From a virus, in the IMG/VR virus record IMGVR_UViG_3300047322_001237, positions 186,001-250,000 of that record: 64,000 bases of DNA; one strand, given 5' to 3'. Both the position numbers and the translations under genes were made by a program. Under the pieces are notes generated by a model that was not told the DNA's origin, made no database searches, and worked only from the letters and a program-made list of their open reading frames with translations. Positions 1 through 64,000 of this stretch are shown here, piece by piece (positions within the stretch are counted from its first letter, which is position 1; each line of letters begins with the position of its first letter).

Positions 1-913
1 CGTGGTTGCTCGGATCACGGTATTTCACGTGGCCGGTGGCGAGCACCACCAGGTTCCCCGCCGACTGTCGATACGTCCGTTCGATATGCGGGTACTTGTT
101 CTTCGGGATGTTGATGATCGTGAGCGTCGATGGCTCGCTGTAGAAGCGGGTCGTATCGAGCGCGGGATAGACGTACCACTGATTACCTTGGACGTAGTAG
201 CCCATCGCCGAGTTGTACACGCCTCCGCAGTGCTTCTGGATGTACTGAGGCACATCCATCAGTCGTGTCCCGTGCGGGATGACGATATGTTCACGAGGCT
301 TCGGATTTGCCGACTTCACCATCGTGACGCCCTGGACCTGTCGTTGACCGTTGACGGTCGTCTTTTGCGACGCTGCCGTGAGGATGGTCTTGATCGCGTC
401 ATCGACGGTCGTGTTCCGGAAGATCTGTCCGACCGACATCATCCGCATCTGCTCGACGCCCTTGTTGACGCACTGGAAATGCACCGTCGCTATGTCGGTC
501 AAGTCCAGGTTCATGCGGCTCGGCGAGTTGAAACCGTTTTGCTCCAGCAGCGGCGACCCCTTGTCGAGGAGCGTTCCCGTGAACAGTTCCGTCTTGATGA
601 CGCTTTGCTGATCGGTGGTGTCGCCCATTTCCTTCAGAGGCGTGTACGTCAGCATCACATCGACGGCGTTCTTGTACGGATACACTTCGTGCGCGTACAC
701 ACCCATCGGGATCTGCATCTCGACGATCAGCTCGTCGCCATAGGAGTCGAGGTAGTTTCGCTTCAGGTCAATACTCGTGACCTTCAAAGGCTGGACATAC
801 GTGCCCGTGGTCAAGACGAGAAGGTCAGCGCGCACGGTGAAGTGCACCGGCTTTGCGCCACCATTGACGACTTGCTCGACCTCCATCATCAAGGCCGATT
901 GTTCGAGTTCCAT
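1..913 (-). CDS. Virion structural protein, 3' end outside window (partial)
   Basis: The reading frame opens at the ATG at 913 and runs off the left edge, giving at least 304 residues. The start follows the stop of the upstream gene by 9 bp, as in a co-transcribed cluster. The visible protein is a mixed alpha/beta soluble protein beginning MELEQSAL, with no signal peptide, membrane segment or catalytic motif that I can name. Its place in a minus-strand run of phage structural genes suggests a tail or baseplate component. That role is inferred from context only. The C-terminus is not visible. Confidence 0.7.
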   Translation of the reverse strand, partial: MELEQSALMMEVEQVVNGGAKPVHFTVRADLLVLTTGTYVQPLKVTSIDLKRNYLDSYGDELIVEMQIPMGVYAHEVYPYKNAVDVMLTYTPLKEMGDTTDQQSVIKTELFTGTLLDKGSPLLEQNGFNSPSRMNLDLTDIATVHFQCVNKGVEQMRMMSVGQIFRNTTVDDAIKTILTAASQKTTVNGQRQVQGVTMVKSANPKPREHIVIPHGTRLMDVPQYIQKHCGGVYNSAMGYYVQGNQWYVYPALDTTRFYSEPSTLTIINIPKNKYPHIERTYRQSAGNLVVLATGHVKYRDPSNH

Positions 914-922
914 GAGACCCTC

Positions 923-1588
923 TTATTTCCAGCGGACGCTAGCAGGTCCGTTGAGACGTCCTCGAGTGAAGGCGTCGGCCATGCTGACGCGCTCCGGATA
1001 CTTCTTGTCTTCCGGCTCTTGGGCTTCCGCGTTGATGGTGGTAACGCGAGGCGCCAGTGGCTTGATGAGCTGATCGCGCGCAACGCGCATCGTGCCGGAG
1101 AGCTTGCGGTGCAAGATCGACTCGACGTAATCCTCGGGGAACAGATACTTCGCGTGGCGGTAGACCGTGTTCGCAAACTTGTCCAGCTTCACGAGGTCGT
1201 CGATCGGTGCGTGGCGGATGTTCAGCTCGTATTCGAGCTTGTTCTTCCAGGCATTCAGGTGATCGCTGATCAACTCATAAATCACCTTGGTATCTTTCTG
1301 ATTGGCCACCCCAATGGTCACGCCCGATTCCCAGTACTCGATCATCTGCGAGATGGAAAGCATCCGATCCACACGCTCGTTTTGCATCTGCTTGTCGAAG
1401 TCCGGGTCGCCGGAAGTCGGCGTGCCAAACTCGCGCATCGCCTCGATCGACACTGTCTGAATCGCCTGGACCCGACAAAGAAAGAGCTTGTGAAAGATGT
1501 ACCAGGCTGTGTCGCGTTGCTCCGGCGGCAACCACGTACTGGCCGTGGGTCTTTGCACCGGCTGGGAGCGCGGTACTCGCTGTTTCAT
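923..1588 (-). CDS. Conserved phage protein, probable virion component
   Basis: 221 residues beginning MKQRVPRSQ, with a basic, proline-containing N-terminus followed by a helical region rich in charged residues. No catalytic motif, signal peptide or membrane span is visible. It sits 23 bp below the preceding minus-strand gene and 9 bp above the next, so the three are probably one transcription unit. I do not recognise the family. A structural or assembly role is inferred from the neighbours. Confidence 0.7.
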   Translation of the reverse strand: MKQRVPRSQPVQRPTASTWLPPEQRDTAWYIFHKLFLCRVQAIQTVSIEAMREFGTPTSGDPDFDKQMQNERVDRMLSISQMIEYWESGVTIGVANQKDTKVIYELISDHLNAWKNKLEYELNIRHAPIDDLVKLDKFANTVYRHAKYLFPEDYVESILHRKLSGTMRVARDQLIKPLAPRVTTINAEAQEPEDKKYPERVSMADAFTRGRLNGPASVRWK

Positions 1589-1611
1589 GTCGGGACTCCT
1601 TGTTCAGATTG

Positions 1612-2964
1612 TCAGATGCGCCGAATCGCTGCCCGAATTAGCAACAGCACGATCGGCGTGTAATAGAAGCGCTCAAGTCCGCCCCAGCCGTGATAGGTGT
1701 CACAGAAGGCGAGGAGCAGATCCTTGTTGATGGCGCGGTCTTCGAGGTAGTCGCGAACGACCAGCTCAAGCTTCGACTGACCCGGCCCGTTCTCGTAGAA
1801 GGCTTGCGAGAATACGTAGTGGTCGTCGATCAGCACCGGATTGATCAAAGGCGCTGTGGTGTAGGGCAGGCCAGCGAGGTCCGTGTTTGCGATCAGATCT
1901 TCGAGGCAGCCATTGCGCGAAGGCACGGCTTTCAAACTTGCCTCGGTGATCGGCGTGATGCCAGAGAATTCCTGGTCGACCGTCAGTTCGACGTTGCTCG
2001 GATACACCACGAGGTTGATGCCGCTCCATCGGATGCCGTTGAGCATCGGATTGCGCGTGAAGCGACTGACCCACACCAGTCCCGCCCGCCGGTTGGCGAA
2101 CTTGAGCATTTGCGGATCTTTCTGCAGCAGCACATTCCAAAGTTGCGTGCAGCTCATCGACGGGTCGTCGTCGACGTCGAGCTGCCGCATACGAAGCAGC
2201 TCCGGCGTATCGGTGCTCTCGAACATCTCGGTCAGCGCCCGCACGAGCCAAGCGTCATACGTCGGGTAGGGCTGCCCCGGTGCAATGATCGTCATGAACT
2301 CCTTGCTCATGAACTGCTTGGTGTAGGCGGCGAGCATGGACTCGTAGCGACTATGCAGCGTCGCAATCTGCTGCCACTCCTCTTTCTCCACCAGCGGGTT
2401 CTGACCGGCCTGGAGATAGTCCTTCACGAACTCCAGCGTCTGGACGCTCTTCGTCTCCAGATCCAGCAGACGCTCGGGTTCGGCGTAGTCGACCATCTCG
2501 TACTCGATGCCGAACACCGAGTCCTTGTAGAAAGACTTGCGCTCGCTCGACGTGATCGTGAAAATGCCCATGCGACCGTCATCGACCTGAGCGATGAACA
2601 TGTCACCCTGATTGGGAATCAGCACCGGATACACATTGGCGCTGCCCTTATAGGACATCTTCTTGCTTACCGCGTCCTGCGATGCAGTGAGGGACTGAGT
2701 GACCTTCAGTTCCATCTTGCGGATGCGACGGTACTGCTGATACTGCGCCGGCTTGTTGACTGCCTGCCCCGCAATACCGTTGTCCTGGTCCAGGACCTGG
2801 CTGTAGTAGTCGACCGTCCAGCTGCTCCCCTCGATGTGCGTGAGCAGGTCAGTGGTCGGGACATAACGTGTGTCGATCACGATGCCCTTGTACTTCGGAT
2901 CCGTGACGCGGATCTTGTCGCGATGCGGAACCGGAGGCGACGTGGCCTTATCGACGAGTGGCAT
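1612..2964 (-). CDS. Probable virion structural protein (baseplate/tail region)
   Basis: 450 residues. I chose the ATG at 2964 (MPLVDKATSPP) rather than an upstream ATG at 3033, because the longer version would lie almost wholly over the C-terminal codons of the upstream gene. With this start the two genes overlap by 17 bp, typical of translational coupling in phage operons. The protein is soluble with no transmembrane segment. Long beta-rich stretches and a Gln/Tyr-rich segment near residues 80-100 fit a structural protein. No enzyme motif is visible and the function is unassigned. Confidence 0.7.
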   Translation of the reverse strand: MPLVDKATSPPVPHRDKIRVTDPKYKGIVIDTRYVPTTDLLTHIEGSSWTVDYYSQVLDQDNGIAGQAVNKPAQYQQYRRIRKMELKVTQSLTASQDAVSKKMSYKGSANVYPVLIPNQGDMFIAQVDDGRMGIFTITSSERKSFYKDSVFGIEYEMVDYAEPERLLDLETKSVQTLEFVKDYLQAGQNPLVEKEEWQQIATLHSRYESMLAAYTKQFMSKEFMTIIAPGQPYPTYDAWLVRALTEMFESTDTPELLRMRQLDVDDDPSMSCTQLWNVLLQKDPQMLKFANRRAGLVWVSRFTRNPMLNGIRWSGINLVVYPSNVELTVDQEFSGITPITEASLKAVPSRNGCLEDLIANTDLAGLPYTTAPLINPVLIDDHYVFSQAFYENGPGQSKLELVVRDYLEDRAINKDLLLAFCDTYHGWGGLERFYYTPIVLLLIRAAIRRI

Positions 2965-4483
2965 TTGTGTTCTCCACGGCTTGTACATAGAACGTCTCGA
3001 CGGACTTGAAGCCCGTCTGACTGGGGACGGCACTCATGAAGCCGAGCATGGAATTGCGAGAGGTCTGGTTGCTGTTGCCGATCGGTTTCGGGTAGCGGTC
3101 GCGGGGCAGCGCTGGCCACAGGGCCTCGATCAAGCGGACGAGGATGTCGTAGTTGGCGAGCAGGCGTGTCCACGCGGCGGGACTCAAGAGACGCCAGTTG
3201 TAGCAGAGGCCAAACCAGACGTGGAACCGTGCCCGCGGATTGGGATCGAACGTCGTAAGTACGTTCAGGTCGCCATCGACGCGAACCGTGCCATCAGCCT
3301 GCAAGTCGTTCGCGGCATACAAGTTGCACGAGAACACCGAGTTGTAGAGCTGCGTCATATAGGGCGCCTCGCCCGTGACGAAGGCCTTCATCCGGTCATC
3401 CATCGACCATCCTTCCGACAACTCGTCAAGGTTCATCAGCAGATTCGGATTGCCCTCGGCCGACAGATCGAGCGCCGTCATGCCGCTGAAGATGCGGATG
3501 AAAAAGGGCGGCTGGTTGTTCGGCACGAACTCATCCCACGCGGGAAAGCGCAAGCCCTCATTGCCGTTGAACCATCCGTCGAGCGATCGCGTCCGATTGA
3601 ACTGTTCGAAGTAGTAGGCCGACAGCGAGAAGCTTTTCTGTATCTGCTCCGGATTGAACGGCAGCTTGTCTTCGCGGTACTTGATGAGCTGGTTGTGAAC
3701 CATCTGTGGATACTCCATCACCACAGATACCGGCTTGTCGTACTTGAACTTGAACGCGCAGCTGATCGTCCACGTATCGGTGTCGTCTTCTTTGGATCCG
3801 ATCTCTGGTTCGCCTTCGAAATCCCAATATCCGACGATGCGTCCCTGGTGTTCGGGAACCGCGACTTGCAGCTGCTTCCCGCTGAGGTTGGACTCGACGG
3901 TCGCGCGGGCGGTGACGCTATTCTTGAACCACTGGGCGAACGTATCGCCGTAGCCCGCCACGTTCTCCATCAGCGTGTGGATCTCCTCGAGGATGACCAT
4001 CGAGACAGGCGGCAGCTGGTAGGCATAGCGGACGTCGAGCACCTGCACGTCACGCATCTGTGAAGTGCGCACGCGAATCTGCTCGCGCCAGCGCTTCGCC
4101 TTCACTTCGTCGATTGCGCGATACTTGAAGTTGATCGTGATCTCGGTGGACGAGTACACGGGCTTCAGCATCGTTTCGACGCGGGGATCGTGGAAGATGA
4201 AAAGGTTGTCCGGGTATAGGACAGCGGTACTCAGAAGTCGGTCTTGATCGACGGCTTCATCGACTTCGATCGTCACCTGATCGTAATAGGCAAGCTCGCT
4301 ATCAGCAGGATCGGCATGGAGCGTCGACCCCGGCTGCATGGTGTTACCGTGCGCGGACGGGTAGAGAATCGGCGTGTTGTCAGGCAGGCCCGTCAGCTTG
4401 AAGAGACGGCGGGCCACGTCATAGACCACTGGACGCGTTACGCTGTCGTACGTCTCCGGGATAGGCAATACAAGTTTCGGCAT
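2948..4483 (-). CDS. Probable virion structural protein
   Basis: 511 residues beginning MPKLVLPIPETYD. It is soluble and rich in aromatic residues, with many short beta-type segments, as often seen in myophage baseplate and tail proteins. No active-site motif is visible. Its stop codon at 2948 lies inside the next gene (17-bp overlap), so both are probably translated from one message. A hairpin terminator at 4532-4560 separates it from the internal-head-protein gene upstream, so this gene may start its own transcript in the 4484-4530 gap. The specific function is not recognised. Confidence 0.7.
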   Translation of the reverse strand: MPKLVLPIPETYDSVTRPVVYDVARRLFKLTGLPDNTPILYPSAHGNTMQPGSTLHADPADSELAYYDQVTIEVDEAVDQDRLLSTAVLYPDNLFIFHDPRVETMLKPVYSSTEITINFKYRAIDEVKAKRWREQIRVRTSQMRDVQVLDVRYAYQLPPVSMVILEEIHTLMENVAGYGDTFAQWFKNSVTARATVESNLSGKQLQVAVPEHQGRIVGYWDFEGEPEIGSKEDDTDTWTISCAFKFKYDKPVSVVMEYPQMVHNQLIKYREDKLPFNPEQIQKSFSLSAYYFEQFNRTRSLDGWFNGNEGLRFPAWDEFVPNNQPPFFIRIFSGMTALDLSAEGNPNLLMNLDELSEGWSMDDRMKAFVTGEAPYMTQLYNSVFSCNLYAANDLQADGTVRVDGDLNVLTTFDPNPRARFHVWFGLCYNWRLLSPAAWTRLLANYDILVRLIEALWPALPRDRYPKPIGNSNQTSRNSMLGFMSAVPSQTGFKSVETFYVQAVENTNATRR

Positions 4484-4531
4484 GATCGGTCGCCTTATGC
4501 TGGGTTACATAAAATCGACCGAATTGCCAGA

Positions 4532-4560
4532 CGGAATAAAGAGAGGGCCGAAGCCCTCTC
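4532..4560 (-). terminator. Intrinsic terminator with TTTATTCC tail
   Basis: Perfect 8-bp stem (GAGAGGGC/GCCCTCTC) with a TTCG tetraloop on the minus strand, followed by TTTATTCCG. It lies just past the stop of the gene at 4592-6052. The tail is not a plain U-run but the TTTAT(G/T)CC type repeated elsewhere in this window. Confidence 0.8.
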
Positions 4561-4591
4561 CTTGTTTGCGATGCAGGAAACGAACAAGCGA

Positions 4592-6052
4592 TTACATCTT
4601 GCCGGCTTCAGAGAACTTTCCAGCCTGCTTCATCCGCGCTTCGTTATCGCGATTGACGTGGTCATTCATCTTGTCGGCGGAAGATTTCTTCTCGCCGGTT
4701 GCGTCGTCCTTCTTGCTGCCGACCTTCTCCGCCGCCTTCGAACAATCGTTAAGACCTGCGATACCCAGGGCCAATAGCTTCATGCCGTAACCGGCCATCG
4801 GAATGAACGGTTGATATACCCAGCTCGCGTAGGCCTTGTAGAAATTCACGAGCGCCCGACGTTCCGAGGTCATGCCCTCATCACCGATCTTCTTCACGAA
4901 CGCTTCCGACGCCTTTTTCAGCTGACCTTCCTTCATCTCGATCTGGGTCCACAGACCGCTGTAGAACTTGTCGAGAACGATGAAAATTTTCCAAAGAGCG
5001 CTGGCAGCGCCCCTCATGTCGTCCTTCCGGGGAAGCTCTACGGATTCACGCTTAGAAAGAGATTCTCCTTTCCCGGTCTGACCGAACGTCATCGTCGAAT
5101 TGCGCAACCGTTCAAGAGTTGCTTCAACCGTCGATCCCGATTCGGCGCGGAAAGATTTCTTCTGCAACTCGTAGCCGCCCGGGAAAGAGCGCTTGTCAAA
5201 ATCACTCTTGTCGCTCAGCTCCTCCAAACGTTTCGCAAGCTCTTCGAGAGCTTTTTCGGGTGCGTTCGGGTCAAAGGCGTTGAGCGCTTTTTCGATCGCT
5301 TCACCGCGTCCCAGCACGTTGCGCGCGTCTTGCTCGAAGGCTTCTTCGAAGTCTTGGAGAATGAACCCGCCCCGCGGCGACAGGAACAGTTCGCAGAACG
5401 CGCGATTGACGGACACCTCACCTTCAACGCGCTCCGGATAGCTCTCGGCTTTTTTGCCAGCTTTCCCGAGCGTCGCTCGGTAATACTCAAGCCGGCACTG
5501 TTTCCAAAAGTTTTTAATGTGCTGCCATACGCGCGCTACGAAACCGACGATAGCGTCCCAGATCTTCTTCGCACGCTCTTTGATGCCCTCGGCTTCCAGC
5601 GCGATGGAACGGCCGATGTAATGCTCGAGCGACGGCACGATGGCATCCGGTTCGACGTCGGTACCCGCCACTGCCATGTCACCGATCGTCTCGATCATCG
5701 CGGCCTGCGCCGGCGTCGCGGTTTCGATGGACTTCGCCACATGAGCGAGATCATCCAGTGCATCCGACGTCTGAATTGCGCGCTCTGCTTCCTTCAGGTT
5801 CGCGCCAATCTCAGCGATCTGCTCCATCGCCATGCCGAGAACCGTCACCAGCGATTCCAGCGACACTTCCTCTTCTTCCACCGGAGGCACCAGTTCAGCT
5901 TCGTCCGCAGGCGGCGTATCGTTATCCACTGGCGGAATCGGTTCGGCATCAGTCGGCGCCACAACGGTTTCGGTTTTCGCCGGATCCTGAACGGCTTCGC
6001 CTTCGCCGCTTTCTTCGTAAAAGGCCTCGAGGGCCATGAGTGTGCGTCGCAT
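4592..6052 (-). CDS. Internal virion (inner body) protein paralog 1
   Basis: 486 residues. It starts MRRTLMALEAF, continues with an acidic Pro/Glu/Asp-rich stretch (residues about 12-65), and reaches a maturation-type site ALE at 151-153 immediately before the conserved segment GIKERAKKIWDAIVGF. The same N-terminal LALEAF and the same site-plus-amphipathic-helix segment recur in the next three genes, so the four are paralogs. In phiKZ-like phages such internal head proteins are cleaved after S/A/G-x-E by the prohead protease. I infer that the acidic part is a removed propeptide. The product probably sits in the capsid inner body, perhaps ejected with the DNA. Confidence 0.75.
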   Translation of the reverse strand: MRRTLMALEAFYEESGEGEAVQDPAKTETVVAPTDAEPIPPVDNDTPPADEAELVPPVEEEEVSLESLVTVLGMAMEQIAEIGANLKEAERAIQTSDALDDLAHVAKSIETATPAQAAMIETIGDMAVAGTDVEPDAIVPSLEHYIGRSIALEAEGIKERAKKIWDAIVGFVARVWQHIKNFWKQCRLEYYRATLGKAGKKAESYPERVEGEVSVNRAFCELFLSPRGGFILQDFEEAFEQDARNVLGRGEAIEKALNAFDPNAPEKALEELAKRLEELSDKSDFDKRSFPGGYELQKKSFRAESGSTVEATLERLRNSTMTFGQTGKGESLSKRESVELPRKDDMRGAASALWKIFIVLDKFYSGLWTQIEMKEGQLKKASEAFVKKIGDEGMTSERRALVNFYKAYASWVYQPFIPMAGYGMKLLALGIAGLNDCSKAAEKVGSKKDDATGEKKSSADKMNDHVNRDNEARMKQAGKFSEAGKM

Positions 6053-6069
6053 GTTCTTTGTCTTCCAAT

Positions 6070-6111
6070 CGGAATAAATAAAAAGCCCCGAGACACGAGT
6101 GTCCCGGGGCT
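6070..6111 (-). terminator. Intrinsic terminator
   Basis: On the minus strand a long G/C stem (AGCCCCGGGACA pairing with TGTCTCGGGGCT, one mismatch) is followed by TTTTTATTTATTCC. It lies 26 bp past the stop of the gene at 6137-8275 and before the start at 6052, so each paralog appears to be its own transcript. Confidence 0.8.
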
Positions 6112-6136
6112 CCTAAACGCATCAGCGGACTAAGCG

Positions 6137-8275
6137 TTACTTCTTGCGCTCGCCGGTCTGATCGTCGTACTTCGGGTTCTTACGGGCGTCGCGTTGCTTC
6201 CCTGCATCCTTCTTCATGCGTTCAGCGAAGTCCTTGACGGTATCGTCGTAGTCCTTTTGCGTGAACTGCGAATCCTTCGCTCGGGCTTCTGCGCCGGCCT
6301 TCGCACGGTCGCTGGTTGCCTTGTGGCGAGCAGACGCCTTCTCGTCGTAGGCTTCGAGGCCCGATTCGACGAGGGCGCTGTAGCCACGGAGCACCTTGAT
6401 CGCATGCGTGAACAGCGGCACGAATGGCTGATACGTCCACTGCGCCCACGCCTTGTTGAAGTTCAACAGGGAACGGTAGTGGTGAATCGTCCTGCCCTCG
6501 GCCATCGCTGCTTCACCGGCCTTGCCCATGGCCTTCGTCGCGGCAGCCGACGCGGTCTTGATACGCTTGCCGAGATCGTCGAATTCGTGGTACGTCTTCT
6601 GATAGAAGTGTTCCATCGCCGACAGCATCTCGTCGAGCATGCCGAGGGTCTGCACATACGTATGCTTTGGCGCGACAGGGATAACGTGCGGAAGCGAAAC
6701 ATGATTCGCGACGAAGTGTGCGCCGTCGTTCACATACTTCACGCCCGAGTTGCGCAAGCGCTCCAATGCAGCATCCACGTCCTCGCCTGCGGTGTTCTCG
6801 TACGCGACGAGTTCGAGGTGTGCATGTCCGATCAGCTTGTCGATACCAGCCGACGAAGCGAAGCCCGCCGGATGCATGCCCGTGAGCTTGTTCTTCAGAT
6901 CCTGCGCGGCCTTCTCCGGGCGGTTCACGTCGAATTCGGCGATCGCCTTCGCGATGTCGTGACCCTTCTCGACCACACCGTTGGCGTACTCAGCGAACAT
7001 GCCACGGACCGTCTTCACGAAGCGGGGCAGATCCAACGGATGTGCCTCGAGGTCCTTCGCGCTCAGGCCGCCACCCTTCACGAAAGCGAAGAGCTGCATG
7101 CTTGCGCGAACGAAGTCAACGTGCTTCTCATCGCCCACCTCGCCGGCCATCTTCTTCAGCGCGTCGAGCTTTTTGCGCCACGTCGGCAGCGTCTTGTTGA
7201 TGCGCCAGTAGCCACGGATCTTTTCCCAGATGCGATCGATGAACATCACGATCGATTCCCAGATCCGCTGAGCCGTTTCCTTGATGCCTTCGGTCGCGAT
7301 GCGATGACCGATGAAGCTTTCCATCGAAGGAACGATGGCGTCCGGTTCGACGTCGGTACCCGCCACGGCCATGTTGCCTGCCGTTTCCATCAGAGCGGCT
7401 TCAGCCGGCGTCGCTTGCTTGATCGAGTCAGCCACGAACGCCAGATCTTCCAGAGCGTCGGAAACCTGAATCACGCGCTCCGATTCAGCGAGGTCGTGCT
7501 GGATTTCAGCAGCGTGTTCGCCAGCATCGGCAACCGCGAATGCAGCCTCTTCCATCGCGTACGACAGTTCGAGGCGCTCGCGCATCGATTCCATCGCTTC
7601 GCTGTCGGCTTCCGCTGCACCGCCTTCGGGAGTCGGTGTCTCATCGGCACCGCCCACGGGCGTTTCAGCAGGAGTCGACTCACCACCTGCATCGGTCGGT
7701 TCCGTCGCCGCCGGCGGGGTCGTATCGTCCGTAGCGGGCGGGGTTTCGTCCGTGGAAGCAGCCGGCGTCTCTGCCGTTTCCGGTTCTGCGGGCTGCGTAT
7801 CGTCGGTCGACGTAGCAGGCGTTTCAGCAGGCGCGGGCGGCGTTTCGGTCGAGGCATCAGCTGCCGGTGTTTCCGGCGTAGCATCGGTCGATTCAGCGCC
7901 AGCCACCGGCTCTTCAGCCGTCGATGCGTTGGTCGGTTCGGACGGCACAGCCGGAGCAGCTTCAGCCGGAGTTTCCGCAGGCGTCGGCGCGTCCTGCGCA
8001 ACCGGCGCCGGGTCTTCTACGCCGGGTTCTGCGGGAAGTGCAGGGGCGGCTGCGGGATCGGTGGGCTTGGCTTCGTCGGGTTCCGACGGCTCCGGGTTTG
8101 TGCCATCGCCCGTCGGCTCAGCGGGTACCGGTGCGTCAGCTGCCGGTGCGGACGCGACAGCAGCAGGATCTGCTTCCGGCGTCACTGCGGTGTCCGGCTT
8201 GTCGGTCTCAGCGTCCGTCGGCGAACCCGTGTTGGAGTTGTCGAAGGCCTCGAGGGCCAGGAAATGTCGTCGCAT
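6137..8275 (-). CDS. Internal virion protein paralog 2 with long Pro/Ala/Thr-rich propeptide
   Basis: 712 residues starting MRRHFLALEAF. Residues about 13-225 are low-complexity (Pro, Ala, Thr, Glu, Asp repeats), followed by a segment shared with the neighbouring paralogs that includes AVAGTDVEPDAIVPS. A candidate protease site, ATE followed by G, lies near residue 329, directly before the shared amphipathic helix GIKETAQRIWESIV. The mature protein after that site would be about 380 residues and mostly helical. By analogy to phiKZ inner-body proteins it is probably processed in the prohead. The low-complexity insertion is far longer than in the paralogs and explains the size difference. Confidence 0.75.
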   Translation of the reverse strand: MRRHFLALEAFDNSNTGSPTDAETDKPDTAVTPEADPAAVASAPAADAPVPAEPTGDGTNPEPSEPDEAKPTDPAAAPALPAEPGVEDPAPVAQDAPTPAETPAEAAPAVPSEPTNASTAEEPVAGAESTDATPETPAADASTETPPAPAETPATSTDDTQPAEPETAETPAASTDETPPATDDTTPPAATEPTDAGGESTPAETPVGGADETPTPEGGAAEADSEAMESMRERLELSYAMEEAAFAVADAGEHAAEIQHDLAESERVIQVSDALEDLAFVADSIKQATPAEAALMETAGNMAVAGTDVEPDAIVPSMESFIGHRIATEGIKETAQRIWESIVMFIDRIWEKIRGYWRINKTLPTWRKKLDALKKMAGEVGDEKHVDFVRASMQLFAFVKGGGLSAKDLEAHPLDLPRFVKTVRGMFAEYANGVVEKGHDIAKAIAEFDVNRPEKAAQDLKNKLTGMHPAGFASSAGIDKLIGHAHLELVAYENTAGEDVDAALERLRNSGVKYVNDGAHFVANHVSLPHVIPVAPKHTYVQTLGMLDEMLSAMEHFYQKTYHEFDDLGKRIKTASAAATKAMGKAGEAAMAEGRTIHHYRSLLNFNKAWAQWTYQPFVPLFTHAIKVLRGYSALVESGLEAYDEKASARHKATSDRAKAGAEARAKDSQFTQKDYDDTVKDFAERMKKDAGKQRDARKNPKYDDQTGERKK

Positions 8276-8295
8276 TGTTGTCTACCTTACGTTTC

Positions 8296-8347
8296 AAAAG
8301 AGACCCATGGCAGAGCGCTCGCGGCGCACGCGCCACGAGTCTCTTTG
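8296..8347 (-). terminator. Hairpin terminator between paralogs
   Basis: AAAGAGAC (8297-8304) pairs with GTCTCTTT (8339-8346), with further G/C pairing inside. On the minus strand the stem ends in TCTCTTTTG. It lies between the stop of the gene at 8357-9739 and the start at 8275. Confidence 0.6.
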
Positions 8348-8356
8348 TCGGGCGTA

Positions 8357-9739
8357 TTACGCCGGGAGCAGCGGATGCTCGGGCACCGGTACGCCGTGAC
8401 GTTCCTTCTGGACCACGTGCTCGAGGTCGTAGCACTTGATCGATTCCTGGACGCGGGCGATGCCGCTGCGCAGGTTCGTGAGCGTGAGGCTCGTCATCTG
8501 GAGCAACGGTTGATTGATCCAGTGGCAGAAGGCGGCGTTGAAGGCGAGCATCGCGCGGTAGTAGGTCTCGACCACCTTCGAATGACCCGAGGTCTCGCTG
8601 TGATCCAGATCGCCCAGGGACTTCTCGGCCTTCTTCGATGCCGCGGCCAGATCCTTGCGCACGCGCTGGAAATCGCCTTCGTTCTTCGACTTGTCGAACT
8701 TCTCGATCGCATCGAGCTGCGCTTCGAGTTCCTTGACGACTTCTTCCATCTGCTCGACGGTGAGCGGCTTGCCCTTGTGGGTTTCGCCCGCACCGTTTTC
8801 CATCTTGCGGCCGCCGACCGAATCAGCGAGCTGCACGTGATGGGTCCGCAGCTTTTCCAGCACGCCGAGCGTCGTCGCGTCGCCTTCCTTCTGGAAGTCG
8901 GACACGATCAGGATCTTGTTGTGGAGCAAGTCGTCTGTGGATTGGGTTTCGAACTGACCCACCTTCTTCGTGGCTACCACGCCCGGCAGACGGCCGAGCT
9001 TCACGCCCTGGAGCGCGTAACGCAGCTTGTTGGCCGATGCTTGCGGATCTTCTGCGTCGAATGCTTCGATGCCGGACTTCGCCTTCTCGCCCATCGCGAG
9101 CACGTACTTGGCGTAGCTCGAATAGACCCAGTCGACGACCGAGGTGAACGTCTTGTTCGCCTGGATGTACTGCACGGCATCCGTCACGTCCTTGTGCGCC
9201 ACCACGGCGAAGACGCCGACGTGACTGCCTTCCTTCTGCTTCGACTTGGACTTGTCGATGGACTTGATCTGCTTCTTCAGTTCCTCGAGGCGATAGCGCG
9301 CTCGCGGGATCTGCGCGAAGATGCGCTTGAAGAAGTTGACGATCGTTTCCCAGACGTGAGCCAGGAACTTCTGGATGCTTTCCCAGATCTTCTTCGCCGT
9401 CTCTTTGAAGTTCTCGGTGGCGATCACGCCATCCTTGAAGCTTTCCATCGACGGGACGATCTCTTCGGGAGCGATGTCGGTGCCGGCCGCTGCCATCTGA
9501 CCGCACATCTCGGTCAGTTGGGTTTCTTCGGTGCTCGCATCCTTGACGTTACCCGCCACGACCGCGAGGTCTTCCAGAGCATCGGCCAGATCCATGCCGC
9601 GATTCACTTCGGCGAGGTCTTTCTGGATGCGTGCTTCATCGCGCGCGTTCTCGTCGATGAGGAGCATTTCCTCTTCGAGCGAAATCAACGGGCGCGCATC
9701 GTCCTGGACTGCTTCCAGTGCAGGAAAGAAATTGCGCAT
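8357..9739 (-). CDS. Internal virion protein paralog 3
   Basis: 460 residues starting MRNFFPALEAV. A short acidic propeptide-like region (about 10-105) ends in IATE at 106-109, followed by NFKETAKKIWESIQKF, the family's conserved amphipathic helix. The C-terminal part is largely helical, with a coiled-coil-prone Lys/Glu-rich stretch near 300-340. It shares the N-terminal leader and central block with the genes on either side. I infer an inner-body protein matured after the S/A-x-E type site. No enzymatic motif is visible. Confidence 0.75.
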   Translation of the reverse strand: MRNFFPALEAVQDDARPLISLEEEMLLIDENARDEARIQKDLAEVNRGMDLADALEDLAVVAGNVKDASTEETQLTEMCGQMAAAGTDIAPEEIVPSMESFKDGVIATENFKETAKKIWESIQKFLAHVWETIVNFFKRIFAQIPRARYRLEELKKQIKSIDKSKSKQKEGSHVGVFAVVAHKDVTDAVQYIQANKTFTSVVDWVYSSYAKYVLAMGEKAKSGIEAFDAEDPQASANKLRYALQGVKLGRLPGVVATKKVGQFETQSTDDLLHNKILIVSDFQKEGDATTLGVLEKLRTHHVQLADSVGGRKMENGAGETHKGKPLTVEQMEEVVKELEAQLDAIEKFDKSKNEGDFQRVRKDLAAASKKAEKSLGDLDHSETSGHSKVVETYYRAMLAFNAAFCHWINQPLLQMTSLTLTNLRSGIARVQESIKCYDLEHVVQKERHGVPVPEHPLLPA

Positions 9740-9763
9740 GATTGCTTGAACCTTTCAAATGAA

Positions 9764-9808
9764 GGAATAAAACCTGAGACTCCAGGAAACATCCCCGGAG
9801 TCTCAGGT
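9764..9808 (-). terminator. Intrinsic terminator
   Basis: A 12-bp perfect stem, ACCTGAGACTCC (9772-9783) with GGAGTCTCAGGT (9797-9808), is followed on the minus strand by TTTTATTCC. It ends the transcript of the gene at 9853-11151. Confidence 0.85.
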
Positions 9809-9852
9809 CCTACCCAAGACGTGTAGAACGTATTAGGTCACCGCACGAGCCG

Positions 9853-11151
9853 TTAGGCCGCTGCCTTAGCTTCTTCCGGCTTGGCTTCTTCCTTCTTCGC
9901 GCCGAAGGCCTTGATCGACTGCTCGACTTGCTGGTTGAGCGACTTGCCGACCTTGACCGCGTACGAAGCGAGCGCCACGTACGGCGTGTCGATCAGCTTG
10001 AGCGCTGCGCGCGCTGCCTTGATCGCTTCGCCCTGGCCTTCTTCCTTCTTCTGCGCTTCGTCCATCGCCTTCAGCAGCTCGTTCTTCGCCTTCTCGCCGC
10101 TGGCGATCGCGCCTTCGTTCGCCTTGATCGCCTGACCGATGTTGATCACGGCGTCGCAGACGGCGATCATGTGTTCCTTGTTCTGGTGAACCGGAACGTC
10201 TTCGCCCTTGAAGTCTGCCGAGGTCTTGTTGAACGGCATGATGCCGGCCTTCGACTTCTCGATGTCCTTCGCGATCACCACGACGAGTGCGTTGCCGCCG
10301 GGCAGTTCTTCCGAACGGCCGACCTTTGCTTCGCCTTCGACCGGGATGCCTTGCGATGCTGCGTCGTGCACGGCTTGCAGGCCGAACGCGTCGTGATCGA
10401 GTGCCTTCGCGAGTTCGCCGATGTTCGACAGATCCTTCGTGCTGCCTTCGATGCCCGACGTCCATGCGCCGTAATCGCTGAACACCTTCTTCGCGACTTC
10501 AGCCATGCGCGCAGCGCCTTCAGCGCCTTCCGGCACTTTGCCTGCGATGTGCAGTGCCTTCGCCATGCCGGCGTTCTTGAAGGTCTTCTCGCTGGCTTCG
10601 CCATCGACCTTGCCTGCCGCGGCCTTCAGTTCTTCGGCGCGCTTCATCATCGGCTCGGTGTTGTCCCAGAGCTTCTTCCAGAACGACTTGATCCACTCGA
10701 TCGCCTTCTTGACGGCGGCGACGATCGTGGCCCACACCTTCTGCAGCGTTTCTTTCACTTCTTCCAGCGCGATCTTGGTCGCGTCTTCACGGCGCGAGAT
10801 CGAACCGAACGATTCGAGGGCCGGCGTCACGCGCTTCGTGTTGATGCTGACGCGCTTGTACATGTGGTTCAACGACGTCCGCAGGATCGCAGCACCGCCT
10901 TGTTCCAGGCCGCCGTGCTCGAGCGCTGCCTTCAGGTCGTCGCGGATCGATTCGAGCGCTTCTGCGGTGTCGACGGCTTCGTCGGTCAGCGCATCGTGTT
11001 CGGCCAGGCCGGCTTCGTCTTCGGCGATGTCCGTCAGACCTTCTTCTTGCGAGTTCGCGAGGTCCGACACTTCGCTGGTTTCGGCTTCTTCGGGCAGCAG
11101 GTTTTCTTCTTCCATCGCTGCGACGAGACCAACGTGAGAAATGCGACGCAT
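9853..11151 (-). CDS. Internal virion protein paralog 4
   Basis: 432 residues. The acidic N-terminal part (residues 14-65) is followed by two candidate maturation sites, ALE at 111-113 and ALE at 128-130, then EVKETLQKVWATIVAAV and a Trp-rich helix ending SFWKKLW, matching the layout of the three neighbours. The C-terminal half is Ala/Lys/Glu-rich and helical, ending in a Lys/Glu/Ala tail. It is the most diverged of the four tandem paralogs. A 14-bp palindrome lies 10 bp above the start codon. Role inferred: capsid inner-body or ejected protein. Confidence 0.72.
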   Translation of the reverse strand: MRRISHVGLVAAMEEENLLPEEAETSEVSDLANSQEEGLTDIAEDEAGLAEHDALTDEAVDTAEALESIRDDLKAALEHGGLEQGGAAILRTSLNHMYKRVSINTKRVTPALESFGSISRREDATKIALEEVKETLQKVWATIVAAVKKAIEWIKSFWKKLWDNTEPMMKRAEELKAAAGKVDGEASEKTFKNAGMAKALHIAGKVPEGAEGAARMAEVAKKVFSDYGAWTSGIEGSTKDLSNIGELAKALDHDAFGLQAVHDAASQGIPVEGEAKVGRSEELPGGNALVVVIAKDIEKSKAGIMPFNKTSADFKGEDVPVHQNKEHMIAVCDAVINIGQAIKANEGAIASGEKAKNELLKAMDEAQKKEEGQGEAIKAARAALKLIDTPYVALASYAVKVGKSLNQQVEQSIKAFGAKKEEAKPEEAKAAA

Positions 11152-11160
11152 GTTACTGCT

Positions 11161-11174
11161 CCTATTGCAATAGG
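11161..11174. promoter_or_regulatory. 14-bp perfect palindrome upstream of paralog 4
   Basis: CCTATTGCAATAGG is a perfect palindrome 10 bp upstream of the ATG at 11151. A second inverted repeat, AGTACC/GGTACT, lies at 11196-11212. Either could be a binding site or a leader hairpin. There is no direct evidence of function. Confidence 0.35.
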
Positions 11175-11265
11175 TAATTGAGAGGATGACTAACCAGTAC
11201 CCGCGCGGTACTTGCTATCCCACCCGCGGTGAGACGGCTATACTATTGGCGGGAAAAAGGCCGGC

Positions 11266-11874
11266 TCAGAGGTTGCCGAACAGAAGGTGCAGCGTGCCCA
11301 GGAGGTCTTCTATGCCGCCCGGTTGCGAGAGCCATCGCTGGATCACGTTGGCCAGCGAATAGTCCAAGAGCGACGGGTACACGCCGTCCTTGTAGATCTG
11401 GAAGAACTCTTTCGCCGTCGGCGTGAATTCTTGCGGACGCTCGCCTGCATCGTTCATCTGCAGGAAGCTTGCCCACGTTTCCAGACTCATCTGCCGACGG
11501 CCCGTGGAAATGAAGCGCAGCATGTCGTCCAGGAAGCGCAGATGCACGTCCCCGACAGCTGGGCTTTGCATCTGCGCTTTGCACCAACTGTAGAAGTTCC
11601 GGTCACCGAAGGCGTCGAGCGCGGCGATCAGAACCCTCTCGCGGAAATCGAACGACATCGTGGACGCAGCACGCTTGATGTGCTGAGCGTACAGAGTCTC
11701 CACGACCGGATTCGCGTCAGCGGTGTTCTGCTGGGGCGTGACGATACCAACCGAGGTCGTTGTGCGAACGCGAATCTCGTACGGGCGGGGCTTGGCGACA
11801 AGCCGGGGAGGGAGGACTTTGCCCAGAAATCCCCGCGGGTACAGCCGAAGCCCAGCGGCGATGAGTTCAGGCAT
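11266..11874 (-). CDS. Conserved phage structural-block protein
   Basis: 202 residues beginning MPELIAAGLRLYPRG. It is soluble, with no signal peptide or catalytic motif. The start codon overlaps the stop of the upstream gene by 8 bp (11867-11874), so translation is probably coupled. Its position between internal-virion and other structural genes suggests a head or tail role. I do not recognise the family. Confidence 0.65.
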   Translation of the reverse strand: MPELIAAGLRLYPRGFLGKVLPPRLVAKPRPYEIRVRTTTSVGIVTPQQNTADANPVVETLYAQHIKRAASTMSFDFRERVLIAALDAFGDRNFYSWCKAQMQSPAVGDVHLRFLDDMLRFISTGRRQMSLETWASFLQMNDAGERPQEFTPTAKEFFQIYKDGVYPSLLDYSLANVIQRWLSQPGGIEDLLGTLHLLFGNL

Positions 11875-12757
11875 ATTTCGCCTCCATCGACGCGATCTTC
11901 GCGTTCAGGCCCTGCACGCGGTTCTCCATGTACTGGATTTCGTTCTGCAGGGCAGCGTCGGGCTTGCGCTCGTTGAGCTTTTCCAAGTTCAGCTTGCGCA
12001 GCTGCACGAGGCGCAGTTCTTCCTTCGCCGCGTTGTAGCGTGCGACTTCGCCTTCCGCGCTCCACTTGCCCCACCAGTAGAACGGATTCATCTTCGCGTT
12101 GATGAAGCCGAACTTGAACGGGTCAAGGCGTTTCTCGCCGAGTGTCTCGCGCAATGCGTGCGGATCCGACGACTTGATCGTGATCTCGGGGATGCTCTCG
12201 ATGGCTTCCTCGACCGACTTCACGGCCTGCGACACGCTTTCGAAGGCGGTGCAGAATGCGATGAAGTTCTGGCTGATCCACTTCTCTTCCGCCGGCGTGA
12301 TGGCGTCCTTGGTCGACGTATCGCTGTCCGGGATGAGTGCCGTCTCGTGCACGAATGCGTAGTTCACCAGCTTGCGCGCGAACTTCGACACGAACGCGAC
12401 GGCTTCGATGAACTGCAGCACGTTCGCCTTCTTGTAGGTGAGGGCGATCGACGCAACTTCCTCGTTGTAGCTCTTGATGACGTAGCCTTCGGCGGCCGCA
12501 AGCGTACCCACGGATTCCTTCAGGCCGGCTTCGATCACGGCGATCATGTTGCCGCCCTTGACCAGTCGCGAGAACGAGCTGGCGAAGCCTTTCATTTCTT
12601 CCGACTTCCACTTCCACTTGCCGAGCAGCGGCACCGCCACTTCATAGGCGGGCAGGGTGGTTTCGCGGAGTTCGACGCGCGTGTTGCGCACGTCGTCGAG
12701 AATTTGATCCTTGCGCAGCGTCGGAAACAGACTGGCGAGGTACGCTTCGATTTTCAT
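11867..12757 (-). CDS. Probable virion protein with C-terminal coiled coil
   Basis: 296 residues from the ATG at 12757 (MKIEAYLASLFP). An upstream ATG at 12787 would only add a short tail that overlaps a hairpin. The protein is helical, with a coiled-coil-like C-terminus (about 250-295, Leu/Glu/Asn heptad-like) and a WWGKW aromatic cluster near 228. No enzyme motif is seen. It is coupled to the next gene by an 8-bp overlap and preceded by a hairpin at 12781-12812. A structural or assembly role is inferred from context. Confidence 0.68.
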   Translation of the reverse strand: MKIEAYLASLFPTLRKDQILDDVRNTRVELRETTLPAYEVAVPLLGKWKWKSEEMKGFASSFSRLVKGGNMIAVIEAGLKESVGTLAAAEGYVIKSYNEEVASIALTYKKANVLQFIEAVAFVSKFARKLVNYAFVHETALIPDSDTSTKDAITPAEEKWISQNFIAFCTAFESVSQAVKSVEEAIESIPEITIKSSDPHALRETLGEKRLDPFKFGFINAKMNPFYWWGKWSAEGEVARYNAAKEELRLVQLRKLNLEKLNERKPDAALQNEIQYMENRVQGLNAKIASMEAKYA

Positions 12758-12780
12758 GGTTTCTACGAACCCAGTGATAA

Positions 12781-12812
12781 CCCACACGCTCAGCCGAAGC
12801 TAAGCGCGTGGG
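12781..12812 (-). terminator. Hairpin after the gene at 12831-14258
   Basis: CCCACACGCT pairs with AGCGCGTGGG with one mismatch. On the minus strand it is followed by TTATCACTGG. It could be a weak terminator or a processing site between two structural genes. Confidence 0.45.
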
Positions 12813-12830
12813 CGAATGGAAAGGAGTCTG

Positions 12831-14258
12831 TTACAGCGACGGGCTGTGGCCGACCTGGTAAGCGCGCAGGATGTCGCTCACGTCCGGACCCGACTTGCTT
12901 GCGCTCTTGAGATCACGGAAGCTGACATCGGTCGGTTCGGGCAGACCGCGGTGGTAGAAGCGCACGCGCGACCATTCCTTGTCGATCACGGCGACGATCA
13001 TCAGCGAGGTCTTCTCGAACACCTTCTGACGCGTGGCGAAGTGGTCGAACTCACCGCCCAGCGAGAGCTCCAGCTCCGAAATTGCGGTCGTCGACGTCAC
13101 GACCATGTTCGATGCGGCCGCGACCGACGGATTGCCGCTGTAGAGCGCAGCGAGCGTGTTCTTCTTCTCCTTTGCCAGGATGTTCATGTACAGCGCGTCG
13201 CCGTTGGCCATCAGGTTCTTGCGATGGGCGTCGATCAGGTCGCGGCAGAACACCAGATCCTTCCAGAACGCGAGACGGCCCGATTTCCAGCCGTGGTAGC
13301 GCTCCTTCGAGGACGTCTCTTCGTCGGCGAGGGATAAAATATGAACCAGCTTAGCCGTCGGGATCGTGTTTGCGATCAAGCGGATCGAGACCGGCACGGT
13401 GTACGTGGTGCCGTTGTGCGTGAGGTTGACCTCCAGCATCTTGCCCACGGACAGATTCGAGTTCTCCTTGATCTCGGAGACCGTATCGCGACCGAACGAA
13501 GCCGCTACGCGCGCACGCTCTGCTTCCTCGCGCTCGATGCGCGAAATGTCGTCGAGCTGACGCAGCGTGTGGTGGAATTCATCGCGGTATTCTCGCGTAT
13601 CGCCACGGCCAAATTCCTTGTTGACATCGTCACGGGCCTTGTCTTCGCGCTCCGTCTGAGCCTGTTCGCGGTCGCGCTTCCGATCGCTGTGCTTTTCATC
13701 CGATGCACGGCGTGCATCATCGTGCTTCGCGCCTTCCTGCTCGCGGTTCATGCGCCAAAGCTTGTGCGCACGCTCAGCGTTCTTCATCGCCTCGTCCGGA
13801 TCGATCTGACGACCCTGGGAACCGCCGGCCGATTCCATCGCCACTGAGTTCTCCCAGTGAACGGGCAGGCGGTCCTGGTAGGCCTCTTTGGCAAGCATGT
13901 GGTTCAGGTTCGTCCTCACGTCGCTGACGAGCTTGCCTTGTGCCTGGCCGAGATCGCGACTCGTCGCGAACTTGTCGAGGGTGTCCATCACCTTGACGTT
14001 TCCGATCGTCGAGTTCAGGGCCACGGCCTGCAGGTAGTAACCCGCAAAGATCGACTGCAACGACTGCATCACATCGTGCAGCTCGTCGACGAACAACACG
14101 TCCGTATCGACCAGGACCAACGGCTCCACGCGCGCGGCTTGCGAGAACGAGATGAGCGAGTCGTACTTGGGGTTGTTGAGCATCTGCGCGCGATCGACAA
14201 CCGCTTTGATTGCGCTGATCCCAACTTGAGTAGCGTTGATAGGCACGTCGGCACTCAT
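12831..14258 (-). CDS. Probable virion protein with highly charged central helix
   Basis: 475 residues from the ATG at 14258 (MSADVPINATQ). This start leaves a 34-bp gap to the divergent gene at 14293, so promoters for both must lie in or around 14259-14292. Residues about 160-245 are extremely rich in Arg, Lys, Glu and Asp and should form a long charged helix or coiled coil. The flanking regions are globular. No catalytic motif was found. It opens the leftward structural operon. Confidence 0.68.
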   Translation of the reverse strand: MSADVPINATQVGISAIKAVVDRAQMLNNPKYDSLISFSQAARVEPLVLVDTDVLFVDELHDVMQSLQSIFAGYYLQAVALNSTIGNVKVMDTLDKFATSRDLGQAQGKLVSDVRTNLNHMLAKEAYQDRLPVHWENSVAMESAGGSQGRQIDPDEAMKNAERAHKLWRMNREQEGAKHDDARRASDEKHSDRKRDREQAQTEREDKARDDVNKEFGRGDTREYRDEFHHTLRQLDDISRIEREEAERARVAASFGRDTVSEIKENSNLSVGKMLEVNLTHNGTTYTVPVSIRLIANTIPTAKLVHILSLADEETSSKERYHGWKSGRLAFWKDLVFCRDLIDAHRKNLMANGDALYMNILAKEKKNTLAALYSGNPSVAAASNMVVTSTTAISELELSLGGEFDHFATRQKVFEKTSLMIVAVIDKEWSRVRFYHRGLPEPTDVSFRDLKSASKSGPDVSDILRAYQVGHSPSL

Positions 14259-14292
14259 CGCATTTTCCTTTTTTCCAGAACAAGAGGTTAGT

Positions 14293-15621
14293 ATGGCTAA
14301 CGGTACGAACCCGGACGGCACATCCAATCCGAATGGCACGCCTGCAGCGCCTGATTTGACAGACGTATTTGCAAAGGCTGGAGTGAGTCCCGCCGATGCA
14401 GTGGATTCGGTGCTGTTGGGGACACCGCAGACGACCCGAGGAACCGCAGCCTTGGCGAGTGCCTATTACGGCATCAACCATCGTCAAACGCCCGCAGCCA
14501 TTCCGATCAATAAAGACGTCTTTGGTTTGACGTTCTTTACGCGGCCAAACCTGAACCTGACGTTAGGGAACCTGCGCGCGGCGCGCCTGTTTAACCCGCT
14601 AACGACCACGAATCAGTACAGCCTTCAAAGAATTATTCGTTGCTACCTCGACCCGCGCAGCAACCACGGTGAGAACGCCGGTCAGGCGCCCGTGACTTCG
14701 CCCATGGTCGATCCCCAGCAAGCCTTCATCCCGATTTTGACGAACACCTTGATGTCGATTTCGGGCTGGCCTGATGTGACCGTGCCTTACACAACGTCCC
14801 ATGAGGGCGTGTATAAGGAGGTGTTTGGACTCGTGGACGGAGTCACCGAGTTCTATGGGGCATACGATATAACGGCCAATTTCCGCAACATTCCGGGTGA
14901 TCCGGTGACTGCGCTCTTCCTCTATTGGGCGCATTACATGTCCAACGTGTATCAGGGAAACATGATGCCGTACCCGGACATGATCATCGAAAACGAGATC
15001 GACTATCAGACCCGGATCTATCGCCTCGTCCTGGACCCGACCAAGACCAAGGTTCAGAAGATCGCGGCCTGCGGCGCGGCCTTTCCATACGCTGCCCCGA
15101 TTGGTGGCACCTCCTTCAACTACGACAGCGAGAAACCCTACAACCAGTCGAACGACCAGATCAGCATTCCGTTTGAATGCTTCGGGGCGATCTATCAGGA
15201 TCCGATTCTCCTGTACACCTTCAATCAGACCGTCTGTGCGTTCAACGACACGATGGCGGATCAGTATCGGAGCTCGCACTACACCAAGGTGCCGATGGGT
15301 GCGCTGGGGATCTTCAACAACCAGGGCTACCCCCGCATCGATCCAGATACGTGGGAGCTGGAGTGGTGGGTCGATAACGACGTCTACAAGCGCTTCCTGC
15401 CTTGGATGACGACCAACAGCGTGCAGGTCAACAACACGACGTATCAGCAGGTGGTGCCGAACACCAGCACGCTCTCGACGGGCGCAACGCCAGCGAGCAG
15501 CAGTAACCAGTCCAGCGAAAGCAGCAGCACGCTCTACACCGCGCACAACGAACCGACTGTTGATCCGACGGTGACGGGTAAAGCGATTCGCGCGATGCCT
15601 AGCACGACCAACAATGCCTAA
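14293..15621 (+). CDS. Virion structural protein (baseplate/tail type)
   Basis: 442 residues starting MANGTNPDGTS at 14293, with AAGAGG about 6 bp upstream as ribosome binding site. An in-frame ATG at 14236 would overlap the divergent gene and is less likely. The N-terminus (Asn/Gly/Pro/Thr-rich) and the C-terminus (Ser/Thr-rich, residues about 400-430) are low-complexity. The middle is aromatic and beta-rich. It is directly followed by a 990-residue gene 9 bp downstream. A structural role is inferred from composition and context. Confidence 0.68.
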   Translation: MANGTNPDGTSNPNGTPAAPDLTDVFAKAGVSPADAVDSVLLGTPQTTRGTAALASAYYGINHRQTPAAIPINKDVFGLTFFTRPNLNLTLGNLRAARLFNPLTTTNQYSLQRIIRCYLDPRSNHGENAGQAPVTSPMVDPQQAFIPILTNTLMSISGWPDVTVPYTTSHEGVYKEVFGLVDGVTEFYGAYDITANFRNIPGDPVTALFLYWAHYMSNVYQGNMMPYPDMIIENEIDYQTRIYRLVLDPTKTKVQKIAACGAAFPYAAPIGGTSFNYDSEKPYNQSNDQISIPFECFGAIYQDPILLYTFNQTVCAFNDTMADQYRSSHYTKVPMGALGIFNNQGYPRIDPDTWELEWWVDNDVYKRFLPWMTTNSVQVNNTTYQQVVPNTSTLSTGATPASSSNQSSESSSTLYTAHNEPTVDPTVTGKAIRAMPSTTNNA

Positions 15622-15630
15622 GGATTAAGC

Positions 15631-18603
15631 ATGACCACGACTTCCCTTTCGATTACGACTGTTCCCTCGGGTAGTCCGACGATCGCTGACTTGATCGACA
15701 ACATCCTGGACTATCAGTACAACCCGGCCGGCATTCAGCAGGTGCAGTACAACTACCTGAACGAAGTGACGGGCGGCAAGGTAACGATCGTCGATCCGAC
15801 CAACCCGTACGTGCATGCGCTCGAGACGAGTGCCGTGAACACGGCTGCGTTCCTGCAGCAGAACGCTGCACTGAATCGCAAGCGTTACGTGGTCGCAGCC
15901 CAGACGATGAGCGATCTGTATCTGCACATGTCGGACACCGACTACGTCAATCGATTCGCCACACCGGCGACATCTACCTGGTCGATGCTGATCGGGGAGA
16001 CCGAGCTTCTGAACAAGCTCGTGCTGGATCCCTCGACTGGTCTCAAGAAGATGGTGATTCCGCGCAACACCTTCTTTACCGTGGGCGATGTGCAGTTCAG
16101 TCTCCAGTATCCGATCGTCATCCAGCAGATGGCGCACGGCGGTCTGAGCATCACCTACGACACGACGACGACGTCGCCGCTGCAAACGCTGTCGTCGAAC
16201 CTGGTGCAGTGGTCATACCGTCCTGCCGCGGACCAGAACTGGGTTTATATGGAATTCCCGATTCAGCAGTTCGACATCATCACCCGCAACGGTACGTGTT
16301 CGCCAGCGCAGGCGTTTAATCTCACCGTTCCCGTGAGCGACCAGTTCTACTATTGCCGAGTGTATTCGCAGGATCCGACTACCTTGCGCTGGACCGAGAT
16401 GCAGGTGACGTACTCGACCGAGGTCTACGATCCCCTGACGCCGACGGCCGTCGTTACGCTGGATACGAACACCCAGACGGGCGGCACTGAAGCGACCGTG
16501 ATGATTCCGCAGGTCTATACGACGACGCGATTGCTCAACCAGAACATCCGGATCGATCTGTACGAGACGAAGGGTCCGCTCAACATGAACCTTGCCAACT
16601 ACGATAGCAGCGCGTTCGCTGCGACGTTCCTGGCAATCGATTCGAACGACTCGACGGTCTACACGGCGCCGGTGAACACCTTCCAGTCCCTGATCACGTA
16701 TTCGGACCAGGTCGTGCTGGGGGGCACCGACGCAGTGGACTTTGCGACGCTGCGCCAACAGGTGATTGACAACTCGGTTGGACCTCAGTCGCTGCCGATC
16801 ACGCCGGCGCAGATCACCGACGTGCTGAATCAGCAGGGCTTCGGCGTGGTGAAGAACATCGACAACATCACCGACCGGACGTTCCTCGCGACGGCGCCCA
16901 TGCCGCAGCCGACGGACTCGACGCTGATCACGGCAGCCAACAGCACGATCGAGACGATCACGACATCCGTGACGGAGGCAGTGACGAACAGCGCAGTGAT
17001 TGACAACGGGACGAGCATCACGATCACGCCCAAGATGCTGTATCAGAACAACAACGGCGTCGTGACCATGGTGACCGATGCGGTCCTGAATCAGCTCAAC
17101 GCGATGACGGTCAGCAACAAAGCGCTGGCGATCAGCGCCGGCAACTACCTGTGGAGTCCGTTCCACTATGTCGTCGACATGACGAACAGTGAATTGGCTT
17201 TCCGTCCGTACTATCTCGCAGCACCGAAGGTCGTCACCAAACTTTGGGTCGGCGAGAACGACAGCACGGGCCTGGAAGTGAGCACGAACACTTACAGCCT
17301 CGTCACGACGGACACCGGGTACAAGCTCACGCTGGCGACCACGTCAAGCGCAGCGTACCAGGCGCTCAACGACGCGGAAGTCTACTGCCAGCTTTCGTTC
17401 ATCCCGCCGGGTGAGACGGCACGTGCTTATCTGCAGGGCACGCTCGCGGGCAAGACGAGTGCCGGAGAACGGATCTTCGAATTTGACCTCTCGACGAATT
17501 TCAACATCAACTCGAGCGGTTACATGTTCCTGACGAGGTTCTTCATGTACAACGCAACGCCGCGTCTGACGGGGGCAGAACTCACGACGACGTTCGATGT
17601 GGTGTACTCGACGAGCGCGGACTTGCCGACGACGTGGGCGCAAGGCGCGGTGGACAAGGTGGTCGGTCACTTCCTCGTGCCGTCCAACGCCGCGGGCATC
17701 ACGAACGAGCAACTAGTGATCGAGCTGGGACAGTACTTGAACACGCTCTGGTCGCGCAGTCGCAGCGTGGTCTCGACGATCCAGTACGAGACGTACAAGA
17801 CGAACGTGCCGTACTACTACAAGGAGGACGTCTATCAGATCGATCCGACGACGGGTAGCGCGATCTCGATCGTCAACGGTGCGCCGAAGTTCACAATCCT
17901 GCATCACAAGGGTGATCCGGTGCTGAATCCCGATGGCTCGCCGAGCTACCAGCACAAGGCGGGCGACGTGATTCTGGACGGGGCGAACAACCCAATCCCG
18001 ACCAATCCGCGGGGCGTCAGTCAGCAGCTCGACATCATGATGATCGATGCGACTTACCGCTTCGCTACGGACAGCGTTGCAGCGACCTACGTGCAGCAGT
18101 TGGTCACGACGGTGGTGGGATGGCTCATGGGTTCGTTCGAGACGATGAACGAGCAGCTCCTTGAGAACACCTCGCTTTACTACTACCCGGTGGCGAATAT
18201 GGGTACGGTGCGCGTGTACGGTCCGGATGGCCTCATCTACAACGTGGATGCGGGACAGAAGTTCACGGTGACGTGTCTGGTGCCGAAGACGGTGTTCAAC
18301 AACGACGCGCTCAAGCAGCAGTTGCAGGCGACCACGATCTCCACGATCGCCGCACAGCTCAAGAACAGCGTCGTGTCCGATTCGTCGATCAACTCCGCGC
18401 TCACGGCCGCCTACGGCAGCGACGTGGTGAGCTTCATCCAGTCGGGCTTGGGCGGAAGCCTGAACCTCAACACCATGACGCTGCTCGACCAGTCGACGCA
18501 GCTCGGTATCGCCAAGCAGTTGGTGGCTAACGCCGACGGATCGCTGACAGTCCAGGAAGCAGTAACAGTCAGCTTCGTCGCGTACAACGTGGCGACCAGC
18601 TAA
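15631..18603 (+). CDS. Large virion protein, putative baseplate wedge component
   Basis: 990 residues, Thr/Ser/Gln-rich and beta-rich, with no signal peptide. The layout (long N-terminal region, repeated beta segments, C-terminal alpha region with ELGQYLNTLWSRSRS near 700) recalls the large wedge proteins of myophage baseplates. I cannot point to a diagnostic domain, so the call is tentative. It forms a two-gene rightward unit with the gene ending at 15621. The unit ends at a hairpin (18616-18648) shared with the convergent gene. A large tail-spike-like protein is an alternative. Confidence 0.55.
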   Translation: MTTTSLSITTVPSGSPTIADLIDNILDYQYNPAGIQQVQYNYLNEVTGGKVTIVDPTNPYVHALETSAVNTAAFLQQNAALNRKRYVVAAQTMSDLYLHMSDTDYVNRFATPATSTWSMLIGETELLNKLVLDPSTGLKKMVIPRNTFFTVGDVQFSLQYPIVIQQMAHGGLSITYDTTTTSPLQTLSSNLVQWSYRPAADQNWVYMEFPIQQFDIITRNGTCSPAQAFNLTVPVSDQFYYCRVYSQDPTTLRWTEMQVTYSTEVYDPLTPTAVVTLDTNTQTGGTEATVMIPQVYTTTRLLNQNIRIDLYETKGPLNMNLANYDSSAFAATFLAIDSNDSTVYTAPVNTFQSLITYSDQVVLGGTDAVDFATLRQQVIDNSVGPQSLPITPAQITDVLNQQGFGVVKNIDNITDRTFLATAPMPQPTDSTLITAANSTIETITTSVTEAVTNSAVIDNGTSITITPKMLYQNNNGVVTMVTDAVLNQLNAMTVSNKALAISAGNYLWSPFHYVVDMTNSELAFRPYYLAAPKVVTKLWVGENDSTGLEVSTNTYSLVTTDTGYKLTLATTSSAAYQALNDAEVYCQLSFIPPGETARAYLQGTLAGKTSAGERIFEFDLSTNFNINSSGYMFLTRFFMYNATPRLTGAELTTTFDVVYSTSADLPTTWAQGAVDKVVGHFLVPSNAAGITNEQLVIELGQYLNTLWSRSRSVVSTIQYETYKTNVPYYYKEDVYQIDPTTGSAISIVNGAPKFTILHHKGDPVLNPDGSPSYQHKAGDVILDGANNPIPTNPRGVSQQLDIMMIDATYRFATDSVAATYVQQLVTTVVGWLMGSFETMNEQLLENTSLYYYPVANMGTVRVYGPDGLIYNVDAGQKFTVTCLVPKTVFNNDALKQQLQATTISTIAAQLKNSVVSDSSINSALTAAYGSDVVSFIQSGLGGSLNLNTMTLLDQSTQLGIAKQLVANADGSLTVQEAVTVSFVAYNVATS

Positions 18604-18615
18604 CAAACGGCATAG

Positions 18616-18648
18616 ACGCCAGGGAAGGCCACGAGCCCTCCCTGGCGC
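18616..18648. terminator. Bidirectional terminator between convergent genes
   Basis: CGCCAGGGA (18617-18625) pairs with TCCCTGGCG (18639-18647). Read leftward the stem is followed by TCTATGCCGTTTGTT. Read rightward it is followed by CTTATGACG. The TATG-CCG tail recurs after many hairpins in this window. Confidence 0.75.
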
Positions 18649-18661
18649 TTATGACGCACGG

Positions 18662-20071
18662 TCAGCGAAGCTCTTGCAGACGCTTGCGGTACGACTTCAG
18701 TTGCTCGACTGCAGTCTTCCAACCCGCCGGCGGCTTCTTGTCCTCGTCTTCGAGATGGGCGACAACCTTCCTCGCCACCTCTTCAGCGAACGCAACAGCC
18801 TGCACAGCAAGATAGGATAGGTGTCCAGTGTAGTACTGGACCTGAGCCATGATCGCCTGCAGATCCGCCAAGTCCTTGCCCAACACGAAAATCGCATGAC
18901 GCAAGTCGGAGCCGATCGTCGTGGAGTGCGCTCCCTCGGCACCATCCATGGAGAAGCGCTTCGCAGCGACTTCCATCTCGGTCAGATGCTCACGCATCGT
19001 AGCCATGGGGGTGACGACCGAACGCATCTCGAGCAGTAGCTTTGGAACCTCCGCCTGCTTGAACGCCTCTTCGATCACCCCGAAGAGCTTGTCGAAGTTG
19101 AGGTCCTCTTGCGCCCGCTTTCCCTCAGCCGAGGCTCGTAGATTGGTGATCTCCGAGGAGAGGGCGTTGAGCGACATCTTCCGGCCAGCGTGCTCGACTT
19201 CCATCGGCTGAAGCAGTGGTTTCAGCGCCGCGACGTTCTTCATCTTGTCGATGGCGAAGTTCGGCTGCTTCAAGTCCCGCTCAGCGATGTCCTGAAGCAA
19301 CGCGATACGCTGCTGCATCACGAGCTTGAGACTGGTGAAGAGCGGTGCAATCCGCATCATCTCCTGCGAATACTCGCCCTTGCTGACGATGTCATGGAAC
19401 ACCGGATCTCGCTGGCCCAAGAACATGAGGACCCGCTGATCCCGTGCCTCCTGCTTGAAGAACGTGTCGATCACCCGCTGCATCGTGAAGATGCCTTCCG
19501 TGCTATCCCCCGCGTACTCGCTGTCGGGCTTCATTCGATACGGACGGTTCTCGAACGCGTGCATGGCCGTGCGCAAATCCTTCGCCGCCTTTTCGAACTC
19601 CTCGGCTGCCTGCTCCGCACGCTTGGCCTTCTGCTCCAGCTCGGCTTCCGCGTTCTCAGCCGTGGGCTTGTCGTCGCCGGTGAACCACTTGAAGATCTTG
19701 TAAATGACCGCGATAACGGCAGCGATGCCAGCCGCGATCAGGATCCAGATCCCCTTGCCGATCGATTCCAGCGACACCTTCAGACGGGTCGAGGTGGGCT
19801 GGACCGAGTAGTACGCGACGGGTGCCTTGCCACCGAAGTCCGGCAGAATGCGCAGGCCTTCCATCGCGAGGGCCTGACTCATGCCACGCTGTTCCTCGAT
19901 CTCCCGACGCAAGATGAGCAAGTCTTCGACACGCTCTTCCATCGCGAAGAGTTCGACCACCTCTTCATCGAACTCCGGCGCCACGCCCGTGCCGATCGTT
20001 TCCACGATCTGTGGCACCAGCTCCAGATCGGTGTCGAAGTCCAAACCCGCGTTCAGACTTTGATTGAACAT
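18662..20071 (-). CDS. Internal virion protein relative with one membrane span
   Basis: 469 residues from the ATG at 20071 (MFNQSLNAG), which overlaps the stop of the upstream gene by one base (TGATG). The acidic N-terminal part contains an AME site at 69-71 and SLE at 100-102, both matching the S/A-x-E maturation pattern. Straight after comes IGKGIWILIAAGIAAVIAVI (about 104-123), a strong transmembrane helix at the position where the four paralogs carry an amphipathic Trp-rich helix. A Lys/Glu/Ala coiled coil follows (about 135-180). I infer an ejected internal protein that inserts in a membrane after maturation. Confidence 0.65.
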   Translation of the reverse strand: MFNQSLNAGLDFDTDLELVPQIVETIGTGVAPEFDEEVVELFAMEERVEDLLILRREIEEQRGMSQALAMEGLRILPDFGGKAPVAYYSVQPTSTRLKVSLESIGKGIWILIAAGIAAVIAVIYKIFKWFTGDDKPTAENAEAELEQKAKRAEQAAEEFEKAAKDLRTAMHAFENRPYRMKPDSEYAGDSTEGIFTMQRVIDTFFKQEARDQRVLMFLGQRDPVFHDIVSKGEYSQEMMRIAPLFTSLKLVMQQRIALLQDIAERDLKQPNFAIDKMKNVAALKPLLQPMEVEHAGRKMSLNALSSEITNLRASAEGKRAQEDLNFDKLFGVIEEAFKQAEVPKLLLEMRSVVTPMATMREHLTEMEVAAKRFSMDGAEGAHSTTIGSDLRHAIFVLGKDLADLQAIMAQVQYYTGHLSYLAVQAVAFAEEVARKVVAHLEDEDKKPPAGWKTAVEQLKSYRKRLQELR

Positions 20072-20517
20072 CAGATGACCCCGTTCATCAGGTCGCACGC
20101 GAGCTGCGCCAGCGCGAAGATTTCGATCTTGTGTTCGTTGTTGAACTTGTGGCTGTCGTCATCCACCCATTCAGCCACGCCGAGGATGTTGTCGTAGAAG
20201 CCGATGTTCAGGTCAATCACCACCTGCTCGCACGGATGCACCGCATGGTAGCGGAGAAACCAAAACTCACGTGCCTGCGCCAGCGCATGCTTTACATCGA
20301 ACACGACTTGCTCGTTGAAGGCGGCGATGAGCTCCATCACCTGCGGCAGCACCGTGAAGTTGTAGTGCGTGCTCGGCACATCGACCTGCGCCGACGGGAG
20401 CGACACGAGACGCGATGCGGCCAGTGCAACGGCGGTGCCGATGATGCGGCTGCGATCGTCGAAGGACGAGATGACGGTGTCTGCGCGATTGAAGAAGGGA
20501 AGGAATTGCGGTTTCAT
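20071..20517 (-). CDS. Conserved hypothetical phage protein
   Basis: 148 residues beginning MKPQFLPFFNRAD. It is soluble and mixed alpha/beta, with no motif that I recognise. It is translationally coupled (TGATG) to the membrane-spanning internal protein below it and lies 21 bp below the metallopeptidase gene. The three are probably one operon and may act together in the virion. Confidence 0.62.
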   Translation of the reverse strand: MKPQFLPFFNRADTVISSFDDRSRIIGTAVALAASRLVSLPSAQVDVPSTHYNFTVLPQVMELIAAFNEQVVFDVKHALAQAREFWFLRYHAVHPCEQVVIDLNIGFYDNILGVAEWVDDDSHKFNNEHKIEIFALAQLACDLMNGVI

Positions 20518-20538
20518 GATGTCAGGTCGTGAGTGTGG

Positions 20539-21822
20539 TTAAGCGAACTGCCGAAGCGATGCGGCTCGTACGAAGAGGTCGTTGTTCGCGATGGTTTCGA
20601 GTTCGCGCTGCAACTTCTCTTGCGAGATACGACGGCGACGAACAGGCGAGAGGAAGTCACGCACATAGCCGAGCAGCTGCTGGCGGTCTTTCACGCCCGC
20701 AATGACTTCGTCGATCACCGTGAGGTCTTCGGTGTACGAGGCGATCTGTTCTTCCGTCAACTTCTTGCTCTTCATGGCTTCGACGAGCTGGTCGCGCACG
20801 CGGCCAAAGCGCACCTTGGAAAGTGCGTAGACGTCTTCTTCCACCTCCAGTGAGTCGGACGCGCACATGAGGAAGCACAGGACCCAGCTGACACCGTAGG
20901 TAAGCGGGCCGGCCGCCATCAGGGCGAGCTTCACGGCTTCCATGAACAGGTACGAGACCGTGCTGCGGTACTGGATGTGACCAAAGTCGCGCATGAGCTT
21001 GTCCAGTGCGGTGACGATGTCACGGCCTGCGCCATGGCGTGCAGCGAACTGGTCAGCCAGCACCTCGAAGCTGTTCATGTCGTAGAGCGACGTGCCCAAT
21101 TCCGATTCAATTTCGCGTGCGATGTTGGAGACGACGACGGTCTCGATCACCTTCTTGTCCGAGGACTTGGCGAGCGCTTCCGCGTCGAGGTCCTTCAGGC
21201 CCGCGGCATCCTTTACCTTCACCAGCACGGCTTCACGATCTTTGACGTTGCCCGATTGGTCCAGCTTCTTCGAGAGGCCGGCCAGGATCTGGTTGGTCGA
21301 GAGCGTTGCGCTGATCAGCTCGAAGTAGCCGAAGACGTGACCGAGTTCGTGCAAGACTGTCGATGCGACTTCAGCCGGCGTGAGCCGCTTGCGGAATTGC
21401 AAGTCCACCGGCATGTACATCGTGCTTTCGACGTTGCTGAACACGCCTGATACACGGCCGTTCTTGCGGTCCACGCGACCGAGCGGACGTGACTTCGCGT
21501 CGGCGATCAACTTGTCGCCGTCGGTGTTCGGCAGATATTGCTGACGAACCCAGTCCGCCCAGCAGCTAAGCAGCGGGTTGTTCTTGTTGATGAACGGCGG
21601 CATCACCGCGGGGCCCGAATCTCCCCACATGACCCGAACGTTCATTCCAGTGTAGTGGGTGATCAGCGTCGACAGCTGCTGCGCTGCCGGATGGTCCGGG
21701 AGGGATTCAGCGCTCAGGTCGCTCAGTTCGGTGAAGATCCCGGTCAACTCGCGGAAGAATGCGCCCGACTGGAAATCGATACCTTCCGTCGCGATCGCAA
21801 GCGTGCGTTTTTTCAGCCACAT
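20539..21822 (-). CDS. Predicted zinc metallopeptidase with virion-type maturation motif
   Basis: 427 residues. The segment VLHELGHVFGYF carries an HExxH zinc site (H158, E159, H162). E253 in SFEVLADQFA, four residues before D257, is the likely third ligand in the gluzincin pattern. A hydrophobic stretch, about 285-320, could span a membrane once or twice. The N-terminus has AIATEG (residues 9-14), the same S/A-x-E maturation-type site as the internal virion proteins, so it may be packaged and processed. A candidate phage-type promoter lies near 21905. The substrate is unknown. Roles such as cleaving a host envelope or stress protein are guesses. Confidence 0.72.
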   Translation of the reverse strand: MWLKKRTLAIATEGIDFQSGAFFRELTGIFTELSDLSAESLPDHPAAQQLSTLITHYTGMNVRVMWGDSGPAVMPPFINKNNPLLSCWADWVRQQYLPNTDGDKLIADAKSRPLGRVDRKNGRVSGVFSNVESTMYMPVDLQFRKRLTPAEVASTVLHELGHVFGYFELISATLSTNQILAGLSKKLDQSGNVKDREAVLVKVKDAAGLKDLDAEALAKSSDKKVIETVVVSNIAREIESELGTSLYDMNSFEVLADQFAARHGAGRDIVTALDKLMRDFGHIQYRSTVSYLFMEAVKLALMAAGPLTYGVSWVLCFLMCASDSLEVEEDVYALSKVRFGRVRDQLVEAMKSKKLTEEQIASYTEDLTVIDEVIAGVKDRQQLLGYVRDFLSPVRRRRISQEKLQRELETIANNDLFVRAASLRQFA

Positions 21823-21948
21823 GGCGTGCGTCCTCTAAGGGGGAAGTGAAAACTAACCTAGGCTCCCCATGCTGTGTATTCAGCCAGGAGTCGCTAGTGG
21901 TCATAGTGATTACTGGGCTTTCCCTCACGAATTCCCAGCATCGCCACC

Positions 21949-23766
21949 ATGTCAAACGCAGCAAACCAGCAGGACATCAAGGGCTACGAATGTAAGCACG
22001 TGGTCTATTGCCCGCCTCCTAAATACGAACGCGGCGACTATCACCTCGTAAAAGAAATCATCCACTTTAAGGACGGCACGACCAAACCGAATGTCCGGAT
22101 GCTCAAGGACTACAAGCGTGACTTCTACGTGACGAAGAAGGGCTACCGCACGCACCAGGACAAGAAGGAGTGGGAGAAGATCGAACGCCTGGATAAGTTC
22201 CAGTCGACGCAGTCAGAGCTGAACTTCTCGATCGCGAAGGCGCTCGGGATGGCGGGCATGAAGGGTGATCCGCGCGTGATGAAGCGCTCGCCCTATCTAT
22301 ACGGTAGCGACATCCTGTCCACGTGCGTCATCAAGAAGATGTACATGGACAAGTTCCCCGACCTGAACACGCAGTACAGCGTGGCGTCTTTCGACATTGA
22401 GGCGGACGTGGTCGAGGGCGAGAACGACATCATCATGGCGACGCTCTCGTTCAAGGACCGTGTCTTCACGGCTATCCAGAAGCGTTACCTCGCCGGCACC
22501 CATCAAGCCGTCGAGAAGCTGCAGCAGAAGTTCAACCACTATATCGGTGACGTCTACGCCGATCGCAACATCAAGTGGGAAGTGCTGGAAGTCGACCGCG
22601 CAGTCGACATCGTGATCGAGTGCTTCAAGCGCGCGCACGAGTGGAAGCCGGATTTCGTGGCGATCTGGAACATCGCTTACGACATGAAGATGATGCTGAC
22701 GTGCTTGGAGAAAGCAGGGTACCGGCCGGAAGACGTCTTCAGTGATCCGGCGGTGCCGCTCAGGTACCGACACTTCAACTTCAAGCTGGGTCCGAACATG
22801 AAGGTGACGGCATCGGGCAAGAAGAGTCCGATTCCGCCGCAGGCTCAGTGGCACACGGTCTTCTGTCCAGCGAGCTTCTACTTCATCGATGCGATGTGCG
22901 TGTACTGGAACCTGCGAAGCCAGAAGGGCAAGGACCCGTCGTACTCGCTGGACTTCATCCTGCGCAAGACCTTTAAAGACAAGATCCGGAAGTTGAAGTT
23001 CGAGGAGGGTGCACACCTTCGCGGGATCGACTGGCACCAGTTCATGCAGAAGCACTACAAGCTCGAATACGTGATCTACAACGTGTTCGACTGCGTGTCG
23101 ATGGAGCTGCTCGACGAGGCAACGAAGGATCTGCAGCTGACCATGCCGAGCTTCGCCGGTTGGACTGACTTCTGCAACTTCAACTCACAGCCGCGGCGAC
23201 TGGTCGACAAGCTGCACTACTACTGTCTGGAAGAGGCGGAAGAGAAGCGGGTGATCGGCAGCACTTCGGACGAGATGAAAACGGAGTTGGACGATCTCAC
23301 GCTCGGTCTGAACAACTGGATCGTGACCTTGCCGGCTCACCTGGTTGCGGACAACGGTCTCTGCATCATCGAAGAGAACGACATGCTTCGGACCAACATT
23401 CGCGGGCACGTGGGCGATCTGGACGTGTCGGCTTCCTACCCGAATGGGGAGTGCGTGTTCAACATCTCGAAGGAGACCACGTACAAGGAGCTGTGCAAGA
23501 TCCAGGGCGTCAGTGAACGGACGCAGCGTTTGCAGGGCATCAACCTGTCCGGCGGCGCAACGAATGCCGTGGAGTTCGCTTGTGAGATGTTTGGCATGCC
23601 GACGCTGGATCAATGGCTCGAGGCCTTCGCAGAGACGCAGGGTCAGCAGTTCGAGATCCCGAAGTACACGAAGCTCATCAGTCGTATCGACACCGTCTCC
23701 ACAGCAGGCGAGGACTTCTACGACGATGACGAAGATGAAGACGACGAAGACGAATCAGATTTCTAA
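21949..23766 (+). CDS. Family B DNA polymerase segment: 3'-5' exonuclease and motif A only
   Basis: 605 residues. Exonuclease motifs are clear: FDIE with D149 and E151 (Exo I), N241 and D245 in NIAYD (Exo II), Y377 and D381 in YNVFD (Exo III). Palm motif A is DVSASYPN, with D492 and Y497-P498. The protein then ends in an acidic Asp/Glu tail. I see no motif B (KxxxNxxYG) and no motif C (DTD), and T4-type enzymes are usually about 900 residues. Either the rest of the palm and thumb is a separate gene outside the window or the enzyme is unusual. The expected role is phage genome replication with proofreading. Confidence 0.75.
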   Translation: MSNAANQQDIKGYECKHVVYCPPPKYERGDYHLVKEIIHFKDGTTKPNVRMLKDYKRDFYVTKKGYRTHQDKKEWEKIERLDKFQSTQSELNFSIAKALGMAGMKGDPRVMKRSPYLYGSDILSTCVIKKMYMDKFPDLNTQYSVASFDIEADVVEGENDIIMATLSFKDRVFTAIQKRYLAGTHQAVEKLQQKFNHYIGDVYADRNIKWEVLEVDRAVDIVIECFKRAHEWKPDFVAIWNIAYDMKMMLTCLEKAGYRPEDVFSDPAVPLRYRHFNFKLGPNMKVTASGKKSPIPPQAQWHTVFCPASFYFIDAMCVYWNLRSQKGKDPSYSLDFILRKTFKDKIRKLKFEEGAHLRGIDWHQFMQKHYKLEYVIYNVFDCVSMELLDEATKDLQLTMPSFAGWTDFCNFNSQPRRLVDKLHYYCLEEAEEKRVIGSTSDEMKTELDDLTLGLNNWIVTLPAHLVADNGLCIIEENDMLRTNIRGHVGDLDVSASYPNGECVFNISKETTYKELCKIQGVSERTQRLQGINLSGGATNAVEFACEMFGMPTLDQWLEAFAETQGQQFEIPKYTKLISRIDTVSTAGEDFYDDDEDEDDEDESDF

Positions 23767-23775
23767 AGAGAGCGA

Positions 23776-24060
23776 ATGATGAAGAAGTTGATTGACATCC
23801 CCATGCGGGATCTGGAGGACCTGTTGGACTGGCACGCGGGCCAGGCGGAACGCTACGAAAAGCTTGAGAAGCATCACGCCGAGAAGTACGCGGCGTTTCC
23901 TAAGCACGGCGGAAGCCTGATCCGTGGCGATCAGCAGCGAGCAACCTTCCACCGACGAGCGGTGAAGATTGTCGCTTCCGCGCTGGATGACCGCGCGCGC
24001 GTGCAGTGCAAGAAGAACTGCACGGTGCCTGCCGGCCAGACGTGCTGCACTGCCCGCTGA
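23776..24060 (+). CDS. Small hypothetical protein with C-terminal cysteines
   Basis: 94 residues, starting at one of two adjacent ATGs (23776 or 23779), with GAGCGA just upstream. It is helical and charged at the N-terminus. The C-terminus, CKKNCTVPAGQTCC, holds four of its cysteines and could bind a metal. It follows the polymerase stop by 9 bp and is probably co-transcribed. No family was recognised. Confidence 0.55.
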   Translation: MMKKLIDIPMRDLEDLLDWHAGQAERYEKLEKHHAEKYAAFPKHGGSLIRGDQQRATFHRRAVKIVASALDDRARVQCKKNCTVPAGQTCCTAR

Positions 24061-24075
24061 CAGAGGAGCATTACC

Positions 24076-24234
24076 ATGAACGTTCGTGTCCACATGCGAG
24101 ATCTGGTCACGTGGGACTATCAGAAAGTCGGCAGTGTACTTAATCTTGACCACGTCGAGGTGCTCGATCTGAACGGCGAAGTGCTCGCTTGCTTTCAGAA
24201 GAGTGACGTCTCGTGGATCGAAATCCGCGTCTGA
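24076..24234 (+). CDS. Small hypothetical protein (52 aa)
   Basis: Begins MNVRVHMRDLVTW at 24076 with AGAGGAG 8 bp upstream, a strong ribosome binding site. It is compact and beta-rich, with no recognisable motif. It is the last gene of the rightward polymerase unit and is followed 25 bp later by a terminator. Confidence 0.6.
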   Translation: MNVRVHMRDLVTWDYQKVGSVLNLDHVEVLDLNGEVLACFQKSDVSWIEIRV

Positions 24235-24259
24235 AGCAAAAAAAATAGACACTCATATC

Positions 24260-24287
24260 GGGAGGGCTTTCGCCCTCCCTTTATGCC
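24260..24287. terminator. Terminator with TTTATGCC tail, shared by convergent genes
   Basis: The 8-bp stem GGGAGGGC/GCCCTCCC with loop TTTC lies at 24260-24279. Rightward it is followed by TTTATGCC. Leftward it is followed after about 10 bases by CTATTTTTTTTG. It ends the rightward 24076-24234 gene and probably also the leftward 24293-24598 gene. Confidence 0.8.
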
Positions 24288-24292
24288 TTAGC

Positions 24293-24598
24293 TTAATCGT
24301 CCATGCCGATGTAGGAGCCGTTGGGCGTCATCACGGGCCTGCCACCGACGTAGGAGCCGTCGGGAGCCATCGTCGGCCTCCCGCTGACATAGGAGCCGTC
24401 CGGTGCCATGGTCGGCATGCCGCCAACGTAGCTTCCATTGGGCGCCATCGTAGGCCTGCCGCTAACGTAGGAACCATCCGGCGCCATCACCGGCGTTCCG
24501 TTGACATAGCTACCGTCTGGCGCCATCGTCATTTGAGCGAAGGCAGCAGGAGCTGCAGCGAGCAATACCACCGTGCACAGCGACGACAAAAGTTTCAT
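24293..24598 (-). CDS. Secreted 13-residue tandem-repeat protein
   Basis: 101 residues. It has a Sec signal peptide (MKLLSSLCTVVLLAAAPAAF) with a probable cut after AFA at residue 21. The mature part is six near-identical 13-residue units of the pattern MAPDGSYVxGxPx, the last one shortened. No enzymatic motif. The repeat type resembles small exported repeat proteins of Burkholderiales, so this may be a host-derived gene giving an envelope or secreted product. It is a monocistronic minus-strand gene between two terminators. Function unknown. Confidence 0.7.
   Translation of the reverse strand: MKLLSSLCTVVLLAAAPAAFAQMTMAPDGSYVNGTPVMAPDGSYVSGRPTMAPNGSYVGGMPTMAPDGSYVSGRPTMAPDGSYVGGRPVMTPNGSYIGMDD
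24297..24526 (-). repeat. Six 39-bp coding tandem repeats
   Basis: The mature region of the secreted protein is built from consecutive 39-bp units, the last one incomplete. Codon-level differences among units show they are diverged, not a recent slippage product. Confidence 0.8.
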
Positions 24599-24737
24599 GG
24601 TTCTCTCCGTGTAAGTCTTGGGTTAGTGAAACGCGGGTGTGACACCCTCGGCAGTCTGGTTATCGGCAATCTCGCCGTTCGACTTGAGCCGACTTTCAGA
24701 CCGCCAGGGATTCGGGGATGACGAATACAGACATACG

Positions 24738-24757
24738 CCCCGGGCGAACGCCCGGGG
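24738..24757 (-). terminator. Intrinsic terminator
   Basis: A perfect 9-bp stem, CCCCGGGCG/CGCCCGGGG, with a TT loop on the minus strand is followed by CGTATGTCTGTATTC. It lies just past the stop of the gene at 24773-25333. The rest of 24599-24737 shows no gene. Confidence 0.7.
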
Positions 24758-24772
24758 TCTGAAACACCTGAC

Positions 24773-25333
24773 TTAGGCGCGGATCTTCGCTTCGAGGTCT
24801 GACCACGTGGATTTTTGACCGTCGTACTTCTTGTTCCAGAGCGCAACAATCACGTTCTGGAAATCCACTCCACCTTCCTTAGCGGTTTGGAGCAACCGTT
24901 TCTCGGCAGCTTTCCCCGCGCGATAGGTGTTGTTGTCGTCCGAGTAGTCGTAAAACCAGTCGTGACGTTCAAGCTCCGCTTCGAAGAGGTCGACCGGTCG
25001 CATGTACTTCATCTTCACGCGGAGAATCTCTGCCTTCTGCGATTCGATGTCGCGCCGGAGGCGATCCAGTTCTGGCTGCATTTCAGCCTTCAGCGTCTGG
25101 CGGAGCTGCAGTTCGTGCTTGCGCTTGATCGCCCAGCGGTGCAGGTCAACACCTTGCTTGCCGAGCAGTTCCGCACGGCGGGCAAACTCCGGCTCCTTCT
25201 TCAACGCGAGCATGTAGTCCGCATAGTTGTCGCACTCGAACGACCAGACGTGCGACCAGAGATCTTCATTGAACTGGTTGAGGTCCGCTTCGTATTGGAC
25301 GCGGTCAAACTTCTTCGGCTCTTGATTGGCCAT
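24773..25333 (-). CDS. Hypothetical helical protein
   Basis: 186 residues from the ATG at 25333 (MANQEPKKFD). It is highly charged and largely helical, with a coiled-coil-like stretch near residues 85-120. No signal peptide or motif. A phage-type promoter variant lies 60-68 bp upstream (25393-25401) and a terminator directly downstream, so it is probably a single-gene transcript. Confidence 0.62.
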   Translation of the reverse strand: MANQEPKKFDRVQYEADLNQFNEDLWSHVWSFECDNYADYMLALKKEPEFARRAELLGKQGVDLHRWAIKRKHELQLRQTLKAEMQPELDRLRRDIESQKAEILRVKMKYMRPVDLFEAELERHDWFYDYSDDNNTYRAGKAAEKRLLQTAKEGGVDFQNVIVALWNKKYDGQKSTWSDLEAKIRA

Positions 25334-25392
25334 GGTGAGATAACCTCGGTTAAACGACACGTGTCCAGATCACTATTGATCTAGCTCAGCGT

Positions 25393-25401
25393 GGTCATAT
25401 A
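25393..25401 (-). promoter_or_regulatory. Phage promoter-like motif (TATATGACC variant)
   Basis: On the minus strand the region reads CTCAGACCTATATGACC. The same arrangement (CTCAGACACATATGAC) occurs at 33086-33093, also about 60 bp above a minus-strand start. It resembles the TATATCAC motif found upstream of core minus-strand genes. Confidence 0.5.
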
Positions 25402-25409
25402 GGTCTGAG

Positions 25410-25451
25410 AAAAAATAGAAACGGCATAGGAGGCGGGGCAATCCCCGCCTC
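25410..25451 (-). terminator. Intrinsic terminator of the endolysin gene
   Basis: The 9-bp stem GAGGCGGGG/CCCCGCCTC lies at 25430-25451. On the minus strand it is followed by CTATGCCGTTTCTATTTTTT. It lies 7 bp past the endolysin stop at 25458. Confidence 0.85.
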
Positions 25452-25457
25452 GAAGCG

Positions 25458-26270
25458 TTACTGCGTGAGTGCCTTGTAGGCGGCAGCCATCCGGGTGTCG
25501 TAACCCTGCTGGTTCTTGCCGTTGTACTGAACAGCAAAGGATGTCCAGTCACGCTTGCGCAGCGCGATGACCATGCCGCCAGCGTTCTCGTCCTGCACGT
25601 AGTTGACGAAGGCGTCGAGCTGATTGGCCTCGCTCTCACACATGGCGGCGACGAATGCCTCGACGGACGTGAAGCCCGCCTGAATGTAGTTGAAGCCCAT
25701 GATCTGGAACAGGCCCCAGGATGCGGAGCGCATCGCGAGTCCTGGCGCGAGGCCGATCCCGGATGCCATGGTCTCGGCCTGAGTCAAGCGACTCCATTCG
25801 CTCTCGCCGCCGATGTAGCCGCCAGGCTGCGGATTCACGATGTTGGGGAACTGTGCGACGAGGTTGTCGACCGTCGTTTGCGGGAGCACGGTCAGGAGGG
25901 CTGCGTAGAACTTGTGGCGCTCGAAAAGGATCGCGCACTTGCCGTTATCGAAGAAGCCCGCGCCTTTCGTTTCGACGTTACAGACGGTGGTCACGGTCGC
26001 GACATCGAGACCCAGTGTCGTTGCGGCTTTCTGAATCGCAGCAAGGTTCAGGTACTTCTGAGCGATGAACGGGTCAAGCAAGGCCTGTGTCGCAGCGTCA
26101 TAAATGCCGGTCACGGGCAGGTTGCTTTTCGACTGGAAAACCGTGAGCGCCGTGACAGACCTCGGACCAAACTGGCCGTCGATGACGAGGCTCGATCCTG
26201 CTTTTTCGTTGAGGGCGCGTTGAATGAGTTTGGCTTTTGCGGCGGTCGTATTGGGAGGCAGTGCGCTCAT
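25458..26270 (-). CDS. Endolysin: peptidoglycan-binding domain plus N-acetylmuramidase
   Basis: 270 residues from the ATG at 26270 (MSALPPNTTAA). The longer frame from 26354 would run through a hairpin and is less likely. Residues about 8-66 form a PG_binding_1 domain (IDGQFGPRSVTALTVFQ). The C-terminal half matches the N-acetylmuramidase (DUF3380) family: NVETKGAGF followed by ILFERHKF holds the expected acidic and His residues, and SWGLFQIMGFNY is typical. There is no signal peptide, so export would need a holin. None was identified for certain in the window. It cleaves host peptidoglycan at lysis. Confidence 0.85.
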   Translation of the reverse strand: MSALPPNTTAAKAKLIQRALNEKAGSSLVIDGQFGPRSVTALTVFQSKSNLPVTGIYDAATQALLDPFIAQKYLNLAAIQKAATTLGLDVATVTTVCNVETKGAGFFDNGKCAILFERHKFYAALLTVLPQTTVDNLVAQFPNIVNPQPGGYIGGESEWSRLTQAETMASGIGLAPGLAMRSASWGLFQIMGFNYIQAGFTSVEAFVAAMCESEANQLDAFVNYVQDENAGGMVIALRKRDWTSFAVQYNGKNQQGYDTRMAAAYKALTQ

Positions 26271-26308
26271 GGTGGTCCAGTCCTGTGAGTATGCGGCGTT
26301 AAACCTCC

Positions 26309-26340
26309 ACCCCAGAAGCCCAATACGTCGGGCCTCCGGA
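26309..26340 (-). terminator. Hairpin between genes
   Basis: On the minus strand CCGGAGGCCC pairs with GGGCTTCTGG (G-U pairs included) around an 8-nt loop. It lies between the stop at 26385 and the endolysin start. There is no U-run, so the termination role is uncertain. Confidence 0.4.
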
Positions 26341-26384
26341 GCGAAGGTCGTCACAGGATGGATGTGCGACTTTTGAAGCGAGAC

Positions 26385-27161
26385 TTACTTGCCGAAGTAA
26401 GCCGTGAGACGGGTGCGGCCCTTCTCGGTCAGACCGTACTGAAGCAGCGGCTGGAAGTCGACTTGCTTCAGGACTGCTTGGCGCGACTTCGGATCGGCGA
26501 GCGTTTTGAGCAGCGTCACGATCTTCTCGAAGCCCTTGCGATGCTCTTTCGAGAGCGGCACGTGCTGCACGAAGCGGAACACGTGCGTCTCGCGCAGCGC
26601 GCCTTCACGGTGATGATGGAAGAGGGCGAGGATGGCGGTGAGCGTCGGGCGGAAGTCGGCTTCCAGGTTATTGATCGCCGAGATGAGCGCCTGGTAGAAG
26701 TTCACCTGCTGCTGCGTGCCGTCCTTGACCGAGACCGGCATGCCGGGCTTCATCTTGTCCAGGTACTCGTTGATCGTGTTCAGAACGATCTTCGCCGGAA
26801 TCGATGCATCCTTCATCAGGTTCTCGATCTGACGCTTCACTTCTTCGGCCGTGCTGGTCGCACCGACCACGGCTACGTTCACGACGGGCGCTTGCTGCAC
26901 AGCGGGTGCGGCGGGTGCCGGAGCCGGTGCCACGACAGGAGCCGGGGTGACGAGCGTGCCCGTGGCGCTACCGGTTGCCGCTGCCGCGCTGGCTGCCGCC
27001 TTTTCTGCACTTGCTGTAGCGTCTTCCTGGGTCGCTGCACCGGTCGTCTGCTGCGCAACTTCCTGCGTGATCGCGGGCGTCGTCGGCGCTTCCTGCGACG
27101 GTGCGGAGGACGCGCCTGCTGCGTCTTGCTGGTCCTGTTGGTTCTCTTGAGCGTCGCTCAT
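26385..27161 (-). CDS. Hypothetical protein with Ala/Pro/Thr-rich N-terminus
   Basis: 258 residues. Residues 1-105 are low-complexity (Gln, Ala, Pro, Thr), probably disordered. Residues about 106-258 form a compact helical domain (AEEVKRQIENLMKDA onward) with a Lys/Arg-rich end. No catalytic motif. It lies 25 bp below the polymerase-subunit gene, likely in the same transcript. Its layout recalls phage structural or scaffold-type proteins, but I do not recognise it. Confidence 0.62.
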   Translation of the reverse strand: MSDAQENQQDQQDAAGASSAPSQEAPTTPAITQEVAQQTTGAATQEDATASAEKAAASAAAATGSATGTLVTPAPVVAPAPAPAAPAVQQAPVVNVAVVGATSTAEEVKRQIENLMKDASIPAKIVLNTINEYLDKMKPGMPVSVKDGTQQQVNFYQALISAINNLEADFRPTLTAILALFHHHREGALRETHVFRFVQHVPLSKEHRKGFEKIVTLLKTLADPKSRQAVLKQVDFQPLLQYGLTEKGRTRLTAYFGK

Positions 27162-27186
27162 GGTGGTTTCCTTTTGAGGTGGAAGT

Positions 27187-28509
27187 TTAGAAAAGGGCGG
27201 TCTTGTAATTCATGCGAGCCACCTGCAACGCGGTCCCGTGCATTTTCTTCATAAATAGAAGCAGGAACGTGTTTCCGTAGCCCGCGATCGCGGCGGAGAG
27301 GGCTGTGGGACTGAGCGCGAGCTTGTCGCCTACGCATACAGCGCAGTAGTCGGTCTTTTCCAGCTTGCAAAACATGGAGCTGCGCAAGAGGATTTTCTTG
27401 CCCATGTACTTGCCTGCGGCTTCCAAATCCGGGACCTTCTCGTGACCGTCTTGCGTCACGACGGAGAAACCCGGCAGCTTGTGGATGGAGTCGTTGTCTA
27501 CAAAGATCTCCAGGCCGAGACGAGCGCCGCAATCTTCCTGCGTCACCGTCATGTTCGACGAAGCACGCAGCAGCCACTTCACAGCCTCACCGCCAAGCAT
27601 GGTTTCCGCACCACGATTGAACGAGCCTGCCCGCAAGGAGTTGTTCATCGCCGGGAACTTGGTGATGTCCCAACCTTCGGCGAGCGAGTTCGTCACCAGG
27701 TCAACCTGAACGCCATCGCCCAATCCGGCTTCCGCACCGTGCATCAGGAATAGCTTCGAGCGGACGACGTCGTAGGATTTCCCCGTGATGAGGAAGTTGG
27801 CGCCCTCGTCGTCCTTCAAGTATTCCTTGTCGTACGCGATGAGCTTCTTCATGATGCTGGCGATGACGGCCGGATCGTTCAACCGGTCCTTGTTCTCTTC
27901 CAGCAGCTTCTTGCGCAGCTCGAAGATGCCGGGCGGCGCCTGCATCGTCTTGCGCGTCACGGCGGGCACACACAGCTGCGTGAAGCCAGCAAGGTAGAAC
28001 ATCGCGTCACAGAACTTCAGGTACTCGCTGACATAAAGCGGCGCGTTTCGGTCGCCTTCGTTCGGCGCTGTCTCGCCCGGCTTCAGGTCGTCGACCATTC
28101 GGCCGAGCACGTAGGCCTCGAGCTTCTCTGCGTTCACACGGCCCGTCAGGAACTCGACCTTCTTGCCGAATGGCCAGATGATCGCGGTGAAGTTGAAGAG
28201 CACGTTTCCGTAAGTCGTCTTCACGTCAGCGTAGACGTTCGGAACCTCGCCTTCCTTCAGATCGATGTGGTCCTTGATCTTGAGCGGCGGTTCTTTCGGG
28301 TCCGCGTCCTCGATCAAGGTCAGCGCATTGCCCTTCTCAGGATCCACAAAGAAATGTCCAGAAGGTGTCTGGACGATCCTGTACGGATATGGGTCGGACT
28401 TCCATGCCTCCATGCCTTCACGAATCAAGCTGAACGCCGAGATCACCCACGCGCGCCGTCGATACTCATCGGCCTGCATGGCCTTGAGGAAGAATGTCCG
28501 CTTATCCAT
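27187..28509 (-). CDS. RNA polymerase beta' C-terminal-like subunit (virion RNAP candidate)
   Basis: 440 residues from the ATG at 28509 (MDKRTFFLKAM). The last 65 residues carry YCAVCVGDKLALSPTALSAA followed by FMKKMHGTAL. This tracks the bacterial beta' segment CxxCxGxxLA ... LTMRTFHxGG around the trigger loop. By gene order relative to the helicase and the other polymerase pieces it sits where phiKZ gp80, a virion RNA polymerase beta' fragment, would be. That placement is from memory. If correct, it is packaged in the capsid to transcribe early genes. It overlaps the upstream gene by 8 bp. Confidence 0.6.
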   Translation of the reverse strand: MDKRTFFLKAMQADEYRRRAWVISAFSLIREGMEAWKSDPYPYRIVQTPSGHFFVDPEKGNALTLIEDADPKEPPLKIKDHIDLKEGEVPNVYADVKTTYGNVLFNFTAIIWPFGKKVEFLTGRVNAEKLEAYVLGRMVDDLKPGETAPNEGDRNAPLYVSEYLKFCDAMFYLAGFTQLCVPAVTRKTMQAPPGIFELRKKLLEENKDRLNDPAVIASIMKKLIAYDKEYLKDDEGANFLITGKSYDVVRSKLFLMHGAEAGLGDGVQVDLVTNSLAEGWDITKFPAMNNSLRAGSFNRGAETMLGGEAVKWLLRASSNMTVTQEDCGARLGLEIFVDNDSIHKLPGFSVVTQDGHEKVPDLEAAGKYMGKKILLRSSMFCKLEKTDYCAVCVGDKLALSPTALSAAIAGYGNTFLLLFMKKMHGTALQVARMNYKTALF

Positions 28510-29359
28510 GTTTGATGCCTGTTGTTTCCTTGATCTCGCACTTGAGCAACAAGTCACCGATTGCGATGTCGGCCTTGGTCAGGAGATCGAGGTCGTTGAT
28601 GAAGTCCTCGATGTGCGCCTTGATGATGGCGCGAGGATTTTCGTATCCGTCGGTCGAGATGATCGCCATCGACACGAGGTTGGCTGCGATGTTCTGCACC
28701 GGCATCCCTTCGAACGCACGGCCCACGAGATTCGCGTAGATCGTGAACGGATAGCCGAAATCGACCCCGCTCGCGATGTAGTGGTCCATGATGAGGTCGA
28801 GGCCACCGACGTGATTCTTGAAGCGTCGATAGGCGTCGAGGTACTTCTCGCGAACTGTCGAGTGCTCGTCCGGTTCCTCAAGCTCAACGCGCTCGTTTGT
28901 TACTTCGATGATCTTTTGGATCGTCCGCTGACTCACGCCGTGGATGTCCACCAACAGTTCTTCTGCAGTGTGGCTGGTCGTGACGGAGAGGATTTCGGCG
29001 AGCAGCTCTTCCGGGTGCAGATCCATCGCGCAGTGCTGCAGGATGATGCGCGGATCCTGATACGACTCGATCGCGTGAAGTCCGGTGAGCAGCGTGGTCA
29101 GGTGACTGACCCGCGCGTCTTCGCTCGGCTCGACACCCATTGCCTTGAGCAAGGTGACGAGAATCTCCCGTGTCGTGTCGTAGATGTGCTGGACGGTCTG
29201 ACCTTGATCGGTCCCGTCGTCCGTCATCAGGATCTCAACGAAGTCATCTGAATAGTCCGGCAACTGCAGCGCATCGAGTGCCGCGTGTGCTTCTTCAATT
29301 GTTTGGGTGAATTCGGGCGAGGCGGCTCCCGCCAGATAGTCCCGCAGAATGTCAATCAT
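28502..29359 (-). CDS. Conserved hypothetical phage protein
   Basis: 285 residues from the ATG at 29359 (MIDILRDYL). It is acidic and helical, with no signal, membrane span or motif. Its end overlaps the start of the polymerase-subunit gene by 8 bp, so the two are translationally coupled and may be functionally linked. The divergent region 29360-29521 separates it from the rightward gene. Confidence 0.62.
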   Translation of the reverse strand: MIDILRDYLAGAASPEFTQTIEEAHAALDALQLPDYSDDFVEILMTDDGTDQGQTVQHIYDTTREILVTLLKAMGVEPSEDARVSHLTTLLTGLHAIESYQDPRIILQHCAMDLHPEELLAEILSVTTSHTAEELLVDIHGVSQRTIQKIIEVTNERVELEEPDEHSTVREKYLDAYRRFKNHVGGLDLIMDHYIASGVDFGYPFTIYANLVGRAFEGMPVQNIAANLVSMAIISTDGYENPRAIIKAHIEDFINDLDLLTKADIAIGDLLLKCEIKETTGIKHG

Positions 29360-29383
29360 AGATGGCGAGTCCCGCAATAAGAA

Positions 29384-29398
29384 AATACCGACGGTATT
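29384..29398. promoter_or_regulatory. Inverted repeat in divergent intergenic region
   Basis: AATACCG-A-CGGTATT is a perfect 7-bp inverted repeat 24 bp above the start of the leftward gene at 29359. The 162-bp divergent gap must contain promoters for both directions. No TATATCAC motif is seen here. A regulator site is possible. Confidence 0.35.
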
Positions 29399-29521
29399 AA
29401 TGCTGTAGCGAAAACCATCGACGCCAACCCGATCTCTTTTTGATCGAGCCAGGGAATTTGGAAACGGTCAAATAATGGATCGCAGAAACAGTACAACTAA
29501 CTTTCTCAGGATGTTTCACTC

Positions 29522-30301
29522 ATGACCAAGAAGAGCCAAGCGCGCATTCAGCGCGACATCGCAGAAGGCAAGCGCAAGCCGGCCATGCGTTCGGTAAACA
29601 TGGCAATGAACCAGCCGATCAAGCCGACGCAGAAGGCTGATGGCTCGTTCTCGATGTCCGCAGCAGATCGCATTCTCGCCGAATGCCGGACCGGCGCTAA
29701 CACCAACAAGGAAGCGAACACCTGCTGGAACGACCTGATCGGCGTCTATCAGCAGATGTCGGGCATGCTGCTTCGTCACACCGACATCTCGTTGGTCTTG
29801 AACGACGCCGACCTGATGTCCTTCATCGAAGACAAGGACACGTTCAAGACCAACGTCCGTCAGTTCGCGAGCGACCTGCGCCAGTTGAGCGACGAGCTGC
29901 AACAGCTGCGCGCGCTGCACAACGGCAAGACGGGCGGCAGCGATGATCCGGAAGAAGTGCTGCACTCGATCCACATCTTCGAGCAGTACAACCTGTGGAT
30001 GACGAAGCACGACGGCGTGCTCATGCCGACGGTCTACCACATCCTTGAAGCGACGAATCAGGCTGAACTCGCTCGCGGTCGGGCTCGCGCCGCAGACGGT
30101 CAACTCAACGGCGATGCACCGGAACTCGCAGTCGATCCCGCTGTGCTCGACGTGAACCAGATCACCGACGTCACCTTCAACGACGACAACGTGGGCCAAG
30201 TCGTCGGCGTGCCGGATACGAAGGGACTCGTCGAAGCAGCGGTCGAATCTGGTCTCGCAGCCGAGAAGGCCGGTCGCGAAGGCAACTTCGAAATCGTCTA
30301 A
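29522..30301 (+). CDS. Hypothetical phage protein
   Basis: 259 residues starting MTKKSQARIQ, with a basic N-terminus (about 1-25), a helical middle and an acidic, Asp/Val-rich C-terminus (about 185-259). No recognisable motif. It is first of a rightward chain (29522-32789) with short gaps, so it is likely co-transcribed with the next gene, which starts 27 bp on. Confidence 0.6.
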   Translation: MTKKSQARIQRDIAEGKRKPAMRSVNMAMNQPIKPTQKADGSFSMSAADRILAECRTGANTNKEANTCWNDLIGVYQQMSGMLLRHTDISLVLNDADLMSFIEDKDTFKTNVRQFASDLRQLSDELQQLRALHNGKTGGSDDPEEVLHSIHIFEQYNLWMTKHDGVLMPTVYHILEATNQAELARGRARAADGQLNGDAPELAVDPAVLDVNQITDVTFNDDNVGQVVGVPDTKGLVEAAVESGLAAEKAGREGNFEIV

Positions 30302-30328
30302 GTCTCCATTCAAGAAAGAGAGGTTGTT

Positions 30329-31918
30329 GTGAGTGGTCACAAAGAACATCCGGTGAACGCGTCGTTCACTCAGCATCTGGAAGCGCAGCAAGGTTCGGAC
30401 GTCGTTCCGCCGGTCGAGACCCAAAGCGCGCCCGTCCTCGGCATGGACACGATCGAGACCGAATATCAGGAACCGGCAGGCTCGCTCGCTGAATCGAAAC
30501 CGGAAGAGCCGGAAATCGCCGGCATCGGTCATTTGCCCGAGTCGACAACCGCCCAGCAGGACGCTGAAGTGTTCTTCCCGCTCGACGGCGAATGGGACAC
30601 CAACGGCACGTTCCTGATCGGCCAGGCCGACACGCAAGATCGTGCATCCCGCGCCATTGCCGCCATGCCGAATCTGGATCTGACAGATACGGAAAGCGGT
30701 CGCGAGTGGGTGGACTACATGCGTGAAAGCATGGTCAGCGCACCCAACAAGGATCAGTGGCGTGCCACGGTCGATCGTGAAGCCAGCGAATGGCGTCAGG
30801 GCGTGAAGTCCGAGCGCGGCAATATCGCGATGGGTGCGATGTCGTTCAAGAACGTCGGTGGCGAACTTCTCACTGGCGAGAAGGCAGTGTTGCAAGTCCG
30901 TGCGCTATTGGGCCTGGGAAGTACCATCCAGGTTCCGCTGTGGCACTCAGGCTTCCACATCACCGTCAAGGCGCCGTCGGAAATCGCGCTGCTCGAACTC
31001 AACCGTCGCTTGATGGACGAGAAGATCGTCATGGGTCGCACGACCAACGGTCTGGCTTTCGCGAATACGTCGTCTTATCTCAGCGGCGGGTTGCTCGACT
31101 TCGCCATGGAACACGTGTACGACACGTCGCTCCAGGAGAAGGACATGAATCGCATCAAGTCGATGATCGAAACACCCGATTTGCCCTTGCTGTTCTGGGG
31201 TCTCGCCTGCGCCATCTGGCCGCGCGGTTTCCAATACGCTCGTCCGTACCTCGATCCGATCACGAACGAGGAAAAGATGCTGCGCGAGAAGCTCGCGGTT
31301 GGCAAGCTGCTCTGGGTCGACACCAAGGCACTCACGCCGTGGCAGATCGCGCACATGGCCCATCGCGGCAGCGGCACGATGACTGCGGACGCGGTTAAGC
31401 GCTACAAGACCGAGTTCACGCTCGGTCAGGCGCGTCGCGTCCAGTTGTCGGAGCATATCGCGGTGACGCTCAAGGTGCCGGCGGCCAACGACTACGTGCT
31501 CTCGGGTTATAAGTGGATCAGCGAGATCACGCGCGTGGTCGATGAAGCGTTCCAATTGCCTCCGGAAGATCAGCGTCGCACCAACTTCATCATCCAGCAC
31601 GGCAAGGCCACCAACATGCGCCAGTACATCCACTGGGTTGCTGAGGTTCATCCGGGTGCCGCCACGATCACGGATCGCGAAACCATCGAGAAGATCATCG
31701 ATGACCTGTCGAGCAACGACGAGGTGCGTCGCAAGTACTTCGACGAGGTCAAGAAATACATCGATGATTCGACGATGGCCGTCATCGCAACGCCGACGGC
31801 GAACACGAAGGAAGAGAAGGAGCTGCCGCGCTTCCCGCATCTGTTGCCGATGAATGTCGAGCAGACTTTTTTTACCCTGCTCGAACAGAAAATCAGCCAG
31901 ATCTCCCTCCGGAACTAA
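30329..31918 (+). CDS. Large hypothetical protein, upstream partner of a -1 slippery run
   Basis: 529 residues from a GTG start at 30329 (AGAGAGG about 6 bp upstream). The first 110 residues are acidic and low-complexity. The rest is a globular domain with no recognised motif. Near its end the message has T TTT TTT in the zero frame (31867-31873). A -1 slip there skips the stop at 31916-31918 and continues in the frame of the downstream gene to 32346, giving one protein of about 672 residues. The downstream frame is open across the whole junction. Either programmed frameshifting or a sequence error is possible. Confidence 0.65.
   Translation: MSGHKEHPVNASFTQHLEAQQGSDVVPPVETQSAPVLGMDTIETEYQEPAGSLAESKPEEPEIAGIGHLPESTTAQQDAEVFFPLDGEWDTNGTFLIGQADTQDRASRAIAAMPNLDLTDTESGREWVDYMRESMVSAPNKDQWRATVDREASEWRQGVKSERGNIAMGAMSFKNVGGELLTGEKAVLQVRALLGLGSTIQVPLWHSGFHITVKAPSEIALLELNRRLMDEKIVMGRTTNGLAFANTSSYLSGGLLDFAMEHVYDTSLQEKDMNRIKSMIETPDLPLLFWGLACAIWPRGFQYARPYLDPITNEEKMLREKLAVGKLLWVDTKALTPWQIAHMAHRGSGTMTADAVKRYKTEFTLGQARRVQLSEHIAVTLKVPAANDYVLSGYKWISEITRVVDEAFQLPPEDQRRTNFIIQHGKATNMRQYIHWVAEVHPGAATITDRETIEKIIDDLSSNDEVRRKYFDEVKKYIDDSTMAVIATPTANTKEEKELPRFPHLLPMNVEQTFFTLLEQKISQISLRN
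31867..31873 (+). promoter_or_regulatory. Candidate -1 ribosomal frameshift site
   Basis: Seven T residues in the X XXY YYZ phase of the upstream gene. A -1 shift joins it in frame to the gene ending at 32346. Frame -1 has no stop between the slip site and the ATG at 31987 and encodes a protein-like sequence (Pro/Glu/Asp-rich linker). Confidence 0.5.
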
Positions 31919-31986
31919 GACCGCGGCACGTCGCGCAGCCGGACTTTGGCGAGCACGTCAAGGACGAGAATCCACTGAAGGCCGCA

Positions 31987-32346
31987 ATGGAGCGCGGTCC
32001 CGTAGTGCTCAACTCCTCCGACGTGCAGCTGGCGCTGCGCGACTGCTACGAAACCGCGTACCACATCTACGACCATTCGCGATCCGGGCCGAACGACACG
32101 CTCGCGCTGGTCGCAATGCGGGATGCGGAAGATAGTTCGTCGGGTGGTCTTCTGTACGAGCAGATTCGGCGATTCGAAGAGCGGCAAGTCTACAAGCACT
32201 TCGGTCTGAACCTGGTCCAGTTCCTTGAGCTGCCGTCAGACATCGTGCGGTTCGTTCTGGAAATGTCGCTCAAGCGTCAGCAGAACACCGCGAAGACGCA
32301 GGAAGACGTGGTGGATGAAATCCAGCGTATGGCGGAGGGACAATGA
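31987..32346 (+). CDS. Small hypothetical protein or -1 frameshift extension
   Basis: 119 residues if started at the ATG at 31987, with only a weak GAAG as ribosome binding site. The same frame is open upstream to at least 31855, so it may be made only as a C-terminal extension of the 529-residue protein. It is helical with an acidic/Gln C-terminus. Its stop overlaps the start of the macro-domain gene (ATGA at 32343-32346). No family was recognised. Confidence 0.55.
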   Translation: MERGPVVLNSSDVQLALRDCYETAYHIYDHSRSGPNDTLALVAMRDAEDSSSGGLLYEQIRRFEERQVYKHFGLNLVQFLELPSDIVRFVLEMSLKRQQNTAKTQEDVVDEIQRMAEGQ

Positions 32347-32789
32347 TCGAGCAGGTTGCAGTGCAAGACATTTTCACTTCTGCCTGTCAGGCGCTGATTG
32401 TGCCGGTGAACGTAGTGGGTACAATGGGCAAGGGTTTGGCGAAAGCCTTCGCTCAGCGGTATCCAGGACTCGAAGCAGCGTATCGAGATGCGTGTCGCCG
32501 GCGAGTGTTTTCAAACCACGGGCTGTTTGTCTGGGAAGCAGGGGACGGGAAACTGATCGTCTGCTTTCCCACCAAGCGTCACTGGGCTAACCCATCTCGA
32601 CTTCCATGGATCGACGAAGGTCTAAAACGACTGGCGCGCGACTTCGAAAAGTATCAGATCCGGTCTATCGCGATGCCGATGATCGGATGCGGTGAGGGTG
32701 GTCTACGTTGGGATGACGTCTATCCCTTGATCGTGGAATGGCTCGAACCGGTGGAACTGCGAGTGCGAGTATGTCTATCGCCGCGGTGA
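32343..32789 (+). CDS. Macro-domain ADP-ribosyl hydrolase, DarG/TARG1-like
   Basis: 148 residues, a single macro domain. PVNVVGTMGKGLAKAF (21-36) with K30 matches the N-x-x-G-x-MGKG(I/L)A loop of DarG-type macro domains. GCGEGGL (115-121) is the second ADP-ribose loop. FPTKRHW (75-81) is also typical. These enzymes remove ADP-ribose from DNA or proteins. DarG reverses DNA thymidine ADP-ribosylation by the DarT toxin, which acts as a phage defence. No darT-like gene lies nearby, so an anti-DarT role is a good inference. It overlaps the preceding gene by 4 bp. Confidence 0.8.
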   Translation: MIEQVAVQDIFTSACQALIVPVNVVGTMGKGLAKAFAQRYPGLEAAYRDACRRRVFSNHGLFVWEAGDGKLIVCFPTKRHWANPSRLPWIDEGLKRLARDFEKYQIRSIAMPMIGCGEGGLRWDDVYPLIVEWLEPVELRVRVCLSPR

Positions 32790-32815
32790 AACCAAAAAAG
32801 AAGGAAGGTCATATC

Positions 32816-32850
32816 GGGAGGGCACGAGCCCTCCCTTTATGCCGTCTTCT
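32816..32850 (+). terminator. Terminator with TTTATGCCG tail
   Basis: The stem GGGAGGGC/GCCCTCCC with ACGA loop (32816-32835) is followed by TTTATGCCGTCTTCTC. It closes the rightward unit ending with the macro-domain gene. The core is nearly identical to that at 24260-24287. Confidence 0.8.
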
Positions 32851-32858
32851 CTTTTTCA

Positions 32859-33029
32859 TTACTTCATTGCCACGACTGCACGCTGCGATGCCATGTCGTG
32901 ACCGACGTGGTCCGCAACCACGAGGCTAAGGCCACCGAGGATGAAGAACATCGTGATCAGGAAGGCGCGCTTCGTCGCACCCTTGTTTGCTTTGCCCGAG
33001 TGGTAGTTGTTGTTTGCAAAGTCGATCAT
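32859..33029 (-). CDS. Small single-span membrane protein (56 aa)
   Basis: Begins MIDFANNNYHSGK at 33029. A polar basic N-terminus is followed by a hydrophobic helix (AFLITMFFILGGLSLVVA, about 22-39) and a polar end. It has the size and shape of holin-like or signalling micropeptides. A phage-type promoter variant lies 57-64 bp upstream (33086-33093). No family was recognised. A holin role is possible but unsupported. Confidence 0.6.
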   Translation of the reverse strand: MIDFANNNYHSGKANKGATKRAFLITMFFILGGLSLVVADHVGHDMASQRAVVAMK

Positions 33030-33085
33030 GATTCGCTCCGAATAGATTGGTTTTGCAATCTCACCTGTGGATTGCGTTCGGGCGA

Positions 33086-33093
33086 GTCATATG
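33086..33093 (-). promoter_or_regulatory. Phage promoter-like motif (CATATGAC variant)
   Basis: On the minus strand CTCAGACACATATGAC, matching the element at 25393-25401. It points at the small membrane-protein gene starting at 33029. Confidence 0.5.
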
Positions 33094-33128
33094 TGTCTGA
33101 GAATTTCTGGAATCCTCGATTGACGGCT

Positions 33129-33137
33129 TGCTACAAT
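33129..33137 (+). promoter_or_regulatory. Extended -10 promoter for the hns-like gene
   Basis: TGCTACAAT fits the bacterial extended -10 (TG-N-TATAAT, one mismatch), 25 bp above the ATG, with AGGAG between. This is a host sigma70-type signal, unlike the TATATCAC motif of core phage genes. Confidence 0.55.
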
Positions 33138-33161
33138 TTCTCTTTCCTCAGGAGTTTTGTA

Positions 33162-33488
33162 ATGGCAAGGCAACCTCGCGCGACACTCGAACAACTACGC
33201 GAACGACTGGCGACGGTGCAGGAACAAATCGCCAAGGAAGAGGAGAAGCGGCGCACGACGGCGCTTGAGGAGATTCATTCGCTGATGTTTCAGCACGGAC
33301 TCACGCCGACTGACATCGAAGCGAAAGGGAAACGAGGGCCGGCGAAGAAGCAATCGAAAGCTGCTTCAAAGACGACGGTCGCGCCGAAGTATCAGGATCC
33401 GAAGACGGGCGCGACGTGGAGCGGTCGCGGTCGCGAACCGCTGTGGATCAAGGGCAAAAAGCGCGAAAAGTTTTTGATCGCGAAGTAA
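33162..33488 (+). CDS. hns: H-NS family nucleoid-associated protein
   Basis: 108 residues from the ATG at 33162 with AGGAG 7 bp upstream. The N-terminal coiled-coil oligomerisation region (about 8-45) and the C-terminal DNA-binding domain (YQDPKTGATWSGRGREPLWI, 77-96) are both present. TWSGRGREP is the AT-hook-like core of the Burkholderiales-type H-NS. It should bind AT-rich DNA and silence transcription. On plasmids such genes act as stealth factors that limit the fitness cost to the host. Here one may silence the phage itself or retune host genes. Encoded alone, next to a plasmid-like module. Confidence 0.87.
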   Translation: MARQPRATLEQLRERLATVQEQIAKEEEKRRTTALEEIHSLMFQHGLTPTDIEAKGKRGPAKKQSKAASKTTVAPKYQDPKTGATWSGRGREPLWIKGKKREKFLIAK

Positions 33489-33511
33489 GCGAGCATCTTA
33501 GTGATCGCCCG

Positions 33512-34285
33512 TTACGCTGCGGGGTCCGGTTCGTCGTCAGGCGCCGGATCGTTCTTCTCCGTTTGATCCTTAATGTTCGACCCTTTCCTGCTTCTTGGTT
33601 TTGACTTCGCTTTTGATTCAGGTGCACTAGAGGACCTTTCGGAAGCGCCTGCTGACGTGCTCTCGTTCCGTGGCAGTTTCGGGACGAAACCAAGGTAGTC
33701 GCCAATCCGCTGGCGGATACTTTCCTCCAAACCGTGGGAGAGCCCACTGGCGATTCCACAAATCACCATCCCCAATGGCACGGAAATGAGCAAGAGCATC
33801 GTGTCCTTGCCAACGATAAAGCCAGCATACGCGCCAATTGCCGAACCGGAGGCACGCACTAAATTTTCTAATGAGATGCTGCTAAGTGGGGAGCTTTCGA
33901 ATGGAACAATGCTCTCGTAAGACAAGTAATTCACAAACTCCATGGCATGTCCGTAGTTGACCTCTCGAAGAGATCTAGACTCATGTATGACATCCCTTAA
34001 TGCTTTCCTTGGGTCGAGTCCCTTCAAGGGTTGGTCAGCATTAGGATTTGTGATCTCTTTGAAATAGTCGAAACGCCCAATTAGGGCTCTTTTTTGCCAG
34101 TCGAGGCGGTACCGCTTCAGCTCCACGTTTTCATCCCGAATCGGTCGGACGAAACCCTCAGGAAAGCACCGCTGCGGAACGCTGAACAAATGCGCAGACA
34201 GACCACTTTCTTCGTCGTAGATCGTGGTCTCGTAAAACTGAGGCTTCCGATAAAACTTGGGCGTGCCCGGTTGTTCATCAGTCAT
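33512..34285 (-). CDS. Hypothetical membrane protein
   Basis: 257 residues beginning MTDEQPGTPKFYR. A soluble N-terminal part is followed by one or two hydrophobic helices (about 147-183, including LLLISVPLGMVICGIASGL) and a Ser/Lys/Arg-rich disordered tail. No motif was recognised. It ends 23 bp past the convergent hns gene. Membrane-anchored accessory products of this kind can be exclusion or defence factors, but nothing here shows that. Confidence 0.6.
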   Translation of the reverse strand: MTDEQPGTPKFYRKPQFYETTIYDEESGLSAHLFSVPQRCFPEGFVRPIRDENVELKRYRLDWQKRALIGRFDYFKEITNPNADQPLKGLDPRKALRDVIHESRSLREVNYGHAMEFVNYLSYESIVPFESSPLSSISLENLVRASGSAIGAYAGFIVGKDTMLLLISVPLGMVICGIASGLSHGLEESIRQRIGDYLGFVPKLPRNESTSAGASERSSSAPESKAKSKPRSRKGSNIKDQTEKNDPAPDDEPDPAA

Positions 34286-34327
34286 GGCGACGAATCCCCC
34301 TAGGTAATCGACTTCACATAAATGAAA

Positions 34328-34630
34328 TCAACTCTCTCCAAACGATCTCGCGAGCTTTTCCCATCGCCGCTGCAACAGGTCGATCACTTTTTGGTTACGC
34401 TCTCGCCCGACCGTTGCCATCTCGAAATACTCTTCGATCGATGCTTCCACCTTGGCCGGATCGTCCCCAACGATCTGATGCCAGGGGCCGACGTAGGCCA
34501 CGATCAGGCTGTCATGGAAGATGCAGCGCCCGATCGCCGCGCCAGCGGACATTACGAAGCCTTCATAATGACACCCCTTGAGAGGCCGTCCGTCGGCGGG
34601 CAGGTTTCGAAAATGCAGTTCCACCTTCAT
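34328..34630 (-). CDS. Hypothetical protein (100 aa)
   Basis: Begins MKVELHFRNLPADG, with a beta-rich N-terminal half and a helical, charged C-terminal half. No motif. It lies 42 bp upstream of the membrane-protein gene in the same direction and may share its transcript. The 188 bp above it (34631-34818) hold no gene I can support. Confidence 0.55.
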   Translation of the reverse strand: MKVELHFRNLPADGRPLKGCHYEGFVMSAGAAIGRCIFHDSLIVAYVGPWHQIVGDDPAKVEASIEEYFEMATVGRERNQKVIDLLQRRWEKLARSFGES

Positions 34631-34818
34631 CGTGCTTTGGGGCTCCGTGTCGAGGGTCGATCCGCCAAGACCTGACTACGGACAGCAAAATGCGTACATG
34701 CGGGGTTGTGCCCCTAACTTTTTACCGGTTTCACGCCGTCGACGCGCCGTCAACTGCGCTCAAATAACCCTCGGCACCTTCGACACTCGTACAACTCAGA
34801 GTCGGTCGTCGCAGGCTC

Positions 34819-35067
34819 CTATTTGCTTAGCGACGAGTTCCGGAACCATCGCGTTTGCGAATCTTGCCGTTGTTTCGAAATTCGTTCGTCCAAAGCTAGC
34901 TGCAGGTCGTCGATGTGCTTTGTGGCGACCGCAAGCGCGGAGGCTGCGGAGCGGTCGGTATTGAAGAGCCGTTTAAGTGTCTCCACACGCTGCTCGCGCG
35001 GGACGGCCCGCGTGTCGGGGTACAGCACGGCGAGGATGTCGATAAACTGCTCAAGGTGATTTGACAT
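34819..35067 (-). CDS. Hypothetical helical protein (82 aa)
   Basis: Begins MSNHLEQFIDILAVLY. It is all-helical by composition, with Ala/Leu/Glu-rich segments and a basic C-terminus. It could be a small regulator, but no helix-turn-helix is obvious. A TTGACA hexamer overlaps its start codon on the opposite strand. Function unknown. Confidence 0.5.
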   Translation of the reverse strand: MSNHLEQFIDILAVLYPDTRAVPREQRVETLKRLFNTDRSAASALAVATKHIDDLQLALDERISKQRQDSQTRWFRNSSLSK

Positions 35068-35100
35068 AACTGTTTTTAGCGAACTTTTACGGATTACTTA

Positions 35101-35208
35101 CATAAACTTGGCACGTGCAATGCTGAAACGACACGGCGTGACCATGTCACGCGTGGTCTCCTCGTATTGGGCCCGTCGCCAGTCCCCAGCGTGACGGGCA
35201 TTTTTTTT
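35101..35208 (+). ncRNA. Candidate small RNA ending at a classical terminator
   Basis: A rightward intrinsic terminator (GCCCGTC/GACGGGC stem, then ATTTTTTTT, 35171-35208) has no rightward gene before it. Upstream is a perfect hairpin, GCGTGAC-CAT-GTCACGC (about 35138-35154). The start point is a guess. The promoter is not clear. Both neighbouring genes run leftward, so a transcript here would be free-standing or antisense. Confidence 0.4.
35171..35208 (+). terminator. Classical rho-independent terminator (T8)
   Basis: A 7-bp G/C stem followed by ATTTTTTTT. It lacks the TTTAT(G/T)CC tail of the phage core terminators and looks like a host-type signal. Confidence 0.75.
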
Positions 35209-35222
35209 AACGAGCAAGACCG

Positions 35223-35459
35223 CTACACGCGGTAGCCATGGGAGGCTAGCAGTTCCCCGATATTCGCCCCTTCCCACGAGCCGGGCCGACTGTGCACCAT
35301 GGCGGCGTCTTCCGCGAGCATGACGAGCAACGCCTTAGCGTCCAGTGGTCCGTGGGTAGTCGCGCCGTCGCGCTGCTTGTTCACAACGCTGCATGCTTCG
35401 GCGACCATGACCAAGCCGCGGTAGACGTCGTCTCTAAGCTCCATCTCGATCTTGACCAT
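35223..35459 (-). CDS. Hypothetical protein (78 aa)
   Basis: Begins MVKIEMELRDDVYRG. The start of the sequence resembles the beta-strand and first helix of small ribbon-helix-helix or antitoxin-like proteins, but the match is too weak to assign. Mixed alpha/beta, no cysteines of note. It is divergent from the rightward gene at 35519, with a 59-bp gap. Confidence 0.5.
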   Translation of the reverse strand: MVKIEMELRDDVYRGLVMVAEACSVVNKQRDGATTHGPLDAKALLVMLAEDAAMVHSRPGSWEGANIGELLASHGYRV

Positions 35460-35518
35460 CGGTGCCTCCGCTGCGGGTATCGGCTTTGCTGCGGGCAGAT
35501 TATCAGAGGGAGGTCGTC

Positions 35519-36016
35519 ATGTGCTACGGAAAACCAGAAGAGCTACTTGCTCAGCTTTTGCAAGCGCGGCCATTGAAGCCAAACCAGTACGGCCATACCG
35601 CGCTGGAAGACTTCGAGCATTTCTGTGCTTACTCGGGGTGCGACCCGAATAACACTTGGGCTAAGCTAGCCTTCGTAACAGCGAGTCTTCCACCATCAAC
35701 CCCGAAGGGCCATGCCATGAGCGAAGAACTCGAAAAACAGTGCGCTGACATTAGCATGCTCCTGCGCGATCATCCGCCCGGAACAACGGCCGACATCGCG
35801 GAGTTTTGTATCGTTTATTGGGACGGCGACAGACTCGTCGGTGCGCATCTGTCCGCGGATCACCCGGGCCAACCAGACGAGCCATTTGACGTCGACGAGG
35901 TGTTGTCAGAGATTCCGGAATGCGTCGACGAATGGCTGAAGGCACCGAAGTACTCCTTCAGGCCGACAATCGTCGAATGGATGAAGGACTCGCCGCCGCG
36001 TGAATCGGGGGCGTGA
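35519..36016 (+). CDS. Hypothetical acidic protein upstream of DNA ligase
   Basis: 165 residues from the ATG at 35519 (MCYGKPEELL), with GAGGGAGG about 6 bp upstream. It is acidic overall. No motif, signal or membrane span. It ends 6 bp before the ligase GTG start, so the two are probably translated from one message. Function not recognised. Confidence 0.55.
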   Translation: MCYGKPEELLAQLLQARPLKPNQYGHTALEDFEHFCAYSGCDPNNTWAKLAFVTASLPPSTPKGHAMSEELEKQCADISMLLRDHPPGTTADIAEFCIVYWDGDRLVGAHLSADHPGQPDEPFDVDEVLSEIPECVDEWLKAPKYSFRPTIVEWMKDSPPRESGA

Positions 36017-36022
36017 GCTTCC

Positions 36023-36664
36023 GTGAGCCTGCCGATAATCGAGCCGGGCGACATGATGCACGGCGTGCGAGTACGCGCGCCCTTCTCTCGCGATGGCTGG
36101 ATCTTTGAGATCAAATACGACGGGTATCGCGCCTTTATCCGCAAGCAAGCTGACCGCGTCGAACTTCTATCTCGCCACGGCACGGTCATGAATGCAGTCT
36201 TTCCGGACATCATCGAGGCCGTTAGCGCGGTGCCCGGAAACTTCATTTGGGACGCCGAGCTCACGGTCGACGAGAGTAACGGACGTTCTTCGTTCGAGGG
36301 CCTTCAACAGCGAGGGCGCTTACGCGTTCCGATGCGTGTCCGTGCAGCCGCGCGCGAGCGCCCTGCCCGTCTCTACGTCTTCGATATCCTCGCCTCCGAA
36401 GATGACGACCTACGACAACTCCCGCTCGACCAACGAAAGGAAATCCTCAGAGACACGTTCGATGACAACTCGGTGCTGATCTACGCAGGGGGAATCATCG
36501 GCGCCGGTGAATGGGTCTTCGAGCAGGCGCAGAAACTCGACCTCGAGGGCGTCATGGCGAAACGCCTCGACTCGCTCTACGTGGCGGGTCGCTCCCATGC
36601 ATGGCAGAAGGTCAAGAACCTAGACTACAGCCGCCCTGCTGCTCTCGGTATCGGTCGCCGGTAA
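36023..36664 (+). CDS. Minimal ATP-dependent DNA ligase (adenylation domain)
   Basis: 213 residues from a GTG start. Motif I is KYDGYR with catalytic K31, motif III region DAEL (77-80), motif IIIa LYVFDIL (117-123), motif IV EGVMAK (175-180), motif V WQKVK (194-198). The protein ends soon after motif V, so the C-terminal OB-fold of usual ligases is missing. It resembles the ligase domain of LigD-type enzymes. It could seal nicks in replication or end joining, perhaps needing a partner for DNA clamping. No Ku gene is in the window. Convergent with imuA, whose stop is 3 bp away. Confidence 0.82.
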   Translation: MSLPIIEPGDMMHGVRVRAPFSRDGWIFEIKYDGYRAFIRKQADRVELLSRHGTVMNAVFPDIIEAVSAVPGNFIWDAELTVDESNGRSSFEGLQQRGRLRVPMRVRAAARERPARLYVFDILASEDDDLRQLPLDQRKEILRDTFDDNSVLIYAGGIIGAGEWVFEQAQKLDLEGVMAKRLDSLYVAGRSHAWQKVKNLDYSRPAALGIGRR

Positions 36665-36666
36665 CA

Positions 36667-37380
36667 CTACGCGCCGGTCGCCGCGAGGATCGATTGCATC
36701 GCCGTTGGCGCAAGCGTCCTCGCAGGCTTGCTGGAACGTCCATAGGGACTGAGCAAGATCGGCGACGGCTTCAGTGCTAAATCGAAAGGCTCGACACCGA
36801 TGGGACCTTTTCGCTTCACGATGTTGACCGAGACGCCGTCGGCTGCTGGCCGGATGGCGAGTCGCAGCGACGCGGGCGATGTGTCCTGCTGCACGGCAAG
36901 CGGACGGAAAACGAAAAACAGCATCTCCGACGACTGCGAGACCAGTAACAGACGCCGCAGCGATTCGGGACGCATGTGCTGCTGCCACAGTAAGACCGCC
37001 CCGCATGTATTCGCCTTCAGTATCTGCTCAGTCGACCAGAGCACGTCCGCCGTCTTTTCGACCTCCAGCCGAATCAACTTCTCCGGCGGAACGCCGATAT
37101 ACGCGAGTCCCTGGACGTTCGGAACATGTGGCGGTTTGATTAATACAACAGGCCGTTTCGCCACCGTGGTCAGCGCCGGCTGCAACATGCGCACTTCGCC
37201 GATCCCTGGCTGTTGGACTAGCAGTTCGACCAAGGTGCCAATCGGCCACCCCCCGCCAGGCAATTCCGCCGATAGCCGGTCGTAGCCGGTGTCGACCGTG
37301 CGCCCTGCCCTTCTTGCCAACTGGTTACCGCGCCAGAGGGACGGGTGGATTTCTTCAATGTCCTTGGGAAGTGCTGACAT
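36667..37380 (-). CDS. imuA: ImuA-like translesion synthesis accessory protein, SOS-regulated
   Basis: 237 residues from the ATG at 37380 (MSALPKDIEEIHPSLWRG). A longer frame from 37563 would place the LexA box inside the coding region. Family hallmarks are LPGGGWPIGTLVELL, GIGEVRML, CGAVLLWQQ, LRRLLL and VKRKGP near the C-terminus. ImuA is a RecA-like partner of the ImuB-DnaE2 mutasome. Here neither imuB nor dnaE2 is adjacent, so it must work with host proteins or do something else. A perfect-format LexA box lies 15 bp upstream, so host SOS should induce it. Confidence 0.85.
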   Translation of the reverse strand: MSALPKDIEEIHPSLWRGNQLARRAGRTVDTGYDRLSAELPGGGWPIGTLVELLVQQPGIGEVRMLQPALTTVAKRPVVLIKPPHVPNVQGLAYIGVPPEKLIRLEVEKTADVLWSTEQILKANTCGAVLLWQQHMRPESLRRLLLVSQSSEMLFFVFRPLAVQQDTSPASLRLAIRPAADGVSVNIVKRKGPIGVEPFDLALKPSPILLSPYGRSSKPARTLAPTAMQSILAATGA

Positions 37381-37395
37381 CGTCGCGCCTAAACA

Positions 37396-37411
37396 CTGTA
37401 TAGATGTACAG
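37396..37411 (-). promoter_or_regulatory. LexA (SOS) box for imuA
   Basis: CTGT-ATAGATGT-ACAG fits the CTGT-N8-ACAG LexA consensus of beta- and gammaproteobacteria exactly. It sits 15 bp above the imuA ATG and overlaps the likely promoter (a TATACA hexamer on the minus strand), so LexA binding would block transcription. Confidence 0.85.
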
Positions 37412-37601
37412 TATCCTACACCCTTTTTCGCGGCGCATCGTCTACCACTTAGGGAACCGCTTGGAGAGACAGTTAGTTGCGTGGTGAAAACCACAAAAAA
37501 CGTATCATTCATTACGTTTTGGCGCCGTGACTGTCTGCCAACCTCGGCCGACTTCCGGATCACGTCAAAGAACGCTTGCCAGCGGCCACTTAGTTCTTTT
37601 T

Positions 37602-37690
37602 CCGTGAAACATTCCCCGCGAGCTGCCGCCGACGCCTTGATTTAGAACAAGTTGGCGCCTTCGAAAATTTGTCCCGAGTGTTTCACGGGA
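37602..37690. repeat. parS-like half-sites in inverted orientation
   Basis: CCGTGAAACATT (37602-37613) and GTGTTTCACGGGA (37678-37690) are inverted copies of TGTTTCACGG(A/G)A. The core GTTTCACG is half of the conserved chromosomal parS palindrome TGTTTCACGTGAAACA. They lie upstream of parAB, where a centromere is expected. Only half-sites are present, so identity as parS is inference. Confidence 0.5.
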
Positions 37691-37835
37691 CGTCATTCGA
37701 ACTTAAGACTACTTCGAGGTTCCACGCCCTCTTCCCCGCCCTGCTTGACCGACAAAAAGTGACAGTACAGCGAAGTATACTTGCTCTGCCCTTGTTTACA
37801 AGCTAGAGTTCGACACAATTCGGTCGTGCGCCGCA

Positions 37836-37875
37836 TTCTTCGGTCGAAGGTGATTTTTCGAAAAACCGAAGAATC
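37836..37875. promoter_or_regulatory. Inverted repeat, candidate parAB operator
   Basis: ATTCTTCGGT (37836-37845) and ACCGAAGAAT (37866-37875) form a perfect 10-bp inverted repeat ending 21 bp above the parA start. Type Ia ParA proteins autoregulate through such sites using their N-terminal DNA-binding region, which this ParA has. Confidence 0.55.
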
Positions 37876-37896
37876 CACAACAAAGGGGAACCTCTC

Positions 37897-39099
37897 GTGA
37901 ATGCAAGCACTCTGCTCGCCAGCGGCCTGCCGCCGGCGCTTGACTACGCCGCGTCCATGGACACATTGGCTGATGTGTCCGCCCGTGCCTCGGGTGTTCT
38001 AAATCAGATCCGCGATCGGATGCTGGAACCATATCCGCGCAAACGCCCGCCCACGTTCACGAGCGCACAGGTGGCCGGCCTGTGCGGACTTGAAAAAATG
38101 CGTTTCCAGTATCTGACTACGAAAGGCGATCTCCCCACCGGCACGTCGATTAAAAATGGCAAGAGCAAAGTCTTTACGTTGGAAGAGACACTACGGTATA
38201 TCCGGGCTGTCGGCAATCGCCCGCCGCGACCAGAGAACGCTCCCGGCAAAGTTGTGACGGTGGCCAACTTCAAAGGCGGTGTGGCTAAGACTACGACGGC
38301 CGTCTCGCTCGCTCAGGGACTCACCTTACGCGGTCGTAAGGTTCTCGTTATCGACTGTGATCCCCAAGGCACCGCTACGCAGTTATGCGGCTTCTCGCCC
38401 GAAACGGAAATAGGCGAGGAGATGACGCTCATGCCTTTGATCTACGGCGATGAAACGAGACTGGACTACGCAGTCCAACAAACCTACTGGCAGGACCTAG
38501 ACCTGGTCCCGGCGTCTTCCGGTCTCTTTAGCGCTGAGTTTCATATTCCGGGCAAGCTGGCCACCGACCACAAGTTCGAATTCTGGAACATCTTGAATCA
38601 GGGCCTCGAAGGCCTCAAAGACAAATACGACGCCATCGTCATCGACACTCCGCCATCTCTAAGTTATCTGACGATCAATGCGTTGATGGCGGCGAACGGA
38701 CTATTGATGCCCTGCCCGCCCGAGGGGCTCGACTTTGCCAGCTCCACTCAGTTCTGGTTCCTCTTCACCGAAATGTCGAGGCACGTTCCAGCAATGCGTG
38801 AGACGAAAGACTTCGATTTCGTCAATGTCGTGCTCACGAAATCGAAGAGTGACGACCTTTCCGGCGTTGTACGGGGCTGGCTGCAAAAGGCCTACGGAGA
38901 TCGAGTCCTTCCGTATGAGATTCCCGACTCCGTCGTCCCGAAGAGCGCATCTGCTCAACTCTCTACCGTCTACGACCTTACCAAGCCCGAGGGCAGCGTG
39001 GCAGCCTACACCCGCTTCAAGGATCCGATGGATCAGTTGGTGAGGCACATCGACTCCCAGTTTGTACAGGCTTGGGCGTCTTCCATGTTGGAGGTCTAA
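37897..39099 (+). CDS. parA: ParA-type partition ATPase (type Ia, with N-terminal HTH)
   Basis: 400 residues from a GTG start with AAAGGGGA upstream. Residues about 50-108 look like a MerR-like winged helix (FTSAQVAGLCGLEKMRFQYL). The Walker-type P-loop is KGGVAKTT (126-133) with the signature lysine, followed by the DCDPQGTAT and VIDTPPSLSYL motifs. This is the plasmid P1-like class: an ATPase that moves plasmid copies and represses its own operon. It overlaps parB by one base (TAATG). The type and the gene order parA-parB-rep match large plasmids of Burkholderiales. Confidence 0.93.
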   Translation: MNASTLLASGLPPALDYAASMDTLADVSARASGVLNQIRDRMLEPYPRKRPPTFTSAQVAGLCGLEKMRFQYLTTKGDLPTGTSIKNGKSKVFTLEETLRYIRAVGNRPPRPENAPGKVVTVANFKGGVAKTTTAVSLAQGLTLRGRKVLVIDCDPQGTATQLCGFSPETEIGEEMTLMPLIYGDETRLDYAVQQTYWQDLDLVPASSGLFSAEFHIPGKLATDHKFEFWNILNQGLEGLKDKYDAIVIDTPPSLSYLTINALMAANGLLMPCPPEGLDFASSTQFWFLFTEMSRHVPAMRETKDFDFVNVVLTKSKSDDLSGVVRGWLQKAYGDRVLPYEIPDSVVPKSASAQLSTVYDLTKPEGSVAAYTRFKDPMDQLVRHIDSQFVQAWASSMLEV

Positions 39100-40094
39100 T
39101 GCGCGCCGCTCAAAGACTTAGTGAAAAGATTGGTGACATCGACATCCCAGAACCCGGTCAATCGCCGGCGGCCGGTGATCCGTTTCGTCCAAGGACGGCA
39201 CCAGGTGGAGCGCTCGCCTTTCAGCATGCAATGCGCGAGAAGCAGGCCGAGCTCGACGCGATGTCCGCACAGCTGGCCGAACTGCAAGCTCAGAAGCAGA
39301 CGAACTCGCCCAGCGGCGTCGAGATTCCCCTCGACCAACTGCATGAAGTCGCAGGTCGCAGACGCTACATGCCGCCGGAAAAGTACAATGAATTGCGGGA
39401 AAACCTGCGGAACAACAAGCTGATTCAGCTGCCCGTCATTCTGCCACGTGCAGAAGGTGGCTTCGAAATACAGTCGGGACATCACCGGATCGACGCTTAT
39501 CGGGAACTCGGGCGTTCGACCATTCGCTGTGTTCTGGGTGACGCGACGGGCGATGAAGCTGACGACGGCGCGTTCTGGGCCAATCTGATGCAGTCGGACC
39601 TGACTGACTATGAGAAGTACGTTGGACTGACGCGCGTACATTCGAAACATCCGGAATTGGGCCAAGTCGAGCTAGGCGAGCTCGTCGGCATTAGCACTTC
39701 CCACCTCAACGCCCTGCTCTCTTTCGGTCGTTTGCCTGAGCAGGCCCGCGCGATTCTCGATACCAATAAGGCGATCATGGGCGCGAACGCGGCCGCGGCT
39801 TTTGCGGCTATCGCGGAGGCCGGCAAGGCGGAGCGGGTTGTGGAAGCGGTACGACGTCTCTCCGAGCGGGAGCTAGATCAGGCGCAGGCGGTGAAGTTTG
39901 CAAAAGCCGTTGAGACGCCCAAGGCAACGAAGCCGGCTGCTGAGTCGTACAAGGTGAAGACCGGAAAGAGTACGTGGTGCGATGTGCGCAAGACGAAAAA
40001 CATCATGCGCATCGAGTTCCAGTCCGAAGAGGTGGCCAATGCCGTCCAAGAAGCCATCAAGCAAACCCTCGAGGCGCTCGCCGCAAAGTCCTAA
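39099..40094 (+). CDS. parB: ParB-type partition DNA-binding protein
   Basis: 331 residues from the ATG at 39099, overlapping the parA stop. An upstream in-frame start at 39072 would lie inside parA. The N-terminus matches the ParA-interacting region. A ParB/Srx-like domain spans about 90-160, with GHHRIDAYRELG in the CTP-binding box position. A helix-turn-helix region follows (VELGELVGISTSHLNALLSF). The C-terminus is a dimerisation-type domain. It binds parS and loads ParA. The hairpin at 40169-40201 terminates the operon. Confidence 0.92.
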   Translation: MRAAQRLSEKIGDIDIPEPGQSPAAGDPFRPRTAPGGALAFQHAMREKQAELDAMSAQLAELQAQKQTNSPSGVEIPLDQLHEVAGRRRYMPPEKYNELRENLRNNKLIQLPVILPRAEGGFEIQSGHHRIDAYRELGRSTIRCVLGDATGDEADDGAFWANLMQSDLTDYEKYVGLTRVHSKHPELGQVELGELVGISTSHLNALLSFGRLPEQARAILDTNKAIMGANAAAAFAAIAEAGKAERVVEAVRRLSERELDQAQAVKFAKAVETPKATKPAAESYKVKTGKSTWCDVRKTKNIMRIEFQSEEVANAVQEAIKQTLEALAAKS

Positions 40095-40168
40095 ACGCTA
40101 AGTGCTTGATTCTTTTGATTTCCTTAGTACGGAAAAAGGAGACGGCAGTGAAATAGCTGCTAGAAACA

Positions 40169-40201
40169 CGAAGGCCCCCAGCTGGAAACTGAGGGCCTTC
40201 G
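40169..40201 (+). terminator. parAB terminator hairpin with CTGGAAA loop
   Basis: CGAAGGCCC (40169-40177) pairs with GGGCCTTCG (40193-40201), and an inner CAG/CTG closes a CTGGAAA loop. It is followed by CATAAGTGG, not a U-run, so it may also act as a protein or RNA target. Confidence 0.55.
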
Positions 40202-40258
40202 CATAAGTGGGCTTGGCTGGAAACCGTCGCTCACTACACTCCCAAGCTGGAAACTTGG
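40179..40258. repeat. Three stem-loops sharing the loop CTGGAAA
   Basis: Loops at 40182-40188, 40217-40223 and 40247-40253 are all CTGGAAA, closed by CAG/CTG, GG/CC and CCAAG/CTTGG. The flanks differ while the loop is fixed. Spacings are 35 and 30 bp. They lie between parB and rep, where plasmids keep origins, iterons or antisense control RNAs. Function unknown. Confidence 0.55.
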
Positions 40259-40345
40259 AAGGGTACTTCGTCAACCCCGAGTGTAGCGAATAGCGATCGA
40301 CAGTCAAGCAAATTCAATCCATTTTTGAGAAATGGACCGCTCGAC

Positions 40346-41434
40346 ATGTCTATCGCGCAACAGCTCGTTGCTGGCGAGGGTGAAACACACCCCGACGATT
40401 CAGCAGCCCTCACCGCTTTCCGGTGTGACTCGACAAACCTGCCTTGGGTCATCTTCCGGGCTGCGTTCCGTGCAGCACACATTGAGGAGATCCCTCCTCG
40501 CGCACGTGCGGTTCTTTCCGCCCTCGCCCGCACCGTCGACGCCGCCAAGCCGTTCGCCGCGATCTTCGCTCGTCGTGAACTGCTCACAGGACGCGCACTG
40601 CAATCCATGCGCACCTTCTACCGCAGCCTCGATGACTTGGAGTCCGCCGGTCTAATCGATCGCCGCGCTCAATCCCGCTACGTTGAAGCCGGTCTCTTCG
40701 GTCGTGCCTACATCCACCTCACCGCGCGAGCAGCCGAGCTTCTAGGGCTCGTTGAGTCGATGCAACCGCCCTCACCTGAGCCCGTCGAATCTTCGCTTCC
40801 GCATCCGTCTGCCAACTTGGCAGACGGTGGAATATATAAGGATCTAAGCCCTTCTGTTTTTCAAAAGAGACAACCGGGGCAAGTGCCTGAGGATCTCCAG
40901 CGTCTGCGGTCCCTGGGTTTTTTTGATTTCTTGATTTTCAAACTCATGCGGGAAGCGCGTGAGCATGGCAAACGTCTCTCGGATGTCGTGGAAGCAACAT
41001 GGGACCACCTGAAGCTCGCCAAAGCCCCAATCAACTACCTGCGGAGTCTGCTGCGGGGAACGGTTGATTTCGCTCACCAACTGCGCGCCAGGATTAACGT
41101 CAAAGCCGAGGAGCAGGCTCGGGTGAAGCGCACCTTGGAAGCCGATCAGGTAGCCCGTCAAAGCGCCGGCAAAACGTTCCTAGACGCCTCGGGGGCACGC
41201 AAGTACGTGATCGATGCCGACGGCGAGAACATGGTCGTCTACAACCGTGACGAAGGCATTGGTCGACAAGCCGCGGGTTGGAAAGAAGGTTTTGCTGCAG
41301 CGCTCGCTCGAGGTCAGATCCGTGCGGCGAGCAGCTACGTGCAGCCGGAGCAGGGCAGGGAACGTCCGCCAGTTACAGCACAGGTTCGGGAACACATCGC
41401 GGGACTGCGCAGCCTGCTGGGAGCTCGTCGCTAG
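40346..41434 (+). CDS. Plasmid replication initiator-like protein (RepO/winged-helix type)
   Basis: 362 residues from the ATG at 40346. A TTG at 40325 would add seven residues, and neither start has a strong ribosome binding site. The N-terminal half has a winged-helix pattern (RARAVLSALARTVD ... RRELLTGRALQSMRTFYRSL ... LESAGLIDR) as in plasmid and phage replication proteins. The C-terminal half is helical and basic. It stands directly downstream of parAB, the usual place for rep on Burkholderiales plasmids. I infer origin binding and helicase recruitment. The cognate origin may be the repeat region upstream. Confidence 0.75.
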   Translation: MSIAQQLVAGEGETHPDDSAALTAFRCDSTNLPWVIFRAAFRAAHIEEIPPRARAVLSALARTVDAAKPFAAIFARRELLTGRALQSMRTFYRSLDDLESAGLIDRRAQSRYVEAGLFGRAYIHLTARAAELLGLVESMQPPSPEPVESSLPHPSANLADGGIYKDLSPSVFQKRQPGQVPEDLQRLRSLGFFDFLIFKLMREAREHGKRLSDVVEATWDHLKLAKAPINYLRSLLRGTVDFAHQLRARINVKAEEQARVKRTLEADQVARQSAGKTFLDASGARKYVIDADGENMVVYNRDEGIGRQAAGWKEGFAAALARGQIRAASSYVQPEQGRERPPVTAQVREHIAGLRSLLGARR

Positions 41435-41457
41435 TCAGGACTGCTTAGTTTTTGAGC

Positions 41458-41487
41458 AAAAAAAAAAGACGGGTCCGAAGACCCGTC
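41458..41487. terminator. Terminator between convergent rep and lipoprotein genes
   Basis: A perfect 8-bp stem, GACGGGTC/GACCCGTC, with a tetraloop. Leftward it is followed by a run of ten T. It ends the lipoprotein transcript (stop at 41493) and may also end rep. Confidence 0.85.
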
Positions 41488-41492
41488 AAAAG

Positions 41493-42251
41493 TCAGTTGG
41501 CGAGCTGCCAGCCGTTATCCGTCAACAGCATGTAATACGTTGCCGTGTAACTGTAGCGCACGTCGTCGCTGTATTGACTCGGTTTAAGGTCAGTTGCCAG
41601 CATTGTACTAACCAGATTCGGACTGACATTCGGACATTCGGCGACAATATTTCGAGAAAACACGGATCGGATATTCTGTGCTTCTACCACTTTGTCGTGA
41701 TACGCCGTTGTCGTATCCCATGCCTTCAGCGCAGCGGCCTCAACGTCAGGATGCTGCTTGAGGTACATGTCCGAGTAGACATTGAGGGGATAGCTCACGG
41801 CGGCAGCGAGTCGGTCGTCACCTGGCTGCGACTCGCGAATCTGCGTGTTATAGGCGGCCTGCTGATCCTCAGAGAGGGACGCCCGAAGCGCATCGACCCC
41901 ATCTGACACGTCTTTTGCGTATTTCTGCAGCGACGCATCCGCCTCGTCCCGTGCCTCTTTATGCGATTTAAGATACTCATCCAAGTCGGTCAAGTATCGG
42001 ACGTTGGCACGTGCGGGTTTCATCACCACTTCGGCAGCCATCTGCATTTCGTAATGTCTGTCGTCGACCTTCACGCCATTGACCTTGTCGAACTTGGTTA
42101 TCTTGAAGAGATCACAGTCGGCTATATGGAGATTCTGCTCGACGCCCTTGCGTACATCCGACTCGGACGGGGACTGAGAACAAGCAGCCAAGGTGGCAAC
42201 CACTGAGGCGCACAGAGCCAGCCGGCCCACGCCGGTGCGCTGAATAAACAT
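41493..42251 (-). CDS. Phage-encoded lipoprotein
   Basis: 252 residues from the ATG at 42251. A signal peptide with lipobox LAAC (lipidated C24) is followed by a mature domain with no recognised motif. There are many Asp/Glu and Tyr residues, and a C-terminal YTATYYMLL segment. It should be anchored in the inner or outer membrane. Phage lipoproteins often block superinfection or change the host surface. That is possible here but not shown. A TATATCAC promoter motif lies 93-100 bp upstream and a strong terminator downstream. Confidence 0.72.
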   Translation of the reverse strand: MFIQRTGVGRLALCASVVATLAACSQSPSESDVRKGVEQNLHIADCDLFKITKFDKVNGVKVDDRHYEMQMAAEVVMKPARANVRYLTDLDEYLKSHKEARDEADASLQKYAKDVSDGVDALRASLSEDQQAAYNTQIRESQPGDDRLAAAVSYPLNVYSDMYLKQHPDVEAAALKAWDTTTAYHDKVVEAQNIRSVFSRNIVAECPNVSPNLVSTMLATDLKPSQYSDDVRYSYTATYYMLLTDNGWQLAN

Positions 42252-42343
42252 GATTCTTTTCCTTTCTAATTGAAAACGTTTGCCCAGACGGGCAGGGGAG
42301 ACGGGAGTCGGAAGCCGCCGCATCTTAGACGAATATCGGCAGC

Positions 42344-42351
42344 GTGATATA
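42344..42351 (-). promoter_or_regulatory. Phage promoter motif TATATCAC
   Basis: On the minus strand GAGTTATATCACGC, preceded by TTTTTCCTAAA. It lies 93 bp above the lipoprotein start and differs by one base from my recollection of the phiKZ early promoter TATATTAC. Confidence 0.6.
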
Positions 42352-42379
42352 ACTCTTTAGGAAAAAGACAAAAGAAAAA

Positions 42380-42401
42380 CGGCCTGGGAAAACCCAGGCC
42401 G
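42380..42401 (-). terminator. Intrinsic terminator
   Basis: A perfect 9-bp stem, CGGCCTGGG/CCCAGGCCG, with a four-base loop. On the minus strand it is followed by TTTTTCTTTTGTC. It ends the transcript of the gene at 42426-42956. Confidence 0.85.
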
Positions 42402-42425
42402 CTATGCCCTCAAGAGGGAAGGGGA

Positions 42426-42956
42426 TCAGTCGAAGCTATAACGCACGACTTCCTTGAGCGGGAGAATGCCGATCATCTTGCCGGACCCGCAACCCGCTAC
42501 CTCGCGAAAGAGGCGCACGTAGTTGGTGTCGATGTCCTCTTCCTCGCACCATGCGAAAAAGGAGATTGGATCGATCAGGCCAACGTTGCGCTCAGACGTC
42601 CGCCATTCGCTCAGATCGCGACGGACACGATGAGCGAGCGTACTGCCGATCGAGATCTTGCGACCGTCGAACGTGGTGAGTTCATCCATAGCGTCCAGAC
42701 TGCCTTCCACAGGAAGCACGCCATTGATCAAGCAGCAAGCCATGAGGCCCGACCAGACTTTTAGCTTTAAGTAGCGAGCGACCAACAGAATTTGATCGGC
42801 TGCAGATTGCACGTTATCAATACGCGCAACTGAAACGGACGGAACGAGTACGACACCTTTTGCGTCCGTCGTTTTTTCTGCAAGGTATTCGCGAAGTTCG
42901 ACGAACGCCCGTTGGTTTGCGGCGAGGCTGTCCTCGCCAAATGAAGAATGGCCCAT
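42426..42956 (-). CDS. Hypothetical protein
   Basis: 176 residues beginning MGHSSFGEDSLA. Mixed alpha/beta, with several cysteines (a CC pair near residue 74, then near 136 and 155). No motif that I recognise. It lies 12 bp below the next gene upstream, so it is the second gene of a two-gene unit starting from the promoter motif at 43394-43401. Confidence 0.6.
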   Translation of the reverse strand: MGHSSFGEDSLAANQRAFVELREYLAEKTTDAKGVVLVPSVSVARIDNVQSAADQILLVARYLKLKVWSGLMACCLINGVLPVEGSLDAMDELTTFDGRKISIGSTLAHRVRRDLSEWRTSERNVGLIDPISFFAWCEEEDIDTNYVRLFREVAGCGSGKMIGILPLKEVVRYSFD

Positions 42957-42968
42957 GGTATCTGTACC

Positions 42969-43289
42969 TTATTTGATCTCATCGCCCATGCAGGCAACGA
43001 GCGATGGATGGATGAATGCGAGCTGTGTCGTGGTGAAAAGAATGTCGCGTTGGTCGTGTTTGCCGCTTTGCGTGGCCGTTGAGATCAAAGACTCCGAAAG
43101 GTCCTCCACGAGCACGAGATCCTTTTCAGACCAGACAAGCTTGTAGACTTCTGTTTGTTCCTTGATGTAATTGGTGAGTACCGACAGATACTCGGCCGCA
43201 GCTTTGATCTCAGCCGCGCAGGTCGGCGGATCCAGAAGCAGCATATTCAACACGGTGCGCTGTGTAGCGCTGAACCGCTTTTCACGCAT
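42969..43289 (-). CDS. Hypothetical protein (106 aa)
   Basis: Begins MREKRFSATQRTVLNML. It is helical, with a basic N-terminus. No motif or membrane span. A TATATCAC promoter motif lies 105 bp above its start. It is probably an early gene of unknown role, co-transcribed with the gene below. Confidence 0.6.
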   Translation of the reverse strand: MREKRFSATQRTVLNMLLLDPPTCAAEIKAAAEYLSVLTNYIKEQTEVYKLVWSEKDLVLVEDLSESLISTATQSGKHDQRDILFTTTQLAFIHPSLVACMGDEIK

Positions 43290-43393
43290 GATTTTACTCT
43301 CTCAGGTTGAGCCGTTCTCGGGATGCTACTAATGGTCGATGCCACCGACCCCTCAAGCAAGCGGGACTTCAATACTCCGCGTTGCTCAAGGGC

Positions 43394-43401
43394 GTGATAT
43401 A
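43394..43401 (-). promoter_or_regulatory. Phage promoter motif TATATCAC
   Basis: On the minus strand GCCTTATATCACGC, preceded by CCTAAAAAG as at 42344-42351. It drives the two-gene unit 43289 to 42426. Confidence 0.6.
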
Positions 43402-43427
43402 AGGCTGAAACTTTTTAGGATCGGCAA

Positions 43428-43473
43428 AAAAAAAAACTAAACGGCATAACTGCCAGAGGTTTCCCCCTGGCAG
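43428..43473 (-). terminator. Terminator with TTATGCCGTTT tail and T-run
   Basis: The stem CTGCCAG/CTGGCAG (43450-43473) is followed on the minus strand by TTATGCCGTTTAG and then twelve T. It ends the gene at 43488-43937. Confidence 0.85.
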
Positions 43474-43487
43474 CGACAACCACGGCG

Positions 43488-43937
43488 CTACGCCGCTTTC
43501 TGCACCAGCTCCGGCGCGCGGTGGGTACCGCGGTTCGGCAGCTTTTCTTCGACCAGGAACGTCTGGATGTCCTGGCATGCTTGATACAGTTCCGACAACT
43601 CGTACTCGTATCCGGTCAGGAATTCGAGTCCGTCTTCGAGGCACTGGTGGTGCTTGAAGAGGTCGGTCGTTTGCTCATAGTCCGTCAAAAAGACACTGAA
43701 CACATTGCGATCCGTCTCGCAGATCCAGGCATTGCGGCAGCCGAAATGACGGCCTCCCGGATGCTTCTCGACGAACATCTTTAAACGCGTGACGCGCATG
43801 GTCCGCTCAGTGTGCTGAGTGATATGCGTGTTGCCACGGGGGGACCCCTGATGTTGGAACATCAGATACAGCATTTCAACGATAGCGGTCCCGACGGGGG
43901 TGATGCGATTAACGACAACGCGATTCATGCTTGACAT
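43488..43937 (-). CDS. Hypothetical protein (149 aa)
   Basis: Starts at 43937 (MSSMNRVV), or three codons later at 43928, which has better spacing to the GAGG. Mixed composition, with aromatic and His residues in the middle. No motif or membrane span. It is a single-gene unit. The 164 bp above it (43938-44101) are AT-rich and hold no supported gene. Confidence 0.58.
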   Translation of the reverse strand: MSSMNRVVVNRITPVGTAIVEMLYLMFQHQGSPRGNTHITQHTERTMRVTRLKMFVEKHPGGRHFGCRNAWICETDRNVFSVFLTDYEQTTDLFKHHQCLEDGLEFLTGYEYELSELYQACQDIQTFLVEEKLPNRGTHRAPELVQKAA

Positions 43938-44101
43938 TCCTCGTTATAATTTTGTTGTTTAGCTGCTGTTCAAGTGAAACTCGTAAGAAAAGCTACTATC
44001 GATCGAGTGCGAGCGACCCGACCCCGTATGGCCTTTATTGTTTTTTTGGTTGTTGCCGGTTTTTGATTCGTTTGCTACCTATCCTTGATTAACCTCCTCG
44101 C

Positions 44102-45631
44102 TTACATTGCATTGGGGATAACGACTGACGAGTACGCCAGTGCGCGAGTTCTAAGCAATTCCTGATTCTTTTGCTGATACGCCATGTGCTTCTCGACGTC
44201 GGCGCAGTAAAAGGAAATGCATTCAGGCGTCTTTCCCGTCTTCAGCTTTCGAGTCCGGCCAAACATCTGCAGGATCTGCTGCTGACTGGAGATCGCCACG
44301 GACATGATGTTCGTGGTGAGGTTCGGGATGTCGACCGCGGTGCCTGCCGAGATCGGTGTCGTGACGCGGATGTCCGCTTCGATACAGTTCTCGAACGGGT
44401 CCTCTTCCACGTAACGACGCACGTCCAGGTTCGGATACTGCTTCTGCAGGAACTCCGTCACGAGCGTGCAGAATTCGATCGACGCGCAGAAAATGATCGC
44501 CTTCTCAGTCGGCTGATACGTCCTCAGGTACTTCGCCTTAAGCACCTGGTCAATCAGGTTGAGGTAGTTCTTCAGGACAGGCGGGTTCTTCATCAGGTAC
44601 TTCTCGAACACATGGTTCGAGTAGTTACCTTGCATGTCCTTGGTGCGGATGGCGTCAGGCCGCGCAATGCGGTAGAACAGGGCGGTCGCATTGGTGTAGC
44701 GGTCGTATGCCGGACCCTTATGGCGGTCAGGGGACGGATACGCGATCTCATACATCCGCTGGATGAACGCATCTTCCTTGTCGAGCGTTGCGGACAACGA
44801 CAGCGACTTATGGCAGTGCGTGTAGAGATCCACCAGGAAGTTCAGGTGAAAATCCTGGTGCACTTCGTCGATGAGGCGGAACCCCGATCGCAGCGTTTGC
44901 ATCAACTCCGATGGACGACATGCATAGCCCATCTCAAGCGTCTGGTCGCCGTACTCCTTGTAGAGTTTGAACCAGTTCTGGATCGTCTTGTTACTGATCA
45001 GGACGATCTTGCTCGTAAGCCGACCTTCGAGCGCCATCTCCAGAAGCGCCATCAGATGATCGCTTCCGCGGATGATCATCAGGTCTTCAATCGCGATGTC
45101 GAACACTTCGCGGATTTCGTCACGCCACTTCTCCAGATACATCGGCTTCACGATGATCACCGGAGCAAGGCGCGTCTTCGCCACAGCAAAGAGCGACGTT
45201 ACGCCTTTACCTTTACCCGTCTGAAACTCGATCAGCTTCGAGACCGAACCGTCCTCCTTGAGGACGTAGTCGACGCCTTCATCCTGATAGTCGTGCAGGT
45301 TCCAGCTGTCGAAGATCTTGAAGTCAACTTCTCGAACCGGCGGCAACTCGACCTGCTCGATGTCGACGAGCGAATCCTTCAGGTTGTGAAACGCGAGGTA
45401 TTCCTTGAATTTCTTCAGGACGTTGATGTGATAGCGATACTCACCAGTGTCAGCACAATGCGTCGCATAGACCGGAGGCTTCGGAGGCGGCTTTGTCGAA
45501 TAAGGACTCGGCTTGGCGCGAAGGGGCTGCACGAACTGCTTGGTGAATCCGAGCACCGCGGGCATGGCGCGCGGCGTCACCTTGCTGACGACGAAGTGAT
45601 GCGAATGAAGACGAATCAGAAGTTCAGCCAT
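44102..45631 (-). CDS. SF2 DNA/RNA helicase (UvsW/DEAD-like)
   Basis: 509 residues from the ATG at 45631 (MAELLIRLHSHHF). The P-loop is the variant TGKGKGVT (138-145), motif II is DEVH (255-258), motif III SATLD (280-284), and motif VI QQQILQMFGRTRK lies near residue 455. The N-terminal 100 residues are a phage-specific extension. It probably remodels replication forks or recombination intermediates like T4 UvsW. It follows the RNA polymerase genes in the same order as I recall for phiKZ gp74-gp75, and is the last gene of that core unit. Confidence 0.8.
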   Translation of the reverse strand: MAELLIRLHSHHFVVSKVTPRAMPAVLGFTKQFVQPLRAKPSPYSTKPPPKPPVYATHCADTGEYRYHINVLKKFKEYLAFHNLKDSLVDIEQVELPPVREVDFKIFDSWNLHDYQDEGVDYVLKEDGSVSKLIEFQTGKGKGVTSLFAVAKTRLAPVIIVKPMYLEKWRDEIREVFDIAIEDLMIIRGSDHLMALLEMALEGRLTSKIVLISNKTIQNWFKLYKEYGDQTLEMGYACRPSELMQTLRSGFRLIDEVHQDFHLNFLVDLYTHCHKSLSLSATLDKEDAFIQRMYEIAYPSPDRHKGPAYDRYTNATALFYRIARPDAIRTKDMQGNYSNHVFEKYLMKNPPVLKNYLNLIDQVLKAKYLRTYQPTEKAIIFCASIEFCTLVTEFLQKQYPNLDVRRYVEEDPFENCIEADIRVTTPISAGTAVDIPNLTTNIMSVAISSQQQILQMFGRTRKLKTGKTPECISFYCADVEKHMAYQQKNQELLRTRALAYSSVVIPNAM

Positions 45632-45697
45632 AATGAACCTGCATAGAACGGAGGAAGGGGATTGCGCGGACGGTTGCAATCCCCCGCACTACGATGC

Positions 45698-47689
45698 TTA
45701 TGCGCCGTTACGTTCCAGATGCTCGAAGACCTCGCGCGGACAGAGCGCGACGTCAAACGGGTGATCCATCCGGTTGGTACTGATGAAGCTGATCGGGTCG
45801 GTGATGGCTTCGCGGTGATCCTCGAAAGCCATCGTCGCGGAAAGCGAACGCGACAACATCGAAAGCGACATCACACCGAGACCTTCATCGGTCCAAGGCT
45901 TCGGCAAGCTGTAGTCGCCGTCCTCCGCCGAAACAATCATCGCTTCGTAGAGAACGACATCAAGCACTGTGAGGTTCACGTCAAGCTTGCTGTTGACCAG
46001 GTCGTACAGTTCGATCAGGGCGTCATCCGGCCTGACGTTCTTGTCCCGGTCTTGCATCATCTTGACGCTCGACTCCAACATCTTCGCGATGTCACGCGAA
46101 TGGTCCGACATGTTGAAGTGCTTGAGGGGAAGCGCCAGAATCGGCAGCGACCAGTCCCAATCCCTCATATCGATGACGTAATTCCCGGTTTCCGTATCGA
46201 GATCCCAGCCGACGCGCCGAATGTGATGCAAGAGCGAATGCGTCATCGAAGCTTTCCGACCGCTCACCGCCGTCAGGATGTCGACGCCTTCCGCCTTCCC
46301 GTATTCGCCGACCAACAGCCCCACGTACTCGAGCTCCGAGAAGCGCGCGATGTTGAGATTGTCGGGATCGTCGATCTCGTTCACGTCGTTCAAATTCGGT
46401 GCAGACTCCGCCGCGATCACCAGCTTCACCGGCAAGTCCTTCAACCGATCCGCCATGAGATACGAGTTGTCGTCCGACCCCACCTTCAGGTACAGCTTGT
46501 CCGCATCCCGCAAGACGATGGCCTCGATCGATGCCGAGCTGTCCAAGTGCTTAACCGACAGCACGGACTGCGACGACTTCTCGGTCAGCAACATGCAACA
46601 CATGTGACCGATGTTCGTGAAATCCGGCACCGAGTTGGCGAGTTCGCCGAAGCACGTCGAGCACACGCCGACAGGATCGGGATGTGCGCATCGCATGACC
46701 GAGCGAACCCGAACCGTCTTACCGACCAGATGCTCGTCCCCCTTGCGGAGGATCTTGAGCTTGTTCTCCTTTTCGTCCAGATAGAACTTGCCGGCGAGAC
46801 GCCCCAGGTCCTTCTTGCGCATCGGCCACTTCACGTACTTGGTCGTACCGCAATCCCCCTTATGCAGGTTCTGCACGTTCATGGACATGAGCTGCAGACG
46901 ACGCGAGAAGTACTCGGCCTGCTGCAACGGCGCCTTCGAGAAGATCAGCGATTTCGCGGCCGAACGGGATTCGACCAGCGAGTCGCGGAAGTTCCGATAG
47001 CCTTCGGTATAGCTGCGCAGAATCGGCAGCTCGAAGACGTTCGAGTCGATCTCGGTGACGCGACCGCGAGCGGACACGCACTGGAGCAACTGATCGAACT
47101 TCACCGTACCCGCACGCGCGGCAAGCGCGAGCGGATTCTTCTTCAGATCGACGCCGCCCTTGATCACTGCGCCGACGGCCTGATAGCTGTCCTCGAGCAT
47201 CTTGTCCGTGACCTTCTCCAAGGGCACCGAGAACAACGGCTTCTTCGCCTCAATGATCTTCGGATGGTCGAGCATCTCGATGAAGTCAGTGATGTCGAGC
47301 GACACCACGTATTCTTCGAGTCGGTACGAGAGCTCGTTGTACATCTCGTTCGTGATCTCGTACGTGCGCTTGGCCAGTCGGTCGAGCGTGACTGCCGGAT
47401 CGCCGTGATAGGCGTCAAACGTATCCCACACCACGCTGGCGAGCAGATCCAGGTGCGTGTTGGAGCCGAGGCGCTTGTCACCCAGCACCGAGAGAACGTG
47501 ATGCTTCTTCAACACCGGCGTCTGGGGAAACTCGCGGTGGAACTGCCAAACGTATGAGCTGTAGATGGTCGAGCGGAAGTCGACCTCCATTTCCCCGTCG
47601 TCGAACACACAGATGAACGACCCCCAGAGCGAATTCCACAGATCCTCTGTGCTCATTCCGATGAGAGTGCGCGCGCTGATGCGTCTCAT
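45698..47689 (-). CDS. RNA polymerase beta' C-terminal subunit (non-virion RNAP)
   Basis: 663 residues. The segment GVCSTCFGELANSVPDFTNI followed by GHMCCMLLTEKSSQS and SVKHLDSSAS tracks the bacterial beta' region CxxCYGxxLA ... AAQSIGEPGTQ ... FHxGG that precedes the trigger loop. This is the C-terminal half of beta'. The catalytic N-half is a separate gene at 60545-62074. The nvRNAP made of such halves transcribes middle and late genes in the infected cell. A hairpin (47709-47732) separates it from the beta gene above. Confidence 0.8.
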   Translation of the reverse strand: MRRISARTLIGMSTEDLWNSLWGSFICVFDDGEMEVDFRSTIYSSYVWQFHREFPQTPVLKKHHVLSVLGDKRLGSNTHLDLLASVVWDTFDAYHGDPAVTLDRLAKRTYEITNEMYNELSYRLEEYVVSLDITDFIEMLDHPKIIEAKKPLFSVPLEKVTDKMLEDSYQAVGAVIKGGVDLKKNPLALAARAGTVKFDQLLQCVSARGRVTEIDSNVFELPILRSYTEGYRNFRDSLVESRSAAKSLIFSKAPLQQAEYFSRRLQLMSMNVQNLHKGDCGTTKYVKWPMRKKDLGRLAGKFYLDEKENKLKILRKGDEHLVGKTVRVRSVMRCAHPDPVGVCSTCFGELANSVPDFTNIGHMCCMLLTEKSSQSVLSVKHLDSSASIEAIVLRDADKLYLKVGSDDNSYLMADRLKDLPVKLVIAAESAPNLNDVNEIDDPDNLNIARFSELEYVGLLVGEYGKAEGVDILTAVSGRKASMTHSLLHHIRRVGWDLDTETGNYVIDMRDWDWSLPILALPLKHFNMSDHSRDIAKMLESSVKMMQDRDKNVRPDDALIELYDLVNSKLDVNLTVLDVVLYEAMIVSAEDGDYSLPKPWTDEGLGVMSLSMLSRSLSATMAFEDHREAITDPISFISTNRMDHPFDVALCPREVFEHLERNGA

Positions 47690-47708
47690 TTGTTTTCCTT
47701 GTTAAGCG

Positions 47709-47732
47709 GCCCGGCCGATGAGCTGGCCGGGC
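47709..47732 (-). terminator. Intergenic hairpin between beta and beta' genes
   Basis: A perfect 8-bp stem, GCCCGGCC/GGCCGGGC, without a following T-run. It more likely attenuates or marks RNA processing than fully terminates. Confidence 0.4.
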
Positions 47733-47740
47733 GGTCGTCT

Positions 47741-49990
47741 TCAATGAGTGAGTGCTGCTTGCTGTTTTGCCAGGTTGCCGCTACGGCCTTTCCAAGACGG
47801 CGAGTAGGGTCGATAGACGAACTGGACGCCAGCGCACGCGAGGATGTGCTTGACCAACTGCAACGGACGCGAGTTGCCGTACGGGATGACCGAACGATCA
47901 ACGGCGTTGTGGATATTGGTCGGCTCGTCTGCATCGAGAATCGCGTTACAGACCATCTCGTGCGTTTGCGGATTGTTGTTGCGATCCATGACCTCGGCCG
48001 ATGCCCGCGGTCCAACGTACGATGCCAAGATCCGCTTTTCCGCCTCGCCCCATGCACGAATCGACTGTGCACGGTAGGGCAGGGCGTACTTGTCGGCGTT
48101 GGTCACCTGAGACAGGACACCGTAGTGCTGAACCTTGCCCGACGACACGGCCGTCCAGTCGTCCGCGATCTTTTCCAGCAGGATGATGTACACGCTGCCA
48201 ATCCGCACCGGGACCTTGGTCGTCACGCGTCGACCAGAGTTGCCGACGTAAGTCACGGGACCGTACGTCGACGGATAGTTGGCTTCGAGCATCCGAACGA
48301 TGTCACTCGACTCGCGCGGGTTGTTCGTCGGCAGATGCAGATAGATGCCGTTGCGAATCACCTGAGCCAGGTGTTCCGCACGCGTCTTCAGATACGCACC
48401 ACCTTCAAACCACGAGTGCATGACAGGTGCCACGATTTCGTAGTAACCCATCAGGTAGTTCCACGCGTGATCGAACACCGGCTTGTTGCTCGCCTCGAGT
48501 TCCTGCGCCTTCGCCAATGCCTGACGATCGTTCTCCGCGATGCCGAACCATGCACGAATCTGCTTGGCCACGTCACGCGAATGTGCGTTGATGTAGATCT
48601 CGTACTTGCGGCCGAGATTCATCCGCGACACCGTCGAGTTCGGGTCCATCACGATGTCTGCACGATTGCCATCCGCGTCGACCGGCATGTGATCCGCGGG
48701 CACGACGTTACAGATCACGCCCTTACCACCGTGCGTGTCGGTCAGCTTGAAGCCGATCGTCGGCGTGACGTCGTACTCGATCGTGAACTCGATGCGCCAG
48801 TCATCCAGCGGAGCCTTGCGATACAGCTTGTAGATGCGCTCCTTGGATTCCTGGACCACGGACAGGGCTTCGACCACGAGACGATGGAACTCCGGCGTCA
48901 GACGCAGGGACTCCTTGCGCTCGCGCTCAAGGCGTCGCCATTCGTAAACGATGTCCGAGTAAAACTGACGACGCGCCCGATCGTAACGATCAGCCTGAGC
49001 ATCCATGCCGATCGGCGTCGGCGAGTTGTTCGCCTGCGTATCGTGATGAACACGGATGTCGATCACCCGGCCGCCTGCACCGTCTGCGTAGATCATCTTG
49101 TCAAAAACGTGATCGATCTCCATCAGGTCGTACGTGCCTTGCTCGACGATCGCCAACTCGCGGTCGTAGCTTTTCGGATCCTTGTCGTGCGGACGCAGTG
49201 CCATCAGCACGCCGTCTTCACGAACGAATTCACCGATGTCCGGGAACGCCTTGAAGTTGTCCTCGTCACCGTACAGATTCAGCGGGTAGGCCTTGGCGCC
49301 AAATTCGACGACACGCGTCTCGTACTTCTTGAAGCCGAATTCTTTGAGCACCTCCGCGCTGATCATGATGCCGTCCTCAGAGGTGGCCGGATGACTCATG
49401 TACGCGATGTTGCATTCACGCCCGTACTTGTAGCCGCCCGTATCCGTCACAGAGGGAGAATCCGTGAGGATCGTGTCCGCCTTCAGATAGCTGCCCACGC
49501 GGATGTCGGAAAGCGAAGGCTTGATCGCGTTCCGGAACCCGAAGTAGCTGTGATACGACGTGTGCGTCGTGATGTTGATGCAGCCGATCTCCTTCGTGTG
49601 CACGTTCTCGTAAATGAGCACGCTGTGCGGGTTGTCCTGGCGGCGCTTGAGCACCGTGTCCTGTCCGAACGTTTCGCGATAGCGGTCGATCACCTTGATC
49701 ACTTCGCAGTCGACCGGCACCTTCGTCGAGAAGGTGTACTTGCCGAATTCACGTTCCGTGCCGCTCTGGCAGCGGCGCTCGGTCGAGCCCTTGATCACGA
49801 GACATTGACCGACGTGCGACGAAAACATCTGTTTGCGGGCAGCCGAGTTATGGCCGTCCCACGGGTTCAACCCGCAAACGTTCATGAGCTCCGGGTCCAG
49901 CTCATTCGGTTCTTCCAGCAGAACACCCGAGCGACGAATCGCGGATGTCATGGGCTTGATGCTCGCAGTCAGACTGGCGGTGTCCATCAT
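47741..49990 (-). CDS. RNA polymerase beta C-terminal subunit (non-virion RNAP)
   Basis: 749 residues, with two adjacent possible start ATGs. THGGKGV (419-425) with HMPVDADGNRADIVMDP (434-450) and SRMNLGRKYE (455-464) is the conserved beta segment HGxKGVxxxxxPxxDMPxxxDGxxxDIxxNPxxxxSRMxxGQ that lines the active site. SEDGIMIS (204-211) matches the beta EDAIIIS motif. The N-terminal half of beta is not in the window and should be another gene, as in phiKZ. Promoter motif CATATCAC lies 79 bp above. Confidence 0.87.
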   Translation of the reverse strand: MMDTASLTASIKPMTSAIRRSGVLLEEPNELDPELMNVCGLNPWDGHNSAARKQMFSSHVGQCLVIKGSTERRCQSGTEREFGKYTFSTKVPVDCEVIKVIDRYRETFGQDTVLKRRQDNPHSVLIYENVHTKEIGCINITTHTSYHSYFGFRNAIKPSLSDIRVGSYLKADTILTDSPSVTDTGGYKYGRECNIAYMSHPATSEDGIMISAEVLKEFGFKKYETRVVEFGAKAYPLNLYGDEDNFKAFPDIGEFVREDGVLMALRPHDKDPKSYDRELAIVEQGTYDLMEIDHVFDKMIYADGAGGRVIDIRVHHDTQANNSPTPIGMDAQADRYDRARRQFYSDIVYEWRRLERERKESLRLTPEFHRLVVEALSVVQESKERIYKLYRKAPLDDWRIEFTIEYDVTPTIGFKLTDTHGGKGVICNVVPADHMPVDADGNRADIVMDPNSTVSRMNLGRKYEIYINAHSRDVAKQIRAWFGIAENDRQALAKAQELEASNKPVFDHAWNYLMGYYEIVAPVMHSWFEGGAYLKTRAEHLAQVIRNGIYLHLPTNNPRESSDIVRMLEANYPSTYGPVTYVGNSGRRVTTKVPVRIGSVYIILLEKIADDWTAVSSGKVQHYGVLSQVTNADKYALPYRAQSIRAWGEAEKRILASYVGPRASAEVMDRNNNPQTHEMVCNAILDADEPTNIHNAVDRSVIPYGNSRPLQLVKHILACAGVQFVYRPYSPSWKGRSGNLAKQQAALTH

Positions 49991-50068
49991 GCGTATTCCT
50001 TGTGAAGATGCTTGAATTTGTTATCAGTGTTTTCCACTCTGATAAAGCAGCTGCGCCGCTTCAGAGTA

Positions 50069-50076
50069 GTGATATG
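50069..50076 (-). promoter_or_regulatory. Phage promoter motif CATATCAC
   Basis: On the minus strand GGTTACATATCACTAC, 79 bp above the beta-subunit start and inside the divergent gap to the gene at 50110. The following TAC matches the copy at 62182-62189. Confidence 0.55.
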
Positions 50077-50109
50077 TAACCGTGATTCTTTTGAGACGGA
50101 TTTCTAACA

Positions 50110-50478
50110 ATGGCCTCAACTTCCAGCACATCCAGCAACGCGATTAATGCCCTCATGTTCGATCCGGGACCGACCGTCTTTTACACAGACGGCTTTCGCC
50201 AGGTGCTCGAAGACCACATGACGTACCTGCGCCAACATCAGTCGACGCAGCTCATGTCCGTGAGTCCTCAGGCTGCCTGGGAAAACGATCAGGATCTGTT
50301 TGGGTTCTTGCAGGTGGTCAACTTGGCGCCGCAATACCACTGGGTGACCATGCGGATGAACAACTTCTCATCACCAGCGGAATTCGGCACAGGCGTCACG
50401 CAACTACTTATCCCTTCAAGCGTTGTCCTCGAACAACTGCGTTCCGCCTACATGACCAGTAATGTCTTGACGGCGTAA
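50110..50478 (+). CDS. Hypothetical protein, lone rightward gene in the core region
   Basis: 122 residues beginning MASTSSTSSNAINAL. It has a Ser/Thr-rich start, then a mixed alpha/beta body. No motif. It is the only rightward gene between 44 and 64 kb, ending at a terminator shared with the convergent gene. Its direction suggests different timing from its neighbours, perhaps late. Role unknown. Confidence 0.6.
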   Translation: MASTSSTSSNAINALMFDPGPTVFYTDGFRQVLEDHMTYLRQHQSTQLMSVSPQAAWENDQDLFGFLQVVNLAPQYHWVTMRMNNFSSPAEFGTGVTQLLIPSSVVLEQLRSAYMTSNVLTA

Positions 50479-50496
50479 TGCAAAAAAAGAAAGAGT

Positions 50497-50526
50497 CGGA
50501 GAAGAGGGCGTGAGCTCTCTTCTCCG
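50497..50526. terminator. Bidirectional terminator
   Basis: A perfect 10-bp stem, CGGAGAAGAG/CTCTTCTCCG. Rightward it is followed by GCTTATGCCGC. Leftward it is followed by ACTCTTTCTTTTTTTG. It separates the convergent genes ending at 50478 and 50548. Confidence 0.82.
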
Positions 50527-50547
50527 GCTTATGCCGCTAGGTCTGGT

Positions 50548-52062
50548 TTAGACCAAGCGGCCACCCGCGGGCGGGTAGTAGCCACCTTGCGGCTGCTGGA
50601 ACCCTTGCTGCGGATACATCGGTTGCTGCTGCGGATACATCGGCTGGCTCTGCTGATTCGCCCAACGCGATCCTTGCTGCTGCACCGGCGCTTGTTGCTG
50701 TGCCGGATAGCCACCAGTTGCGTAGACAACCGACGGGTTGGTCGCCATCACCGAGTTGAAGTCCAGCCCACGACCCGTGTGCACGAGATGCGGCGCTTGT
50801 TGCTGCGGCGCCGGTGCGTTCGGGTAGAAACCACCCGTCACCTGCGGCTGCTGGTACACCGGCTGATGATGCTGAACGGGTTGGTGCGGTTGAACCGGCT
50901 GATGAGGACGATGGGTTGCCGACATCCACGCTTGCTGGTGCTGCTGATGCATGGCGCGTTCTGCTTCACGTGCCGCCAGGAAACCGTCGAGAGGCTGACG
51001 ATTTGCCGGAGCCGTCGAGACCGGTGCTGCCGCGACAGGTGCCGGAGCTGCCACCGGAGTCGGGGCCGCCAGCACGACCGGAGCCGGTGCCACGGGCGGC
51101 GTCGGTTGCGGATACGACGAGGGCAATGCAGTTGCAGCAGGTTGGGTCGCGACCGGCGGTTCACCGGACGAGCCTTCGTTGCCAGCCTGCATCGGAACCT
51201 TGCGGATTTCCGACAGCATGACGCCGAGGTTGTCGAAGGTGCGTTCCCATTCGCAGTCGATCACGAGATCGGACGCCGGATTCGTCTCGTCGCCGAGCTG
51301 GTTCTCGAACGTGCTGGTCAGATCGTTGAGCGGTGCGATCACGGCAAGCGATGCCTGCATCAATGCATCCAGATTCGGCGCGACGTCGGAGTCGGAACCG
51401 CGGTGATACGACCCCTCCACGTCGATCTGAGGGAACATGAATTCCATCAGCGAGATCAACGTTTCCTTGTCCTTCACGCGGCACTTGATGCCGTAGATGT
51501 CGTTGCCATCTTTCTTCAGTTCCTGATACAGCGGGAACGTCACGACACCGACGCGCTTGTGGCGTTTTCCGCCGACCGATCCGGTCTTCTTCAGAAAGAT
51601 CGTGATGATGCGGCGCGCGGTCTGATCCGATGGCATTGCAGCCAGCACCTTCTTGAACAGATCGTAGGTCTTGTCATCGGCGTTTTTCACCTTCGACAGG
51701 AACTCAGACTGGTCCGGCGCGAGCTGTGCATGCAGGTCGGTCGAGATCGCGATCGAGATCAGCTGCAGCATCAGTTCGGCTGCGACTAGGTTGAAGCGCA
51801 CCATCAGGACCGAGCGGAACTTCTCCAGCACTTCCGATTCGCCGCGCGTGATCGATTCCGCGAGTGGATGGAACAGCACGATCTGGCTCTTGTCCGGATT
51901 CGCGAGATGCTCAGGCGTCGGCAGTGCGAGTCGCTTGCCCTTGATCAGCACCGGCATCGTCTGCTTCATGAGCTTTCCGGAAACCAGGTTGTCGCTCGTG
52001 ACGACTAGGTTCGCGGTCTTCATGAGCGACTTATACAGCTCGATCAGATTGGGAGTTGTCAT
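50548..52062 (-). CDS. Conserved phage protein with Pro/Gln-rich tail
   Basis: 504 residues. Residues 1-290 are globular, with a positively charged patch (KKTGSVGGKRHKRVG near 165). Residues about 295-504 are low-complexity (Pro, Ala, Gln, His, Tyr), with MYPQQQP-type repeats near the end. The disordered tail could drive condensation or binding inside the infected cell. It lies between the polymerase beta gene and the gene at 52099, the place of phiKZ gp70 by my recollection. No domain was recognised. Confidence 0.62.
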   Translation of the reverse strand: MTTPNLIELYKSLMKTANLVVTSDNLVSGKLMKQTMPVLIKGKRLALPTPEHLANPDKSQIVLFHPLAESITRGESEVLEKFRSVLMVRFNLVAAELMLQLISIAISTDLHAQLAPDQSEFLSKVKNADDKTYDLFKKVLAAMPSDQTARRIITIFLKKTGSVGGKRHKRVGVVTFPLYQELKKDGNDIYGIKCRVKDKETLISLMEFMFPQIDVEGSYHRGSDSDVAPNLDALMQASLAVIAPLNDLTSTFENQLGDETNPASDLVIDCEWERTFDNLGVMLSEIRKVPMQAGNEGSSGEPPVATQPAATALPSSYPQPTPPVAPAPVVLAAPTPVAAPAPVAAAPVSTAPANRQPLDGFLAAREAERAMHQQHQQAWMSATHRPHQPVQPHQPVQHHQPVYQQPQVTGGFYPNAPAPQQQAPHLVHTGRGLDFNSVMATNPSVVYATGGYPAQQQAPVQQQGSRWANQQSQPMYPQQQPMYPQQGFQQPQGGYYPPAGGRLV

Positions 52063-52072
52063 GTTTTCTTCG

Positions 52073-52090
52073 GGACTCGCTTCCGAGTCC
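52073..52090 (-). other. Leader hairpin upstream of the gene at 52062
   Basis: A perfect 7-bp stem, GGACTCG/CGAGTCC, with a four-base loop, 10 bp above the ATG. It has no T-run. It could be the end of the upstream message or a translation-control hairpin. Confidence 0.4.
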
Positions 52091-52098
52091 GCTCCTTG

Positions 52099-53607
52099 TT
52101 AGATGAGACCGAACTGCGGCGTGGCAAGTCCTTCCGGGGTGCCGGGCATGCCCGTGTGGTCGTTCAGGTGATGGAACACCTGCTCGAAGTCGCGCGAGAG
52201 TTGCATGTTCAGGTTCTCGTTGTTCGTGATAACGGGCACCATCAAGGCGTCCGCGAAGCTCGGTGTCACGTACGTGATCAGCGGACCGCCATCGAGCGAG
52301 ATCTGCATCCACGTTTCGCCCAAGAGGTCAGCGCGCATTTCGATATAGAAGTCGACCGCGTTCTTGAACGAGATGTCGTTCAGGACCATGTGCTCGAGCT
52401 TCACGATGAAATGCTGCAAGTACGGACCAAGGTCGTTCGAGCTGAAGCCTTCGGCGTTGGCGATCGCCGTGCTGACCGGCGAAGTGGAATCGAGCGACAG
52501 ACCCGGATGCATCGCACCCGACAGAACCCGGCGGTTCGTCGTCGTGAACGCCAGCTGCGTCAGCGTGAGTTCCATCATCAGAGCCGGAACCGACTGGCTG
52601 AGAATGGTCGCCACTTGCGTAAGACGATCGGAACCGCCCCAGTCTTGCGACATGCCCGAGCCTGCGCTGTGCACATCGCCCATCGTCGGTGCCGCGTGAT
52701 TCGTTTGGCCGAGTGCCGCCACAACCGTGACATGGTCGACGTTCGGATCGAAGCGCTGCAGATCGTGCCATGTGAAGAAGTTCGAGACGACGCCGTCGCG
52801 GAACTTGGTCATCGCCGAGAAGAACGAGTTGTATCCGATCGGCTGCTCCTGCGCGTAACCGCGCGCCGTTTCCAGCACATCGGTTTCCTGTTGCACACCG
52901 AACGCGTTGTCAACCGTCGCCTTCTTGTAGTTGTCGAGCAGATTCGCTGCGTAATCCGCAGCAAGGTTGTTACCCCGCCGCGATGCAACCGGCGTCTGCG
53001 ACAACACCGTGCGGCAATCGACCACATCGCCGAGGCCCTGCAGATGGCTCAGCTGCATCGTCGAGTACACATCTTCCGGACGCATGCGGTGAGTCCGGTT
53101 CGGCGTGTAAGCGTCGATGAATGCGGGGTCGACGAGCACGTGCGCGTTTTCCGCGACGTTCGTGTAGGCCTGGTTGCCGAATGGCGTGTGTTCGACCGTG
53201 GTTCGAACGGTCACGATCGAGTTCACGAAGAATTCCATCTTCGGGTCGATGTAGTTCGAGTGGAAGATGACGCCGGGATAGTTCGTGTAGCCCAGGACGA
53301 TGCTCGTGGACGTGCCACCCGCCATGTATTTGGTTTCCACTTCCATCATGAAGCGCATGCGACGCTCGTTCCAGCCATTCACGATGCCGGCCGCCTGTTC
53401 CGCGGTGGCCGACGGCGCGATCAGCTGATTCGCCACACCTGCCAACAAAGACGGCGTGTACTTCTGCGTGCCGTGCAGCGCATCGGCGAGATGGTTGAGC
53501 GTCGGACCTTGGACGTTCGTTTCGTAGGGACGGCGATACTGCGTGTTGTAGGTGCCAGTTTCCATCAGGAACAGGCGCTTGACCTGCATGCGGGCGGCTT
53601 GATTCAT
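52099..53607 (-). CDS. Conserved core phage protein (possible nuclear import factor by synteny)
   Basis: 502 residues from the ATG at 53607 (MNQAARMQVKRLF). The longer frame from 53721 would overlap the upstream gene. Soluble, no membrane span, no enzyme motif. By order (between the fifth polymerase subunit candidate and the beta gene) it would be the counterpart of phiKZ gp69, which I recall as a factor (Imp1/PicA) needed for protein import into the phage nucleus. That assignment rests on position only. It starts 3 bp after the upstream stop. Confidence 0.6.
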   Translation of the reverse strand: MNQAARMQVKRLFLMETGTYNTQYRRPYETNVQGPTLNHLADALHGTQKYTPSLLAGVANQLIAPSATAEQAAGIVNGWNERRMRFMMEVETKYMAGGTSTSIVLGYTNYPGVIFHSNYIDPKMEFFVNSIVTVRTTVEHTPFGNQAYTNVAENAHVLVDPAFIDAYTPNRTHRMRPEDVYSTMQLSHLQGLGDVVDCRTVLSQTPVASRRGNNLAADYAANLLDNYKKATVDNAFGVQQETDVLETARGYAQEQPIGYNSFFSAMTKFRDGVVSNFFTWHDLQRFDPNVDHVTVVAALGQTNHAAPTMGDVHSAGSGMSQDWGGSDRLTQVATILSQSVPALMMELTLTQLAFTTTNRRVLSGAMHPGLSLDSTSPVSTAIANAEGFSSNDLGPYLQHFIVKLEHMVLNDISFKNAVDFYIEMRADLLGETWMQISLDGGPLITYVTPSFADALMVPVITNNENLNMQLSRDFEQVFHHLNDHTGMPGTPEGLATPQFGLI

Positions 53608-53609
53608 TA

Positions 53610-55172
53610 TTAGAAGCTCCTTGATGCCAGCGCAATGGAGAGTTGCGCCAGTTTGATTTTGATGTTGCCGGGCACGGCGTAGTAGCGGTCGTGCTGATTC
53701 CCAGTGAGTTGTCCAACCCACTCGGCGGGCAGCGTGAGACGCCAGTCGTGCTCGCTTAACTGCTTAGAAATGAGATCGATCGCAACTTCGGCCGAGGTCG
53801 GGAGTCGCGGAGCTTTCTGCTTACCGGGTTGACGACGGGGATGCTTGTACAGCGCTGAGAGCTGGTCGATCATCGGCGCGGGGATCTTCGCCTTCGAATC
53901 GCTACTCGTCAGGTGCATTACGTCCTCGTTCGATCGTGCGATTGCACTCACGAGGCCGGCGAGCTCGGGATAGCCCTTGTGCCAATAAATGGCTTGCGCA
54001 GCTGCGATGGCCTGAAGCTTGGAAGAGATCTTCAGGTGATGGATACCACGCGGCTGCAACTGCCGATGACTCTTCAGCGCAAACATCACGAGAAGCGTCT
54101 GCGGCTTGTAATGGATCTCGTTCTCGAGCGCCTTCACGGTCTCGAAGGACATGTCCAGAAATTCCGAGGGCATGTCCGGCGCGATCTGCTGCGCAATGTG
54201 ACGCATGTCGCGCGCGTACATCCGGATAGGCGCGATCTTGCCTTCCGCAACGGGCAGCTTGACCTTGCAGCTTTCGAGCTTGGACTGCTGGTTCTCGGTG
54301 TCCTGGTTCTGACCCTCGACTTTCTTTTCCTTCACGATTCCGCTGAAACCGCTATCGGAACCGCCGCGCGTCTTGTACTTGATGAAGTTGAAGATGCGGC
54401 TCACCAAGTGCGAGTTCGGATCGACACCGCGCACGTCGCCAAAGGCGAGCTTGCGAACAAGCACCTGACCCATGATCAACGCAGGAAAGTCTTCGACGCT
54501 GATGCCCTTGAAAATGTGCGCGCTATTGGCGACGTCCATCTTCTTCGGGTCACTCGGAATCATCGATTCCACGTACGTGCGCAGTCGCTCCATGTGCACC
54601 GATTGCGCCATGCGAGTTTGCGACAGCAGCTGATACGCGTGGAACTCTTTCCAATTGGTGCCGCATTCTTCCTTCACCTGCGCGATGAACTCGCCCCAGA
54701 TCGGGAAAATGACGCGCAATGCGACGGAGATCGCGATGAGCCAACCATAATCTTCGCGCAGATACGTTCCTTCACGCGTGCCCGGCATCTCGTGCATGAC
54801 GAAATGCTCCTTGAGGTCTGCCGGGTAGTAGATGTTCGCGTGAAAGTCGATCCAGTGCTTGATGTCTTCGAGCTCATGCAGCTGGTAAAGCTTGGCCACC
54901 AATTCGTACAGAAAGAGGGTCAGTTGGTTCGTGTCGTAGTACATCCCGAACACGTCCTTGACCTGACGGAAGATCGAGAAAATTTCGTTCTGCCGCTCCA
55001 TCGGCAGATGTTTCCAGAACGCGTTGATCTGCTCGAAGATGTCGTATTCGAGGTCCTTAATTATGCCTTTGAACTCGGAGATATTCCATTCAATACTCTG
55101 CCCCTGATGCGAAAGCGTCACTTCGGTACGACTGTTGTCAACCAGCCCGATTTTGCTGATCTGCAGTTCCAA
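53610..55172 (-). CDS. Candidate fifth subunit of the non-virion RNA polymerase (gp68-like)
   Basis: 520 residues from a TTG start at 55172, placed 7 bp after AAGGAG. The ATG at 55193 would overlap that ribosome site. It is helical, with no beta or beta' motif. Its size and position near the split polymerase genes match phiKZ gp68, the polymerase's fifth subunit involved in promoter recognition. This is synteny and length from memory. A palindromic TATATCAC motif lies 43 bp above the start. Confidence 0.6.
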   Translation of the reverse strand: MELQISKIGLVDNSRTEVTLSHQGQSIEWNISEFKGIIKDLEYDIFEQINAFWKHLPMERQNEIFSIFRQVKDVFGMYYDTNQLTLFLYELVAKLYQLHELEDIKHWIDFHANIYYPADLKEHFVMHEMPGTREGTYLREDYGWLIAISVALRVIFPIWGEFIAQVKEECGTNWKEFHAYQLLSQTRMAQSVHMERLRTYVESMIPSDPKKMDVANSAHIFKGISVEDFPALIMGQVLVRKLAFGDVRGVDPNSHLVSRIFNFIKYKTRGGSDSGFSGIVKEKKVEGQNQDTENQQSKLESCKVKLPVAEGKIAPIRMYARDMRHIAQQIAPDMPSEFLDMSFETVKALENEIHYKPQTLLVMFALKSHRQLQPRGIHHLKISSKLQAIAAAQAIYWHKGYPELAGLVSAIARSNEDVMHLTSSDSKAKIPAPMIDQLSALYKHPRRQPGKQKAPRLPTSAEVAIDLISKQLSEHDWRLTLPAEWVGQLTGNQHDRYYAVPGNIKIKLAQLSIALASRSF

Positions 55173-55213
55173 AACTGATCTCCTTAGGAACATTAACTAC
55201 GGAACTTCAGGGA

Positions 55214-55227
55214 GGTGATATATCACC
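55214..55227. promoter_or_regulatory. Palindromic phage promoter motif GGTGATATATCACC
   Basis: A perfect 14-bp palindrome holding TATATCAC on both strands. On the minus strand it is preceded by TTGAAAC about 9 bases before the palindrome, the same layout as at 62182-62189. It points at the TTG start at 55172. Confidence 0.65.
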
Positions 55228-55258
55228 GAAGCTAGTTTCAATGCGATCTGGGGTCAAA

Positions 55259-55290
55259 GAACCGGTCAAGCCCCACAGCCTGACCGGTTC
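55259..55290 (-). terminator. Intrinsic terminator of the SSB-like gene
   Basis: A perfect 10-bp stem, GAACCGGTCA/TGACCGGTTC, with a 12-nt loop, followed on the minus strand by TTTGACC. It lies 37 bp past the stop at 55327. Confidence 0.7.
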
Positions 55291-55326
55291 CTCAACTAAC
55301 TCAGCATTTCAACTGCCTTAACCTGC

Positions 55327-56055
55327 TTACCAGGGGATGTCGTCCGACACTTCTTCGGTCGAACCGCCGCCACCGCCGCCACCGTAGCTGTTGCCACGAT
55401 TGCCGCCGCCGCCACCGTTGTTACGGTTGTAGCCACCACCGCCACCGTTGCGGTTACCGCCGCCGTTGTCCTTCTTCTCCGGCTCGACGTACTCGGTCAC
55501 GAGGAGGTGCGCCAACATGTTTTCCATGAGGCGGACCCAACCACGTGCGAAGAGCGCCGACTGCTCGCCGTTGCTGTACTGCTCGCCGGTCTTGTGGAAG
55601 AGCGTGTGGAAGTCACTCTTACCGAACGGGAACTTGATGCGGGGCCGATCACGTGCGGTTACCGAAACCCACACGACGCCTTCCGCATCCTTGCCGAAGT
55701 GCAGTTCCGACTGCACGACCGGCGATTCGCTGCGCTTGCCGCCCGGGAAGATGAAGTTCTTGTTCTCGATCTTCACCTTGTCTTCCTGACCTGCCGGGCC
55801 GTCGATGATCTTCGCCAGCGCGCCGAGGAAAACCATGAACACTTGCGCGTCGAGGTTCGCGGTGATCTTGCCGTACTGCTTCGACTCGCCCTGATCGTCC
55901 GGGTCGTTCGTGTAAACCGTAATGCGGGGATTGTTCGAGAAGAGGTTGACTTGCAGGCTCGAGTACTTGCCCTTAGCCGTGGGGCAGGGAGTCGACAGAT
56001 GCAGCTTGCGGTTGTCGAATGCAATCTTCTTTCGTTCTTTGCGGAAGTCGCTCAT
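55327..56055 (-). CDS. SSB-like protein: globular domain, Gly/Asn-rich linker, acidic DDIPW tip
   Basis: 242 residues from the ATG at 56055 (MSDFRKERKK). Residues 1-195 form a basic, aromatic, beta-rich domain that could be a diverged OB fold. Residues 197-231 are Gly/Asn/Arg repeats. The protein ends SDDIPW, closely resembling the DDDIPF tip through which bacterial SSBs recruit partner enzymes. The three-part layout is that of a single-stranded DNA-binding protein, although the OB fold is not proven. Neighbours are the SbcD-like nuclease, helicase and polymerase genes. It probably coats phage ssDNA in replication. Confidence 0.72.
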   Translation of the reverse strand: MSDFRKERKKIAFDNRKLHLSTPCPTAKGKYSSLQVNLFSNNPRITVYTNDPDDQGESKQYGKITANLDAQVFMVFLGALAKIIDGPAGQEDKVKIENKNFIFPGGKRSESPVVQSELHFGKDAEGVVWVSVTARDRPRIKFPFGKSDFHTLFHKTGEQYSNGEQSALFARGWVRLMENMLAHLLVTEYVEPEKKDNGGGNRNGGGGGYNRNNGGGGGNRGNSYGGGGGGGSTEEVSDDIPW

Positions 56056-56141
56056 TTTCTTTGTAATCCGATGTTCTGTGGGGTGACAAACGATACCCAC
56101 GATGAATAAAAAATCCCCAGTCGAATCGTGTTTCCCCGCAC

Positions 56142-57005
56142 CTATTGACTGGTTACGATGCTCTTCAAGATTTCCCGCGTGAAGGGATCCTGGATGAATT
56201 CGAGTCCCAAGCGCACCTTGTCGGTGGTGGTAACGCTCGTCCAGTGAAAACGGTTGGCGATCTCGATAACCTCCTTTCGAACTTTGATCGGCATCGGGAC
56301 GAACGTCTCGTTATCGCCGAAGACCTGCATGAGGTCCTCGCGAAACGGCAGCATGACCAGGTCACGCCCGTTGGCGTACTTCGTGTACCAGAGCGCTTTG
56401 TCCTTGAGTCGTCCCGTGTGCGATTCCAGCAGCGTGACGCTGCGAAAGTATTTGGCCGAGAGCAGGTCGTACGCGACGTGCGTCAACAACAGAATCTTCG
56501 GCGTGACTTCCTGAGGCGGGTTGAGCAGGCGATCGAAAGTCAAGATCGGCAGAGGCCGCGTCTTGTTTTCAGCCAGCATGAGCGCGAGCGTCTTCTTCAG
56601 AATGGCCGTGTACTCCATCTGCTTAGGCGTGTTGTCCTTGCGCAGGGTGGCATAGCGATAGCGCGTGACGAGATTCGTCATGTTGTTCACGTAGAACACG
56701 ACCTTGCAGCGACCGCTGCTGCTCTCGGCGACGATCTGGCTGATCTGCTCCATCTCGTCGTCGAGGTTTGCTGCGATCTCTTCCGGTACCACGCTTCCAG
56801 CCGTGACCTTGTCCAGCGCACCAAGAAAGTTGCGGAACAAGGTCTTCACGTTGACCCACAGCTCCTCGTACTTCAGGATGGGCGGAGAGTCGACGGGGAT
56901 TTCCGGGTGAATTCCGTTGGCGCTCTCGATCGCCAGCGACGTGGCGACGGAGAGGGGGTACTGACCCACGGCACGCTCGGCAATGCCAGCATTCATCAGC
57001 TGCAT
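56142..57005 (-). CDS. Conserved hypothetical core protein
   Basis: 287 residues beginning MQLMNAGIAERAVG. Mixed alpha/beta, no signal or membrane span. Pieces such as KVVFYVNNMTNLVTRYRYA and KILLLTHVAYDLLS look like buried beta strands of a globular fold, but I cannot name the family. It follows the phosphoesterase gene by 4 bp, so it is probably its operon partner and may act with it in DNA processing. Confidence 0.62.
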   Translation of the reverse strand: MQLMNAGIAERAVGQYPLSVATSLAIESANGIHPEIPVDSPPILKYEELWVNVKTLFRNFLGALDKVTAGSVVPEEIAANLDDEMEQISQIVAESSSGRCKVVFYVNNMTNLVTRYRYATLRKDNTPKQMEYTAILKKTLALMLAENKTRPLPILTFDRLLNPPQEVTPKILLLTHVAYDLLSAKYFRSVTLLESHTGRLKDKALWYTKYANGRDLVMLPFREDLMQVFGDNETFVPMPIKVRKEVIEIANRFHWTSVTTTDKVRLGLEFIQDPFTREILKSIVTSQ

Positions 57006-57009
57006 TACA

Positions 57010-58128
57010 TCACCTCACTTCGTTGATTTTCTGTTGTGCAATGGCGATCATGTCCGCCGAGACACCCATGGCCTGCAGGCGCTCGGAGAGCAGTTCGACA
57101 ATGTTTTCGCGTGTGATCGTGATAGGCACGAACTCCACCGTTCCTTCTTCCAGCGCGGGCGCCTCCACTTCATCCGCGTCCTTCGGGTTCTTGCTCCAGA
57201 CGAACTGGGGATAGATCCGCATCAACGCATCCATATCTGCAAACAGCGGATGGTCGTAGTTCGCCTCCAGGCGGACCGCCGAGTTATCGGGCAAATGCTT
57301 CACACGACGCTCGATCTCAAGCAGCGAGTCCTCGACCGACATGTGCATGCAGTACACCGTGATGAACTTGCGCGCGCCCGTGTTCTCGACGAAAACGACA
57401 TCGCGATCGCCGTTCGGACGAAACGTTGCGCGGAAGTGACCCTTCGGTTCTTCTTCGCCGTGGCCGAGACGATCGAAGGAGCCTTGGGCGTAGATCCACT
57501 TGTAGGTCGACTGGATATGAACGTGTCCGATGAAAACGCCCATGCGCGTGATCCGGAGATACGCTTCCGAGTCATGCTTCTGTGCTTTCACGTGGGGCGG
57601 GAGCTGATACTCGAATTGCCCGTGCATGAACATCAGATCTACCTGTTCGAGTCCTTTCGCTCGGAGCAGGTCGTAGATTTGGCTAAGAGTTTGGTCTGTT
57701 GTCGGCGCACTCTCATCGGGTACGAACCCAACCCAGATGTCCAGGGAGGGTTCGTACTCGACGGAAATGTCTTTAACATATTTGAGATTAGCGCCAATGC
57801 CTGCGATCTCATTGATAGAGACGAACCGCTCCGACTGTCGCCAATCGTGACTCGGCGTCCCCTCGAGGACGTAGAGCACGATGTCGTGCTTTTTGCACAG
57901 GCGCAGCAGGTGAGCGATCCAGAAATCGATCTCTACCAAATCTTCGTCATTCAACGACAACAACGTATCGAACACGTCGCCCACGAGGCAGATCATGTCG
58001 AGTTCGGCCGTCTCCGCGTTATCCGGGAAGGCGGCCTTCAGGTTCTTGATGATGTCACGCGTCGGTGTGCGCTTTGCACCCAGATGGATGTCGCTCACCG
58101 TCGCGATCTTGAGGTCAGAAGTCCTCAT
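57010..58128 (-). CDS. SbcD/Mre11-like metallophosphoesterase (nuclease)
   Basis: 372 residues. Calcineurin-type metal motifs are in order: D13-x-H15 (DIHLG), G50-D51-x-x-D54, a GTPSHD variant of GNHD with H94 and D95, H169 in MHGQF, and GHVHI with H202 and H204. All expected metal ligands are present. Such proteins pair with an SbcC/Rad50 or T4 gp46 ATPase to trim DNA ends in recombination. No such partner is in this window. The start overlaps the upstream gene by 14 bp. Confidence 0.87.
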   Translation of the reverse strand: MRTSDLKIATVSDIHLGAKRTPTRDIIKNLKAAFPDNAETAELDMICLVGDVFDTLLSLNDEDLVEIDFWIAHLLRLCKKHDIVLYVLEGTPSHDWRQSERFVSINEIAGIGANLKYVKDISVEYEPSLDIWVGFVPDESAPTTDQTLSQIYDLLRAKGLEQVDLMFMHGQFEYQLPPHVKAQKHDSEAYLRITRMGVFIGHVHIQSTYKWIYAQGSFDRLGHGEEEPKGHFRATFRPNGDRDVVFVENTGARKFITVYCMHMSVEDSLLEIERRVKHLPDNSAVRLEANYDHPLFADMDALMRIYPQFVWSKNPKDADEVEAPALEEGTVEFVPITITRENIVELLSERLQAMGVSADMIAIAQQKINEVR

Positions 58129-58744
58129 ACTCGGGCTCGTCTCCCTGTGTCGATGCCGGTCCCGTCGCTTGCGCGGGAGCAGCGGCCGCTGCTTGTTCCG
58201 CCGCGAAAAGAGGAGGGCGACCGTACCGCGTCAGGATCTCGTTCCACACCACAGCATGTTTGTGGAGCTTGTCGCTCGTGTTCATGATCGACGCGCGCTG
58301 ACCCAAAACGTTGCGCAAATAATTCACACCCGCCATTGGGTGCAGATGCGAGTACTGATCCGCCAGCTTCACGACATCCTGAATCGGCGTTTGCCGCCGG
58401 TCCGCTGGATCGCGGACCGGGTTCACCCCCTGGTAGTCAAACAGGGGAGGTACCCGGAACAGCACTTTGTCGGTGCCCGGTTCGAACACGTCGACGGATT
58501 TGTACGGTGTGCCGGCAATCGAGATCCAGTCAGCAACCGTGACCTTGTGCGGAAGTTCCTCGTCGCCGGCGAGGAGGGGCAGGAAGACTTTCGAGAAGAT
58601 GTCTTCCGGCAGACGCGCAACATCTTGCGATGCGATGACGTTGAGGCTGGCCGCGATCGTGTTGATGAAGTTCGCCTGGCCCTCGTCACGACCGTACGTC
58701 GCGCGAGCGCGCGCTGCCTGAAACTTGTTCGCGGGCTGGTTCAT
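58115..58744 (-). CDS. Conserved hypothetical core protein
   Basis: 209 residues beginning MNQPANKFQAARARA. Residues about 1-180 are globular. The C-terminal 30 residues are Ala/Pro/Gln-rich, ending in an acidic EPEYEDF tail. The acidic aromatic tail could be a docking peptide. Overlap with the phosphoesterase gene suggests coupled translation. Function not recognised. Confidence 0.62.
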   Translation of the reverse strand: MNQPANKFQAARARATYGRDEGQANFINTIAASLNVIASQDVARLPEDIFSKVFLPLLAGDEELPHKVTVADWISIAGTPYKSVDVFEPGTDKVLFRVPPLFDYQGVNPVRDPADRRQTPIQDVVKLADQYSHLHPMAGVNYLRNVLGQRASIMNTSDKLHKHAVVWNEILTRYGRPPLFAAEQAAAAAPAQATGPASTQGDEPEYEDF

Positions 58745-58755
58745 GCGCGGACTCC

Positions 58756-59358
58756 TTAGTCAGCTGCGGGCGTCGGACCGTCAGAGATACCGGCCGCTTT
58801 GGGTTGCGACTTGGCGTAGCCGTTAGGATCTTCGAAAGCCTCGACGACGTTCGGCCTGAGAACGGTGAAGTACAGGAACTGCATGTTGCGCAACTGCAGC
58901 GCATGAGCTTGTCGCTTGAGCTCGGCTGCGATGGCAGGCGACGGCGTCTGCGGGATGTTCTCGTACGCGAAGCGGCCGCGTTCCTGATAACAGAAGAGCT
59001 TGAAGTCGACGACAGCAACATCGTCGGGCTGCTGACCCATCATGGCGTCGTCGCCGTTCTCGAAGATCGGCGTGTAGACGATCACGAAGCAGTTATCTAC
59101 CGCAATCGGGAACACCGTCTGAACGATGATCGAGCCGTCCTGCATCAGGTGCGGCTTGGTCAGCACTTCACTGGGTTTCAGTGCATGCGGCAGCTTGCGA
59201 AAGTCGAGGTACTCGTGTTGTTCGAAGTGGACGACGTCGAGGATCGACTTGTTGATTCGGCGGAACAGGCTTTCGAGCCATGCCGGTGCTTGGTTCGGGG
59301 TGGGCACCTCTTCGAACGCGGGACCCGGGGACGTGATGGGTTTGATGTCGGAGATCAT
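58756..59358 (-). CDS. Conserved hypothetical core protein
   Basis: 200 residues beginning MISDIKPITSPGP. Beta-rich middle, with a helix QRGRF/AELKRQAHALQLRN region near 130-160. No motif or signal. The start overlaps the upstream stop by 4 bp (ATGA). Part of the tightly packed unit 60531 to 57010. Confidence 0.62.
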   Translation of the reverse strand: MISDIKPITSPGPAFEEVPTPNQAPAWLESLFRRINKSILDVVHFEQHEYLDFRKLPHALKPSEVLTKPHLMQDGSIIVQTVFPIAVDNCFVIVYTPIFENGDDAMMGQQPDDVAVVDFKLFCYQERGRFAYENIPQTPSPAIAAELKRQAHALQLRNMQFLYFTVLRPNVVEAFEDPNGYAKSQPKAAGISDGPTPAAD

Positions 59359-59789
59359 GATGCTTGTTGGATGACGTTGGCTGCTACCGACTGTCCGGTG
59401 TTGTTCAAATTTACGGCTTTGATGAACTTGGAATTACTTGCCTGGATGAGTCCCGAATACGGGTACGTCACGCCGTCCTCAGTGACCTGCGCGTAAACCA
59501 TCAAAGTCACGAGGCTCGTACCGTCGCTGTTGTCGCTTGCCACCTGAACGGTCGCGGCGTCGTAATAGCGATTGAGGTACGTTTCCATCGCGACCTGAAT
59601 GGCCTGACAGGTTCCCGGGATGTCACCAGCGTTCTGCTCAATCACTTTCTGAATGCTGGTGATGTTCCCTGGGTACGTGTACGTCTGGTTGCTCATCGAC
59701 TCGTAGATGTGCGCCATCAACAAGTCGGCTTTCTGCTGCGGCGAAACAACCCAACCTGCAGTAGAAAGAGACGGCACGGGAGTTGGCAT
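59355..59789 (-). CDS. Hypothetical protein, structural-like
   Basis: 144 residues beginning MPTPVPSLSTAGW. An N-terminal helical part is followed by a beta-rich, Asn/Thr/Ser-rich C-terminus. No motif. It is coupled to the next gene by a 4-bp overlap. The 121 bp above it contain an A-rich tract (T-rich on the minus strand) and a weak hairpin that may end the gene at 59911. Confidence 0.58.
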   Translation of the reverse strand: MPTPVPSLSTAGWVVSPQQKADLLMAHIYESMSNQTYTYPGNITSIQKVIEQNAGDIPGTCQAIQVAMETYLNRYYDAATVQVASDNSDGTSLVTLMVYAQVTEDGVTYPYSGLIQASNSKFIKAVNLNNTGQSVAANVIQQAS

Positions 59790-59910
59790 GATTGGGGCTC
59801 ACAGTATCAAAGGAAGACATAAAATCTGCCCATCGATACCGTCGACCAAGCAAAAAATAAAGGAGTACGAAGGCACGCCCGGAAGACTTTCATCTCCCGG
59901 ACTTACCTTC

Positions 59911-60531
59911 TTACAGCCTTTCGTTCCACTTCGAAGTCGGATCGTCCTGACCAATCTCGACATACGCGCGGATCACGTCGTGAGTGTTGAGGATGTCTGC
60001 CTTCTCCTCGAACTCCAGCTCGCGATCGCCTTCGTGAATCTCGTCAAGATAGTGATGAACGACCCAGCCACCGTCTTCCGTATCCTCCACCACGCCGTGA
60101 TGAATCCTGCGCCAATCGTAATGCTCCACACCACGACGACCCGGCTCGACGTCGAAGTACGTCTGCGAGTAACCATCGCATCGCTGCTGGTGATAGAGCG
60201 TACGCACATCTTCCTGCGCCATAATCCAGCGCTGCATCGTGAGCGGGGCATGCTGCAACCGACCCAGATCCCAGATGCTCTGGATCCTGTCGCTCATGAA
60301 CAAGCTATCGAACTTACGCGTCGCTGCTCGCGCAATCCGCATTGCTTCCGAACTGTTGAAGCTGTCGTACAGATGCTTCGCCGAGTTGAAGAACGCCTGA
60401 CCGAACTCCGTCAACGCTCCGCTGAACTGCTGCACCTGGTTCTCCAGAAACGCGAGGGTGCCCGGATGCTTCTGGGCGCCATACACGAGACTGTTGAACG
60501 TCTGGGTATTACCCTGAACGATCATTACCAT
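59911..60531 (-). CDS. Conserved hypothetical core protein
   Basis: 206 residues beginning MVMIVQGNTQTFN. A helical N-terminal two thirds is followed by an acidic, His-rich C-terminal region (EHYDWRRIHHGVVEDTED near 135-152). No recognised motif. It follows the beta' N gene by 13 bp, so it is in the same transcript. Confidence 0.6.
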   Translation of the reverse strand: MVMIVQGNTQTFNSLVYGAQKHPGTLAFLENQVQQFSGALTEFGQAFFNSAKHLYDSFNSSEAMRIARAATRKFDSLFMSDRIQSIWDLGRLQHAPLTMQRWIMAQEDVRTLYHQQRCDGYSQTYFDVEPGRRGVEHYDWRRIHHGVVEDTEDGGWVVHHYLDEIHEGDRELEFEEKADILNTHDVIRAYVEIGQDDPTSKWNERL

Positions 60532-60544
60532 TTCTCACCTCGCG

Positions 60545-62074
60545 TTAATGAATAGCCGGAACCGGTTCCGCAGCCGGCGGCGCTTCGGGAATCGCTGCCA
60601 TGCGACGCAGAACTTCCGGATCGGCTTGTTCCGGTTCGTCCCAGTGAATCCAGTTGCTGATCGTCGCGATCACGGTCTTGGGCATCGACAGATTGCGCGA
60701 CACGGTACGCGGTGCGTTCATGTCGAACACGCTCTGATGCGGTGCCAGTCGATACAGCTCTTCGGCCGTCACGAAGTCGAGCGACAACGTTGCGTTGAGC
60801 TGGTCGCCGTCGAAGTCCGCGTTGAAGCCGACCACCGACAGAATGCTCATCGAGATCGTCGGGATCGCCGGTTCGCTCTTCACCTTCGTGATGAACATGG
60901 CCTGCGCCGATGAACGCGCCAGCGACGGATTGCGTTGCAGCACGATCGGGACGCCCTTGTACGGGGAACGCTCGATGAAGTCGTGGAACATCTGGTCGAG
61001 CATCGGACAGTACTTCGCCGCGTGGTCGAGCAGGTACGCATCCGCTTCCGACGGCGTCATGCCTTGACGCATCATGCGGTTCTTCAGATGCAACTCGAAC
61101 ACGGCAATGCCGATGCCCCACGGGATGTGAACTTCGTCGTAGTCGTGGCGATCCGTGAGCGAACTGATCACCGCACGGAAGCTGAAATGTGCCCGCGTAC
61201 CATAGACGTGCTTGCGGAAGATGCCTTCCTTCTTCGCCAGCACCGTGCGCATCGTCTCGTCGTAATACTGCGACGTCTGGATGATCATCTTGATCGTGCG
61301 GTTCTCTTTCACTCGTTCGGAGTGGACGGAGAGCGGCGCGTCAATGCCGACCATCATCAGAATCGCGTCCACAGCAACAGGAGCGGTCGCGTCCGTGTAC
61401 GAGCCGTGATTCGTGTCTTCCAACACGAGCAGTGAACGGTTCGGCAGCGGCAGGTATTTCGAGAAGACGCAATCGCGCTGTTCTTGCAGCAGCTGCTTGA
61501 GCGGAGCGAGCTTCTTCTTGCTGTAGAACTTCAGATTGAACATGAAGTCCATGATCTGATCGAAGTTCTCGACGAAGTTGTTGTAGCCGCGCGGGATGTT
61601 CGCCTTGCGGATGTAGTCCATCACAGGCGGCTCTTTCACGGTCGCCTTGTAATTGACGTCGACGATCCAGCGCATCACGTCGAAGTTGCTCTTCTCGAAG
61701 CGCTCCGCGATCATCGTCCAGACCGTCGGATTGATCAGGGCCGTGACACCCTTCGGTGCGCGCAGCCAAATCAGCGGTTCGAGATCGCGCTGATGCGGTG
61801 CCGTCACTTCGGTGTGGCAGTCCGGGCATTCCACGGCCTTGATGTACTTCCCGTCACCGAGCTTATCGACGCCGACCGTGTTGCCGCAGTCACACGAGGG
61901 GATGTTCGAGAGCAGATCCGAGTTGATCAGATCGTACTTCGTGAAAATCAGGTTGTAGATGTGTTCTTTTTCCTCTTCGGAAGTATCCGAGAGGTCGTTG
62001 ATGATGATCGGTTCCTTGGACGAGAAGTGATTGAACACTTCGTCTTGGTTCACGAGTTGGAGGAATACGCCCAC
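60545..62074 (-). CDS. RNA polymerase beta' N-terminal catalytic subunit (non-virion RNAP)
   Basis: 509 residues from a GTG start with AAGGAG 6 bp upstream. NADFDGDQ (418-425) is the universal Mg-binding catalytic loop of beta'. CDCG and CPDCH (about 60-85) form a zinc-ribbon-like cluster. The protein ends about 85 residues after the catalytic loop, so the rest of beta' is the separate gene at 45698-47689. It corresponds to phiKZ gp55 by motif and order. Promoter motif TATATCAC lies 108 bp above. It is needed for phage late transcription. Confidence 0.9.
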   Translation of the reverse strand: MGVFLQLVNQDEVFNHFSSKEPIIINDLSDTSEEEKEHIYNLIFTKYDLINSDLLSNIPSCDCGNTVGVDKLGDGKYIKAVECPDCHTEVTAPHQRDLEPLIWLRAPKGVTALINPTVWTMIAERFEKSNFDVMRWIVDVNYKATVKEPPVMDYIRKANIPRGYNNFVENFDQIMDFMFNLKFYSKKKLAPLKQLLQEQRDCVFSKYLPLPNRSLLVLEDTNHGSYTDATAPVAVDAILMMVGIDAPLSVHSERVKENRTIKMIIQTSQYYDETMRTVLAKKEGIFRKHVYGTRAHFSFRAVISSLTDRHDYDEVHIPWGIGIAVFELHLKNRMMRQGMTPSEADAYLLDHAAKYCPMLDQMFHDFIERSPYKGVPIVLQRNPSLARSSAQAMFITKVKSEPAIPTISMSILSVVGFNADFDGDQLNATLSLDFVTAEELYRLAPHQSVFDMNAPRTVSRNLSMPKTVIATISNWIHWDEPEQADPEVLRRMAAIPEAPPAAEPVPAIH

Positions 62075-62181
62075 CGTGTTCTCCTTGCTTGGTGCAACTG
62101 CTTGATTGGGGATCGTGTTGCTACGTTGCTGCTTACGATTGCTGGGGGAAATAAAATTCGCCTTGCAATCTATTCACGGTA

Positions 62182-62189
62182 GTGATATA
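62182..62189 (-). promoter_or_regulatory. Phage promoter motif TATATCAC
   Basis: On the minus strand TTGAAACG...GGCGATATATCAC, aligning over about 30 bases with the element at 55214-55227. It lies 108 bp above the beta' N start. Confidence 0.65.
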
Positions 62190-62238
62190 TCGCCAAGTTT
62201 CGTTTCAACCGTCTGGAAACCGGCGTCATCTGCGATGC

Positions 62239-62373
62239 TTAAGGCTGCACCGACTTCTCCTCCTCAGGCGTCTCATCGAGGAGCGCGACGTTCGAGGAGG
62301 TGCCGCGAAGGAGCCAAGCAATCGTGATTGCCAACACCAACCAACCTGCACCAAACAACATCCAAGCGTTCAT
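62239..62373 (-). CDS. Small single-span membrane protein (44 aa)
   Basis: Begins MNAWMLFGAGWLVLAITIAW at 62373. One hydrophobic helix (about 4-22) is followed by an acidic tail (DETPEEEKS). It has only a weak ribosome site. It lies between a terminator and the beta' N promoter motif. The shape suits a small membrane regulator or holin-like peptide. Unassigned. Confidence 0.5.
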   Translation of the reverse strand: MNAWMLFGAGWLVLAITIAWLLRGTSSNVALLDETPEEEKSVQP

Positions 62374-62420
62374 CTTGTTTCTCTTATTGCTCGCGGTGGT
62401 CTATCCGCGTTGCATGAACC

Positions 62421-62469
62421 AAAAAAAAAATACGGCATAAAGAGAGGGGAGAGGGCTTTCGCCCCCTCC
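62421..62469 (-). terminator. Terminator with TTTATGCCG tail and T10 run
   Basis: The stem GGAGGGGGC/GCCCTCTCC (62448-62469, one G-U) is followed on the minus strand by TCTCTTTATGCCGTA and ten T. It ends the gene at 62513. Confidence 0.85.
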
Positions 62470-62512
62470 GCTCAAACTGCACCTCGCATGAGCGAGGCGC
62501 AGGCACTACTGC

Positions 62513-64000
62513 TTACTGGTTGGACCAGCGGCTGAAGCCAGCGCGGGCGCCGTACTGCTGTTGTTGCGGGTGCGCGAAGCCGCGGTTGAACACCGAGCCG
62601 TTCATCGAGCCCGTATCCAGACCAGCCGACACTGCGTACGGGTTCACCGCGCGCTCGTACTGGTTCAGATCCGTCATCGGGGCGATGGTGCGCACCGACA
62701 GACCCGTGTCCTTGCATGCGTTCAGCAGCGCGACGATGAACGCCGGCTCGAAAGTCACGCGGCGTGCGAAGCCGGTGAACTCGACGTTGTTCTTGCCGAG
62801 GATGCCTTCGATGATGTGCTTGCGCTTCGCCAGACGAACTTGCAGGTCCAGGTTCGTGCGTGCGAACGTATCCGACCATTCGCGTGCAACTTCCGGATCG
62901 CGATCGCCGACCATGTTGAGCACGGCCAGGTAGTCGATCTCGCGGAGGTCGCGCTTCACGCCGTGACGGTCGACGTACCAACCCAGGTGGATGCGGTTGA
63001 ATTCGTCGGACGCCACGCGGCCGCCGGCCTGGAAGTAACGGCTGAAGTTGCCGTGCGTGAGCACGTTCGCCGCGCGGATGATGATTTCATTCGCTTTCTG
63101 CCAGTTGTTGCCGCTCAGCTCAGCAGCTGCTGCGAAGATGCCGTTGAACCAGGTCTGCGGACCGCACTCGGGCACGTCCAGCGAGAGGATGAGCTTCGGC
63201 GTGATGACCGAGCCAACCAGACGCAGGAGGTGGTCGCTCGTCTGACCTTGACCGCGCTGGAACGCATCCGACTTCGTGTCGACGCGCGAGCCGAAGCCGT
63301 TCGGGTTCTTCTCGAAGTTCGCTTCGATGCCGATGGCGCCGATGTCCTTCCAGTCGATTTCCGCGCTGTTGCTCATCGGTGCCGGACGGAATGCCTCGAC
63401 CCATGCGTGGTTGTCGGCCAGCGTGAACGCCGTCACGAGCGCCAGCAGCTGCGCCGGAATCGTGAGCAGCTTGACCGACTCGAGATCGGTCATCACGAAA
63501 CGCGGACGGTAGCGCTTGAACTCGTCCGGCGACGACGGCTGAGCCGTCTGCTGGACCCACGGGTCGAAGCGTTGCGTCTGCTGTTCGGTCGGCGCCCACA
63601 CGAGGTCCATGTAGCCGCTGATGCGCGAGATCTGCGACACACGCTGGGTCACGCCTTGCTGGCCCGGGATTTCCTGCCCGCCTGCGCGGAAGTCGATGAC
63701 GATGTCCGAACGGATCGGTGCGCCGACCATGTCACGCGACTGGCCGTTGCCGAACGTCGGCTGAACGGTCAGCGAGTTCTCTTGCTCGACGGTGCCCAGG
63801 TCCAGGTCCTGGAAGCCGCCCGGCTGACGCACTTCGAGTTCGGTCTGGCACGCCGTTGCAGCGTTCGCTGCCAGCTCGTGAACCAGCGTCACGTCGTCGA
63901 CGTTGAAGTCACGCGGCACCACGCATGCGTCCACCGGCCAAATCGGCATGCCCGGGAACGTGCGCGACACGGCGGCGAGCACTTCGTCCGACAGCGTCTT
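62513..64000 (-). CDS. Abundant-type core protein cut by right edge; nucleus shell (ChmA) candidate by position
   Basis: At least 495 residues. The frame is still open at 64000, and the GTG at 63982 need not be the start. Soluble, with no membrane span or catalytic motif. The last 35 residues are Gly/Asn/Gln-rich and probably flexible. It lies directly upstream of the beta' N gene with a strong terminator of its own, the place of phiKZ gp54, the chimallin that builds the phage nucleus (about 600 residues). The flexible C-terminal tail also fits chimallin, which interlocks through such tails. Identity is inferred from order and length only. Confidence 0.5.
   Translation of the reverse strand, partial: KTLSDEVLAAVSRTFPGMPIWPVDACVVPRDFNVDDVTLVHELAANAATACQTELEVRQPGGFQDLDLGTVEQENSLTVQPTFGNGQSRDMVGAPIRSDIVIDFRAGGQEIPGQQGVTQRVSQISRISGYMDLVWAPTEQQTQRFDPWVQQTAQPSSPDEFKRYRPRFVMTDLESVKLLTIPAQLLALVTAFTLADNHAWVEAFRPAPMSNSAEIDWKDIGAIGIEANFEKNPNGFGSRVDTKSDAFQRGQGQTSDHLLRLVGSVITPKLILSLDVPECGPQTWFNGIFAAAAELSGNNWQKANEIIIRAANVLTHGNFSRYFQAGGRVASDEFNRIHLGWYVDRHGVKRDLREIDYLAVLNMVGDRDPEVAREWSDTFARTNLDLQVRLAKRKHIIEGILGKNNVEFTGFARRVTFEPAFIVALLNACKDTGLSVRTIAPMTDLNQYERAVNPYAVSAGLDTGSMNGSVFNRGFAHPQQQQYGARAGFSRWSNQ

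Follow-up and report, generated by a model that had tools for sequence, protein, structure and literature searches.

The window, a 64 kb stretch of a viral record of 278,988 bases, encodes a 427-aa protein that, as judged by sequence comparison, is a full-length syntenic ortholog of SPN3US gp45, phiKZ gp84 and 201phi2-1 gp145, and the source phage is by the same measure an additional holder of the known, uncharacterised gp45/gp84 zincin-like family. The family, its packaging, its cleavage and the peptidase prediction are all already published, in separate places; new, within the literature covered, is the joining in one protein of the mapped gp45 cut, an invariant M48-like site and a conserved hydrophobic hairpin. 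Because a packaging cut, an invariant site and a membrane-like hairpin come together in one protein, the gp45 family offers a candidate for an enzyme acting in the opening minutes of an infection, one that can be tested directly, which is relevant to early vesicle formation in nucleus-forming phages and to the roles of many packaged head proteins. The initial annotation described a capsid-packaged, host-delivered protease as a little-explored idea; this holds for the function, whereas packaging was published in 2017 and 2023 and the zincin prediction in 2021 (PMC7824862). The relevant features of the window are the following.

4592..11151, minus strand: four internal head protein paralogs, used as the comparison set, with N-terminal ALE/AME sites (phrog_2497)
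18662..20071, minus strand: gene in the phiKZ gp86 / SPN3US gp47 position (phrog_29544, 6.3e-14; weak match to Pfam PhiKZ_gp86, E 0.0018, below the cut-off)
20071..20517, minus strand: gene in the phiKZ gp85 / SPN3US gp46 position (phrog_30916, E 2.8e-19; position)
20539..21822, minus strand: gp84/gp45-family head protein, predicted M48-like zinc peptidase, 427 aa (ORF, phrog_2767, tblastn, synteny)
20851..20961, minus strand: hydrophobic helix pair, residues about 288-324, a possible membrane hairpin (hydropathy scan of 25 orthologs; helices of the model)
21052..21066, minus strand: EVLAD (ExxAD), with the predicted third zinc ligand E253 and D257 (E and D invariant; profile match to ZMPSTE24)
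21337..21351, minus strand: HELGH, predicted zinc-binding/catalytic motif, residues 158-162 (H, E, G and H invariant; long helix 149-189 in the model)
21784..21822, minus strand: predicted 13-residue propeptide MWLKKRTLAIATE, cut after E13 (E13 invariance; SPN3US gp45 ASE-20; disordered in the model)
21949..23766, plus strand: divergently transcribed DNA polymerase, conserved as the gene upstream of gp45-family members (phrog_3011, E 4.3e-217)

Besides the gp45-family gene, the record holds genes for a phage-nucleus shell protein homolog (G000:248546-250405) and a prohead protease (G000:10163-10738, E 5.8e-37, by homology to SPN3US gp245); together with the major capsid protein, pieces of a multisubunit RNA polymerase and the four internal head protein paralogs that it also encodes, these genes identify a jumbo phage of the nucleus type within the phiKZ lineage. 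A near-identity DNA search of phages returns a sole match of 51 nt, so that at the DNA level there is no close relative among the annotated phages. The GC content near the gp45-family gene is about 59%. The search for the shell protein was made with a single query and missed EL and OBP, both given as carriers in a paper; for this reason, no conclusion is drawn on the co-occurrence of the gp45 family with nucleus formation.

The frame at 20539-21822 is open throughout and starts with an ATG that is preceded, with a spacer of 8 nt, by the Shine-Dalgarno-like sequence AGAGGA; its coordinates had been given correctly at the outset, without the strand, which is minus. The protein matches phrog_2767 ('unknown function') with an E-value of 9.3e-87 over residues 2-426 of 427, and a tblastn search started with it reaches 259 phage records (about 260). 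The closest relative from an annotated phage is that of Burkholderia phage FLC9 (37% identity), and a viral contig carries an 88% identical copy; the scan of viral contigs used narrower alignments, the wide alignment being too divergent for it. The genomic context is shared as well: DNA polymerase on the opposite strand, gp84, gp85 (about 150 residues), the longer and variable gp86 and the large virion gene gp87 follow each other in the window as in the annotated relatives, some of which have inserted, split or fused genes (in BONAISHI, the separate small gene in the gp85 position is absent). In the SPN3US paper, gp47 starts at nt 44887 and the ortholog lies two genes earlier, hence gp45, the entry for which reads 'Head, unknown function'. 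Both phiKZ gp84 and 201phi2-1 gp145 are annotated as head or virion proteins, the record of the latter stating that it was found in virions by mass spectrometry. Beyond the polymerase gene, at 24293-24598 on the minus strand, lies a frame of 101 aa in which a MAPDGSYVSG-like motif recurs after a signal-peptide-like N-terminus.

The N-terminus of the protein reads AIATE-13 followed by G, and the suggestion in the initial annotation that this is a prohead-protease site gains support from the alignment. E13 is invariant in 26 of 26 aligned relatives (23-88% identity to the 427-aa protein) and aligns with E20 of SPN3US gp45, a mature-head protein for which all mass-spectrometry runs, of virions and tailless heads alike, showed the cut after ASE-20 (PMC10052503 Table 2; PMC5694885 Table 1). 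At P3, 25 of the 26 relatives have S, A or G and the remaining one has C; P1' is small in 24, and alignment columns 1-9 ahead of the site vary freely. In the AlphaFold2 model, residues 1-12 form the sole low-confidence, disordered N-terminal stretch, matching the predicted propeptide. The bare triplet would be weak proof of a cleavage site, given that [ASG]xE occurs at residues 8-24 in 9 of the 32 window ORFs checked; it is the conserved position in the alignment, not the presence of the triplet, that raises the motif above chance. According to the 2023 paper, seven conserved cleaved SPN3US proteins have phiKZ homologs that are all cleaved too (PMC10052503). Thus, this is almost certainly a head protein cut after E13 and, as far as conservation can tell, cleavage at E13 in the window's phage is very likely.

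Similar sites are present in other head proteins of the same phage (a slash marks the site). The capsid protein carries PALE/AYDE, aligned with the SPN3US capsid cleavage site, and the internal head paralogs begin with MRRTLMALE/AF, MRRHFLALE/AF, MRNFFPALE/AV and MRRISHVGLVAAME/EE. These four tandem paralogs (4592-11151, minus strand) are 432-712 aa long, and their similar N-termini resemble a common targeting peptide. The P3 exceptions among the orthologs are L014 (Goslar gp067), L019 (BONAISHI ORF97) and L044, with TME, VFE and CLE, respectively; all retain the P1 glutamate, and the prohead proteases acting on these three orthologs may have a shifted preference.

The predicted catalytic site is conserved to the same degree. 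H158, E159, G161, H162, E253 and D257 are invariant in all 26 relatives at 23-88% identity, so that the gluzincin-type site of HELGH with E253/D257 proposed in the initial annotation is present as described; a second set of 25 orthologs, partly overlapping the 26, likewise retains HExGH and ExxxD. The combination of HExxH with a third-ligand Glu in ExxxD/ExxAD is the M48 motif, and profile comparisons lead to the same family. A search of the family profile against PDB sequences places residues 248-278 on residues 411-441 of human ZMPSTE24, the ExxAD helix (E 5e-4), and aligns yeast Ste24p on the HExxH helix (E 0.018), and hhalign detects E. coli HtpX over the HExxH helix (P 6e-5) and BepA (4e-4). 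Searches started from the single 427-aa protein yield no Pfam M48 match at E 1, no meaningful phmmer match in the PDB and no match in NCBIfam. The curated Pfam M48 cut-off (20.3 bits) is passed by two of the ten relatives tested, those of PhiEaH1 (21.6) and 2050HW (21.2); because the 427-aa protein itself falls below this cut-off, it is labelled M48-like and is not filed as M48. The model, built from 26 sequences (pLDDT 79.4, pTM 0.81), has ZMPSTE24 chains as its best PDB matches, which fall short of significance when the full chain is compared (E 0.32, TM 0.18); its viral matches include orthologs and 'zincin protease' proteins of phage AR9.

Thus, motif and model suggest an M48-like protein of the ZMPSTE24/HtpX type. 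The weak Pfam scores of the single protein might be taken to indicate a chance motif in an unrelated protein; conservation among relatives, with invariance in dozens of them and with every profile and fold lead of M48 type, rules this out and leaves it a negligible probability. Zinc-dependent catalysis is likely from these residues, and there is a good probability that the protein is an active zinc peptidase.

Outside the window, at about 83.3-84.0 kb of G000:C1 on the plus strand (L086:1222-1899), the record encodes another M48-like protein, which is 225 aa long, carries HECGH and ELEAD and scores above the Pfam M48 cut-off (23.4 vs 20.3 bits). Its gene immediately follows that of a phiKZ_IP internal head paralog (L086:37-1203), and its N-terminal SISME/E fits a prohead site. 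Neither annotated phages nor viral contigs yielded a relative of it. Judged by this sequence, it is possibly a second packaged peptidase.

The third element is the hydrophobic helix pair after the active site, which had also been noted at the start and is indeed present at about residues 288-324, with a hydropathy that is borderline here (best 19-residue mean 1.59). In the model it corresponds to helices 288-308 and 311-324; in the hydropathy scan of 25 orthologs, almost every relative has it at the corresponding position, and in many it is strongly hydrophobic. It is not obvious what a helix pair of membrane character would do in the interior of a capsid. Hydrophobicity is no proof of a membrane destination or of ejection, given that the protein in the gp86 position also has a membrane-like helix. 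In that protein, the ATG of which overlaps the stop of the gp85-like gene, a hydrophobic helix (nt 19694-19750) comes after an SLE site (nt 19766-19774). This strong helix, IWILIAAGIAAVIAVIYKI, lies close after SLE, an anatomy shared with SPN3US gp47 in a protein that is otherwise hardly conserved.

Taken together, these observations can be arranged in a chain that we put forward tentatively, with somewhat less than even confidence in the whole of it from packaging and cut to ejection and membrane or vesicle proteolysis. A short N-terminal targeting peptide would carry the gp45-family protein into the prohead, where the prohead protease would free it after ATE-13; the mature protein, a predicted M48-like zinc peptidase that also bears the hydrophobic helix pair, would be kept in the DNA-filled head. 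It would most likely exit the head with the genome, insert into or rest on the host inner membrane or an early vesicle derived from that membrane, and cleave at least one membrane or vesicle protein as infection begins. The early steps, packaging and cut, rest on the SPN3US gp45 data; orthology, the invariant site and the conserved cut site were computed here. Ejection into the host is plausible in view of the retention in mature heads, the conserved hydrophobic pair and the fact that no SPN3US head cleavage of a type other than that of the prohead protease is reported; a literature search on phiKZ084, gp84 and gp45 found no report of their ejection. The fuller proposal, namely, that a virion-packaged, membrane-associated M48-type protease, conserved in nucleus-forming jumbo phages and their relatives, enters the host along with the genome and by proteolysis remodels its inner membrane or the early vesicle in the first minutes, prior to expression of any phage gene, is possible and, on present evidence, rather doubtful.

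Delivery has to be weighed against roles within the head. A role inside the capsid competes seriously with it, and gp45 may stay in the head, because the downstream genes hold the positions of phiKZ vertex proteins: the PDB capsid entry 8y6v contains phiKZ gp85 (chain E) and gp86, and Pfam describes both as vertex-binding (for the former, under the name 'vertex-binding protein gp85'); the window protein in the gp85 position has no Pfam match of its own. The conserved gp84-gp85-gp86 order and overlapping copy-number estimates would fit a structural partner of gp85 and gp86 at the capsid vertex or inner shell, with the peptidase fold used for binding and catalysis minor or absent. In SPN3US, the spectral abundance is 2.99 for gp45, 2.17 for gp47, 1.29 for the portal (12 copies) and 22.6 for the capsid protein (1,560 copies) (PMC5694885); our own estimate from these values suggests about 30-200 copies of gp45, which, overlapping with the abundance of gp47, is as compatible with cargo as with a vertex component. 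A purely structural use does not demand that all catalytic residues be invariant down to 23% identity, and phiKZ gp84, unlike gp85 and gp86, has no chain in the PDB; we consider this structural reading improbable.

The same location in the head is compatible with a second head-maturation protease that trims a specific structural or ejection protein in the prohead or capsid, its virion presence being a by-product. Such a role was proposed for the family (AMR59696.1) in the relevant passages of the 2021 jumbo-phage survey (PMC7824862), and both entry into the prohead by a short targeting-type peptide and operon partners in capsid vertex protein positions agree with it. However, the 14 cleavage sites mapped in SPN3US heads are all of the gp245 type and 42 head proteins are uncut, so that the visible head processing needs no second protease; moreover, the hydrophobic pair is unexpected in an enzyme of the capsid interior, and gp45 stays at middling abundance in the mature head. 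On balance, a maturation role appears unlikely, albeit not remotely so. If the peptidase is injected, its target might instead be periplasmic or in the envelope, as in processing of a DNA-entry conduit. This variant shares the evidence for delivery to the vesicle or inner membrane and draws on the membrane-like helix of the partner gp47/gp86, gp47 being essential in SPN3US; the protein has no periplasm signal, and we give this target a low probability. Delivery to the inner membrane or early vesicle is the reading that we retain, at the strength given above.

Among known systems, the closest is SPN3US gp45 itself (YP_009153339.1), a full-length homolog (28% identity, E 3e-27) in the same gene order, with HEVGH and ExxxD; its A-x-E cleavage site aligns with that of the present protein and was mapped to ASE-20 on purified heads. 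Its propeptide has 20 residues, compared to 13 here, and it is virion-proven, whereas the present protein is known from a sequence record. The syntenic orthologs phiKZ gp84, 201phi2-1 gp145 and EL gp52 also retain HExGH and ExxxD but are only about 19-24% identical by alignment, with SNE-10, STE-9 or GTE-15 in place of ATE-13. The zincin that the 2021 survey describes as conserved and uncharacterised in group 1 jumbo phages, AMR59696.1, is SEGD1 gp047, a direct member of the gp45 family; in the survey's passages on this protein, a maturation role is suggested and no link is made to the mapped gp45 cut or the hydrophobic hairpin (PMC7824862). The S80 prohead proteases (phiKZ gp175, SPN3US gp245) are head-associated proteases of the same phages but are serine-type and unrelated in sequence; the prohead protease cuts gp45 in SPN3US, and its homolog, which very likely cuts the present protein, is encoded in this record by a separate gene. 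Membership of the 427-aa protein in S80 is rejected, the only gp245 match in the genome being G000:10163-10738. With the M48 proteases (ZMPSTE24/Ste24p, HtpX and BepA), the protein shares HExxH, the Glu in ExxAD and long helices at the active site; of these enzymes, ZMPSTE24 and HtpX are proteases of membranes. Unlike M48 proteins, it has an extra N-terminal domain, a long spacing between residue 162 of HELGH and E253, a hydrophobic pair after the third ligand, a predicted prohead-protease site and a score below the Pfam cut-off.

Follow-up and report, generated by a model that had tools for sequence, protein, structure and literature searches.

The window analyzed here, i.e., the whole stretch of 64,000 nucleotides, represents bases 186001-250000 of a 278,988-base IMG/VR record, and contains three consecutive plus-strand genes that correspond to the partition and replication genes of a plasmid. 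The first gene, parA (37897-39099), encodes a 400 amino acid, type Ia ParA/SopA/RepA-like ATPase with an N-terminal extension and the P-loop NFKGGVAKTTT. This protein matches the Pfam family AAA_31 (2e-37), and the NCBIfam model for RepA/SopA-type ParA aligns with residues 24-394. It is 90% identical to the ParA of three other phages, and its nearest non-phage relatives, with 64-68% identity, are encoded by megaplasmids and chromids of Caballeronia and Paraburkholderia. The second gene, parB (39099-40094), encodes a 331 amino acid ParB/RepB/Spo0J-type centromere-binding protein recognized by the TIGR00180 and Noc models, by PHROG ParB families, and by solved ParB structures, and overlaps parA by one base, with base 39099 being common to the parA stop codon (TAA) and the parB start codon (ATG).

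The third gene, rep (40346-41434, plus strand), belongs to the 'replication protein O' plasmid family of the Burkholderiaceae, and its start codon conserved across relatives is the ATG at 40346 rather than the TTG at 40325. We class the product as a replication initiator because its plasmid orthologues are annotated as 'replication protein O' and, in those plasmids that we examined, come directly after parA-parB; its biochemical activity is inferred, and no family match was found in Pfam, NCBIfam or PHROG. An AlphaFold model of Rep (pTM 0.32, pLDDT 65) shows a winged-helix-like N-terminal arrangement with low confidence, a PDB sequence search returned a single weak match, and Foldseek returned nothing. 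Since the model is of low confidence and the fold searches were uninformative, the predicted winged helix is plausible but remains only a weakly supported possibility. DNA from the module region matches 149 plasmid records, which places the identification of the module far beyond chance.

Noncoding DNA is present upstream of parA (37412-37896) and between parB and rep (40095-40345). The upstream region contains a candidate parS at 37602-37688, made up of the inverted half-sites CCGTGAAACA and TGTTTCACGG. Comparison of five phages demonstrated that the inverted half-sites, CGTG(A/G)AACA and TGTTTCACG, keep a constant offset of 79-80 nt, and that eight TGTTTCACG sites occur in the five upstream regions where none are expected. 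As this offset is constant even though the DNA between the half-sites has diverged among the five phages, and as the chance expectation is zero, we consider this pair to be the best candidate for parS, an assignment inferred from sequence. The locus thereby meets the definition of a type Ia ParABS system, i.e., a ParA with an N-terminal DNA-binding extension and a deviant Walker P-loop together with a ParB, with parS being present only as a candidate.

The region between parB and rep contains a structured leader (40169-40336, plus strand), supported by covariation and by its folding score (z -6.15), which is common to phages and host plasmids (37 distinct sequences) and has no match in Rfam. 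Its structure comprises a hairpin with GCTGGAAAC in the loop, a long-range stem formed by GCTTGGCTG and CAGTCAAGC around a second hairpin, and, immediately ahead of the rep start, a TCCATTT/AAATGGA hairpin; double-sided changes occur in nine pairs of these helices, and none of 500 shuffles reached the observed covariation score. Three exact, iteron-like copies of GCTGGAAAC are located within the leader on the plus strand (40181-40254, starting at 40181, 40216 and 40246). These repeat words vary by replicon, with GCTGGAAAC present three times here and other words in other replicons, and we infer that they may act, either like iterons or through RNA, as an address specific to each replicon by which copy number and incompatibility are set. 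A GC skew minimum is located approximately 2 kb from rep in one of the complete genomes (G001:C5), but not in the other two, so that GC skew gives no consistent position for the origin.

The acquired DNA does not begin at parA. A minus-strand imuA gene (36667-37380), encoding a translesion-synthesis-associated protein (NF033429, 215 bits against a cut-off of 150), is located to the left of the module, with a LexA/SOS box, CTGTATAGATGTACAG, in its promoter (37396-37411). The CTGT-N8-ACAG core of this box occurs only twice in the 279 kb genome, the imuA promoter being one of these sites. Next to imuA is a plus-strand gene encoding the catalytic domain of an ATP-dependent (LigD-type) DNA ligase (36023-36664). 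Both genes are also present in the phage of Paraburkholderia sp. BCC1886 and on plasmid contigs of Caballeronia arationis (one such contig in the case of the ligase-domain gene). We did not find imuA in the phage of Paraburkholderia adhaesiva, where a SRAP gene was found, so that the captured block includes a LexA-boxed imuA in two of three complete phages; LexA-like boxes are present near parA in all three. The SOS-controlled imuA adjoining the module, the SRAP gene and the LexA-like boxes together hint at a damage signal, but no repressor was identified.

An earlier note made from the sequence alone had described this locus as a parA with a P-loop and a parB overlapping by one base, followed by a winged-helix replication initiator, with repeat-rich noncoding DNA on both sides. 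Our analysis confirmed the parAB assignment through the coordinates and the profile and structure matches. The description of rep held in part, with its identity as an initiator coming from plasmid orthologues and the winged helix being weakly supported. The claim of flanking repeats also held in part, as the upstream region contains the candidate parS pair and the region ahead of rep is a structured leader with three repeats, but no repeat-rich noncoding DNA is present beyond rep. The limits of the acquired block were extended leftwards, to include imuA and the ligase-domain gene (36023-37411).

The genome carrying this module is a true phiKZ-like jumbo phage of the Chimalliviridae that encodes chimallin, with the formation of a phage nucleus itself being inferred. 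The two ends of the record share 127 identical bases, as is typical of circular assemblies. Both this record and two genomes derived from isolates encode homologues of chimallin, PhuZ, terL, major capsid, portal, protease, tail sheath and both RNA polymerase sets, with chimallin E values of 9e-32 in the window record and 7e-17 and 1e-36 in the isolate genomes. The RNA polymerase genes correspond to phiKZ gp55, 71, 73, 74 and 123 (non-virion) and gp80, 149, 178 and 180 (virion). Within the window, the minus-strand gene for the virion RNA polymerase subunit homologous to gp080 (27187-28557) forms the left-hand phage border of the insertion locus, and a minus-strand helicase gene homologous to gp075 (44102-45679) forms the right-hand border. 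This helicase gene is followed by the non-virion RNA polymerase subunits homologous to gp074 and gp071/073 (45698-49990, minus strand), and the chimallin gene, a homologue of phiKZ gp054 (62513-64000, minus strand; 248516-250504 in the record), is truncated by the end of the window. No integrase is encoded in the 278,988-base record, which rules out classification as an integrating prophage. We also found no classical repressor (CI/LexA-like) in the record and no Peptidase_S24; the only HTH_3 protein, at 267 kb of the record, was rejected as a repressor since the match is to the tail of an H1-like fusion protein.

The same arrangement is present in independently sequenced genomes. In P. adhaesiva ZD32-2, the module is located on contig 5, a separate contig of 284,264 bases that is collinear with the record, and in Paraburkholderia sp. 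BCC1886 it is located on contig 11 (286,074 bases, with a 125-base end overlap). Strain BCC1886 had been purified by repeated streaking for single colonies before it was sequenced, and was assembled with SPAdes (PMC6706693). The homologues of phiKZ gp075 and gp077-080 flank the module in each of the three complete genomes. The gp075 side of this locus is also visible in three further contigs (L016, L017 and L019), and in L016 and L017, which are IMG/VR contigs with isolate-type record numbers, the module adjoins the same RNA polymerase genes, which are only 64% identical. Besides the record itself, the independent carriers are P. adhaesiva ZD32-2, BCC1886, two further IMG/VR contigs and one metagenome contig; two other contigs with record numbers of the isolate type proved identical to isolates (L018 to C. 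arationis LMG 29324, and L020 to BCC1886). The C. arationis LMG 29324 isolate contains a phage contig, to which a par-rep module of its own could not be assigned. The phage core retains only 57-63% amino acid identity, yet the module keeps its position. The lytic relative Burkholderia phage FLC9 contains an ordinary run of genes and no module at the corresponding locus, the records of two large relatives from metagenomes (L021 and L022) are devoid of any such ParA or Rep, and Rep itself matched none of 50,697 phage records. Among 399 sampled Burkholderiaceae genomes, P. adhaesiva and C. arationis were the only two found to encode full-length phage RNA polymerase, which is therefore rare. The search for a whole-plasmid version in PLSDB was unsuccessful, as the phage RNA polymerase gave only fragmentary or cellular matches.

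All three module genes are under strong purifying selection, with dN/dS of about 0.05-0.25 (for example, dN of 0.05 against dS of 1.1-1.3 for ParA, and 0.09 against 1.3 for ParB), and with intact reading frames throughout we reject the possibility that the module is a decayed insertion. When the window phage is compared with that of P. adhaesiva, ParA (90%) and ParB (82%) rank among the most conserved proteins, against a median identity of 57%. With synonymous substitutions close to saturation (dS 1.1-1.6), extreme constraint cannot be distinguished from an older exchange of these two proteins. Our phylogenetic trees show that modules have been exchanged between plasmids and phages: in both the Rep and ParA trees the phage sequences do not form one clade and fall in more than one plasmid clade, and the window Rep groups with C. 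arationis plasmid contigs, one of which bears conjugation-like genes. The source of the module is the plasmids and chromids of the Burkholderiaceae that use parA-parB-'replication protein O'. Exchange has also occurred inside a close phage lineage, since L019 and the window phage share 97% identity in RNA polymerase but only 47% in ParA/ParB (78% in Rep), as incompatibility would favor.

Taken together, these findings make it very likely that the window phage, a member of the nucleus-forming jumbo group, is a phage-plasmid, temperate as a low-copy plasmid, with autonomous replication, lysogeny and induction being inferred. The genome has the gene content that defines a phage-plasmid, with a plasmid replication initiator and partition genes that are all intact, and a complete virion and packaging set (terL, portal, major head protein, protease and tail sheath). 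The earlier note had proposed a jumbo phage-plasmid, with the module embedded in a phiKZ-like jumbo phage; the hallmark gene homologues confirm the carrier, and the phage-plasmid reading is supported, again with autonomous replication and lysogeny inferred. Intact, replicon-sized phage contigs, one of them circular, are present in cultured Burkholderiaceae isolates, from which extrachromosomal stability and copy number can only be inferred. We propose that an ancestor would have captured the backbone of a Burkholderiaceae megaplasmid or chromid-type replicon, and that after entry the circularized genome of approximately 280 kb could be maintained as a plasmid of low copy number. Rep, with its expression set by the structured leader, would start replication at a local origin, and ParA and ParB would segregate the genome via the parS upstream of parA, with no need for an integrase. 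Productive growth would then proceed using the virion and non-virion RNA polymerases, the chimallin nucleus and PhuZ. Replication and segregation in this scheme follow from the anatomy of the locus and established plasmid biology; the stable prophage state and the switch to lytic growth, including any SOS link, are inferred. Against the phage-plasmid reading stand the lack of an identified repressor, the occurrence of virulent chimalliviruses without such modules in bacterial assemblies, and the fact that the fold of Rep is unrecognized and its activity only inferred.

The alternative that survives best, although we consider it unlikely, is that these phages are virulent and that their presence in isolates reflects only carriage or pseudolysogeny, as with phiKZ and Seoulvirus-type phages, with par-rep being accessory cargo that gives little help or merely stabilizes such a state. 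Pseudolysogeny has been described for phiKZ (PMC3564109), and the Chimalliviridae, in particular Seoulvirus, are frequent in bacterial assemblies (>300 Seoulvirus-type genomes), with the cause unknown and no maintenance mechanism reported (PMC12768965). Presence in isolates is thus not by itself proof of lysogeny, because virulent chimalliviruses without such modules are also found in bacterial assemblies (PMC12768965), and the lack of an identified repressor is likewise consistent with a carrier state. Against this, an intact, selected par-rep is present at the same site in every isolate-tied genome that is complete or spans the locus, and it is not evident what such a module would be for, other than maintaining a replicon. 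Less plausible still, and very unlikely in our view, is that the role of the module lies in lytic growth or in competition, for example, in the positioning of phage DNA or the displacement of host megaplasmids and chromids by incompatibility, rather than in plasmid inheritance. ParA and Rep do match host chromid systems, and close relatives have exchanged partition genes, as expected under incompatibility, but Rep and its leader are retained alongside parAB, and FLC9, L021 and L022 manage without any of the module. Finally, a chimeric assembly join of a host plasmid and a phage, which the earlier note had named as what would refute its reading, is all but excluded because independent assemblies show the same synteny: the module is itself of a host-plasmid type and some draft contigs end close to it (e.g., the 143,740 contig of C. 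arationis), but the join recurs in at least five assemblies made independently, whose flanks have diverged, one of them a circular isolate assembly, and there is no composition step.

An obligately lytic life cycle is generally ascribed to nucleus-forming jumbo phages, and temperate members go unmentioned in two recent jumbo-phage reviews. No paper joining chimallin with phage-plasmids was found in the open-access literature searched, which does not cover subscription papers or preprints, so a prior description is not excluded. With this proviso, these genomes are very likely the first nucleus-forming jumbo phage-plasmids, the phage-plasmid kind being known but unexpected in this viral group. 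A bolder reading, which as a joint proposal we consider likely, is that an entire lineage within the nucleus-forming jumbo phages is temperate, alternating between a low-copy plasmid prophage (maintained by a captured chromid-type ParABS and Rep) and a lytic cycle with a nucleus and PhuZ, trading incompatibility modules with resident megaplasmids, and carrying host-beneficial SOS-linked or defense cargo (imuA; a CBASS-type cyclase, SRAP). A plasmid maintenance module in this lineage provides a concrete and testable mechanism of persistence, and opens the question of how a nucleus-building phage with its own RNA polymerase stays silent and is sorted like a chromid. It also bears on the safety of phage therapy, through cargo transfer, and on the exchange of replicons between megaplasmids and viruses.

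Comparison with known systems places the module among the parA-parB-'replication protein O' megaplasmid and chromid replicons of the Burkholderiaceae, for example, Caballeronia sp. SL2Y3 p1, a Mycetohabitans endofungorum plasmid and the C. arationis plasmid contigs. In these replicons the genes are arranged in the same order, identity reaches 68% for ParA and 53-86% for Rep, and the rep leader RNA is shared, so that the module belongs with them by its homologous ParA, ParB and Rep, by order and by leader; some also carry imuA with a LexA box. These plasmids lack the phage core, whereas here the module is inside a complete phage genome. RepA of RepABC plasmids aligns with ParA over its full length, but the module falls outside that family (ParA scores 214 bits against the RepA cut-off of 348 bits, and Rep is not recognized as RepC). 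As a phage, the carrier shares chimallin, PhuZ, both multisubunit RNA polymerases, terL, portal, major capsid and tail genes with FLC9 and phiKZ, with FLC9 being the closest cultured phage by RNA polymerase (55.6% identical). The known phage-plasmids P1, N15, phiKO2 and POI1126 likewise combine a phage genome with ParA/ParB, plasmid maintenance replacing integration, and the ParA of N15, phiKO2 and POI1126 is 29-33% identical to that of the window. The known phage-plasmids with ParA matches are, however, mostly smaller than 60 kb and unrelated as phages, none of those listed is a nucleus-forming jumbo phage, and the Rep family is absent from all phage records searched. Within the Chimalliviridae, nucleus-type jumbo genomes of Seoulvirus and 'Bapsvirus' are likewise found whole beside bacterial contigs (PMC12768965), but whereas the cause of their persistence is unknown, the phages described here contain a dedicated maintenance module.

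Examination of Caballeronia arationis LMG 29324 identified four contigs (L114, L115, L116 and L117) encoding a Rep 85-86% identical to the plasmid-type initiator of the window, and a phage contig is also present in this strain, and closely related replicons thus coexist in one strain. The leader of rep (window 40169-40336), i.e., the structured stretch between parB and rep, is a conserved RNA element common to many Burkholderiaceae plasmids and chromids; it has no entry in Rfam, and its repeated loop words vary from replicon to replicon. A phage-like sequence was also identified on the 544,877 bp plasmid of Cupriavidus sp. USMAA2-4, otherwise an ordinary metal-resistance plasmid, where a short gene (L023:19950-20615) shows a 44% match over approximately 160 residues to the phage RNAP beta-like subunit, and is probably a relic or captured fragment of such a phage.

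The dnaB gene of the Paraburkholderia sp. BCC1886 phage holds a group I intron (L085:1651-1960; RF00028, 80.7 bits). A second group I intron is likely to be present in a virion RNAP subunit gene of this phage (G003:C11 134344-140186), where a 339-aa frame is inserted at the putative intron and the two homologous halves of the split gene abut in protein coordinates. Near the module, the window also encodes a LigD-type ligase catalytic domain of 213 aa (36023-36664), apparently cut off after the nucleotidyltransferase domain. Close to PhuZ, at positions 267082-267240 of the full viral record, an HTH_3 domain is fused to a lysine/alanine-rich, H1-like N-terminus, and this fusion (also L187) recurs in the related phage contig L019.

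At the module locus of the Paraburkholderia adhaesiva ZD32-2 phage (L069:10683-13139; contig 190.7-193.1 kb), we observe a gene for a CBASS-type oligonucleotide cyclase (2.8e-81) with an AbiJ_NTD3/Abi_C gene following it, and a further gene encodes an SRAP protein; these represent defence and SOS cargo carried by the jumbo phage. In the L017 phage, two frames adjoin the module (L017:1382-4973), one of 459 aa for a tyrosine recombinase and another of 743 aa; the recombinase is placed similarly to the integrase of a Caballeronia plasmid, which adjoins parA.
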